Virus record (IMG/VR): IMGVR_UViG_3300049846_002791 | Span: 1 to 33,693 of that record | Reading direction: 5' to 3' (one strand) | DNA: 33,693 nt | Origin: a virus | In this document: one piece after another, positions 1-33,693 of the stretch | Numbering within the stretch: the first letter of the stretch is position 1 | How the letters are laid out: each line of letters starts with the position of its first letter | The notes under the pieces: generated by a model | The model's input: only the letters and a program-made list of their open reading frames with translations | Database searches by the model: none | What the model was told of the DNA's origin: nothing | Position numbers and translations under genes: made by a program

Positions 1-45
1 CGGCTGGCGGGTGGTGACGGCGATGTTTACGGGGTTGCTGCCTGA
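1..45 (+). CDS. 3' end of an unidentified upstream gene (partial)
   Basis: Two frames are open into the window from the left. Frame 1 ends with TGA at 43-45, which overlaps the terminase small subunit ATG by one base (TGATG), a junction style used repeatedly in this genome. Frame 2 stays open to TGA at 131-133 and has a more G-rich third position, like the early genes at the right end of the window. Which one is real cannot be decided from so few codons. In either case translation entering from upstream probably feeds the terminase start, which has no clear ribosome binding site. Confidence 0.3.
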   Translation, partial: RLAGGDGDVYGVAA

Positions 46-650
46 TGGGCGCTCGCGGGCCAAAGCCTACACCCACAACTTTGCATCTGTTGCGAGGCAA
101 TGCATCGAAAAAGTCGCTCAACGAGCTGTCTGATGCTGTCGAGCCGACTGTTGAGATACCTAATTGCCCCTCCTTTCTTTTGCCCGCGGCAAAGCGCGAA
201 TGGAAGCGCATCACGCCCTTGCTCGAAGAGCTGGGACTCATCGCCAAGATCGACATGGCCACAGTGGGCATCTACTGCTCAGCCGTAGCGTGGTGGGGTT
301 ACCACGAAGACAACCTCAAGCGCGCCGTGCAGGAAGCTGCTGATGCGCGCGCTGTGTGGGAAAAGGATCCAGCCAACGCTGGCAAGCTGTACGCCGGCGG
401 CGACGGCTTCACGCTGCCGACGCCCAATGGCTCGTTCCAGTATAACCCGCATTGGGTGGGCCGCAACAAAGCCATGGAGCAGATCGACAAATTCGCTGCC
501 ACGTTCGGCGGTGGCGCCGCATTCCGCTCGCGCGTGACGCCGAGCAGCAACTACCCCTACCTCCCCGGCCTCGAACCGAACAAAGACGACGCCAGCGCCA
601 AGCCCACCGCGAAAATCACCTCACTCGCAGACTTCGCCCGCGCCACGTGA
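45..650 (+). CDS. terS: Terminase small subunit, P27 family
   Basis: A protein of 201 residues that recognises phage DNA and delivers it to the large subunit for packaging. The N-terminus reads MGARGPKPTPTTLHLLRGN, the usual opening of P27-type small subunits (arginine/glycine-rich, then a P-T-x-L-x-x-L-R-G-N motif). Next comes the conserved proline-rich region with an L-P-x-A-x-x-E-W segment at about residues 46-53. The length is slightly above the family norm of about 150-180. The large subunit follows directly with a 4-base overlap, the normal arrangement. The start is fixed by the conserved N-terminus. Identification rests on motif recognition and position. Confidence 0.9.
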   Translation: MGARGPKPTPTTLHLLRGNASKKSLNELSDAVEPTVEIPNCPSFLLPAAKREWKRITPLLEELGLIAKIDMATVGIYCSAVAWWGYHEDNLKRAVQEAADARAVWEKDPANAGKLYAGGDGFTLPTPNGSFQYNPHWVGRNKAMEQIDKFAATFGGGAAFRSRVTPSSNYPYLPGLEPNKDDASAKPTAKITSLADFARAT

Positions 651-2407
651 ACTTCGCCGAGATCGCCACCCGTTACGCGCAGGATGTCGTGACGGCGGCG
701 GTGCTCGCCGGTCGATACGTCAAAGCCGCGTGCCAGCGTCACCTGGATGATCTCGAACGCAGCGCCACGGATCCCGCGTGGCCCTACGTGTTCGATGCCG
801 GCAAGGCCGAGCGCGTCTGCGCGTTTATCAGCCTGTTGCCGCACGTCGAGGGCGAATGGGCCAAGCCCAAATTCATCGACGGCCGCTGGCAACGCGAGCG
901 CATCAAGCTCGAACCGTGGCAAGTGTTCTTCTTCGCCTGCGTGTTCGGCTGGGTGCACCGCGAGACCGGCCTGCGCCGCTTCGCTCGTGCGTATCTGGAA
1001 GTCGCGCGCAAAAACGCCAAATCGACCACCTGCGCCGGCGCCGCACTCTACACTGCCGTCGCCGACAACGAAGAAGGCGGCCAGGTCTACAGCGCCGCCA
1101 CCAAAAAAGACCAGGCGAAAATTGTCTGGTCCATCGCCAAGCGCATGGTCGAGCTGGAGCCAGACTTCCGCGCTCTCGGTGTCGGCGTCAACGCCCGCGC
1201 CATCTTCCATCAGCCCAGCGGCAGCCGCTACGAACCGCTCGGCCGCGACAGCGACACCCTCGACGGCCTCAACAGCCACTGCTTCATCGCCGACGAGCTG
1301 CACGCCCACAAAGACCGTGGCCTGTGGGACGTTCTCGACAGCTCCACCGGCGCGCGCGCGCAATCGCTCGGCATCGGCATTACCACAGCGGGCAGCAACA
1401 CCGCCGGCGTGTGCTTCGAGCAGCGCGGCTACCTCATCAGCATTCTCAACGCCACGTTGAAGCGCCACGGCGGCATGGGCTACAAGCAGGAAGGTGCCGA
1501 CCACGAAGACGACCGTTACTTCGGCTTGATATACACCCTCGATCACGGCTACTCAGACGACCGGGCCGATGACGATTGGGCCGACGAAGCCACCTGGATC
1601 AAAGCCAATCCCAACCTCGGCATCAGCGTCAGCATCGACGACATGCGCGCCAAGTGCACCAAGGCCAAGGCCAGCACCGCATCGCAAGCCGAATTCCGCA
1701 CCAAGCACTGCAACCAGTGGATCGCCAGCGAATCCGCGTGGATGGACATGACGCAGTGGAACGCCTGCGCCGATCTCACGCTCACATCTGAACAATTTGC
1801 GCACGAAGAATGCGTCATAGCGCTCGACGCCGCGTTCAAGCAAGACATCTTCGCCAAAATCAAACTGCTGCGCCGCGGTGAAGAATTCTATGTCTTCGGA
1901 AAGTACTGGATGCCGCGCGCCCAGCTCGACAACAAAAAGCTCGCGCACCTCTCCGCCTGGGCCGAGTCCGGCCACATCCACGTGTGCGACGACCCCGTGG
2001 TCGACGTCGAACCCATCAAGCAATCCCTGCGAGCCGATGCCGACCTGCACGTTGTGAAGGATGTCGCGTACGACCCCTGGAGCATGACCCAATTCGCCGG
2101 CGAAATGCTCGTCGAAGGCTTCCAGATGGTCGAGCTGCGCCAGAACACGCAGAACCTCAGCGAACCGATGAAGGCCATCGCTGACCTCGTCACCTCGCGC
2201 AAACTCCATCACAACGGCGACCCCGTGCTCGCGTGGATGATCGGCAATGTTGTGTGCCACTACGACGCCAAAGACAACGTCTACCCGCGCCGCGATGCAC
2301 TCAACCAGTGGAAAAAAATCGACGGCGCCATCGCCTTGATCATGGCCATGAACCGCATGCTCGCCAACCCGGTGCACTACGCATCCGAGGAAGTGCTCTT
2401 CGTATGA
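647..2407 (+). CDS. terL: Terminase large subunit (packaging ATPase and nuclease)
   Basis: A protein of 586 residues, HK97/Terminase_1 type, which pumps DNA into the prohead and cuts it. The GTG start at 647 lies inside the small-subunit stop (GTGA). The frame stays open further upstream, but that part overlaps terS and looks like out-of-frame sequence. A deviant Walker A motif ARKNAKST lies at about 120-127. Walker B is CFIADE at about 212-217 with D216 and E217. A coupling motif TTAGS is at about 246-250. The nuclease domain opens near D394 in an IALDAAF segment. The length fits the family. DNA ends cannot be assigned to cos or headful packaging from this window, although the HNH gene upstream of terminase is typical of cos-type HK97-like phages. 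Confidence 0.93.
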   Translation: MNFAEIATRYAQDVVTAAVLAGRYVKAACQRHLDDLERSATDPAWPYVFDAGKAERVCAFISLLPHVEGEWAKPKFIDGRWQRERIKLEPWQVFFFACVFGWVHRETGLRRFARAYLEVARKNAKSTTCAGAALYTAVADNEEGGQVYSAATKKDQAKIVWSIAKRMVELEPDFRALGVGVNARAIFHQPSGSRYEPLGRDSDTLDGLNSHCFIADELHAHKDRGLWDVLDSSTGARAQSLGIGITTAGSNTAGVCFEQRGYLISILNATLKRHGGMGYKQEGADHEDDRYFGLIYTLDHGYSDDRADDDWADEATWIKANPNLGISVSIDDMRAKCTKAKASTASQAEFRTKHCNQWIASESAWMDMTQWNACADLTLTSEQFAHEECVIALDAAFKQDIFAKIKLLRRGEEFYVFGKYWMPRAQLDNKKLAHLSAWAESGHIHVCDDPVVDVEPIKQSLRADADLHVVKDVAYDPWSMTQFAGEMLVEGFQMVELRQNTQNLSEPMKAIADLVTSRKLHHNGDPVLAWMIGNVVCHYDAKDNVYPRRDALNQWKKIDGAIALIMAMNRMLANPVHYASEEVLFV

Positions 2408-2562
2408 ACCGCGTCTGCTACGACATCTCACAAATCATCGCAACCGCCTGCATCACCGCAGGCACATGGGGATCCCAAGGATGGCCAACAGCACTCATCA
2501 CCGCCGGCGCGCTCATACTCGCGCTTGGCGTTCTCGACTTGCTGCTCTTGCGCTCGCGATAG
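2404..2562 (+). CDS. Small membrane protein between terminase and portal
   Basis: Fifty-two residues starting MNRVCYDISQII and ending in LLLRSR. The ATG overlaps the terminase stop (ATGA), which supports translational coupling and a real gene. A hydrophobic stretch rich in Ala, Leu and Ile covers about residues 26-48, so one membrane segment is likely. Small membrane proteins often sit between terminase and portal in HK97-like phages. No function is recognised. Confidence 0.6.
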   Translation: MNRVCYDISQIIATACITAGTWGSQGWPTALITAGALILALGVLDLLLLRSR

Positions 2563-2567
2563 CAATA

Positions 2568-4280
2568 ATGTTTGCATCATTGTTCCGCGCCGCAGACGCC
2601 TCTGACCGCTCGCCCTGGGGCGACTTCTGGTTCGAGCCCGTCACCGCCATGACCGGCGCCGGCGTGCACGTCAGCGCCGACAACGCCATGCGTATCACCG
2701 CAGTGTATCGCTGCGTGCGCCTGCTCGCCGAAACCATGGCCTGCATCCCCTTCCACCTCAAAAGCGAAGACGCCAACGGCAACCACAAAGACGAAAAAGG
2801 CCACTGGCTTTACAAACTAATCGCCAAGCGCCCGAATGACTACCAGAACGCATTCGAGTGGCACGAAATGATGATGGCGCACGTTGCCGTGCGCGGAAAC
2901 GGCTACAACCGCATCATCAGCAATGCGCGCGGTCAGATCACCGACCTCATCCCCATCATGCCCGACGCCATCAAGCGCGAGGATATTGATGGCGGCGGTT
3001 ACCGCTACAAAATCCGCAACGCCAAGGGCGACGAAACCACAGTGCCGCGCGGCGAAGTCTTCGTCGTGCGTGGCTTAAGCTGGAACGGCCGCAGCGGTCT
3101 GAACCCCATCGAATACGCGCGCGAATCGCTGGGCACCACACTCGCCGCGCAACAATACGGCAGCAAATTTTTTGCGAACTCCGGAATGCCCATCGCAGGC
3201 TGGGTTGAAAAGGTCGGCGGCTTCAAAGACGCCAACGCCAAACAGGTCTACCGCGAATCCCTCCAGCTCGGCATGACCGGCAAAAACGCAGGCAAAATTG
3301 CCGTGTTCGACAACGGCGACAAATACCACGACCCACCGCAAGTCAGCCTCGCGGACATGCAATTCCTGGAGACGCGCAAATTCGGCGTTACCGAAGTGTG
3401 CCGCATCTTCGGCTGCCCGCCGCACCTCGTGTACGACCTCGACCGCTCGACGAATAACAACATCGAGCAGCAATCCATTGAGTTCATGGTGTTCACCATG
3501 GCGCAATGGGCCACGCGCTGGGCCGCTGCTGTCACATCGCAACTGCTCGACGATGACGCACTCACCGTCGAGTACGATGCCCGCGCCCTCGAGCGCGCCG
3601 ACATGAAGACCCGCGGCGAGTTCTACGGCAAAGGCATCATGGACGGCTGGCTGACGCGCAACGAAGCGCGCGCCATGGAAAACCGCAACCCCATCGACGA
3701 CCTTGATGAGCCTCTGTTGCCACTCAACATGATCGCGGTGGGCGAAGACCGCGCACCATCCGCTGCGCCCGCAACCAACACCACCAAACAGCCGCCCGCT
3801 CCAGCAGAGCCTGCGGACCAAGCCAGCGCGCAGACGGCACAACAAAAGCAACAACAACGCCGTCTGCAAGCGCTGGTCGACAGCAACGCAAAACGCATTG
3901 CCAAGCGCATCTACAAAGCCGGCGTCTACGACGACGAAACCGCCGTCCTCGTTTCCGATGCGCTCGCCGTGCCGTTCGAGTCCGCGCGCGCCTGGTGTGA
4001 AACAGCCCGCGCGACTGAACAGAACGAGCAATCCGTACTGCAAGCCCTGCTCAGCCTGTCGGGCCATCTGCCCGAACGCGCCGCACAACCCGCCACGCCG
4101 ATCCTGTTTCAACCGCGCTTCGAAATCTCCTCGCCCGTGCACGTCGCGCCGCCCTCTGTGAATTTTGACATGCCCGTGCACATCGACGCCCACATCGAAG
4201 CCAACCGCCCTGTCACCAAGATCGTCAAAGCCGTGCGCGATCAGGACGGCAACCTCACCGCCGAGGTACACGAACAATGA
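2568..4280 (+). CDS. Portal protein, HK97 family
   Basis: A protein of 570 residues that forms the dodecameric DNA channel at the capsid vertex. The start is the ATG at 2568, just after the preceding stop; the frame extends upstream, but that part overlaps the small membrane gene. Typical portal features follow: the Y-R-C-V-R-L-L-A-E segment near residue 45, the GNGY segment, and an R-I-F-G-C-P-P-H-L motif in the clip/stem region. After about residue 400 there is a proline/alanine/glutamine-rich linker and a C-terminal extension of about 150 residues, making the protein longer than the usual 400-450. The extension may be a scaffold-like or head-interior tail; this is inference. The stop overlaps the next ATG. 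Confidence 0.9.
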   Translation: MFASLFRAADASDRSPWGDFWFEPVTAMTGAGVHVSADNAMRITAVYRCVRLLAETMACIPFHLKSEDANGNHKDEKGHWLYKLIAKRPNDYQNAFEWHEMMMAHVAVRGNGYNRIISNARGQITDLIPIMPDAIKREDIDGGGYRYKIRNAKGDETTVPRGEVFVVRGLSWNGRSGLNPIEYARESLGTTLAAQQYGSKFFANSGMPIAGWVEKVGGFKDANAKQVYRESLQLGMTGKNAGKIAVFDNGDKYHDPPQVSLADMQFLETRKFGVTEVCRIFGCPPHLVYDLDRSTNNNIEQQSIEFMVFTMAQWATRWAAAVTSQLLDDDALTVEYDARALERADMKTRGEFYGKGIMDGWLTRNEARAMENRNPIDDLDEPLLPLNMIAVGEDRAPSAAPATNTTKQPPAPAEPADQASAQTAQQKQQQRRLQALVDSNAKRIAKRIYKAGVYDDETAVLVSDALAVPFESARAWCETARATEQNEQSVLQALLSLSGHLPERAAQPATPILFQPRFEISSPVHVAPPSVNFDMPVHIDAHIEANRPVTKIVKAVRDQDGNLTAEVHEQ

Positions 4281-4744
4281 AACTCATCGACGCTGGCCGC
4301 GTCAAAGGCCACCTGCTCGTCGAAAAATACGACGCGCAAGGCCGGCACACCGGCAATGCCGAGGTAACTAATTTATTCCTCACCGTCGGCATCAACGAAT
4401 TGTGGAAGTTGTTCAGCGGTCAATCCGCCAACACGTTCAACAACGCCAACGCGCAGATCGGCATCGGCGACAGCAGCACCGCCGCATCCGCAGGCCAAAC
4501 CGACCTTCAAGCCGCCACCAACAAGACCTACAAAGCGCAAGACGCCAGCTTCCCCAGCGTCCCTGCAAGCGGCCAGATTCAATACAAATCCACCTTCGGC
4601 AGCTCCGACGCCAATTACGTGTGGAACGAATTTGTACTGAAGCACAGCGGCAGCGCCATCTGCCTGGATCGCGGCGTGTCCTCCATGGGCACCAAGGCAT
4701 CCGGCACCACCTGGGTAGTCACGCTCACCCTCACCATCACGTGA
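4277..4744 (+). CDS. Virion-type protein of unknown role (GIGDSSTAASAGQTDLQ motif)
   Basis: A protein of 155 residues coupled to the portal gene by ATGA. The middle carries N-A-Q-I-G-I-G-D-S-S-T-A followed by Q-T-D-L-Q-A-A-T-N-K, a signature I recognise from unannotated phage proteins near head and tail genes. The C-terminal half alternates polar and beta-branched residues and ends in VVTLTLTIT, suggesting a beta-sandwich. It lies between portal and protease, where the core HK97 set normally has nothing. A virion surface, decoration or fibre role is inferred from context, not shown. Confidence 0.65.
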   Translation: MKLIDAGRVKGHLLVEKYDAQGRHTGNAEVTNLFLTVGINELWKLFSGQSANTFNNANAQIGIGDSSTAASAGQTDLQAATNKTYKAQDASFPSVPASGQIQYKSTFGSSDANYVWNEFVLKHSGSAICLDRGVSSMGTKASGTTWVVTLTLTIT

Positions 4745-4756
4745 TAGGGACATCCA

Positions 4757-4951
4757 ATGACCATCGAAGCCCATCCCGGTGACATCAACATGATCATCGT
4801 GTTGCGTGCCGACGGCGGCACCGTGGTCGTCGACGGCCCGCTCGACAACAAAGTGCTTTCCTACGGAATGCTGGAGCGCGCGCGCGACGCCATCCAGAAC
4901 TATCAGCCCGATAACGCGGGCCTCATTGTGCCGATGTTGCCCACGCAATAA
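4757..4951 (+). CDS. Small hypothetical protein
   Basis: A protein of 64 residues preceded by an AGGGA ribosome binding site about 7 bases upstream. Its stop overlaps the next start by one base (TAATG). No cysteines, no membrane segment and no recognised domain. It contains a beta-rich first half (I-I-V-L-R-A-D-G-G-T-V-V-V) and a helical second half. It is part of the five-gene cassette between portal and protease. Confidence 0.6.
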   Translation: MTIEAHPGDINMIIVLRADGGTVVVDGPLDNKVLSYGMLERARDAIQNYQPDNAGLIVPMLPTQ

Positions 4952-5274
4952 TGCCTTCCCCTCAAGACAGCTTTGTCCAGGTTGCCGCCGATGGCAGCGG
5001 CAAGCGCGTGCGCAACATGGCGCTGCAAGTCGTGCTGCCCGACAACACCATCGGCACCGTCTACATGCAAGTCGTGTCGATCGCCGATGAAAACGGAAAC
5101 GAAATTATCGTTGCCGATGAACTCGACTGGCGTCAGCAAATGCTCGACGAAACCCGCGCCATCCGCATTGCCATGCAACAGATGTGGGACGCCGGCAACG
5201 AGCGTTTGCCAATGAAATCCCGCGACGATTTTCTGGAACTCGCGCTCGAAGAGCGCAACCCGGTATTGGAATAA
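4951..5274 (+). CDS. Hypothetical cassette protein
   Basis: A protein of 107 residues, coupled to the upstream gene by TAATG. The first half is beta-rich (V-V-L-P-D-N-T-I-G-T-V-Y-M-Q-V-V). From about residue 60 it is helical and charged, ending E-L-A-L-E-E-R-N-P-V-L-E. No family is recognised. It sits between two virion-type genes and is probably co-expressed with them. Confidence 0.6.
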   Translation: MPSPQDSFVQVAADGSGKRVRNMALQVVLPDNTIGTVYMQVVSIADENGNEIIVADELDWRQQMLDETRAIRIAMQQMWDAGNERLPMKSRDDFLELALEERNPVLE

Positions 5275-5289
5275 CAGGAGTCAACCAAC

Positions 5290-6006
5290 ATGCCACAAAC
5301 CCAAATCATCGGCGGCGGTAACCTGCAACCAGGCGTCCCGCTCGCAGTCGACCCGCTGTATCAGGCCGCGCGCGTCGCCATGCGTCCGCTTGACTACACC
5401 AACCAGGGCCAGTTGCTCGGCCACTACGCCGTCGCACAAGCCAGCGGCGCTACCGTCTCCCTCGGCGCCGGTGCGCACCTGGGGTCGCTCCGCTGGACAG
5501 ACACCACACGCTTTCTGGTGCTCATGTATCTGCGCGCATCGTGGTCGATCACCGGCGCCGTCACGGCCGCAACGCCGATGGATCTGCAAGCCATCATCGC
5601 GCGCGGCTTTTCGGTGGATTTCACCACCAACAGCACCGCCGCCAATATGGCGGCAAACAGCAACACAAACAAAATGCGCGCATCAATGGGCGCGTCGCTG
5701 CTCGGTGCCAACGGCCCGCGCATCGCCACCACCGCCGCCATGTCCGGCCAAACCCTCACGCAGGATGCGAACCCGTTCGGCATGACCGCGTTCACCAACC
5801 AGCCCAGCGGCAACGCCACTGTTACGCAGGCCATCGGTGTCGGCCATCCCACGGTCGATCTCTACAACTGGAACACCGCCGGCGCGCACCCCGTCGTGCT
5901 CACCGCGAACGAAGGCGTGCTCGTGCAGCCCGTCACCGCTGGCCCAACGACCGGCTCTGTCAAGTACTACCTCACCTGGGCCTGGGCCGAAGTCGCCTTG
6001 TTCTAA
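5290..6006 (+). CDS. Putative virion structural protein (NKMRASMG family)
   Basis: A protein of 238 residues with a good ribosome binding site (CAGGAG, 9 bases before the ATG). Segments R-P-x-D-Y near residue 33, R-W-T-D-T-T-R, N-T-N-K-M-R-A-S-M-G, R-I-A-T-T-A-A and a closing T-W-A-W-A-E-V resemble a widespread phage structural family seen in metagenomic phages. It is mostly beta-strand with no signal peptide. Its neighbours are also virion-like. The exact role (fibre, decoration or other surface protein) is unknown. Confidence 0.6.
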   Translation: MPQTQIIGGGNLQPGVPLAVDPLYQAARVAMRPLDYTNQGQLLGHYAVAQASGATVSLGAGAHLGSLRWTDTTRFLVLMYLRASWSITGAVTAATPMDLQAIIARGFSVDFTTNSTAANMAANSNTNKMRASMGASLLGANGPRIATTAAMSGQTLTQDANPFGMTAFTNQPSGNATVTQAIGVGHPTVDLYNWNTAGAHPVVLTANEGVLVQPVTAGPTTGSVKYYLTWAWAEVALF

Positions 6007-6029
6007 CCGCCACACCGGAACGCTGAACC

Positions 6030-6800
6030 ATGTTACTCGACCTGCGCAGCCTGTTTGAGAATGCGCAGTCCGCCATTGATATCGCCATCGCCGATAACGG
6101 ATCCGGCGTTGACGCGACGTCTATCACCGCCAGCATCCCCGGCGCTGACAGCGCCACCGGCAGCGATGCTGTTGCCATCAGCGCCAGCCTCAGCATCTCC
6201 GACAGCGCTGCTGGCGCCGACAGCGCGTCGATCACCGCCAGCATCCCCGGATCAGACAGCGCCACCGGCACAGATAGCGCCGCCCTCACCGCCAGCGTGC
6301 CGTCGAGCGACAGCGCCACAGGCGCCGACACCGCCTCGATCACCGCCGCCATCGGCGCCAGCGATGCATCTGCAGGCAGCGACAGCACCGGCATCACCGC
6401 CAGCATTCCCGGATCAGACAGCGCCACCGGCAGCGATGCAGTCGCGCTGTCCGTGCAAATCGACATCAGCGACAGCGCCACCGGCGCCGATGCTGTCAGC
6501 GTCGACACCTCCGGCGGCATCTTCAACATCGACATCGCCGACAGCGCCAGCGGCCGCGAATCCGTCAACGTCTACGCGCTCGAGCCCTTCCTCAGCACGC
6601 GCGATTTCTACATCCCCGCGCAGCACTACCGGGCCCCGCGCAAACGCACCGGTGGCGCCGCAGACACCGCGCAAGGCGCCGACGTCATCGGCATTCACGC
6701 GCTGATTGAAGCGCGCGATGCCGCCAAAGGCTCCGCCAGTCTGCGCATCGAAAAGCGTGATCCCGACATGGACATCCTCTTACTCGCACTCGCCGCATAG
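6030..6800 (+). CDS. 18-residue-repeat virion protein
   Basis: A protein of 256 residues. After a short N-terminal part, residues 19-144 are seven consecutive units of exactly 18 residues. The core is x-x-S-D-S-A-T-G-x-D-x-x-x-I-x-A-S-I, for example PGSDSATGSDAVALSVQI. Two looser units follow (145-167 and 168-185). A linker containing a basic APRKRT segment follows at about 186-208, then two degenerate units (209-226 and 227-240) and a hydrophobic end (ILLLALAA). The alternation of small polar turns with regular Ile/Val/Leu positions suggests one coil of a beta-solenoid or fibre per unit; this is inference. The function is unknown; a head or tail fibre is the best guess. Confidence 0.6.
   Translation: MLLDLRSLFENAQSAIDIAIADNGSGVDATSITASIPGADSATGSDAVAISASLSISDSAAGADSASITASIPGSDSATGTDSAALTASVPSSDSATGADTASITAAIGASDASAGSDSTGITASIPGSDSATGSDAVALSVQIDISDSATGADAVSVDTSGGIFNIDIADSASGRESVNVYALEPFLSTRDFYIPAQHYRAPRKRTGGAADTAQGADVIGIHALIEARDAAKGSASLRIEKRDPDMDILLLALAA
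6084..6461 (+). repeat. Seven tandem 54-bp coding repeats
   Basis: 378 bases equal seven in-frame units of 54 bp encoding residues 19-144 of the repeat protein. Units share the GACAGCGCC/ACCGGC core but differ at many positions, so this is a diverged array kept in register at the protein level rather than a recent expansion. Units 2, 4 and 7 are the most alike. Unit number could vary between related phages by recombination. Confidence 0.9.
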
Positions 6801-6808
6801 GTGACCTC

Positions 6809-7759
6809 ATGACCAACAACCCCGCCCGCCTGCTCGCTGCATTCTACGGCGCCGCCTGGGCCATCCTGCCCGACGTGCACGCCTCCATGGAGCAGGTTCT
6901 GCTGCGCTGGGCCGCGGGCGTCAAGCTCGACGACCCCGACATCGCCGCCGCCATCGGTGACAAACCGGCAATCCACGCCGCGCGCCGCAGCAACACCGCC
7001 AGCGCCAGCGGCGGCATCATCGGCGTGCTGCCCGTGTATGGCGTCATCGGTCACCGCGCCAACCTGGTCGCCGATTCTTCGAGCGGCATCAACACCAGCA
7101 CCGAAATCCTGCAACGCGCATTCAGCGCGATGGTCGCGGATTCCAACGTGCGCGCCATCGTGCTCGACATCGATTCCCCTGGCGGCTCAGTCGCAGGGGT
7201 GCAGGAACTCGCCGACAGCATTCGCGCCGCGCGTGGCAGCAAGCCTATCGTAGCAGTGGCCAACTCACTCGCCGCCAGCGCCGCATACTGGATCGGCGCC
7301 TCCGCCGACGAATTCGTCGTCACTCCATCGGGCGAAGTCGGCAGCATCGGCGTGTTCGCCGCGCACCAGGATGTCAGCAAAGCCGCCGAGATCAAAGGTG
7401 TCAAAACCACCCTCATCAGCGCCGGCAAATACAAAACCGAAGGCAACCCCTTCGAGGCGTTGTCAGGCGAGGCGCAGAGCGCCATGCAAGCGCGCGTGAA
7501 TGATTATTACGCCGACTTCGTGCGCGCGGTCGCGCAAAGCCGCAACGACACGCAGGCCAACGTGCGTGATGGCTACGGCGAAGGCCGCGTGCTGGGCGCC
7601 ACCAAAGCCGTACGCGCCAACCTCGTCGACCGCATCGCCACCTTTGACCAGGTGATCACCGATCTGGGTGCGCGCTTAAGTAGCGCCGCACCCGCTCGCG
7701 CCATCACCCCAACGCCGCGCCGCGCCGCGGCTGAGAGAGCGCTCACCCTATTGGACTAA
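6809..7759 (+). CDS. Head maturation protease, S49 (SppA/protease C-like) family
   Basis: A protein of 316 residues of the ClpP/crotonase fold that trims the capsid scaffold during prohead maturation. Diagnostic segments are GVLPVYGVI at about 72-80, IDSPGGSVAG at 121-130, and NSLAASAAYWI at 152-162 with Ser157 as the probable nucleophile. The segment SAGKYKTEGNPF at 204-215 holds Lys209, the probable general base of the Ser-Lys dyad. A TAGGTG ribosome binding site precedes the ATG. The major capsid gene follows, the normal order. No separate scaffold gene is seen; the N-terminal part of the capsid protein probably serves. Confidence 0.92.
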   Translation: MTNNPARLLAAFYGAAWAILPDVHASMEQVLLRWAAGVKLDDPDIAAAIGDKPAIHAARRSNTASASGGIIGVLPVYGVIGHRANLVADSSSGINTSTEILQRAFSAMVADSNVRAIVLDIDSPGGSVAGVQELADSIRAARGSKPIVAVANSLAASAAYWIGASADEFVVTPSGEVGSIGVFAAHQDVSKAAEIKGVKTTLISAGKYKTEGNPFEALSGEAQSAMQARVNDYYADFVRAVAQSRNDTQANVRDGYGEGRVLGATKAVRANLVDRIATFDQVITDLGARLSSAAPARAITPTPRRAAAERALTLLD

Positions 7760-7760
7760 G

Positions 7761-7818
7761 CACGCCAGTCCAGGCGTGACCGGCCCGATGGCCGTCACCG
7801 CCGCTGCCCGATGGCAGC
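7761..7818 (+). promoter_or_regulatory. Three adjacent GC-rich hairpins ahead of the capsid gene
   Basis: The 101-base gap between protease and capsid is packed with structure. CACGCC (7761-7766) pairs with GGCGTG (7773-7778). GTGAC plus GGCC (7776-7785, with C7781 bulged) pairs with GGCCGTCAC (7790-7798) around a CGAT loop. GCTGCC (7803-7808) pairs with GGCAGC (7813-7818), again around CGAT. Hairpins one and two share GTG and cannot both form fully. No U-tract follows, so intrinsic termination is unlikely. An mRNA processing or stabilising element that raises capsid output is a reasonable inference. Confidence 0.6.
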
Positions 7819-7860
7819 CCGGCGCGCAAACACACGCACCTACACCGGAGAAATCCCAAA

Positions 7861-9159
7861 ATGAACAAGCAAATCCGAGCACTGCTGGCCAAAAAATCCG
7901 ACCTCGTCGGCAAGGCCAAAGCCATCAACGAACTCGCCGGCGCTGAATCGCGCGAGTTCACCGACGCCGAGCAAGCGCAATTCGACGCGCTGTCCGCGCA
8001 AATCAAATCCGTCAACGCCTCGATTGAACGCGCCACGCTGATCGCGCAGGAAGAACTGTCGCTCGGTGCGGTTGCCGTTGCTGACGACGCGCACATCAGC
8101 ATCGCCGACAACCGCGAAGCCGATCCGCGGCGTGGATTCACCAGCATGGGCGACTACGCGCGCGCCGTCATGCACGCCAGCATGCCCGGAAACGCACCCG
8201 ATCAACGCCTGCTGATCGGCGCCGCTGCGCCGTCCACGTACGGCGGCGAAGGCGTGGGGTCTGATGGCGGCTTCGCAGTCCCGCCGCAGTTCGCGCAGGA
8301 CATCTACACCCACTCGCTGGGCGAAGACAGCCTGCTACCCATGACCGACAACACCACCGTCACCGGCAACAGCATGGTGTTCCCCAAGGACGAAACCACG
8401 CCCTGGGGCACGGATGGCGTGCGCGCATACTGGCAGGCTGAAGCAACGGCCGCGACAGCCACCAAGCCCAAGCTCAGCACCACCACGCTGCGCCTGTACA
8501 AGCTGATGGCGCTGGTCCCGCTCACCGACGAACTGCTCGCCGACACCAACGCGTTGAATTCCTACCTGCCGTCGAAGGTGGGCGATTCCATTCGCTGGAA
8601 AACCAACGAGGCGATTCTGTTCGGCGATGGCGTCGGCAAACCGCTGGGCGCATTCGCGGCCACCAACAACGCCGTCGTCACGGTGTCGAAGGAATCCGGT
8701 CAAGCCACGCTCACGCTGCAAGCGCTCAACATCGCCAAGATGGTCGCACGCCTTCCCGCCGGCTCGTTCCCGCGCTCGGTGTGGTTGTGCAACAACGACG
8801 TGCTGCCGGCGTTGTGGACGTTGACGTTGGGCAACTATCCCATCTACCTGCCGCCCTCTTCGGGCATTCAAGGCGCCCCGTACGGCATGCTGTCCGGCCG
8901 GCCCATCATCGTCAGCCAGCACTGCAAAACCTTCACCAACGCCGGCGACATCGTGCTGGTTGATCCGCAATACATCCGCAGCATCCAGAAAGCCGCGGGT
9001 GTGGAAACGGCAACGTCCATGCACCTCTACTTCGACGCAGACGCCACCGCGTTCCGCACCACGTTCCGTGTCGACGCGCAGCCCAAGATCGTCAACCCCA
9101 TCGCACCGTTCAACGGCAGCAACAACCTTTCGCCGTTTGTTCAGTTGCAAACCCGTTAA
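7861..9159 (+). CDS. Major capsid protein, HK97 fold
   Basis: A protein of 432 residues that builds the head shell. Residues 1 to about 65 are helical and charged, the delta/scaffold domain usually removed by the protease. The mature shell region includes GGFAVPPQ at 136-143 and the strand-rich axial and peripheral domains, with the typical L-x-P-L-T-D-E-L-L-A-D segment and a late Y-F-D-A-D-A-T-A-F-R motif. The ribosome binding site CGGAGA lies about 9 bases before the ATG. The structured gap upstream may set its expression. Length and order match the family. Confidence 0.93.
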   Translation: MNKQIRALLAKKSDLVGKAKAINELAGAESREFTDAEQAQFDALSAQIKSVNASIERATLIAQEELSLGAVAVADDAHISIADNREADPRRGFTSMGDYARAVMHASMPGNAPDQRLLIGAAAPSTYGGEGVGSDGGFAVPPQFAQDIYTHSLGEDSLLPMTDNTTVTGNSMVFPKDETTPWGTDGVRAYWQAEATAATATKPKLSTTTLRLYKLMALVPLTDELLADTNALNSYLPSKVGDSIRWKTNEAILFGDGVGKPLGAFAATNNAVVTVSKESGQATLTLQALNIAKMVARLPAGSFPRSVWLCNNDVLPALWTLTLGNYPIYLPPSSGIQGAPYGMLSGRPIIVSQHCKTFTNAGDIVLVDPQYIRSIQKAAGVETATSMHLYFDADATAFRTTFRVDAQPKIVNPIAPFNGSNNLSPFVQLQTR

Positions 9160-9187
9160 TCGCGTTCACCCATAGGAGATAACTACC

Positions 9188-9661
9188 ATGCAACCGAACG
9201 CACTGATGTCCGATCAACTGGCGATCCTCGACGCCATCAACCCCGTGTCGCAATCCGCCGGCACCGTCACCACCGGCTGGGTCGCCGCATCCAACTTTCA
9301 CCGATTCCTCGCCACCATCATCACCGGGGTGCTGGGCGCGTCGGCGACAGTCGATGCGAAATTCCAGCAGGCCACCGACTCCGGCGGCACCGGCGCAAAA
9401 GATGTCACCGGCAAGTCCATCACGCAAATCGTGAAGGCCTCCGGCGACAACAAGACCGCCATGGTCAACCTGCGCGCCGAAGAGCTCGACATCGCCAACG
9501 GCTTCAACTACATCCGCGTCTCGCTCACGGTCGGCACTGCCGCGAGCCTCGTGGGTGTGTTGCTGCAAGGCGGTGTCCAGCGCTTCGCGCCCGCGCGTGA
9601 CACAGCGGCCAACCCGTCGATCAACCTCGGCTCTTCCAACGTGGTGCAGATCGTCGCCTAA
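9188..9661 (+). CDS. Putative head accessory or decoration protein
   Basis: A protein of 157 residues directly after the capsid gene, with TAGGAGATA as ribosome binding site. It is beta-rich with A-T-V-D-A-K-F-Q-Q-A-T-D-S-G-G and a later F-N-Y-I-R-V-S-L-T-V segment, a pattern I associate with small phage structural proteins next to capsid genes. No catalytic motif, signal or membrane segment. Position suggests a head decoration or stabilising protein; homology could not be tested. The stop codon itself is part of the following hairpin. Confidence 0.6.
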   Translation: MQPNALMSDQLAILDAINPVSQSAGTVTTGWVAASNFHRFLATIITGVLGASATVDAKFQQATDSGGTGAKDVTGKSITQIVKASGDNKTAMVNLRAEELDIANGFNYIRVSLTVGTAASLVGVLLQGGVQRFAPARDTAANPSINLGSSNVVQIVA

Positions 9662-9712
9662 CCGCTCGCGCGGTTATCAAACGCCACCGGGTGCAGCTTG
9701 CCCGGTGGTGTT
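9659..9712 (+). terminator. Two hairpins after the head genes (partial terminator or processing site)
   Basis: TAACCGC (9659-9665, including the stop codon) pairs with GCGGTTA (9670-9676) around TCGC. A second stem pairs 9680-9691 with 9701-9712 over 12 bp with one G-U pair, core CCACCGGG/CCCGGTGG, around a 9-base loop. Only two T residues close the second stem and the next bases are GAGTAACC, so it is at most a weak intrinsic terminator. It may instead separate abundant head mRNA from the less needed connector genes. Confidence 0.5.
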
Positions 9713-9751
9713 GAGTAACCGCACGTCCACCACCAACAACCGGAGATCATC

Positions 9752-10006
9752 GTGGCAGAGAAAAAAACCAAGCGCGTCCTTTTCAGCGTCAACTACTACG
9801 AGCAGGGCGTCGTCAAATACGCCGCCGGCTCGCACTACCCCGTCACCGAAGAAACCGCGCGCCGCATCATCGCCGGCGACGCCGAAGAAGTCGAAGTGAC
9901 CATGGCGCCCGACGTTGCCGACGCACAAGCGGAGGCCGCCAAAGCCGCCGAAGCCGAAGCCAAGGCTGCCGAGCAAATCACCCTGGATCGCGGCACCGCT
10001 GCGTAA
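9752..10006 (+). CDS. Small acidic head-region protein
   Basis: A protein of 84 residues starting at GTG 9752 (M-A-E-K-K-T-K-R-V-L-F-S-V), with CGGAG about 7 bases upstream. The first part is beta-like with a Y-E-Q-G-V-V-K-Y-A-A-G motif. The second half is an Ala/Glu/Lys-rich helix, probably a coiled coil. The K-x-G-x-Y-x-V-x-x-x-x-A pattern is common in short proteins between capsid and connector genes. No function is known. Confidence 0.65.
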   Translation: MAEKKTKRVLFSVNYYEQGVVKYAAGSHYPVTEETARRIIAGDAEEVEVTMAPDVADAQAEAAKAAEAEAKAAEQITLDRGTAA

Positions 10007-10015
10007 CACACCCGC

Positions 10016-10900
10016 ATGTACGGCACTCTACAGCCCGTCACGGCACCCGTCGCCGAGCCGATTTCGCTCACCGAAGCGAAAACGCACCTGCGGCAAACCG
10101 CCATCAGCGCAGACGATCTGCTGATCGGCGCGTTGGTGTCGGCGGCGCGCGCGTACGCCGAGAGCAAATGCGCCAGGCAGATCATCGCCGCGCGTTGGCT
10201 CCTCACGCTCGACGCGTTCCCCGGCCCGTCGCTGATGGGCGTGCCGTCCGGGCAGGCGTTCACGCTGCCGGGTCATGCAGTCATCATCCCGCGCGCGCCG
10301 GTGCTGCAAATCGTCAGCATCAAATACCTCGACATGAGCGGCGCAACGCAAACGCTGGTGGAGGGCACCGATTATGTCGTCGATCTCACCAGCGAGCCCG
10401 CGCGCATCACGCCACCGTTCGGCAAAATCTGGCCCGTCACACTGCCGCAGATCGGCGCCGTGCAGGTTGTTTTTGATTGCGGACACGCCGCCAAAACAGC
10501 CGCCAACGCCGGCGCCGACACCATCACCGTCACCGGCTGGAAAACGCTGCTTACGGGCGACACCGTGCGCCTCATCAACCGCGACGGCGCCTTGCCCGCG
10601 CCGCTGGTTGCAAACACCGATTACTACATTCAGTCGGTCATCTCCTCCGGCGTCTACAAACTCGCCGCCACCAGCGGCGGCGCCGCCATCGACATCACCG
10701 ATGCAGGCACCGGCGAACACTTTCTGGGCAGCGGCAACGAAATCCTGCCGCAGGGCATGCTGTCGTGGTGCAAGTTGAGCCTGGGCACGCTCTACGAAAA
10801 TCGCGAATTCGTGACCATCGACCAGCGCATCACAAGCGCCGCTCTGCCCACGGAATTCATTGATGGCCTGCTCGACCCCTACCGGATGAATCTGTACTGA
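10016..10900 (+). CDS. Head-tail connector (gp6 / phiE125 gp8-like) with inserted domain
   Basis: A protein of 294 residues. The N-terminal half has S-L-T-E-A-K-T-H-L-R, the helical D-D-x-L-I-G-A-L-V-S-A-A-R-A-Y-A-E segment and a beta stretch ending G-A-V-Q-V-V-F-D-C-G. The end L-L-D-P-Y-R is also typical. Such adaptors are usually about 190-220 residues. Here residues about 160-242 hold an extra beta-rich module (D-T-I-T-V-T-G, then T-G-D-T-V-R-L, then L-V-A-N-T-D-Y-Y-I-Q, then I-D-I-T-D-A-G-T-G). That module recurs in many unrelated phage proteins. It forms the ring below the portal in virions of this type. Confidence 0.8.
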   Translation: MYGTLQPVTAPVAEPISLTEAKTHLRQTAISADDLLIGALVSAARAYAESKCARQIIAARWLLTLDAFPGPSLMGVPSGQAFTLPGHAVIIPRAPVLQIVSIKYLDMSGATQTLVEGTDYVVDLTSEPARITPPFGKIWPVTLPQIGAVQVVFDCGHAAKTAANAGADTITVTGWKTLLTGDTVRLINRDGALPAPLVANTDYYIQSVISSGVYKLAATSGGAAIDITDAGTGEHFLGSGNEILPQGMLSWCKLSLGTLYENREFVTIDQRITSAALPTEFIDGLLDPYRMNLY

Positions 10901-10901
10901 C

Positions 10902-11222
10902 ATGAAATCCGGCAAACTGCGCCACATCATCACGATACAGCAGCCCGCGCTCGCTGCCGATGGTGTGGGCGAACCCGTGCCCACTTGGGGCACGTTTGCC
11001 GCCAACATCTACGCGCAAATCACCCCGCTCAACGGCGCTGAGCGCATCCAGGGCAACCAGATCAACGCCACCGTCACGCACAACGTGCGCACGCGCTACA
11101 TGCCCGGCGTCACGCCCAAGATGCGCATCCTCTATGGCTCGCGCACGCTGCAAATCACCAACGTGCAGAACATCGACGAACGCGATCGCGAGCTGGAACT
11201 GGCCTGCGTGGAGGGCGAATGA
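10902..11222 (+). CDS. Head closure protein (head-tail joining family)
   Basis: A protein of 106 residues, family of SPP1 gp16 / Phage_H_T_join, a small beta-barrel that seals the connector after packaging. Recognisable are K-L-R-H-I-I-T-I-Q-Q at the start, W-G-T-F-A-A-N-I-Y-A-Q-I-T-P-L-N-G, and the R-Y-M-P-G-V-T-P-x-M-R-I segment, with E-R-D-R-E-L-E-L close to the end. Length and position between connector and gp10-like gene are standard. The stop overlaps the next ATG. Confidence 0.88.
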   Translation: MKSGKLRHIITIQQPALAADGVGEPVPTWGTFAANIYAQITPLNGAERIQGNQINATVTHNVRTRYMPGVTPKMRILYGSRTLQITNVQNIDERDRELELACVEGE

Positions 11223-11755
11223 TCACCGCAGAAACGCTCGGGCTGTCCGAAATGCGCGCCGCCTTCGCCGCGCTGCCCGGCAAGCTGCAAAACAACGTGC
11301 TGCGCGGCGCTGTGCGCGCGTCATCCATGCCCGTGCGTGATGCCGCCATTGCCAACGTGCCCACGCTGCGCAAGCCCGATGCGCGCCGTGTTGCGGGCGC
11401 GCTTAAAAAATCCATTCGTGTGCGCGGTGTCAAAGTGCGCGGCACCGAATTGATCGGCGGCATTACCGCCGGTGGCGGCAACGTGCGCGTCGGCAAAGGC
11501 AAAAAAGCTGTTATTGCTGATCCGTTTTACGCGCGCTTCGTCGAATTCGGCCACCTCATCCGCGCTCGCGGTCAACGCCTGCGCGGCGGCGCCAACGCCC
11601 GCCGCTATCAACGTGCGGCGCTGCAAAAATCCACCGCCCCGCGCGTCGCCGGCGTGCACTTTATGCGCAATGCCGGCCGCAAGGCGGCGGGCTCCGCCAC
11701 CAAGGCATTCGCCGACTACGTGCGCCAGCGCCTCGAAAGCAACGCCAAACTCTGA
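11219..11755 (+). CDS. HK97 gp10-like tail component
   Basis: A protein of 178 residues. The helical F-A-A-L-P-G-K-L-Q-N-N-V-L-R-G-A-V-R segment, then a basic stretch, D-P-F-Y-A-R-F-V-E-F-G-H and a late G-V-H-F-M-R-N-A match the gp10 family of neck and tail terminator-like proteins. It is strongly basic. Start and stop overlap the neighbours (ATGA, then TGATG), so it belongs to a tightly coupled connector operon. Confidence 0.88.
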   Translation: MITAETLGLSEMRAAFAALPGKLQNNVLRGAVRASSMPVRDAAIANVPTLRKPDARRVAGALKKSIRVRGVKVRGTELIGGITAGGGNVRVGKGKKAVIADPFYARFVEFGHLIRARGQRLRGGANARRYQRAALQKSTAPRVAGVHFMRNAGRKAAGSATKAFADYVRQRLESNAKL

Positions 11756-12153
11756 TGGCCATCGAAGAGCACATCTTCCAGCGTCTCAGCGGATACGCTG
11801 GGCTGACCGCATTGGTCAGCACGCGCATCTACCCCGGCATGCTGCCCGAAACGCCCACGTACCCCGCGCTGACCTACGAAATCACCAATACCGACCGCGA
11901 ATCCGCGATGGGCAGCGACCCCGGCATCGCCCACGGCCGACTGTCGATCATGACGTATGGCACCACCTACAAATCCGCGCGTGATGTGAAAGAGCAGGTT
12001 CGATCCGCGCTGCAACGCTACCGCGCCACGCTCGATGGCACGCAAATCATGGACACGTTTGTCGAAGACGACCGTGACGAACCGCCCGACCTGATCAACG
12101 GCGTCATCGTGCGCACGCGCGTTGTCGAGTTCACCGTGCACTACAGGGAATAA
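11755..12153 (+). CDS. Tail completion protein, DUF3168 family
   Basis: A protein of 132 residues, similar in pattern to SPP1 gp17/lambda gpU-type terminators that cap the tail tube at the head-proximal end. Segments I-F-Q-R-L-S-G near the start, R-I-Y-P-G-M-L-P-E-T-P-T-Y-P-A-L-T-Y-E, the G-R-L-S-I-M-T-Y-G strand and the C-terminal R-V-V-E-F-T-V-H-Y strand are typical of DUF3168. Position between gp10 and the tube genes agrees. Confidence 0.87.
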   Translation: MAIEEHIFQRLSGYAGLTALVSTRIYPGMLPETPTYPALTYEITNTDRESAMGSDPGIAHGRLSIMTYGTTYKSARDVKEQVRSALQRYRATLDGTQIMDTFVEDDRDEPPDLINGVIVRTRVVEFTVHYRE

Positions 12154-12155
12154 CC

Positions 12156-12881
12156 ATGGCCAGTCAGATACTCAGCAACGTCCGCGTGTTCATGCAGGGC
12201 GTCGACTACACCGGCATCGTCAACACCGCTGCGCTCAAGCTCAGCGCAGAGATGAAAGAGGCCACCAATTTCAATAGCGGCGGCTTCAAGGAATACAAAC
12301 CCGGCCTGCTCGATGCCGATCTCCAGGTGAGCGGGTATGCCGACTACACCGGCTACGACAGCGGCCTGTATGGCAACGTTGCCGTGGCGGATGCGCCCAT
12401 CGCGCTGATTCCGCAGGGCGGCGCCGAACAGGACATCGCGTTTTTCCTCAAGGCGCTGCAGGCCAAGCACGATTTCGACGGCAAGATCGGCGACATGGCC
12501 GCGTTCAGCATCCAGGCGCAGGCCAGCTCCGACCCGCTGGTGCGTGGCCAGGTGCTGCACAATGCCGCGCGCACCGCCGGCGGCAACGGCACCATCATCC
12601 AGGCCGGCGCGGTCGGCGCTGCGCAAAAAGCCTACGCGCAACTGCAAGTGCTTTCGATCACAACAGGCGGCTCGCCGTCCTTCACCTGCAAAGTGCAATC
12701 AGCAGCGTCGGCCGGCTTCGCCTCGCCCACCGACCGCATCACCTTTGCCACGTCCACCGCCGTCGGCGCTGAGCAGCCCGCGGGCATCGCTGGCGCGATC
12801 ACCGATCAGTACTGGCGCGTGGTCTACACCCTCACCAACATCACCAGCATCACTTTCGCAGTTCTCTTCGGCATCAAGTAA
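12156..12881 (+). CDS. Tail tube-like protein 1
   Basis: A protein of 241 residues, beta-rich. It begins M-A-S-Q-I-L-S-N-V-R-V-F-M-Q-G-V-D-Y-T, followed by L-K-L-S-A-E-M-K-E-A-T-N-F-N-S-G-G, a tube-type pattern of short turns and amphipathic strands. The last third carries an additional beta domain with S-F-T-C-K-V-Q-S. It is followed by a second tube-like gene, so it is uncertain which one makes the tube and which has a specialised role. Confidence 0.6.
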   Translation: MASQILSNVRVFMQGVDYTGIVNTAALKLSAEMKEATNFNSGGFKEYKPGLLDADLQVSGYADYTGYDSGLYGNVAVADAPIALIPQGGAEQDIAFFLKALQAKHDFDGKIGDMAAFSIQAQASSDPLVRGQVLHNAARTAGGNGTIIQAGAVGAAQKAYAQLQVLSITTGGSPSFTCKVQSAASAGFASPTDRITFATSTAVGAEQPAGIAGAITDQYWRVVYTLTNITSITFAVLFGIK

Positions 12882-12893
12882 AGGAGTCCCATC

Positions 12894-13304
12894 ATGGCAT
12901 CGTTTGTCTTAACCGACGCGTACGTGTTGCTCAACGCAGTCAACCTGTCCGACCACGTCAAATCCGTCAAGGTCAACTATCAGGCGGAAACGCCCGAAAA
13001 CACCGCGATGGCGGTGACCACCAAGACCCGCCTGCCGGGCCTCAAGGATTGGTCGATCGACGTTGAATTTAACCAGGACTACGCGGCATCGAACGTCGAT
13101 GCAACGCTGTTCCCGCTGGTCGGCGCTGCGGCGTTTGCCATTGAGGTGCGGCCCACATCCGCCGCGCGCAGCACCACCAACCCGGCGTACACCGGCAACG
13201 CGTTGCTGCCGGATTACACGCCCATCCAGGGCAAGCCCGGCGACGTGGCCAACGCATCGATCAAGCTCGTCGGCACCGGCGCCCTCGCGCGTCAGACCTC
13301 CTGA
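12894..13304 (+). CDS. Tail tube-like protein 2
   Basis: A protein of 136 residues with a strong AAAGGAGT ribosome binding site. Residues about 20-55 (D-H-V-K-S-V-K-V-N-Y, then T-T-K-T-R-L-P-G-L-K-D-W-S) and the F-N-Q-D-Y segment with D-A-T-L-F-P-L-V-G are characteristic of short siphovirus tail tube proteins. The following gene is the frameshifting chaperone, which normally comes right after the tube gene, so this is the better tube candidate. The stop overlaps the next ATG (TGATG). Confidence 0.72.
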   Translation: MASFVLTDAYVLLNAVNLSDHVKSVKVNYQAETPENTAMAVTTKTRLPGLKDWSIDVEFNQDYAASNVDATLFPLVGAAAFAIEVRPTSAARSTTNPAYTGNALLPDYTPIQGKPGDVANASIKLVGTGALARQTS

Positions 13305-13711
13305 TGGGCGCGCTCAACGCAGACCAAATCCTGCAAGCGCAGGATTTGCAAACGCGCGATGTCGAGTGCCCGGAGTGGGGCGGCATCGTGCGCGTGCGTG
13401 CGCTCACCGGCGCCGAGCGTGACGATTACGAACAGGCCACCGTCGAGATCGCGCAAGCCTCGCAGGGCAAGCGCCTGCCCAACATGCGCGCGCGCCTGTG
13501 CGTCATGTGCATGGTCAACGACGCCGGCGAGCGCCTGTTTTCCATCGCGCAGGTCGAGGCGCTGGGCGCCAAAAGCGCGGCAGTGCTCGACCGCATCTAC
13601 GATGTCGCCGCCGAGCTGAGCGGCCTCACCCGTGCGTCACGCGAGGCCGCTGAAAAAAACTTGCCGCCCGGCCCGAGCGCCGGGCCTACTTCCGACTCGC
13701 CCGCGAGTTAG
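13304..13711 (+). CDS. Tail assembly chaperone, short form (gpG-like)
   Basis: A protein of 135 residues that coats the tape measure during tail assembly and is absent from the virion. The body (V-E-C-P-E-W-G-G-I-V-R-V-R-A-L-T-G-A-E-R-D-D-Y-E near the start) is typical of the chaperone family upstream of tape measure genes. The last 16 residues after the slippery site are a short low-complexity tail, as expected when most ribosomes do not shift. It overlaps the tube gene stop. Confidence 0.85.
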   Translation: MGALNADQILQAQDLQTRDVECPEWGGIVRVRALTGAERDDYEQATVEIAQASQGKRLPNMRARLCVMCMVNDAGERLFSIAQVEALGAKSAAVLDRIYDVAAELSGLTRASREAAEKNLPPGPSAGPTSDSPAS

Positions 13712-13869
13712 GTTTCGCGCATCCCGACATCATGTTGAAGCAGCTCACCTCCGCGCAAATCACCGAGTGGTTCGCATACCTGCGCATGGAAAACGACGAG
13801 CTGCTGGTTGACCGCATGAACACCGAAGCCGTTCAAAAGCTCGCCGCAAGGAGGTATAGCCGTGGCTGA
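13304..13869 (+). CDS. Tail assembly chaperone, frameshifted long form (gpGT-like)
   Basis: A -1 shift at 13654-13660 joins 119 codons of the short form to 69 further codons read from C13660, giving 188 residues and ending at TGA 13867-13869. The added part contains A-R-E-L-G-F-A-H-P-D-I-M and then L-T-S-A-Q-I-T-E-W-F-A-Y, the pattern of the T domain that recruits tail tube subunits. This region has no start of its own in that frame near the expected place, so frameshifting is the only sensible way to express it. It overlaps the first bases of the tape measure gene. Confidence 0.88.
13654..13685 (+). promoter_or_regulatory. Programmed -1 ribosomal frameshift signal
   Basis: The heptamer A AAA AAC (13654-13660) is in the correct phase for tandem slippage, with zero-frame codons GAA AAA AAC. 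After a 5-base spacer comes a perfect 7-bp GC hairpin: GCCCGGC (13666-13672), loop CCGAGC, GCCGGGC (13679-13685). Slippery heptamer, spacer and stem together are the standard architecture for -1 frameshifting in siphovirus tail chaperone genes. Confidence 0.92.
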
Positions 13870-15919
13870 CATCGGCGCACTGGTTTTCAAGATCGGCGCC
13901 GACATCGCCGAACTCAAAGACCAGATGGCGAAGGCGCAATCGACGGTCGAAACCGCGATGGCTGGCGCGAGCAAGGCCGCTGGCATTGCCAAGGCCGCGC
14001 TCGGCGCGGTGGGTGTGGGCCTGTCCTTCGCCGCGCTCAAATCCAGCATCGAAGGCGCGGTGAATGCCATGGATGAGCTGCGCAATATGTCATTGCGCAC
14101 GGGTGTCGCGGTCGAGCAGTTGAGCGCCCTGCGCGGCGTCGCCAAGCTCAGCGGCACCGACATGGAGGCCGTTGCCGCCAGCATCGCCAAGCTCGACAAG
14201 TCTCTGCTCGAATACGCGCGCGGCGGCGGCAGCAAATCTGCTGAGGCGTTCAAGGCGCTCGGCATCAGCACGACTGAGGCAAAGTCGGCGCTTGAGACCG
14301 GCGATGTCGCAGGCATCATGCAGCGCATCAGCACCGAATTCACCAAGGGCGGGCAAAGCGCAATAGCGGTCGCGATGGCGCAGGAGCTGATGGGCAAGAG
14401 CGCCGCGCAGATGATGCCGTTCATGCAGGAGCTTGCGCGCACCGGGCAGCTCAATACCAAGGTCACGGCAGAGCAGGCCGAGCAGGCGCACGAATACCGC
14501 CGCAACCTGGTGGCGCTGGAGTCCGCCGGAAACAAATGGAAAATGGCGCTCGCTCAAGACATGTTGCCCGCCATGCAGCGCATCACGCAGGCGATGGTCG
14601 ATGCGCAAAAAGAAGGCGGCAAGCTGTATTCGATCTGGATCGGTCTTGGCGGCGCAGCCAGTGAGGCATGGGCTGCAATCAAGGGATCGGACATGTCGCA
14701 GCTCAAGTCGTTGCAGGTCGAGATCGACCGCGAGCGCAAGATACTCGACAGCATGAGCGACCCTGCGCAGACGTATCGTTATCGCGGTGCGCAGGCCAAT
14801 GCGCGCATCAAACAACAGGAGCGCGTTAACGAACTGCTGACGCGCGAAGCTGCGCTGTCGCGGCAAATCGCAGAAGCAGGCGGCTTCGACCCGAAGCCCA
14901 ATGCGCCACCCAAGCCGTTGCCCACCTTGACCGTGCCAGACGCCGCGCCGGGTCGCGCTGGCGCCGACAGCAAATCCCCCTACGAGCGCGAGATCGAGCG
15001 CCTGCAGCAGGAGATCATCAAGGTCGACGAACTCACGCGCGTGCAGGAGGTGCTCAAGGAAATCGAGAACGACCGCTACGGCAAGCTCACCGTGGCGCAG
15101 AAAAACAATCTGATCGCGTACGCCGCGCAGGTTGATCTCACGCGCGAGGACGTGCGCGTGCAGAAAGAAGCAAAGGACGCGGTCGAAAAAACGCAACGCG
15201 AAGCCGATGCGCGCCTGCGTAGCGAGGCCGAGCGCTTGAATCACCTGCGCGACCAGTACATCGAGATGGCCGACCCGCTGGAGAAATACCGCAAGCAGCT
15301 TGCCGACGTTGATGTGCTGCTCGAAAAGGGCCTGCTGACGCAACAGCAGGCCATGGAAGCGCAGTGGAAAATCAATGAGGCCATGGATAAGACATGGCAG
15401 AAGAATGAAGAGGCCGCGAAAGACACGATGCACATCTGGAAACAGCTTGGTGGCATCTTCGAACGCACATTCGAAAGCGCTGTGAGCGGTGGCAACAAGT
15501 TCAGCAATGTGCTTGCGAACCTGGCATCTGACTTGAGCCGGCTGTTTATGCGCAAAACGGTGATGGAGCCGGCCGGGCAGATGTTCGAAAGTGCGCTGAA
15601 GAGGTTTGACTTCGGCAGCATCTTTGGCGATTTGTTCCGCGCCGAGGGCGGCCCGGTCAGCGCGAACAGCCCGTACATCGTCGGCGAGCAGGGCCCGGAA
15701 CTGTTTGTGCCCGGCGCCTCCGGTTCCATCGTGCCCAATGGTCAATTTGGCGGCGGCGGGCGCGGTGCGCCTGTGGTGATCGTGCAAAACATGAGCTTCG
15801 GTAGCGAGGTCAGCCGCGGCACGCTGATGGCGTGGGGCGAGGCCATCAAACAACAAACCATGTCGCTCGTGGCCGATCAGGTCACGCGCGGCGGCGCATT
15901 CGCAGCCTCTTTCCGGTAA
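13862..15919 (+). CDS. Tail tape measure protein
   Basis: A protein of 685 residues that sets tail length; at roughly 1.5 angstrom per residue this predicts a tail near 100 nm. The GTG start has an ideal AAGGAGGT site (13848-13855) six bases upstream. Residues 1-200 are Ala-rich helix with a hydrophobic patch, about 290-540 form long charged coiled-coil, and near residues 597-620 lies the G-G-P-V-S-x-x-S-P-Y-I-V-G-E-x-G-P-E-L-F motif common at tape measure C-termini. It is at the short end of the family. The long reverse-strand frame across this gene is a composition shadow. Confidence 0.93.
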   Translation: MADIGALVFKIGADIAELKDQMAKAQSTVETAMAGASKAAGIAKAALGAVGVGLSFAALKSSIEGAVNAMDELRNMSLRTGVAVEQLSALRGVAKLSGTDMEAVAASIAKLDKSLLEYARGGGSKSAEAFKALGISTTEAKSALETGDVAGIMQRISTEFTKGGQSAIAVAMAQELMGKSAAQMMPFMQELARTGQLNTKVTAEQAEQAHEYRRNLVALESAGNKWKMALAQDMLPAMQRITQAMVDAQKEGGKLYSIWIGLGGAASEAWAAIKGSDMSQLKSLQVEIDRERKILDSMSDPAQTYRYRGAQANARIKQQERVNELLTREAALSRQIAEAGGFDPKPNAPPKPLPTLTVPDAAPGRAGADSKSPYEREIERLQQEIIKVDELTRVQEVLKEIENDRYGKLTVAQKNNLIAYAAQVDLTREDVRVQKEAKDAVEKTQREADARLRSEAERLNHLRDQYIEMADPLEKYRKQLADVDVLLEKGLLTQQQAMEAQWKINEAMDKTWQKNEEAAKDTMHIWKQLGGIFERTFESAVSGGNKFSNVLANLASDLSRLFMRKTVMEPAGQMFESALKRFDFGSIFGDLFRAEGGPVSANSPYIVGEQGPELFVPGASGSIVPNGQFGGGGRGAPVVIVQNMSFGSEVSRGTLMAWGEAIKQQTMSLVADQVTRGGAFAASFR

Positions 15920-15926
15920 CCCCTCG

Positions 15927-16547
15927 ATGGCGATCACCTACCCGCTGGCCGCGCCCGCGGTGGCGCGGTCGCGCCTGTCGATCCGCAAGATCGCCGCGGT
16001 GGGCGAATCGGTGTCCCCGTTTACGTTCGAGCAACAGGTTTACGTGCATCAGGGCGTGCGCCTTGAGGCCGACATCGAATTTCCGCTCGCCGTCAATGCC
16101 GATCACGCGCTGGTGCGCTCGTTTCTGTTTGCGCTCAACGGCAAAGAGGGCACGTTCACCATGGGCCCGGAAAACTCCAAAACACCGCGCGGCGTGATGA
16201 CCGGCAGCCCGGTGGTCAACGGCGCAGGCCAAACCGGGCGCACGCTCAGCACACGCGGCTGGACCAACAGCATCACCGGCATCGTTAAGGCGGGTGACTG
16301 GATACAGCTCGGCAGCGGCGCAACCGCGCACCTGTATCAGGTGGTGCAAGACGCCAGCAGCAACGGCAGCGGGATCGCCTCGCTGGAGCTGGGCCGGCCA
16401 TTGCTCAGCAGCCCTGCCGATGGCGCCACCATCACCGTGAGTAACCCGGTCGGCGTGTGGCGCCTCACCAGCAACGCCGTGGATTGGAGCGAGGAACTCG
16501 CCAACCTCTACGGCGCCATCAAGTTCAGCGCGCGGGAGGCCTTCTAA
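15927..16547 (+). CDS. Minor tail protein
   Basis: A protein of 206 residues directly after the tape measure gene. It is beta-rich, with F-T-F-E-Q-Q-V-Y-V-H-Q-G near the start, F-P-L-A-V-N-A-D-H-A, a G-T-F-T-M-G-P turn and a W-S-E-E-L-A-N-L-Y-G-A-I-K-F end. Position fits a distal tail or baseplate protein (the role of lambda gpM or a Dit-like protein). No specific family could be confirmed from sequence alone. Confidence 0.7.
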   Translation: MAITYPLAAPAVARSRLSIRKIAAVGESVSPFTFEQQVYVHQGVRLEADIEFPLAVNADHALVRSFLFALNGKEGTFTMGPENSKTPRGVMTGSPVVNGAGQTGRTLSTRGWTNSITGIVKAGDWIQLGSGATAHLYQVVQDASSNGSGIASLELGRPLLSSPADGATITVSNPVGVWRLTSNAVDWSEELANLYGAIKFSAREAF

Positions 16548-16567
16548 GTGCACGCATCACGCGCTCG

Positions 16568-16612
16568 AATCTCCCTTCTCCCGCCGGGAGAAGGGCCGGG
16601 GATGAGGGAGCC
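16568..16612 (+). repeat. REP-like palindromic element between tail genes
   Basis: The 71-base gap between two tail genes contains a perfect palindrome: CCCTTCTCCC (16573-16582), loop GCC, GGGAGAAGGG (16586-16595). It is followed by GCCGGGGATGAGGGAGCC. This C/T-then-G/A form with a GGGGxTGAGGG tail is the style of interspersed palindromes found in many copies in beta- and gammaproteobacterial chromosomes. It does not resemble the surrounding phage sequence. It may also act as an mRNA stem. Confidence 0.7.
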
Positions 16613-16618
16613 TCAATA

Positions 16619-17170
16619 ATGGCCCGCACCCTGGGAAGCGGCTTCAGCACCCACCTCGGCGACATGGTGGTTTACCCCGCCGTGTTCTTCGAGGGCGAAT
16701 TCGCTTCGGGCACCGTGCGCCTGTGGTCTGGCCTCGGTGACAAAAGCTGGAACGGATTTACCTGGTCGGGCGCGGGCACGCTGTTGGGCATCGGCGAGAT
16801 TCAGGAATCCACAGACCTCAAGGCCTCGGGTTTCAGCGTGTCGCTGTCGGGCATGTCGTCTGCGGTGGTGGCGAAGGCGATGGAGCTCGGCAACACCGGC
16901 AAAAAGGGCACCGTGTATTTCGCGGCGTTCGACGCTGCTGGCAATTTTTACGACACGCCCATCGTCGCCTGGCAAGGCCGGCTCGATCAACCCGTGATCG
17001 ATCTCGGCGCAGAGACCGCGACGGTCGGCATGCAATACGAGGGCCGTTTGATCGACCTCAACCGCTCGCGCGTCCGCCGTTTGACGAATGAGGATCAGCA
17101 GATCGGCTTTCCGGGCGATCTGTTTTTCCAGCATGTCGCGGCGTTGCAGAACCAGACGGATACCTGGTGA
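16619..17170 (+). CDS. Minor tail / baseplate protein
   Basis: A protein of 183 residues. The ATG at 16619 is chosen because the preceding in-frame sequence crosses the REP-like palindrome and the end of the upstream gene. It has V-R-L-W-S-G-L-G and W-x-G-x-G-x-L-L-G-I motifs, W-Q-G-R-L-D-Q-P, and the segment R-S-R-V-R-R-L-T-N-E-D-Q-Q at about 150-162 that I associate with tail proteins upstream of the NlpC/P60-like gene (DUF2163-like position). It probably links tape measure and tip. The next start overlaps its stop. Confidence 0.7.
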   Translation: MARTLGSGFSTHLGDMVVYPAVFFEGEFASGTVRLWSGLGDKSWNGFTWSGAGTLLGIGEIQESTDLKASGFSVSLSGMSSAVVAKAMELGNTGKKGTVYFAAFDAAGNFYDTPIVAWQGRLDQPVIDLGAETATVGMQYEGRLIDLNRSRVRRLTNEDQQIGFPGDLFFQHVAALQNQTDTW

Positions 17171-17637
17171 TGATCCCCCTTGACCCGTTGCCCGCCGCGC
17201 GCGTGCAGGGCTGGGAATCTCGTCTTATTGCTGTGATCGAGGCCGCGCGCGAGCGTGAATACGCGCTGGGCGTGCACGATTGCTTCAGCTTCACCTGCGC
17301 GGTGGTGCATGCGCTGACCGGCGTTGACCGCTGGCCGTTGTTTGGCGGCTACACCAGCAAGCGCGAATCGCTTGCGCGCATCGCCCAATACGGCAGCACT
17401 TTTGAAAAAGCCTACGATTATTTCTTCGGCGCAACCGCGCGCCTGCCGTCGCCGCTGTTCGCGCAGCGTGGCGACATCCTCGCCATCCAGACCACCGACG
17501 GTGTGAAGCACCTGGGCGTGTGCGGCGGGCCGTACGTGCTGCTGCTGTCCGATCACGGCATGGCCTCGACGCCGCTGGATCACGCGCGGGTGCAGGCAGG
17601 CTTCTATACCGCAGCATGGAAGGTGGGCCGTGCCTGA
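17167..17637 (+). CDS. NlpC/P60-like tail peptidase (DUF6950-type)
   Basis: A protein of 156 residues from GTG 17167, or 155 from ATG 17170; both overlap the previous stop. L-G-V-H-D-C-F-S-F at about 35-43 presents the candidate nucleophile cysteine, and V-K-H-L-G-V-C-G-G at about 116-124 the candidate histidine, the pattern of NlpC/P60-related tail proteins. A Q-R-G-D-I-L-A-I-Q segment precedes the histidine, as in the family. It lies just upstream of the J-like tip gene, the place of lambda gpK, and may cut peptidoglycan during DNA entry. Confidence 0.8.
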   Translation: MMIPLDPLPAARVQGWESRLIAVIEAAREREYALGVHDCFSFTCAVVHALTGVDRWPLFGGYTSKRESLARIAQYGSTFEKAYDYFFGATARLPSPLFAQRGDILAIQTTDGVKHLGVCGGPYVLLLSDHGMASTPLDHARVQAGFYTAAWKVGRA

Positions 17638-20600
17638 GTCGTTAGCGCTCGCGTTTTCGTATTTTTTTGAAGCTGCGGGCACCGCCAGCGTAGGCACCGC
17701 CGCCGAGGCCGTTGCTGCCGGCGCAATTACGGCGAGCGAAATCGCGGGCGCTTCGGCTGCCAGTGCAGCGGGCGCAGGCGCCCTTGCCACTGCCGCCAGC
17801 TTCATCGGCCGCTCTGTCGTCGGCGCAGTCACCTCGATGGCGTTGTCTGCCGCGTTCAGCCGTAGCGCTACCAACAAAAGCCCGCTGGGCCTGTCGGTGG
17901 GCGCTGCGGGTGCGCTGGCGGATCAGGCGCGCACGCTGTCTGGCATCGCAGCCGCAGGCGAGTGGGAAGTCGTCTATGGCCGGGCACGCAAGGGCGGGCG
18001 CTATGTGTTCCGCACGGTGACGGATGTGCACGACAACGCCACGCTGACCGAGGAGCTGGCCGTGCCGTACAGCGATCCGTACAGCGTCACGGTGAGCCGC
18101 GCGGATGTGTGGGGCGGCACGGTGTCCATCGATTCGCCGCAATACGATGAGGATTCTGCATCGTATCGCTACGTGTCCGTGCCCTACAGTGTCAGCGGCG
18201 GCACCTACACGTTCGACCCTGGCTGGGCCGGCAGCACCGTGCGCATTTCATACACTGCCACCGGTGCGGGGCCTGTGTCCAATCACCTGCTGCACCTGGT
18301 GCTGGTGCTGGCCTCGCATCAGTGCGAGGCCATCGACGCGATCTACTTCGGCAATGACCTGGTCGAGCTGGACGGCGCGGGCAACGCCACCGGCAAATAC
18401 GCCGGGCATGTGTACATCGAAAAATACCTCGGCAGCGACACGCAACCCGCCAGCGCTGCGCTGATCGCCGCGGCCCCCGACAAGTGGACCACCGAGCACC
18501 GCGGGCGCGGGCACTGTTACCTGTATGTGCGGCTGCTGCGTAACAATAATCTGTTCCCGCAGGGCATGCCCAACATCAGCGTCGAGATGCGCGGGCGCAA
18601 TCAGATATTCGACGTGCGCGACAGCGGCACGCGCTACACCGAAAACGCCGCGCTCATCATCGCGGATTATCTTAATAATTCGACGTTTGGACTTGGCGCC
18701 GCATACACCTCCGAGATCGACAGCACGCAGTTGATCGCCGCTGCGAACCTGTGCGATGAGGATTTGTCGCTTGCGGCCGGCGGGTGGGAAAAGCGCTACG
18801 CCATCAACGGCGTCATCAACACCGGGCAGACGCCGCAAGACATTCTCGGCAAGCTGTTGACCGCGATGGCCGGGCAGATCGTCTATATCGGCGGCAAGTG
18901 GTTTGTGCACCCCGGCGCATGGGTGGCGCCGGCGATGTCGTTCGCCGAAGGCGACTGCGCGGGCAACATTCAGGTGTCGCCCGCGATCAGCAACCGCGAC
19001 AAGTTCAACGCGGTCAAGGGCGTGTATGTGTCGCCCGCGAACCTGTGGCAGCCGAGCGACTTTCCGGCGATACAAAGCTCGACGTTCAAAACGCAGGACA
19101 ACAACGAACTGCGCTGGGCGGATATCGAGCTGCCGTTCACCATCACCGCGTCCGCGGCGCAGCGCCTGGCGAAAATATTCCTGCTCGAAAACCGCCAGCA
19201 GATCACCTGCACCGTGCCCATGAAAATGCAGGCGTACCGCGCCAAGCCGCCGGAGGTGATTCAGTTCAGCAACGCGTTCTATGGCTGGACAAACAAAAAT
19301 TTCCGCATCCAGGAATTGAAGTTTGCATTCGGCGAAACGCTCACCACGCGCCTCGCGCTGCGCGAGACGGACTCCACCGTCTACGACTGGAGCACCAGCG
19401 AAGAGCAGGCCGTTGACCCCGCGCCGAATACGCAATTGCCGGACCCCGGTGTGGTGAAGCCGCCCGGCGTGGTGACCGTGACCGAAGAGGTCTACCGCAA
19501 CTTCGGCAGCGGCGCAAAAAGCAAGGCCATTGTCACCTGGGTGGATGCCGGCGATTCGTCGGTCGTGGGCTATGACGTGCAATGGCTTAACCGTGACACC
19601 GGCGTCTCGGTTTCTGATACCGGCGTGGTGGGCAATCGCTACGAGATTTTCGACACCACCGCGGCGACGTATCTTGTCCAGGTGCGCGGGTACAACATCC
19701 TCGGCGCGCGCAGCACCTGGTCTGCGGTGCAGGTGGCGTTGTCCGGGCTGACGGCGCCGCCGCCCGACGTGCCGTGGTTTGTGATCGATGATGATGTGGT
19801 GGCGTGGAATGCGCCGGATGATCTCGACGTGTCCGGTTACGTGCTGCGCTTTCATTACGGAGTGAACTTGTCATGGGGCGACGCCAACCCCCTGCACGGC
19901 GGCCTGGTGACACAAAGTCCGTTCACATTGACACCGCGCCCCGCCGGGCAGGTGACGCTGATGATCAAGGCGGTCGACGCGCTGGGCACCGAGAGCGCAA
20001 ACCCTGCGTACATCATCACCGATCTGGGCGACCCGCAGGTGGCCAATGTGGTGGAGACCATAGACCTCGGCGCGCTGGGCTGGCCGGGCGACATTGTCAA
20101 TGGCGCCATCACCGGCGGCGCGATCAAAGCCAACGACGCGTCGGGCCTGATGTGGGGCGCGAACGAAAACACTGCGATGTGGAGCTTTGACAGCGCCCTG
20201 ATGTGGCACGCGACCATCTATTTTGATCTTTACTACGTGGCCACGGTGTGGCCCACGCAGGCGGGCGCCGGCAGTCAGCTCACCCTGGCGCACAGCATTG
20301 ATGGTGTGGGCTACAGCATCGAATATCGGCGCAACGGGCCTGCGGCGATGTGGTCGGTGCCCGATGAGCTGATGTGGAGCGGCGACGATACGCGGCTGAT
20401 GTGGACGCCGCCGCCGGGCGACTTCCCGCGCCCGATGTGGCACAACGCCGGCGATCTGATGTGGTCTGCCGACGCCGGCAAACTGATGTGGCAGGTGATG
20501 CAGGGCGGATTCCAGACGTGGCCTGGAGAGATTACCGCACTCAATGAGCCTTACGATTTTCGTGTGTCGATTCTGCGCGGCGCCACGCGCGGGCAGATCA

Positions 20601-20863
20601 ACAGCATGGTGTTCACGGTGGACATGCCCGACATCGTGGAGCGACTTAACGACGTTGCAATCGCGTCTGGCGGCACCAACCTGCCGATCACCAAAACCTA
20701 CCGCGCCATCAAGAACATCAATTTCACGGTGCAGAGCGATGGGCACGGCGGCATCGGCGGCCAGATCGTCAACAAGCAGGTGAGCGGGCCGAACGTGAAA
20801 GTTTACGACGCCGCGGGCGCAGCCGTGGCGGGTGTCATCGACGCAGTCATACAGGGGTACTAA
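17630..20863 (+). CDS. Tail tip / host specificity protein (J-like)
   Basis: A protein of 1077 residues, GTG start at 17630 overlapping the previous gene, with an AAGGTGGG site upstream. It begins with an Ala/Gly-rich hydrophobic region (about 14-80), then a long beta-rich hub region (about 90-600) with Q-T-P-Q-D-I-L-G-K-L-L. Two fibronectin III-like domains follow at about 610-710 and 725-800. The C-terminal quarter holds nine Met-Trp pairs (residues 841-954). It is the central tip fibre hub that contacts the host. Identification rests on size, position and domain order. Confidence 0.85.
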   Translation: MPESLALAFSYFFEAAGTASVGTAAEAVAAGAITASEIAGASAASAAGAGALATAASFIGRSVVGAVTSMALSAAFSRSATNKSPLGLSVGAAGALADQARTLSGIAAAGEWEVVYGRARKGGRYVFRTVTDVHDNATLTEELAVPYSDPYSVTVSRADVWGGTVSIDSPQYDEDSASYRYVSVPYSVSGGTYTFDPGWAGSTVRISYTATGAGPVSNHLLHLVLVLASHQCEAIDAIYFGNDLVELDGAGNATGKYAGHVYIEKYLGSDTQPASAALIAAAPDKWTTEHRGRGHCYLYVRLLRNNNLFPQGMPNISVEMRGRNQIFDVRDSGTRYTENAALIIADYLNNSTFGLGAAYTSEIDSTQLIAAANLCDEDLSLAAGGWEKRYAINGVINTGQTPQDILGKLLTAMAGQIVYIGGKWFVHPGAWVAPAMSFAEGDCAGNIQVSPAISNRDKFNAVKGVYVSPANLWQPSDFPAIQSSTFKTQDNNELRWADIELPFTITASAAQRLAKIFLLENRQQITCTVPMKMQAYRAKPPEVIQFSNAFYGWTNKNFRIQELKFAFGETLTTRLALRETDSTVYDWSTSEEQAVDPAPNTQLPDPGVVKPPGVVTVTEEVYRNFGSGAKSKAIVTWVDAGDSSVVGYDVQWLNRDTGVSVSDTGVVGNRYEIFDTTAATYLVQVRGYNILGARSTWSAVQVALSGLTAPPPDVPWFVIDDDVVAWNAPDDLDVSGYVLRFHYGVNLSWGDANPLHGGLVTQSPFTLTPRPAGQVTLMIKAVDALGTESANPAYIITDLGDPQVANVVETIDLGALGWPGDIVNGAITGGAIKANDASGLMWGANENTAMWSFDSALMWHATIYFDLYYVATVWPTQAGAGSQLTLAHSIDGVGYSIEYRRNGPAAMWSVPDELMWSGDDTRLMWTPPPGDFPRPMWHNAGDLMWSADAGKLMWQVMQGGFQTWPGEITALNEPYDFRVSILRGATRGQINSMVFTVDMPDIVERLNDVAIASGGTNLPITKTYRAIKNINFTVQSDGHGGIGGQIVNKQVSGPNVKVYDAAGAAVAGVIDAVIQGY
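20150..20491 (+). repeat. Nine Met-Trp repeats in the tip protein
   Basis: Codons ATG TGG occur nine times between 20150 and 20491, mostly as (L/A/P)-M-W with 8 or 9 residues between copies (for example LMWSGDDTR then LMWT). There is one block of three and one block of six, separated by about 38 residues of ordinary beta sequence. At the DNA level the repeats share CTGATGTGG. The regular spacing suggests short stacked beta turns with buried Trp; the function is unknown. Confidence 0.85.
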
Positions 20864-20865
20864 TC

Positions 20866-21477
20866 ATGCCAGCAACCGCACTACCAGCAGCCACCGCATT
20901 CACCGACGCATCGGTCACCGAGGGTGGATTTAAAACCGCCATCACCGATATGAGGTCATACCTGTCCTGGTTATTCGGAACGACAGGCGACAAAATCGAC
21001 CTCGCAAACCACGGGCAAATCAAATTTCCAGCCACGCAGAATCCATCGTCCGACGGCAACACGCTCGACGATTACGAGGAGGGGTCGTTCACGCCGACAC
21101 TGACGGCAGTGACATCGGGGTCGGTGACCACGTACAACTACCAGGAGGGCCGCTACGTAAAGATCGGCAAACTGGTCTGGGTGCACGGCATCGTCGGTGC
21201 CTCCAATATTGGGACGGCGACCGGCAATGTGCGCCTGAGCGGTTTGCCTTTTACTTCCAGCAATTCCGGCAGCGCCAACGGCGCTGGCGGGGGCGCGCTC
21301 TTCACCTTCAGCCTGGCTACGAGCGACAAGCCGCCGGGCTTGTTGGTGGCCCTCAACCAGACGTATGCGGACGTTTCGTACCAGAATTCCGGCGTGGATT
21401 CTGCGGTGGTGTTCGGCACGCACCTTGCAAACGGCAGTTATTTCCGCTTCAATTTTTGTTATCTCGCGGCGAATTAA
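20866..21477 (+). CDS. Tail fibre / receptor-binding protein
   Basis: A protein of 203 residues. The centre has N-T-L-D-D-Y-E-E-G-S-F-T-P-T-L, then G-R-Y-V-K-I-G-K-L-V-W-V-H, then G-T-A-T-G-N-V-R-L-S-G-L-P-F, a series widely found in the C-terminal receptor-binding parts of phage tail fibres and spikes. The N-terminus (T-D-A-S-V-T-E-G-G-F-K) looks like a short attachment region. It lies right after the J-like gene and before a small fibre-associated gene, the usual place. Confidence 0.78.
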   Translation: MPATALPAATAFTDASVTEGGFKTAITDMRSYLSWLFGTTGDKIDLANHGQIKFPATQNPSSDGNTLDDYEEGSFTPTLTAVTSGSVTTYNYQEGRYVKIGKLVWVHGIVGASNIGTATGNVRLSGLPFTSSNSGSANGAGGGALFTFSLATSDKPPGLLVALNQTYADVSYQNSGVDSAVVFGTHLANGSYFRFNFCYLAAN

Positions 21478-21489
21478 CGGAGATCGCGC

Positions 21490-21753
21490 ATGGAAACCAT
21501 CATCACACATCAGGCCGAAACGCTGGCGACGGGCCACGTGCAGTGGCGTAAAACGACGGCCTACATTCACGACGGGCGCGTCATCGGGCAGGAACATCAC
21601 CGGCGTGTGCTTGCGCCTGGTGATGCGCTGGACGATGTGCCAGATGAAATAGTTTCCGTCGCGCGTGCGTGGTGGACGCCCGCGATGATCGATATCCATA
21701 AACGTCTCGCGGAAGAAGCGGCGCGGATGCGCCCGGCGCCCGGCCATGCTTGA
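21490..21753 (+). CDS. Small fibre-associated protein
   Basis: A protein of 87 residues with CGGAG before the ATG. It has the pattern of short proteins often found after siphovirus fibre genes: a beta start, R-D/H-G-x-x-I-x-x-x-x-H-R-R-V-L-A-P-G-D, then a helical end. It may help fibre assembly or attachment; the function is not known. It overlaps the next gene by 8 bases. Confidence 0.6.
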   Translation: METIITHQAETLATGHVQWRKTTAYIHDGRVIGQEHHRRVLAPGDALDDVPDEIVSVARAWWTPAMIDIHKRLAEEAARMRPAPGHA

Positions 21754-22069
21754 ACAACTCGCCGCCGCGCTCGGCATCAAAAAAGGCGTGATGCTGTGGG
21801 GCGCGCTCGGCGCGCTGGTGTCGTTCAACTTTGCCGGGCATCTGCCCGTGGTGGCGCGCGTGGGCTATCTGTGTAGCGGTGCTGCGTGCGCGTGGGTGGG
21901 TGCGCCGGCGGTGGCCGAGCACTTTTCGCTATCCGACAAGGCCATGCTCGCGGTGGCGTTTGTGATCGGCGTCTTCGGCGTGAATTTTTTGGTGAAGATC
22001 AACGACGCCATCCGCGAAACCAAGCTGGGTGAATACCTCGCCACGTGGTTCAAGCGACCGGGGGCGTGA
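21746..22069 (+). CDS. Putative holin or lysis membrane protein 1
   Basis: A protein of 107 residues with hydrophobic stretches at about 15-30, 36-56 and 67-84, and a charged C-terminus ending K-R-P-G-A. It is the first gene of the lysis block and overlaps the fibre-associated gene. A holin is plausible because the endolysin lacks a signal peptide and needs one, but three membrane proteins in this block compete for the role. Confidence 0.55.
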   Translation: MLEQLAAALGIKKGVMLWGALGALVSFNFAGHLPVVARVGYLCSGAACAWVGAPAVAEHFSLSDKAMLAVAFVIGVFGVNFLVKINDAIRETKLGEYLATWFKRPGA

Positions 22070-22070
22070 C

Positions 22071-22373
22071 ATGGAGATGATCTGCATGGTGATGTTTGCA
22101 GCGGTGGCTGCACTCGCGGCGGTGTCGATGTTCATGGCGCTGTGGTGCAAATACGATGATGGCCTGTTCGGCAAGCTCGCGCTGCTGTGCGTATGCGCCG
22201 GCGCGACGATGATCGTTGTCGAGTGGGCGTTCAAAATCAAAACCTACGAATGGCCGCCCGAAGTGGTGCTGATGGTGGCCGGCCTCGCATGCTTTTATCT
22301 GCGGCATATCGCGCGCCGATTGCATCGGTTGCGCGCGCGGTTTCCGCTGCGGCGCGCTGGGGATAGGGCATGA
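22071..22373 (+). CDS. Putative lysis membrane protein 2
   Basis: A protein of 100 residues from ATG 22071; a further upstream ATG at 22029 lies inside the previous gene and is less likely. Three hydrophobic segments (about 3-22, 34-51 and 61-78) are followed by a strongly basic tail (R-H-I-A-R-R-L-H-R-L-R-A-R). It may be a holin or an antiholin. Its stop overlaps the endolysin ATG (ATGA), so the two are translated together. Confidence 0.55.
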   Translation: MEMICMVMFAAVAALAAVSMFMALWCKYDDGLFGKLALLCVCAGATMIVVEWAFKIKTYEWPPEVVLMVAGLACFYLRHIARRLHRLRARFPLRRAGDRA

Positions 22374-23176
22374 TTACAGTCAACGAACAAACGCTGCGCG
22401 CCATTGCGCCGATGCGCGGCGCAAATGACCGCATGCAGGCCGCGCAGGCGGCGCTCATCACCGCGCTGGGGCCGCTGCTCACGCCCACGCTGGAAAAGTG
22501 GGCGATCAATACGCCGCTGCGCATCGCGCACTTCCTCGGCCAGTGCTGCCATGAGAGCGACGGGTTTTCAACGACCACGGAATACGCGAGCGGCATTGCG
22601 TACGAGGGGCGCGTCCGTGATCTCGGCAACGACGCACCGGGTGATGGCGTCAAGTTTCGTGGTCATGGGTTGATACAAACCACGGGCAAGGCCAACCACT
22701 ACCGTGCAGCAGATGCGCTGGGGATCCCGCGTGAGCAGATCGTCGACTATCTCAAGACCCCGAAAGGTGCGCTCGACTCTGCGTGTTTGTTCTGGCGTGA
22801 CAAAAATCTCAATCGTCACGCCGACGCGGATGACGTGATGCGTGTCACCGAGATTGTCAACGGTGGCCACTACGGTCTGAGCGAACGCCGACTTTACACC
22901 GCCCGCGCCAAGCAGGCGCTCAACCTGCCGCTGGTCGTCGACATCAGCATGCGCGCACCCGCCGGCGTGCCCGTGCTCGCGCGCGGCGTGGCGAGCACGG
23001 CGGTGCCCGAACTGCAACGCGCGCTGCGCGTGGCGGGCTACGACATCGTGGTCGACGGCGATTTCGGCGCGGCGACGGAAACCGCAGTGAAACATTTTCA
23101 GCAAACGCACCAGCTCACGCCGGACGGAGTCGTTGGCCCCACGACGTGGGCGAAGCTTAAACCTCAAGGAGCGTAA
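22370..23176 (+). CDS. Endolysin: GH19 glycosidase plus peptidoglycan-binding domain
   Basis: A protein of 268 residues that cuts cell wall glycan at lysis. The N-terminal GH19 (chitinase/lysozyme-like) domain has A-H-F-L-G-Q-C-C-H-E-S-D-G-F with catalytic Glu62 and a second acidic candidate Glu71, followed by F-R-G-H-G-L-I-Q-T-T-G at 96-106. Residues about 207-264 are a PG_binding_1 domain (L-Q-R-A-L-R-V-A-G-Y, then V-D-G-D-F-G-x-x-T). There is no signal peptide, so release depends on a holin. Confidence 0.93.
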   Translation: MITVNEQTLRAIAPMRGANDRMQAAQAALITALGPLLTPTLEKWAINTPLRIAHFLGQCCHESDGFSTTTEYASGIAYEGRVRDLGNDAPGDGVKFRGHGLIQTTGKANHYRAADALGIPREQIVDYLKTPKGALDSACLFWRDKNLNRHADADDVMRVTEIVNGGHYGLSERRLYTARAKQALNLPLVVDISMRAPAGVPVLARGVASTAVPELQRALRVAGYDIVVDGDFGAATETAVKHFQQTHQLTPDGVVGPTTWAKLKPQGA

Positions 23177-23178
23177 AA

Positions 23179-23403
23179 ATGGAAAAGTTCAAGGCGAAGC
23201 TGCAGGGCGCATGGAAATCGTTCACCGTGTGGGTCAACGGCGTGGCCGCCGTGGTGTTGGCGCTGCTGCCGTTTTTGCAGCAGCAACTGCCGGCGTTGCA
23301 GCCGTACCTGGGCGCCGACATCTACCGCAACGCGATGCTGGCGCTGGTGGTGATCAATATCGCGCTGCGCTTCAAAACGGATAGGGGACTGGAGAGTAAG
23401 TAG
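23179..23403 (+). CDS. Small lysis-region membrane protein (holin candidate 3)
   Basis: A protein of 74 residues two bases after the endolysin stop, with AAGGAG about 9 bases before the ATG. It has A-W-K-S-F-T-V-W-V-N-G-V near the start, one hydrophobic segment at about 19-35, a Q/P stretch and a second segment at about 50-64, ending R-F-K-T-D-R-G-L. This pattern recurs in small proteins next to phage endolysins annotated as holins. The GTG of the Rz gene overlaps its stop. Confidence 0.6.
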   Translation: MEKFKAKLQGAWKSFTVWVNGVAAVVLALLPFLQQQLPALQPYLGADIYRNAMLALVVINIALRFKTDRGLESK

Positions 23404-23918
23404 TGCTGGGCCTGCTCGGCATCGCGCTGCCCTGGTGGTCGCGCTGGGCGGCGCTCGCCCTGCTGGCGGCCGCGTGCGCCGGCTGGGGCGCGATGGCCAT
23501 GCACAAGCACGACGGCGTGCGATACGAGGCGCTGGCGCGTGAGTTTGCCGCTTTCCGGGCCAAGGAAGCGGCGGAGGGCGAAGCGGCCCGCCAGCGCGCG
23601 CTCCTGCAAACTTCGAACGATTTAAAAGCGAAGGAGAAAGCCGATGCCGACCTTAAAGCCGCGCGTGCTGCTGCTGCTGTTGCTGCTGATGGCTGGTTGC
23701 GCCTCGCCGCCAGCCGTGCCGGTGGCGGTTACCTGCCCCCCGCCGCCGCCACTACCGGCGGTGCTGACCGAGGCGTCTGCCTCGCCCGCGCCGAATTTGA
23801 GCGCATCATGGGCGAGCTTGATCGAGAGGGTGCGCGACTCGCTGCGGCAGGCGATAACTGCGCCGTAGATCTGGCGGCGGCTCGGCGATGGGCGGCCGGG
23901 CAGGAAAAACGCGATTAG
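23403..23918 (+). CDS. Rz: Inner membrane spanin subunit (Rz-like)
   Basis: A protein of 171 residues from GTG 23403 (TAGTG overlap). It has one N-terminal membrane anchor at about 10-33, then a long charged, Ala/Lys/Glu-rich helical periplasmic part typical of i-spanins. With its partner encoded inside it, it fuses inner and outer membranes at the last lysis step. The presence of spanins implies a Gram-negative host. Confidence 0.85.
   Translation: MLGLLGIALPWWSRWAALALLAAACAGWGAMAMHKHDGVRYEALAREFAAFRAKEAAEGEAARQRALLQTSNDLKAKEKADADLKAARAAAAVAADGWLRLAASRAGGGYLPPAAATTGGADRGVCLARAEFERIMGELDREGARLAAAGDNCAVDLAAARRWAAGQEKRD
23644..23868 (+). CDS. Rz1: Outer membrane spanin lipoprotein (Rz1-like), nested in Rz
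   Basis: A protein of 74 residues, entirely inside Rz in the +1 frame. The start is K-P-R followed by a run of Leu, then the lipobox M-A-G-C with Cys19 as lipid attachment. The mature part is proline-rich (C-P-P-P-P-P-L-P), typical of o-spanins, and Cys31 is available for a disulfide dimer. Ribosome binding is provided by AAGGAGAAAG just upstream. The nested arrangement matches lambda Rz/Rz1. Confidence 0.9.
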   Translation: MPTLKPRVLLLLLLLMAGCASPPAVPVAVTCPPPPPLPAVLTEASASPAPNLSASWASLIERVRDSLRQAITAP

Positions 23919-23990
23919 ACGCGCTGGGGCGAAATCCGGGGTATCCGGGTAGCGGGCGCGGGGCGGCGTGAGCGTGGCGGGGCCTTCCGC

Positions 23991-24010
23991 AACGCGCTAC
24001 GCGCGTTTTG
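23991..24010 (+). terminator. Possible terminator at the end of the late operon
   Basis: AACGCGC (23991-23997), loop TAC, GCGCGTT (24001-24007), followed by two more T. This gives a 7-bp stem but a short T run. It lies between the last rightward late gene and the end of a leftward gene, overlapping the stop codon of the latter. It could terminate the late transcript weakly. Confidence 0.4.
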
Positions 24011-24203
24011 GCGGGGTAACCACCGGCACATCCGCGTAACTGTGGCCGCAGGCCGGGCATTTGGTGGCGGGCGTCAGATGGCCGGTGCCGGCGGTCAGCG
24101 TGCCTTCGCCGCTGCGGATCAGCGTAGGCGCGATCACCTGGCCGGGTTGCATGGGGGTGCTGCAGATGCGGCAGAGTGTGGCTTGCTCGGGGTTGTTTGT
24201 CAT
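23997..24203 (-). CDS. Small zinc-ribbon protein
   Basis: A protein of 68 residues, third gene of the leftward operon next to attP. Two C-x-x-C pairs (C-R-I-C at about 11-14 and C-P-A-C at about 49-52) suggest a single zinc-binding ribbon. The spacing of about 34 residues between them is filled with a flexible Gly/Thr-rich part. GAGGATAGAG precedes the ATG. The role is unknown; zinc ribbons of this size may bind nucleic acid or protein. Confidence 0.65.
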   Translation of the reverse strand: MTNNPEQATLCRICSTPMQPGQVIAPTLIRSGEGTLTAGTGHLTPATKCPACGHSYADVPVVTPPKRA

Positions 24204-24212
24204 TCTCTATCC

Positions 24213-24626
24213 TCAATCACTGGGTACCGCTTCGCAACTGTGACGTGCGCACAGTTCGGCCACCACTGAGCAGTGCGGGCGCCACATGTCCGGCGAGCGC
24301 GGCTCGGCCTTCGCCCACGCGGCGGCGCTGACGTACCACGTAATCTGGCCAGGCGCGGCCTCTTCGCCGCCCTGCGCGGCCATTGCCGCGCGCGCCTCGG
24401 CGATGGCCTTCTCTGCCTCGGCCAGGGCGCGCTTGCGCCAAGCCAGCATCGCGCCGATGCGGTCGATGACATCCTGCGGCACCGGCCACGTGCCCGCTTC
24501 CCACATCCGCCACGCGCGTTCCGTAACGCCTGCCGGGCGTTCGGGGCTGGCGGCGATCCAGCGGGCGGCCTCTGGCACGCTGAAAAAAAGCAAGCGCCGC
24601 AGCGCTTGCAGGGTGGTGGGGGTCAT
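24213..24626 (-). CDS. YdiL-like HTH protein
   Basis: A protein of 137 residues. Residues 1-56 have L-Q-A-L-R-R-L-L-F-F-S-V-P-E-A-A-R-W-I, then R-A-W-R-M-W-E-A-G and P-V-P-Q-D-V-I-D-R-I, closely following the N-terminal HTH of YdiL-type (DUF1870) proteins. A helical Ala/Glu/Lys-rich region (about 60-92) and a C-terminal part with W-Y-V-S-A-A-A-W follow. The start abuts the previous stop (TAAATG), so it is coupled to it. It could autoregulate the operon through the palindrome in the promoter; this is inference. Confidence 0.7.
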   Translation of the reverse strand: MTPTTLQALRRLLFFSVPEAARWIAASPERPAGVTERAWRMWEAGTWPVPQDVIDRIGAMLAWRKRALAEAEKAIAEARAAMAAQGGEEAAPGQITWYVSAAAWAKAEPRSPDMWRPHCSVVAELCARHSCEAVPSD

Positions 24627-25061
24627 TTAAATTCCCAGATCGAAGCCTTTTGCCCACGCGGATTTTATTTTTTTCACCAGCGGCTTGGGCGTGTTTCCGT
24701 ACCAGCCTCCGTGATCGGTCAGCGTGCGGAAAAAGTCAAACACTGGCCACGCATCATCGGCGCGAAAGGTGTAGGGGCGGGCAAATCTACTGTCGTGAAA
24801 ACACTGGGGCAGATTTTTTTTGATCGAGTCGATTGTGGCCTGCACGTCACCCACGACATCGTAACCGGTGATAGTGAGCGTCGACATGCTGCCTTCCATG
24901 ATTACTCGGTGGCGGTCATAAGCGTTGGTCAGATCACGCTGACGTTGACCGCCGCGGGCTGTGATCGCGCAGATGACCTCGCCCGATTCTGCATCCACTA
25001 CCGAGAGGGAGCCTGTGCAGCCCATGTTTTCGAGGGCGCTGTTGATTTTCACTTTCCGCAT
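24627..25061 (-). CDS. Accessory protein of unknown function, first gene beside attP
   Basis: A protein of 144 residues. The start is the ATG of M-R-K-V-K-I-N at 25061, chosen for its AAGGAG site six bases upstream; an ATG further upstream (25088) would put that site inside the gene. The N-terminal half is beta-like with L-S-V-V-D-A-E-S-G-E-V. The C-terminal half has W-P-V-F-D-F-F-R-T-L-T-D-H-G-G-W-Y-G-N-T-P and a basic K-K-I-K. No family is recognised, and there is no signal or membrane segment. In an integrated prophage it would be the gene closest to attR, a typical site for accessory genes. Confidence 0.7.
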   Translation of the reverse strand: MRKVKINSALENMGCTGSLSVVDAESGEVICAITARGGQRQRDLTNAYDRHRVIMEGSMSTLTITGYDVVGDVQATIDSIKKNLPQCFHDSRFARPYTFRADDAWPVFDFFRTLTDHGGWYGNTPKPLVKKIKSAWAKGFDLGI

Positions 25062-25109
25062 GTTCATCTCCTTGAGATCGGTCAGCACGATTGCCGACTC
25101 GATGCGAGT

Positions 25110-25138
25110 AGGTTACTTCCGAATTCGGAAGTTGTCAA
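25110..25138 (-). promoter_or_regulatory. Leftward promoter with palindromic operator in the spacer
   Basis: Read on the minus strand: -35 TTGACA (25138-25133), exactly 17 bp of spacer, -10 TAACCT (25115-25110). A perfect 18-bp palindrome ACTTCCGAATTCGGAAGT (25115-25132) fills the spacer and touches the -10 box. Bound protein there would block polymerase directly. The first gene of the operon starts about 50 bases downstream. The -35 is perfect and the -10 is moderate. The repressor is unknown; the YdiL-like HTH in the same operon is a candidate. Confidence 0.75.
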
Positions 25139-25210
25139 GTGGTTTTGACAGATTTTTGTTCAAAAATAGCTCAAGTCATTATAAGTCATTGTTTTTAAAC
25201 AATATAAAAT
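25139..25210. other. AT-rich attP arm with repeats
   Basis: A clear AT-rich island in a GC-rich genome, directly next to the att core. It contains two direct copies of AAGTCATT (25173-25180 and 25183-25190, period 10). It also holds an inverted repeat ATTGTTT-TT-AAACAAT (25188-25203) and a run of T-rich sequence. These are plausible integrase arm sites or bending-protein sites. No coding potential is seen. Confidence 0.55.
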
Positions 25211-25258
25211 CGCCCTTTCACGGCGGTAACCGGGGTTCGAATCCCCGTGGGGACGCCA
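25211..25258 (+). other. attP: attP core: 3' part of tRNA-Glu(TTC)
   Basis: 48 bases equal the 3' part of a glutamate tRNA: the anticodon loop CTTTCAC (25215-25221, anticodon TTC at 25217-25219), the 3' half of its stem, a variable loop GTAAC, and a complete T arm CGGGG-TTCGAAT-CCCCG (25231-25247). Acceptor strand TGGGGAC, discriminator G and CCA (25256-25258) follow. The 5' half (D arm and acceptor 5' strand) is absent; AT-rich phage sequence lies there instead. Integration into host tRNA-Glu would restore the gene. The integrase gene follows at 25649-26716. Confidence 0.9.
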
Positions 25259-25289
25259 GCTTTAAAATCAAGCACTTAGCCTCGCAAAT

Positions 25290-25310
25290 CGCCCCTCACG
25301 GGGCGTTTTT
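25290..25310 (+). terminator. Intrinsic terminator just downstream of the att core
   Basis: CGCCCC (25290-25295), loop TCAC, GGGGCG (25300-25305), then TTTTT (25306-25310) followed by GTTTTG. A perfect rho-independent terminator reading rightward, 31 bases after the tRNA CCA. After integration it would end transcription of the reconstituted tRNA-Glu. The stop codon of the leftward 118-residue gene lies in its loop. Confidence 0.85.
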
Positions 25311-25652
25311 GTTTTGTGCGTTTTGTCCATATTTGTCTGCATGCGTCCGTGGTTTTTGCTCAGATTTAGCGCATGAATCAGGGCCCCGAAATGGCTGAAG
25401 ATGCGTCGATATAATCAGCGCGTCGACCGTCTGCCGTTGTTGGTCTGTGGGATCGCATACACCGATTTGGTAATCACCAACGTCTGGAATACGATGCGTT
25501 TCTGCCTGATAGATGCAGGCGTCAAACCGACCATAGCGATTGCGCACAGGAACTAAGACGCTGCGCGCGTCATACTCTACCCATGTGGTATCCCCATGGC
25601 GTGGTCCGCCTATGAACAGCCATTGTCTAGCGACCTCGAGTCGTTTCATCAT
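25296..25652 (-). CDS. Small phage protein with GGPRHG motif
   Basis: A protein of 118 residues from ATG 25652, overlapping the integrase stop (ATGA); the second ATG at 25649 is an alternative. W-L-F-I-G-G-P-R-H-G near residue 15 and a later Y-Q-A-E-T-H-R plus Y-Q-I-G-V segment follow a loose pattern seen in many short phage proteins (I/V-G-G-P-x-D/H-G). The C-terminal 25 residues are polar and run into the terminator hairpin. It is the last gene of the PL operon. The function is unknown. Confidence 0.6.
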   Translation of the reverse strand: MMKRLEVARQWLFIGGPRHGDTTWVEYDARSVLVPVRNRYGRFDACIYQAETHRIPDVGDYQIGVCDPTDQQRQTVDALIISTHLQPFRGPDSCAKSEQKPRTHADKYGQNAQNKNAP

Positions 25653-26716
25653 AAATTCAACCCTCTCGCATGCGCGGAATTGGTGTTGTCCCTGAGGTAC
25701 GCGTATTGCTCGGTCACGGCGATGGTGCTGTGGCCGGCGAACAGTTGCACGGTGCGCATGGGGATCTGCGTGTCGCGCACCAGGTGGCTGATGTAGGTGT
25801 GGCGCAGGGTGTGCATGCTGCCTTCGATCTTCGCGCGCGCGGCGTCGCGCAGGAATGCTCGGCTTAGCATGGACTGGTCGATGCGCGGCAGGATGTAGTC
25901 GCCGTCGACTGCGTGCTTGAGTCTGTCGATGGCTTCGGCGGCGCCTTCGGTCTTGGGGACTTCGCGCCACTTGGCGGATTTGGTGCGGGCTTCTTCGGTG
26001 CTGACGAGCTTGATGCCTTCGCGGCCGATCCACTTCTTGCGCAGGTGTAAGCCTTCGCCTCGGCGCATGCCGGTGTTGGCGTAAAGTTTCCAGATCGCGG
26101 CGTGCAGCGGCACGGGTTGCGGGCCTTGGCCGTTGTTGACCTTGGCGGTGCATGCGGCGTAGAGGCGCGCGAGGTCGTCGACCTCGTAGAACAGGTGGGG
26201 CTTGCTGTCGAGGATCCTTGGGGCGCTGACCATTGCTATCGGGTTGTCACGGATGACCTTGTTGCGCACGGCGTGATTGATGATGGCCATCAGTGTGCGC
26301 AGCTCTTTGGTGATGGTGTGGGCTTTGGCGTGGTCGCGGCGCCTGTCGTGCTTAAATTGCTCGACGGTGGCAGGTTCGATGCGATCAAGGGCGACGTGTT
26401 CGAACACGGGCATCAAGTGCTGCGCGATGATTTGTTGCACGCGGGCGGTGCTGGCCGGGTATTCGCTCTGGTGCCACAGTTGGTATTCGCGCGCATAGTT
26501 GGCGAAGGTGGGCGCGATGCTGGTGGTGAGGTTGAGCAGTCTGGCGCCGGTGCTTAGCTCAAGCTGCTTGGCGCGCAGGATGTCGCGGGCGCGGCGTTCG
26601 CTGATGATGGCGATTTCGCCGAGGGTGACGCGGTGCGGCCCCTGCGCGTCCGACCATTGGAGTATCCACCACTTTGGTTCGCCGGTGTGATCGCGCCGCT
26701 GTTGTAGCGTTGCCAT
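25649..26716 (-). CDS. int: Tyrosine-type integrase
   Basis: A protein of 355 residues that recombines attP with tRNA-Glu attB. It has an arm/core-binding region (1-170) and a catalytic domain with Arg218 (T-G-M-R-R-G-E), His302 and Arg305 (H-T-L-R-H-T-Y), His329 (A-G-H-S-T) and nucleophile Tyr338 (T-E-Q-Y-A-Y), so the active site is complete. It is transcribed toward attP, about 390 bp away. The first 163 bases overlap the xis-like gene in another frame. Expression from PL puts int and xis on one lytic transcript; no separate int promoter is evident. Confidence 0.95.
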   Translation of the reverse strand: MATLQQRRDHTGEPKWWILQWSDAQGPHRVTLGEIAIISERRARDILRAKQLELSTGARLLNLTTSIAPTFANYAREYQLWHQSEYPASTARVQQIIAQHLMPVFEHVALDRIEPATVEQFKHDRRRDHAKAHTITKELRTLMAIINHAVRNKVIRDNPIAMVSAPRILDSKPHLFYEVDDLARLYAACTAKVNNGQGPQPVPLHAAIWKLYANTGMRRGEGLHLRKKWIGREGIKLVSTEEARTKSAKWREVPKTEGAAEAIDRLKHAVDGDYILPRIDQSMLSRAFLRDAARAKIEGSMHTLRHTYISHLVRDTQIPMRTVQLFAGHSTIAVTEQYAYLRDNTNSAHARGLNL

Positions 26717-26994
26717 TCGTTGTCCATTGCCCTGACGATGTCGGCTTTACGATAGCACGTTCTTCCCATCCATTTGTACGAGTGGATGCCGTGCTCGCGC
26801 GCGTGCGCGAGGAATTGGGAGCGGCTGACGCAGGCGCAGTAGGCGGCTTCTTCGACGGTGAGGTTGTCCTTGCCGAGCAGGCTGATGATGCGCAGCTCCT
26901 GGGCGATGGTCTTGGCTATCGCTTGGGCGATGGATTCCAAGTCTGTTGGCGGCGGCGTCGCGTTTGTTAGCACGCGGTGCGGCATGGTGGTCAC
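26554..26994 (-). CDS. Excisionase-like HTH protein
   Basis: A protein of 146 residues. Residues about 44-90 (L-T-V-E-E-A-A-Y-C-A-C-V-S-R-S-Q-F, then Y-K-W-M-G-R-T-C-Y-R-K-A-D-I) form an AlpA/excisionase-type winged HTH. The last 50 residues are Ser/Ala/Pro/Arg-rich and lie over the integrase N-terminus in another frame, so they look like translation of integrase sequence to the next chance stop. The start overlaps the DUF2303 stop (ATGA). Position directly before int supports an excision role. Confidence 0.72.
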   Translation of the reverse strand: MTTMPHRVLTNATPPPTDLESIAQAIAKTIAQELRIISLLGKDNLTVEEAAYCACVSRSQFLAHAREHGIHSYKWMGRTCYRKADIVRAMDNEWQRYNSGAITPANQSGGYSNGRTRRGRTASPSAKSPSSANAAPATSCAPSSLS

Positions 26995-27815
26995 ACATCC
27001 GCGCGAATGATGGCTGCGCCGGTTTCTTGTCCGATCATCTGCGTCAGTTGCTCGTTGGCTTCTTCGAGCACTTTGTCGGGGCGGATGAGTTCGTACCAGA
27101 TGCTTAGCTTGGGACCTTGCAGGCGGTAGCGGAAGCGGGCGTCGATTTCGTAGCGCTCTTCACCCGCGCATTTGTGCACGGGGATGCTGATTTTGAATGT
27201 GTTGGGGATGGTTTCTGCGCCGGCTTTTGCGGTGACGGTGTTTTCGAAATGAAACTTGGTGGTGCCGTCTTCCAGACGCACGGCGTTGCTGTAGGCGGCT
27301 TCGCTGTTGGCTTCGAAGTTGAGTGCCAGCTTGAGCATGGCCGCGCCGCTTGGCTGTTGGAAATCGAGCAGATTGTTTTCGATGAAGTGCGCAAACTCGA
27401 CGTTGCCGCCGAATGGCTGGAGGTTCTTGGCCTTCCATGTTTTCCACTCGTTCGAATACTGGATTTCGAGTGCGACGCGGTGATCGGCGTAATCGGATGC
27501 GCCTTTTTGATGATCGTTGAGAATGCCGACAATGCGTGTGTCGTTGGCGTAGATGGCGGATGCGGCGCCCTTGAATCGGTTGAAGTACTGCACAAAGGCT
27601 TCGGCGGTTAGCGTTTTCAGTTCGCGGATGATGTGGTGCGGGTGTTGCGGATCGGTGTCGAGGTATTCGACTATGTCGCCGCCGTTCTCGTCACACAAAA
27701 TGACAAACGGCTTGCCGCCGTGCACTGGCACGGAGTGAATTTTCTGGCCGAGTTCGCGCCCTGCTTGAAGGGCGGTTTCGACGATGTTGGCGGGTGACGC
27801 TGGTGTTTTATCCAT
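26991..27815 (-). CDS. DUF2303 (YfdQ-like) protein
   Basis: A protein of 274 residues. The segments P-F-V-I-L-C-D-E-N-G near residue 37, L-T-A-E-A-F-V-Q-Y-F-N-R-F-K, Y-A-D-H-R-V-A-L-E, N-E-W-K-T-W and F-A-H-F-I-E-N-N match the DUF2303 family, common in early leftward operons of temperate phages and also known as YfdQ. The molecular function is unknown. It starts inside the end of the previous gene (8-base overlap). Confidence 0.88.
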   Translation of the reverse strand: MDKTPASPANIVETALQAGRELGQKIHSVPVHGGKPFVILCDENGGDIVEYLDTDPQHPHHIIRELKTLTAEAFVQYFNRFKGAASAIYANDTRIVGILNDHQKGASDYADHRVALEIQYSNEWKTWKAKNLQPFGGNVEFAHFIENNLLDFQQPSGAAMLKLALNFEANSEAAYSNAVRLEDGTTKFHFENTVTAKAGAETIPNTFKISIPVHKCAGEERYEIDARFRYRLQGPKLSIWYELIRPDKVLEEANEQLTQMIGQETGAAIIRADV

Positions 27816-28155
27816 TTCTGATTTCTCCGGTTTGTTGGTCGACCATGCCGAGGCCCTTTAGCGGGCTTTGGCGTTCGGTGGGGGTTTGGGTGGGCAAGCC
27901 GTCTTCGCCGATAAAGAAAACGTCGTTTTGGGGTTTGGCGCGCGGCAATTTGGTGTGCACGTCGGCGCTGATCAAGATCGGCGGTTCAACTGTTTGAATG
28001 CTGCTGCCGTACACTTCGACGGTGATTTCAAGCGTGATTTTTGCGGGCTTGGCGTAGGCGCGCACTGCGGCGCTGGCGTCGCGCAGCGCGGTTTGCAGTT
28101 GCGCGATGACGCGGCCGTCTTGCAGTTGTTGCAGGGTTTGTATGGCGTTGCTCAT
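27808..28155 (-). CDS. Hypothetical early protein upstream of DUF2303
   Basis: A protein of 115 residues. The start at 28155 (M-S-N-A-I-Q-T-L) is preferred because it overlaps the stop of the 37-residue gene (ATGA). The N-terminal 40 residues are helical, then comes a beta strand (K-I-T-L-E-I-T-V-E-V-Y), then a polar tail with D-V-F-F-I-G-E-D-G. It commonly accompanies DUF2303 in phage operons, from memory of gene order. The function is unknown. Confidence 0.65.
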   Translation of the reverse strand: MSNAIQTLQQLQDGRVIAQLQTALRDASAAVRAYAKPAKITLEITVEVYGSSIQTVEPPILISADVHTKLPRAKPQNDVFFIGEDGLPTQTPTERQSPLKGLGMVDQQTGEIRNG

Positions 28156-28265
28156 GGTTGATCCGTGGGTGGTGAAAGGGTCGCGACACACGCGGATGGA
28201 CTCGCGGGGGAGGGGCCGCTCAGGGCCTTACGGTTGCCTGCATCCGTGGTGTCGCGGTTGGTCAT
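28152..28265 (-). CDS. 37-residue gene coupled at both ends
   Basis: A short frame starting M-T-N-R-D-T-T-D-A-G and ending P-T-D-Q-P, rich in Pro, Ser and Thr. Its ATG overlaps the stop of the upstream membrane protein gene (ATGA at 28265-28262) and its own stop overlaps the ATG of the next gene (28155-28152). Without it there would be a 106-base gap in an otherwise gapless operon. It may serve mainly to carry ribosomes across. No domain is visible. Confidence 0.5.
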   Translation of the reverse strand: MTNRDTTDAGNRKALSGPSPASPSACVATLSPPTDQP

Positions 28266-28522
28266 TTGCGTCTGCCGTTGGGGTGCATGCGCATGGCGGC
28301 CCAGATGCCGAGCGGGCCGCCGCATAGGAAGGCGAGCATTTCGATGATGCTGGCGCCGGGGACGAGTTTGTAGCAGACCAGGTGCGCGCCGCCGATCATG
28401 AAACTGGTGAGCATGGCGGCGCGGATGTGGCCGTTGTTGACGTTGAGGGATTGCAGGCCGAGGCCGAGCACGAGTAACGCGGTGCTGGCGAACAGGGCGG
28501 CGGCGTTTTGGAGTTCGGTCAT
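28262..28522 (-). CDS. Early membrane protein
   Basis: A protein of 86 residues with three hydrophobic segments at about 5-24, 33-52 and 58-76, and a basic end (H-P-N-G-R-R-K). It starts within the stop of the upstream gene. Small membrane proteins in PL operons are sometimes superinfection or lysis timing factors; nothing specific is recognised here. Confidence 0.65.
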   Translation of the reverse strand: MTELQNAAALFASTALLVLGLGLQSLNVNNGHIRAAMLTSFMIGGAHLVCYKLVPGASIIEMLAFLCGGPLGIWAAMRMHPNGRRK

Positions 28523-28863
28523 TGCGCGCCCTGCGGGAAGTGGACGTATGTGCCGCTATCGTCGGCATTAGACAATGCCCATACGCCAATGCCTCGCAGG
28601 CGCAAATAGTGCGAGGCACAGGCAATGCAAACTGCAATTTCTTTGTCATCGTGCGCGACTTGATACACTGGAACCGCATCGCGTTCGCCGATGATTCTGC
28701 AATGTAGTTCGATGTCGCTGCGCGCGGCTTCGTCGGCGATTTGCACTGCGTAGATCAGTGTTTCGAACGCGCGGTCAGGCAGTACGATGCACTTGGCTGT
28801 GGCGGCCAGATTTTTGGTGGTGTGCAACTGCGCGAGCAGTGCGTCTGGTGCGTGCGCGCTCAT
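28519..28863 (-). CDS. Hypothetical early protein with C-x-x-C
   Basis: A protein of 114 residues from ATG 28863 (overlap with the upstream stop); the longer frame to 28881 lies in the previous gene. It has A-V-C-I-A-C-A-S-H-Y at about 79-88, a possible metal or redox C-x-x-C, and Y-V-H-F-P near the end. It is otherwise mixed alpha/beta. No family is recognised. Confidence 0.6.
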   Translation of the reverse strand: MSAHAPDALLAQLHTTKNLAATAKCIVLPDRAFETLIYAVQIADEAARSDIELHCRIIGERDAVPVYQVAHDDKEIAVCIACASHYLRLRGIGVWALSNADDSGTYVHFPQGAQ

Positions 28864-29135
28864 TTGGTGAGCGCCTTCCACTTTTTTATTTGATCGCGCA
28901 GATGCAGTTGTTTGGCGAGTTCGATGCCGGCGTCGGCGCGGTAGGTTTCGACGAGGCGCTCGCTCAGGCGCAGGTCCATGCGGGTTACTGCGAGCATGAC
29001 CTGCGCGACAGCGCGGCGCGTGGTGTTGGTGACGAGGGTTGCTGCGGCGTCGATGGCTTCGACCGCCGCGGTGGTGATGGGGTGTTGCATCGCGCGCAGC
29101 CAGTGCGCGCGGGTTTGGCGGGCGTGGTCAGTCAT
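28860..29135 (-). CDS. Hypothetical early helical protein
   Basis: A protein of 91 residues from ATG 29135, preceded by CAGGAGATA. It is largely helical, with I-T-T-A-A-V-E-A-I-D-A-A-A-T-L-V in the first half and a charged end (Q-I-K-K-W-K-A-L-T-K). The longer frame upstream lies in the adjacent gene and is not used. No function is recognised. Both ends overlap neighbours. Confidence 0.62.
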   Translation of the reverse strand: MTDHARQTRAHWLRAMQHPITTAAVEAIDAAATLVTNTTRRAVAQVMLAVTRMDLRLSERLVETYRADAGIELAKQLHLRDQIKKWKALTK

Positions 29136-29386
29136 CGCAGTATCTCCTGGTTGCGCTTTGCGTTCCGCATGCAGTCCGCGTGCGCGAGAAAAGCGTCGCG
29201 GCGCTCCTGGTAACGTTGTATGGCAGCGAGGAATGGCCGCCGGGTGCTGGCGGGGATGTGCCGTCCGGTTTTCAGACATTCCGCGACCTCGGCAGCCTGC
29301 GACAGCGCATCTGCTTCTGCTTGTAAAACGGCGTTGTGCAGCTTGGTGAATTCGTTTTGCTGCTGGGTGATGCGGGGGTTTTGCAT
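29132..29386 (-). CDS. First gene of the PL operon, hypothetical
   Basis: A protein of 84 residues starting M-Q-N-P-R-I-T-Q-Q at 29386. The very good site AAAGGAGGG sits 3 bases before the ATG. An in-frame ATG upstream (29407) lies before that site and is rejected. It is helical and charged, with R-R-P-F-L-A-A-I-Q-R-Y. The leader from PL is about 45 bases. The function is unknown. Confidence 0.65.
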   Translation of the reverse strand: MQNPRITQQQNEFTKLHNAVLQAEADALSQAAEVAECLKTGRHIPASTRRPFLAAIQRYQERRDAFLAHADCMRNAKRNQEILR

Positions 29387-29437
29387 GTGCCCTCCTTTGG
29401 CGACCATTCCGAGGTGTGGCTCGATATGGAGGAGGGC

Positions 29438-29478
29438 ACTTTAAGGCATTGCCTATAGCTTGTCAATAGGCAATGCCT
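29438..29478 (-). promoter_or_regulatory. Promoter PL with two repressor operators
   Basis: On the minus strand: -35 TTGACA (29466-29461), 17-bp spacer, -10 TAAAGT (29443-29438). Operator AGGCATTGCCT (29444-29454) fills the promoter-proximal end of the spacer against the -10 box. The second operator AGGCAATGCCT (29468-29478) lies one base upstream of -35. Centres are 24 bp apart. The same design occurs at PR. Bound repressor would exclude polymerase. The distal operator overlaps the stop codon of the HNH lipoprotein gene. Confidence 0.88.
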
Positions 29479-29761
29479 AATTATTTTTAGGCGCGCATTG
29501 TAGGCGTTCGAGGCGGTCTTTTTCGCGGGCGGCTTGGGCGGTTTGCCATTGCATGTTGTGCGGGGCGTCGGCGCCGCCGGCGCATAGGGGTGTGATGTGA
29601 TCCGCGACGTAGCCTGGGCATGGGCCGCGCCGCAGGCCGGTGGTAGGGCACGGGTGCTCGCGCTGGAATTGCGCTCGTACGGCGTGGCTGCGTGGTTGTG
29701 GTGTGTGCGCGCAGGCGCACAGGGTGACGCTGAGTAGCGCGAGCGCTATCGCGCGGTACAC
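29477..29761 (-). CDS. Predicted exported HNH-motif lipoprotein
   Basis: A protein of 94 residues, GTG start at 29761. Residues 1-17 form a signal peptide with lipobox L-C-A-C (Cys17). The mature part has P-C-P, G-P-C-P-G-Y-V-A-D-H-I-T-P-L at 46-59 with Asp54-His55, Asn69 in H-N-M-Q-W and Lys81-Asp82, which follows the HNH nuclease pattern of small secreted proteins. Cys38, 48, 60 and 89 could form disulfides. It is the last gene of the repressor operon, so it is expected to be expressed in lysogens. A role in blocking incoming DNA is a hypothesis only. Confidence 0.72.
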   Translation of the reverse strand: MYRAIALALLSVTLCACAHTPQPRSHAVRAQFQREHPCPTTGLRRGPCPGYVADHITPLCAGGADAPHNMQWQTAQAAREKDRLERLQCAPKNN

Positions 29762-29952
29762 GTGCCGAGTGCTGCGAGTAGCACGACACCCAATACGATG
29801 ATGCCGATCATGTCAGCGCAACCGCGATTGCGCGTGAGCGTGTTTTCCTGCGGTGGCGCGGTGGGTGCGGTGATGGGTGTGCCGCAGTGGGGGCACGCTG
29901 TTGCTTTGTCGCTGACCTCACGGGTGCATTCGGGGCACGCAATCAACGCCAT
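29746..29952 (-). CDS. Zinc-ribbon membrane protein of the lysogeny operon
   Basis: A protein of 68 residues from ATG 29952 (M-A-L-I-A-C-P-E-C). Two C-P-x-C pairs (C-P-E-C and C-P-H-C, 11 residues apart) form a compact zinc ribbon. A polar linker and one membrane segment (about 46-64, I-I-V-L-G-V-V-L-L-A-A-L) follow. It begins 5 bases after the repressor stop and overlaps the HNH gene by 16 bases. The function is unknown. Confidence 0.68.
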   Translation of the reverse strand: MALIACPECTREVSDKATACPHCGTPITAPTAPPQENTLTRNRGCADMIGIIVLGVVLLAALGTCTAR

Positions 29953-29957
29953 GTGAG

Positions 29958-30359
29958 TTAGTTCCCTTCGGCTGGTGGCTTTTTTGCTTCGACGGCCTGC
30001 ATCCAAATGGCTTCTTGCAGTAGGCGGTGCTTGCCGCTTTCGCTGAGATTGGAATAGATATCGATCAATTGGTCAAGGGCGGCATCGGTGCGCGCTGCTT
30101 GCGCTGACTCGTGGGCTTTGAATTCTGTGGTGCTTTTGGGTGCGGTATAGGTATCGTCACCAAACCACCATTCGTACGGTAAATCAAAAAACTGCACGAG
30201 CACTGGATAGTGGCGCTTGGCGATACGGCCGTGCTTGAGCCAATCGCTCGACACAGTTGGTGGCTTGACGCCAAACGCGCGCGCGATCTCAGCCTGTGTG
30301 ACGCTCTTGATGCGCATGGCTTCGGCAAGCTTTAACGCCAGCGGCGGGGGTGCGGACAT
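29958..30359 (-). CDS. Phage repressor (CI-like, HTH only)
   Basis: A protein of 133 residues from ATG 30359, or 139 from an in-frame ATG at 30377. The N-terminal XRE-type HTH includes T-Q-A-E-I-A-R-A-F-G-V-K-P-P-T-V-S. The rest is helical with L-S-E-S-G-K-H-R-L-L-Q-E-A. There is no S24/LexA-type peptidase domain, so RecA-driven self-cleavage is not expected. It is divergent from cro across the operators. A weak leftward promoter (TTGCCT, 16 bp, TAGGTA at 30395-30368) overlaps the upstream operator. It leads an operon with two downstream genes. Confidence 0.85.
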   Translation of the reverse strand: MSAPPPLALKLAEAMRIKSVTQAEIARAFGVKPPTVSSDWLKHGRIAKRHYPVLVQFFDLPYEWWFGDDTYTAPKSTTEFKAHESAQAARTDAALDQLIDIYSNLSESGKHRLLQEAIWMQAVEAKKPPAEGN

Positions 30360-30389
30360 TGCGTGAGTACCTATCATCTAGCACCGATA

Positions 30390-30430
30390 AGGCAATGCCT
30401 ATTGACAGAGGTTAGGCAATGCCTTAGAGT
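30390..30430 (+). promoter_or_regulatory. Promoter PR with two repressor operators
   Basis: -35 TTGACA (30402-30407), 17-bp spacer, -10 TAGAGT (30425-30430). Operators AGGCAATGCCT at 30390-30400, one base upstream of -35, and at 30414-30424, abutting the -10 box. The centres are 24 bp apart, exactly as at PL. The predicted start of transcription (30436-30437) coincides with the cro ATG at 30437, so cro mRNA should be leaderless. Confidence 0.9.
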
Positions 30431-30436
30431 GTGGGC

Positions 30437-30673
30437 ATGTACACAACTGCAATCAGTCAAGCGTGCGCAATTGCCGGGGGCACGGTGGCGCTGGCGAAGG
30501 CGTTGGGAGTTAAGCCGCCGACGGTCAGCGAGTGGGTTACCGGCAAGCGTCGTGTGCCACCTATGCGTTGCGTGGCCATAGAGCGCATCACGAAGGGGCG
30601 CGTGAGCTGTGATGCGCTGCGCCCCGACATCGAGTGGGGCGAAATGCGCGCGGTTATGGGGGCGCCGGCGTGA
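30437..30673 (+). CDS. Cro-like regulator (YdaS/Cro family)
   Basis: A protein of 78 residues from ATG 30437; a GTG two codons upstream overlaps the region right after the -10 box and cannot be used if transcription starts as predicted. A-G-G-T-V-A-L-A-K-A-L-G-V-K-P-P-T-V-S-E-W is the HTH, and L-R-P-D-I-E-W near the end is typical of YdaS/Cro proteins. It shares GVKPPTVS with the repressor, so both should read the same operators. It is the first gene of the rightward early transcript. Confidence 0.88.
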   Translation: MYTTAISQACAIAGGTVALAKALGVKPPTVSEWVTGKRRVPPMRCVAIERITKGRVSCDALRPDIEWGEMRAVMGAPA

Positions 30674-30681
30674 CGCCCCGC

Positions 30682-31050
30682 TTAGCAGCCAGAGCGCAGA
30701 TGGTGCACGTAATCCGAGTGCGTCAGGCCGATCAGGTCGGGCGCCACCCACGCCTGAAAGGTGCTGCGGTCGTCGTGGGCCTTGATGTGCCAGACGCTGA
30801 CTGTGGTGGGCGTGTCCAGGGTGTGGCGAATGATTACTTCGGTATATCCGGCAAATTCGCGCTGGCTGCCGATCATGTAGCGGCTGTTTCGCTCGGCATT
30901 TTGTGCAATGCACGACGCGGCGCGTTGCGGTGGATCGATCAGCGTTCCGGTGTGATGGGTGCCCTTGATGATGACTTCCAACGGGGTCATGACGCACCCG
31001 GCGGTGCTGGCTATCAGGGCGGCAACGATGGCGGCTTGGCTTGGGCGCAT
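30682..31050 (-). CDS. Reverse-strand lipoprotein gene beside cro
   Basis: A protein of 122 residues, the only leftward gene among rightward early genes, which suggests independent expression (a moron). A hydrophobic signal (I-V-A-A-L-I-A-S) leads to the lipobox S-T-A-G-C with Cys19. The mature part is beta-rich, with T-G-T-L-I-D-P-P, I-A-Q-N-A-E-R-N and T-E-V-I-I-R-H. CGGAGA lies 5 bases before the ATG. Phage lipoproteins of this size can cause lysogenic conversion or superinfection exclusion; there is no direct evidence here. Confidence 0.72.
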   Translation of the reverse strand: MRPSQAAIVAALIASTAGCVMTPLEVIIKGTHHTGTLIDPPQRAASCIAQNAERNSRYMIGSQREFAGYTEVIIRHTLDTPTTVSVWHIKAHDDRSTFQAWVAPDLIGLTHSDYVHHLRSGC

Positions 31051-31186
31051 GGCGGTCTCCGGGCTGGTGTGGCGAGTTTAACGCGCGGGCTTGGGTGATG
31101 GTTGATCTCATGGGGTGCAGTCTATTTTTTTGTCCGCAAGCTGTCCTTGCGACGGCTTGCGATTTTCTCGAAAGGGGTCGTAAGCC
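31051..31186 (+). promoter_or_regulatory. Intergenic region with CII-type direct repeat and hairpins
   Basis: This gap between the divergent lipoprotein and CII-like genes holds a T-rich run (31124-31131). It also holds two perfect copies of CTTGCGA at 31146-31152 and 31156-31162. They contain TTGC (31147-31150), six bases, TTGC (31157-31160), the arrangement bound by lambda CII. An inverted CGCAAG (31135-31140) can pair with CTTGCG (31146-31151), and GCAAGC with GCTTGC (31155-31160), giving alternative hairpins. Promoter elements for the lipoprotein gene are weak at best. The CII-like gene follows 24 bases after the repeat. Confidence 0.65.
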
Positions 31187-31609
31187 ATGATTCAAGAGGG
31201 CATTTCGGCGGTTTATGAGTCGGAGCTGGACGCGTTGCGTTCGGCAGTGGCGGCGCTGGGCGGCAAGAAGGTGATCGCGGCGCGGTTGTGGCCGGCGAAG
31301 CCGGTGGAGGTGGCGGCGCGGGAGCTGGCGGATGCGTTGAACCCGGAGCGAGATCGCAAGCTGGAGTTGCACGAGGCGACGCGGATTCTGCGCTGGGCGC
31401 GCGATGCGGGGTTTCATGCGGCGAAGCATTTTTTCGACCACGCGGCGGGGTATGAACACAGCAGCCCGCGCGCGCCGGAGGAGGAGAAGGCGCACGCGGT
31501 GCGCGATCTGCGCGAGCAACTGGCGTCGATGCAGGCGCAGATGGCGCGGCTGGCGGATGCGCTGGCGCTGGATGACAAGTTGCCGTCTGCGTTGCGGGTG
31601 TTGAAATGA
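31187..31609 (+). CDS. CII-like phage regulator
   Basis: A protein of 140 residues with GAAAGGGG before the ATG. A-L-R-S-A-V-A-A-L-G-G-K-K-V-I-A-A and L-A-D-A-L-N-P-E-R-D-R-K-L-E-L-H-E-A-T-R-I follow the pattern of the Phage_CP76/CII-type DNA-binding proteins. A C-terminal coiled coil (about 100-132) could support oligomers. It sits after cro in the rightward early operon, the position of cII. The assignment to CII is moderate; a general HTH regulator is the alternative. Confidence 0.65.
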   Translation: MIQEGISAVYESELDALRSAVAALGGKKVIAARLWPAKPVEVAARELADALNPERDRKLELHEATRILRWARDAGFHAAKHFFDHAAGYEHSSPRAPEEEKAHAVRDLREQLASMQAQMARLADALALDDKLPSALRVLK

Positions 31610-31965
31610 GTGGCGCTGGATCGCAGCACAACGCATTCACGCTGCTGCCGGACGATGCGCCGGCGGTGGGGTATCTGGACGCTACGGTGTCGGTGCGTGA
31701 GCTGTTGATGGCGTTGTCGACGTTGCGTGATGACGGTGTGGGCGAGGTGGATTTTCGCGCGTTGTGTTTGCAGTTGTCCGCGAATTACGGTGTGGATCAG
31801 ATGGCCGAAAAAGCGGCGGTGTCTGTGCACGGGTTGCGCAAGCTGCGTAATGGTTCGCAACGACAACCGAAACACAACGTTGGCGAACGGTTGATCGTGC
31901 TGTATCGGACTACGTTCGTGGGGCGGCCGTTGCCGCGCGTGAAGGGGGGTGGGTATGAGCAATAA
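31606..31965 (+). CDS. Putative DNA-binding early protein
   Basis: A protein of 119 residues, ATGA overlap with the upstream gene. The segment Y-G-V-D-Q-M-A-E-K-A-A-V-S-V-H-G-L-R-K-L at about 65-84 reads like an HTH with the recognition helix at S-V-H-G-L-R. The N-terminal half is mixed, with V-R-E-L-L-M-A-L-S-T-L. It ends with a basic loop. The role is unknown, possibly in replication or regulation. Confidence 0.6.
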   Translation: MSGAGSQHNAFTLLPDDAPAVGYLDATVSVRELLMALSTLRDDGVGEVDFRALCLQLSANYGVDQMAEKAAVSVHGLRKLRNGSQRQPKHNVGERLIVLYRTTFVGRPLPRVKGGGYEQ

Positions 31966-32140
31966 AACCGCGATGTTGCGGGACTTTGTGGAGAAGCACC
32001 CTGGCGCCACGCTGAACGAGATATGCGCGGGCACGGGCATAGCGCGCGCATTTGTGTCGACGTTGTGCGCGCGTTTTGTGCGGACAGGGTTGTGGCTGGG
32101 CAGTTCGAAGGATGGTTACACGTGGCTGCCGCGAAGCTGA
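31955..32140 (+). CDS. Small winged-helix-like protein
   Basis: A protein of 61 residues from ATG 31955 inside the end of the previous gene. A-T-L-N-E-I-C-A-G-T-G-I-A-R-A-F-V-S-T-L is an HTH, and G-L-W-L-G-S-S-K-D-G-Y-T-W is the following beta wing. It probably binds nucleic acid as a dimer. One of three short HTH proteins in this early stretch. Confidence 0.62.
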   Translation: MSNKTAMLRDFVEKHPGATLNEICAGTGIARAFVSTLCARFVRTGLWLGSSKDGYTWLPRS

Positions 32141-32433
32141 AAGGCAATCGCGCGGCTTTGCGCGGTGGGCGCGGGCGCGGGCCAAGCCGGGCAAGCGCCC
32201 GCGCTGGCGTACCGGCCAAGGCCTCAGCGGTGCAGGTGGGCGGGGATCATTACCGGGCGCTGGCGATTCAGCCCTGGGACGCGATGCAGGCGTGGATGTC
32301 GCGCGAGGCGTTCGAGGGCTTTCTGACGGGCAATGTGATCAAGTATGTGGCGCGGCACAAGGCCAAGGGCGGGGTCGAGGATTTGCGCAAGGCTCGCCAT
32401 TACCTGGACAAGCTGATCGAGGTGTCGCAATGA
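32122..32433 (+). CDS. DUF3310 protein
   Basis: A protein of 103 residues from GTG 32122, chosen for GAAGGA about 9 bases upstream. After a basic Arg/Gly-rich N-terminus, V-Q-V-G-G-D-H-Y, I-Q-P-W-D-A, F-L-T-G-N-V-I-K-Y-V-A-R-H and D-L-R-K-A-R-H-Y-L-D-K-L match DUF3310, a family common in phage genomes and sometimes described as nucleotide-kinase-like. Its function is not established. It overlaps both neighbours. Confidence 0.85.
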   Translation: MAAAKLKGNRAALRGGRGRGPSRASARAGVPAKASAVQVGGDHYRALAIQPWDAMQAWMSREAFEGFLTGNVIKYVARHKAKGGVEDLRKARHYLDKLIEVSQ

Positions 32434-32897
32434 GCGGCCTCACGCGCGTCACCGCTGCGCAGAACGCGGCAGCGACCCGATCACGCGGGCGCAATCCGGT
32501 TTACACGGGTGTGACGTTGTGTGTGCGGGATGTGCTGGCAAACGTGCACGGGCGCATGCGTGAGGATGATTTGGTGGTGGCGGTGGCGCTGCGCGGGTTT
32601 GCTGAGCGCCCTGTGCGCGCGTGCATCTATTACGAGGCGCGCAAGCAGCGTTTGGTGCGCGTTGAGCAATCGGGTGTGGTGATGGTGTTGACGGCGGAGC
32701 GGGCGGCGCTTGAGGTTGCGCCTGTGCCTGCGCCTCGCGCGGATCAGCCGCACGGTGCGGTGGCGGCGCGGCGGGAGTTGATCTGGGAGCCGTTGCAGCG
32801 CGCACATCATGATCCGCTGGCAAATTGGCGTTTGTGCGAGCGCGATGCGGTGACCGCCGAGCGTGTGGCGCAGTTTTCGCGCACGGGGTGCGCGTGA
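32430..32897 (+). CDS. Hypothetical early protein with wing-like region
   Basis: A protein of 155 residues, ATGA overlap with DUF3310. V-Y-T-G-V-T-L-C-V-R-D-V-L-A-N, a helix, then Y-E-A-R-K-Q-R-L-V-R-V-E, V-V-M-V-L-T suggest an HTH plus wing. The later part contains W-E-P-L-Q-R-A-H-H-D-P-L. No known family is recognised. It belongs to the coupled early operon. Confidence 0.6.
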   Translation: MSGLTRVTAAQNAAATRSRGRNPVYTGVTLCVRDVLANVHGRMREDDLVVAVALRGFAERPVRACIYYEARKQRLVRVEQSGVVMVLTAERAALEVAPVPAPRADQPHGAVAARRELIWEPLQRAHHDPLANWRLCERDAVTAERVAQFSRTGCA

Positions 32898-33124
32898 TGG
32901 CGCGGATGCGTGGCCCGCGTGTGTGTGCAAGCGGGCGTTTGTTTGACGCGGCGCCGCCGGGTGAGGCGCCGCACCTGGTGGCGGCGCGCGAGGCTTCGGT
33001 GCGGATGCTGGCGGCTGGCAACGGCGCGGCCAAGCGCGCGCTGCGGCGCGAGATGGTGGGGCATTTGCGCGAGCTGACTTCGGCGTGGGGGCGTGCGCGG
33101 GGGCAGCGTGAGGGGCGCCGATGA
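32897..33124 (+). CDS. Small basic early protein
   Basis: A protein of 75 residues from ATG 32897 (TGATG overlap). It is strongly basic, with R-R-E-M-V-G-H-L-R-E-L and an Arg-rich end. No domain is recognised. The frame continues upstream, but that part overlaps the previous gene in a different frame and is not used. Confidence 0.55.
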   Translation: MARMRGPRVCASGRLFDAAPPGEAPHLVAAREASVRMLAAGNGAAKRALRREMVGHLRELTSAWGRARGQREGRR

Positions 33125-33318
33125 GCTTTGCCTATCAACGCGTGCTTCAGCTGCTGCCGTGCACGATCAGTGAGGCGGCGGAGTGGCTGCCGTGTTCGGT
33201 GCGGATTGTGTCGGCGCAGTTGCACCGGCTGCGGGCGCTGGGGCTGGTGCGCAAGACGCGGCGCACGGTGCCGGGGTCTTCGGGGCGGGCTTGTGGGTTG
33301 TGGGAGCGGATCGCGTGA
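33121..33318 (+). CDS. Small HTH protein
   Basis: A protein of 65 residues, ATGA overlap. T-I-S-E-A-A-E-W-L-P-C-S-V-R-I-V-S-A-Q-L forms the HTH and G-L-V-R-K-T-R-R-T-V-P-G the wing, the compact winged-helix pattern of phage early proteins. Its stop overlaps the GTG of the HNH gene. Confidence 0.62.
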   Translation: MSFAYQRVLQLLPCTISEAAEWLPCSVRIVSAQLHRLRALGLVRKTRRTVPGSSGRACGLWERIA

Positions 33319-33693
33319 ACAGGGTCAAGCGGCGGTGGACGGATGCCGAGCGAGCGTTGATTCGGCGGCATTACCCGCACTGCTACACGCGCGAGGTGGC
33401 CGACATGGTGGGTGCGAGTGAAAGAGCCGTGTACGCGACGGCCAGTCACATGGGCATCAAGAAGTCGCCAGCGTTCATGCGACGAGAACTGGCGATCCAG
33501 GCTGAGCGCCTGCGCCGCGTGGGCGCGCAATCGCGCTTCTCGGCTGGCAACACGCCGTGGAACGCAGGCAAGAAGGGATGGCGCGCGCCGGGGGCCGAGT
33601 GCACGTGGTTCAAGAAGGGGTTTTTCCCGCACAACCGCGACCCGGAGTTTTATGTGATCGGCGCGCTGCGCGTCAGCACCGACGGTTACATCG
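33315..33693 (+). CDS. HNH endonuclease-type protein, 3' part missing
   Basis: 126 residues are visible from GTG 33315; the gene is cut by the window end. R-W-T-D-A-E-R-A-L-I and G-A-S-E-R-A-V-Y-A-T-A-S-H-M-G form a DNA-binding HTH. G-N-T-P-W-N-A-G-K-K-G-W at about 80-91 is a segment often found ahead of HNH nuclease domains in phage proteins. The HNH core itself lies beyond the edge. Joining the last base to the first bases of the window gives a stop after five codons, so the two ends are not contiguous through this gene. Confidence 0.7.
   Translation, partial: MNRVKRRWTDAERALIRRHYPHCYTREVADMVGASERAVYATASHMGIKKSPAFMRRELAIQAERLRRVGAQSRFSAGNTPWNAGKKGWRAPGAECTWFKKGFFPHNRDPEFYVIGALRVSTDGYI

Follow-up and report, generated by a model that had tools for sequence, protein, structure and literature searches.

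The closest described counterparts of the protein analysed here are minor tail proteins of cultured actinophages, namely Butters gp22, Gengar gp27, Cracklewink gp28 and MalagasyRose gp28 of Mycobacterium phages, and Shagrat gp4/gp5 and REQ1 orf64 of Rhodococcus phages, which carry acidic xDxGxGxD units of 16–20 residues with a segment of short repeats beside the array. In the mycobacteriophage proteins the order is short repeats, units and then a glycine-rich domain, and the gene is one of the final minor tail genes preceding lysis. All of these proteins carry no other annotation than 'hypothetical' or 'minor tail protein', the latter name being an annotators' label. We found no description of this repeat in the literature, which is weak evidence of absence because coverage was incomplete, and no Pfam, PHROGs or NCBIfam family model that covers the repeats.

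The window analysed here comprises 33693 bases and corresponds to an entire IMG/VR record. Its gene order, confirmed for those genes that have family matches, is terS, terL, portal, g4, g5, g6, g7, the repeat protein gene (hereafter REP), an S49 protease and an HK97-type capsid protein, and 3′ of the capsid protein follow a head-tail adaptor, a tail completion protein, the major tail protein, the tape measure, the distal tail protein and a J-like tail fibre. The presence of a tyrosine integrase gene (PF00589; 25652–26716, minus strand) indicates that the phage is temperate. We also noted that the gene following the capsid protein (9188–9661) belongs to phrog_28483, a family of unknown function that is kept in nearly all of the portal/protease relatives at about 49–79% identity; its product is possibly a decoration or head-completion protein. 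The features of the region around REP are as follows.

2466..4280, + strand: portal gene (PF04860, phrog_12), the left border of the cassette
4277..4744, + strand: g4, 155 aa (phrog_23653/phrog_5417), partner of REP in the cassette, with a predicted beta fold of the fibre-adaptor or baseplate type
4757..4951, + strand: g5, 64 aa, orphan within the inserted cassette
4951..5274, + strand: g6, 107 aa, orphan within the inserted cassette
5290..6006, + strand: g7, 238 aa, orphan directly 5′ of REP
6030..6800, + strand: REP gene, 256-aa repeat protein, ATG start
6081..6512, + strand: eight exact 18-residue units of REP, consensus [I/L/V]xxSDSATGxDxxx[I/L/V]TAS
6528..6581, + strand: ninth, looser unit of REP (the IDIADSASGRESVNVYAL region), at residue 171, 23 residues after the eighth
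6582..6650, + strand: basic linker of REP (EPFLSTRDFYIPAQHYRAPRKRT), likened to the basic tail of short repeats at the C-terminus of relatives
6651..6755, + strand: two degenerate C-terminal units of REP (ADTAQGADVIGIHALIEA, RDAAKGSASLRIEKRD)
6809..7759, + strand: S49 head maturation protease gene (PF01343, phrog_53), the right border of the cassette

It can be seen that REP is built from a highly regular repeat. The motif D-x3-G-x-D starts at residues 22, 40, 58, 76, 94, 112, 130 and 148, giving seven intervals of exactly 18 residues and hence eight units in register, across which D5, G9 and D11 are invariant, positions 1 and 15 are mainly hydrophobic and positions 3 and 13 are mixed. Beyond the linker STRDFYIPAQHYRAPRKR the motif recurs at residue 212 (+41), with a degenerate copy near residue 229, and the total is ten matches, eight of them in exact register. 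At a lag of 18 the protein matches itself at 64 of 158 positions, far above the average of 21 over 5000 shuffles, in which no more than 35 were reached, and also above the shuffled maximum of 41 over all lags from 5 to 44 (5000 shuffles). The initial annotation had described an 18-residue tandem repeat with seven exact and two looser units, a basic linker and two degenerate C-terminal units; the repeat is borne out, with the exact units numbering eight and the looser ones one. At the DNA level, TRF reports a 54-bp array at 6123–6436 (5.8 copies, 64% matches). TRF also finds a 108-bp, two-unit period (6118–6347 of the window) whose 79% matches exceed those of the 54-bp one, and units with IPG- and IxI-type starts alternate along the protein. 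Residues 15–190 have a net charge of −22. The likeness of the linker to the short-repeat tail of relatives was judged by eye without a scored alignment, and in REP this segment is single and internal.

No match to REP above cut-off was found in Pfam, PHROGs or NCBIfam, and these libraries revealed no receptor-binding or enzymatic terminal domain. RTX calcium-binding repeats (PF00353) were considered and rejected, as REP has one G-x-D per 18 residues and no match to PF00353 at E<=1. Likewise, no model of an adenovirus-type triple beta-spiral shaft matched REP at E<=1, and NCBIfam matches to SdrD/ClfA were far below cut-off and compositional. An AlphaFold2 model of the REP monomer, made from a 16-row alignment, had a mean pLDDT of 56.8 and a pTM of 0.44; residues 20–140 (pLDDT about 65–73) contained no strand, and residues 141–183 (pLDDT about 50–65) formed a short antiparallel meander. 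Foldseek gave no match for this model in the PDB, the two rows at E=8.8 being meaningless at this model confidence, and a profile of the units had no solved relative. The proposal that each unit forms one coil of a beta-solenoid therefore finds no support for the monomer, since the main array is modelled with low confidence and without strands and gave no match among solved structures. The alternation of hydrophobic residues suggests that a unit may comprise one strand and an acidic glycine loop, and the array could possibly be disordered and act as a tether, or form a fibre as an oligomer.

A first search (P0001) retrieved four viral loci (L001–L004), and an alignment of five arrays (A1) extended the search to 54 viral loci that, with the first four, form 31 clusters at 75% identity. 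We define the family by tandem units of 16–21 residues with the pattern [DE]-x3-[G]-x-[DE], a definition that covers REP, and its relatives show about 28–46% identity. Unit number, the comparison of which in relatives had been proposed at the outset, varies from 4 to 48 in the acidic arrays of the 31 clusters, with units mostly of 18 or 20 residues. Among 461 units from relatives, G9 is present in 83% and V, I, L or F lies mainly at positions 1, 3 and 13, while D or E at positions 5 and 11 in 100% of units is demanded by the motif used. In the usual layout, the array lies between a binding-type domain, which is either rich in glycine or a tailspike of the pectate-lyase kind, and a basic or aromatic short-repeat tail, for example VVRVTAEDRTVRVEREDRTVRVPREVR or WNPIDDTQSANWQNV; the array has a negative net charge in all proteins measured and the tail a positive one in most. 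In one relative (L004) the array and a pectate-lyase tailspike domain (PF12708; phrog_2234) are part of a single protein. The gene for another (L082) has a tail-sheath gene nearby, so that membership extends beyond siphophages. Four loci (L085, L086, L089 and L105) encode a family of proteins of about 2000 residues, in which units of 20 residues lie close to a Trp-rich short repeat (SPGWVQINDTQ) at the C-terminus; no g4 is present in their available flanks. The sole locus from a genome contig retrieved with P0001 (L133) encodes a Streptomyces Ser/Asp-rich protein, which we read as a compositional match. Searches of phages by tblastn with REP, the L003 array and L121 returned nothing, or nothing significant, in part because low-complexity filtering masks repeats; the same search with L083, which has an N-terminal domain, gave matches.

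The initial annotation had regarded the position between portal and protease as unexpected for a fibre. In most of the portal/protease relatives that have both genes these overlap or abut, and in a relative with a 60% identical terminase (L043) only about 360 bases separate them, indicating that the cassette in the window is an insertion; to this extent the position is indeed unusual. However, the locus nearest by protease (58%) among those fetched with the protease (L057) has a fibre-like cassette of about 6 kb in the same place, between a portal at 7616–8965 and a protease near 15141 of its record. None of the genes in that cassette is related to g4, g7 or REP, and we conclude that the slot, which is empty in other relatives, takes different accessory cassettes. 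At positions 1477–5992 of L057 this cassette contains genes for one beta-type and one Gly-rich protein, as well as an open frame of 395 residues in which long tandem repeats are accompanied by a short AARxF repeat at the C-terminus. In five other loci (L001, L003, L004, L104 and L116) the REP gene is no more than about 3 kb away from a portal or terminase gene, so that the location of REP is not exceptional. No homologue of g5, g6 or g7 was found among the loci searched, which for g7 comprised phages, viral contigs and the fetched loci. In the record behind L050 (G003:C1:16088–17347) the portal homologue contains one in-frame TGA.

The gene most consistently found with REP is g4, which lies 1.3 kb upstream of it in the window and matches the profiles of phrog_5417 and phrog_23653 (E values of 1.2e-10 and 5e-35). 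These two families are also the ones most often matched by ORFs neighbouring REP genes, followed by portal and terminase. Of the 31 clusters, 19 have a g4 homologue no more than 3 kb from REP, against none of the 69 control loci fetched by portal or protease (Fisher 1e-12); the g4 HMM was built from eight sequences to which three of the clusters contributed, and without those the count is 16 of 28. In the 12 clusters in which no g4 was seen, several contigs are incomplete or filled by a 6-kb ORF. Homologues of g4 are also near REP in REQ1 and Shagrat. By eye, a small gene that follows REP in the mycobacteriophages resembled g4, but no relation emerged when profiles were compared. We also noted that BcepGomr gp18 (L075) is a g4 homologue in a tail operon and that the adjoining gp17 ends in a different, ISLSESISLAE-like repeat.

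The g4 model (pLDDT 90) matched residues 379–508 of chain BD of 9h4p, with a VIA Z of 11.9 over 128 residues and a Foldseek E of 5e-6; this chain is taken to be the baseplate hub protein gp44 of HFTV1 from its length (953 against 954 aa). Further VIA Z scores were 8.2 for A511 gp105, 7.6–8.1 for the phi812 baseplate arm and 7.1 for the GP4 fibre-tail adaptor, and as a Z of 7–8 is in the range of chance arrangements, HFTV1 alone is clearly above it. The model also matches phiKZ gp139. The g4 protein is thus predicted to be a beta-sandwich of the fibre-adaptor or baseplate-arm type. The L002-type g4 is related in sequence to a solved chain, PDB 26la_U, and over 142 aa the matched stretch of that chain is identical to ORF007 of Pseudomonas phage KPP25; no REP gene was present among the KPP25 neighbours read.

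We consider it probable that REP is the stalk of an accessory virion fibre, without a binding head, encoded together with g4 in a cassette at the variable portal–protease slot. We infer that REP is present in the virion and acts as a stalk and that g4 anchors it, and g7 may have a part in the same structure. An extensible rod or tether would be made up of the acidic 18-residue units and fastened to the particle or to a partner by the basic linker and the C-terminal part, and the g4 protein would be a small beta-sandwich adaptor on which the fibre is mounted. In most relatives the other end of the stalk bears a glycine-rich, lectin-like or tailspike domain. REP and g4 would have arrived together as a cassette in the slot. 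The fibre-like nature proposed in the initial annotation thus gains indirect support from the domain partners of REP, from its linkage to a gene with an adaptor or baseplate fold and from the 'minor tail protein' annotations of relatives. The lack in the window protein of a terminal binding domain, which would make it an adhesin, counts against this reading, as do the low-confidence model of REP and the 12 clusters in which no g4 was seen; on the stalk interpretation REP represents a minimal form, and we conjecture that the orphan g7 product may complete it as a partner on a separate chain.

The gene neighbourhood could also be taken to place REP on the capsid, at hexamer centres or vertices, as a head-surface fibre or decoration with g4/g7 as its base. 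REP has its place in the head cluster, beside the protease and capsid protein genes, other members adjoin portal or terminase genes, and phage 7-7-1 has head fibres at its vertices (PMC12796354). However, the fold matches of g4 are to tail or baseplate parts, the annotated mycobacteriophage relatives are in the tail operon, and gene position is a poor guide to position in the virion; a head location therefore appears rather unlikely to us. The missing N-terminal domain, the degenerate last units and a length below that of most relatives would fit a fibre gene in decay, left without a function after loss of the binding domain. Against this, the frame is open, its codon-position G+C (0.60/0.59/0.80) has the same pattern as that of the neighbouring genes, the D, G and D residues are invariant in all eight exact units, and 84 of the 251 identical residue pairs between units are encoded by different codons, and we judge decay to be improbable. 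Least convincing is a disordered, scaffold-like acidic factor for head assembly that is cut by the adjacent protease, which we hold to be very improbable: REP is acidic, adjoins the maturation protease and gives a low-confidence model, but its relatives bear binding-type or tailspike domains of an extracellular kind and are encoded in tail operons too, and it is absent from close phages.

Returning to the accessory fibre stalk, we tentatively suggest a wider generalisation, about which we are more doubtful than convinced: that the repeats belong to a general, as yet unnamed fibre system of tailed phages, in which a variable-length acidic xDxGxGxD stalk with a basic strap is combined with a g4-type adaptor and exchangeable heads in a cassette of the head or tail cluster, with an unsolved fold that is probably oligomeric and perhaps cation-dependent. 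The range of unit numbers would be a natural means of tuning the reach of such a fibre. The repeats are present in cultured actinophages and in phage contigs of which dozens are distinct. The co-occurrence of REP and g4 offers a handle for predicting virion fibres from sequence, and the cultured hosts of the M. smegmatis phages make the role of REP directly testable.

In comparison with known systems, REP differs from the actinophage minor tail proteins in lacking their glycine-rich or other large domain, and their genes sit within the tail operon or ahead of terminase rather than between portal and protease, although REQ1 and Shagrat share with the window the closeness of the g4 homologue. 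The staphylococcal SD-repeat (MSCRAMM) stalks resemble REP as acidic, Ser-Asp rich spacers, by analogy only, since they do not have the 18-residue G/D unit and no sortase signal was seen in REP. The L004 tailspike (Pect-lyase_RHGA_epim, phrog_2234) has the same units, with a basic R-rich segment after them and a g4 homologue in the cassette, but differs in its depolymerase-type beta-helix domain. Finally, g4 itself belongs by profile match to phrog_23653 and phrog_5417, families of unknown function, and its predicted fold is shared by the HFTV1 gp44 baseplate hub domain (9h4p BD 379–508) and the GP4 fibre-tail adaptor (8jou), from which it differs in being a free-standing protein of 155 aa with about 20% identity or less to them.
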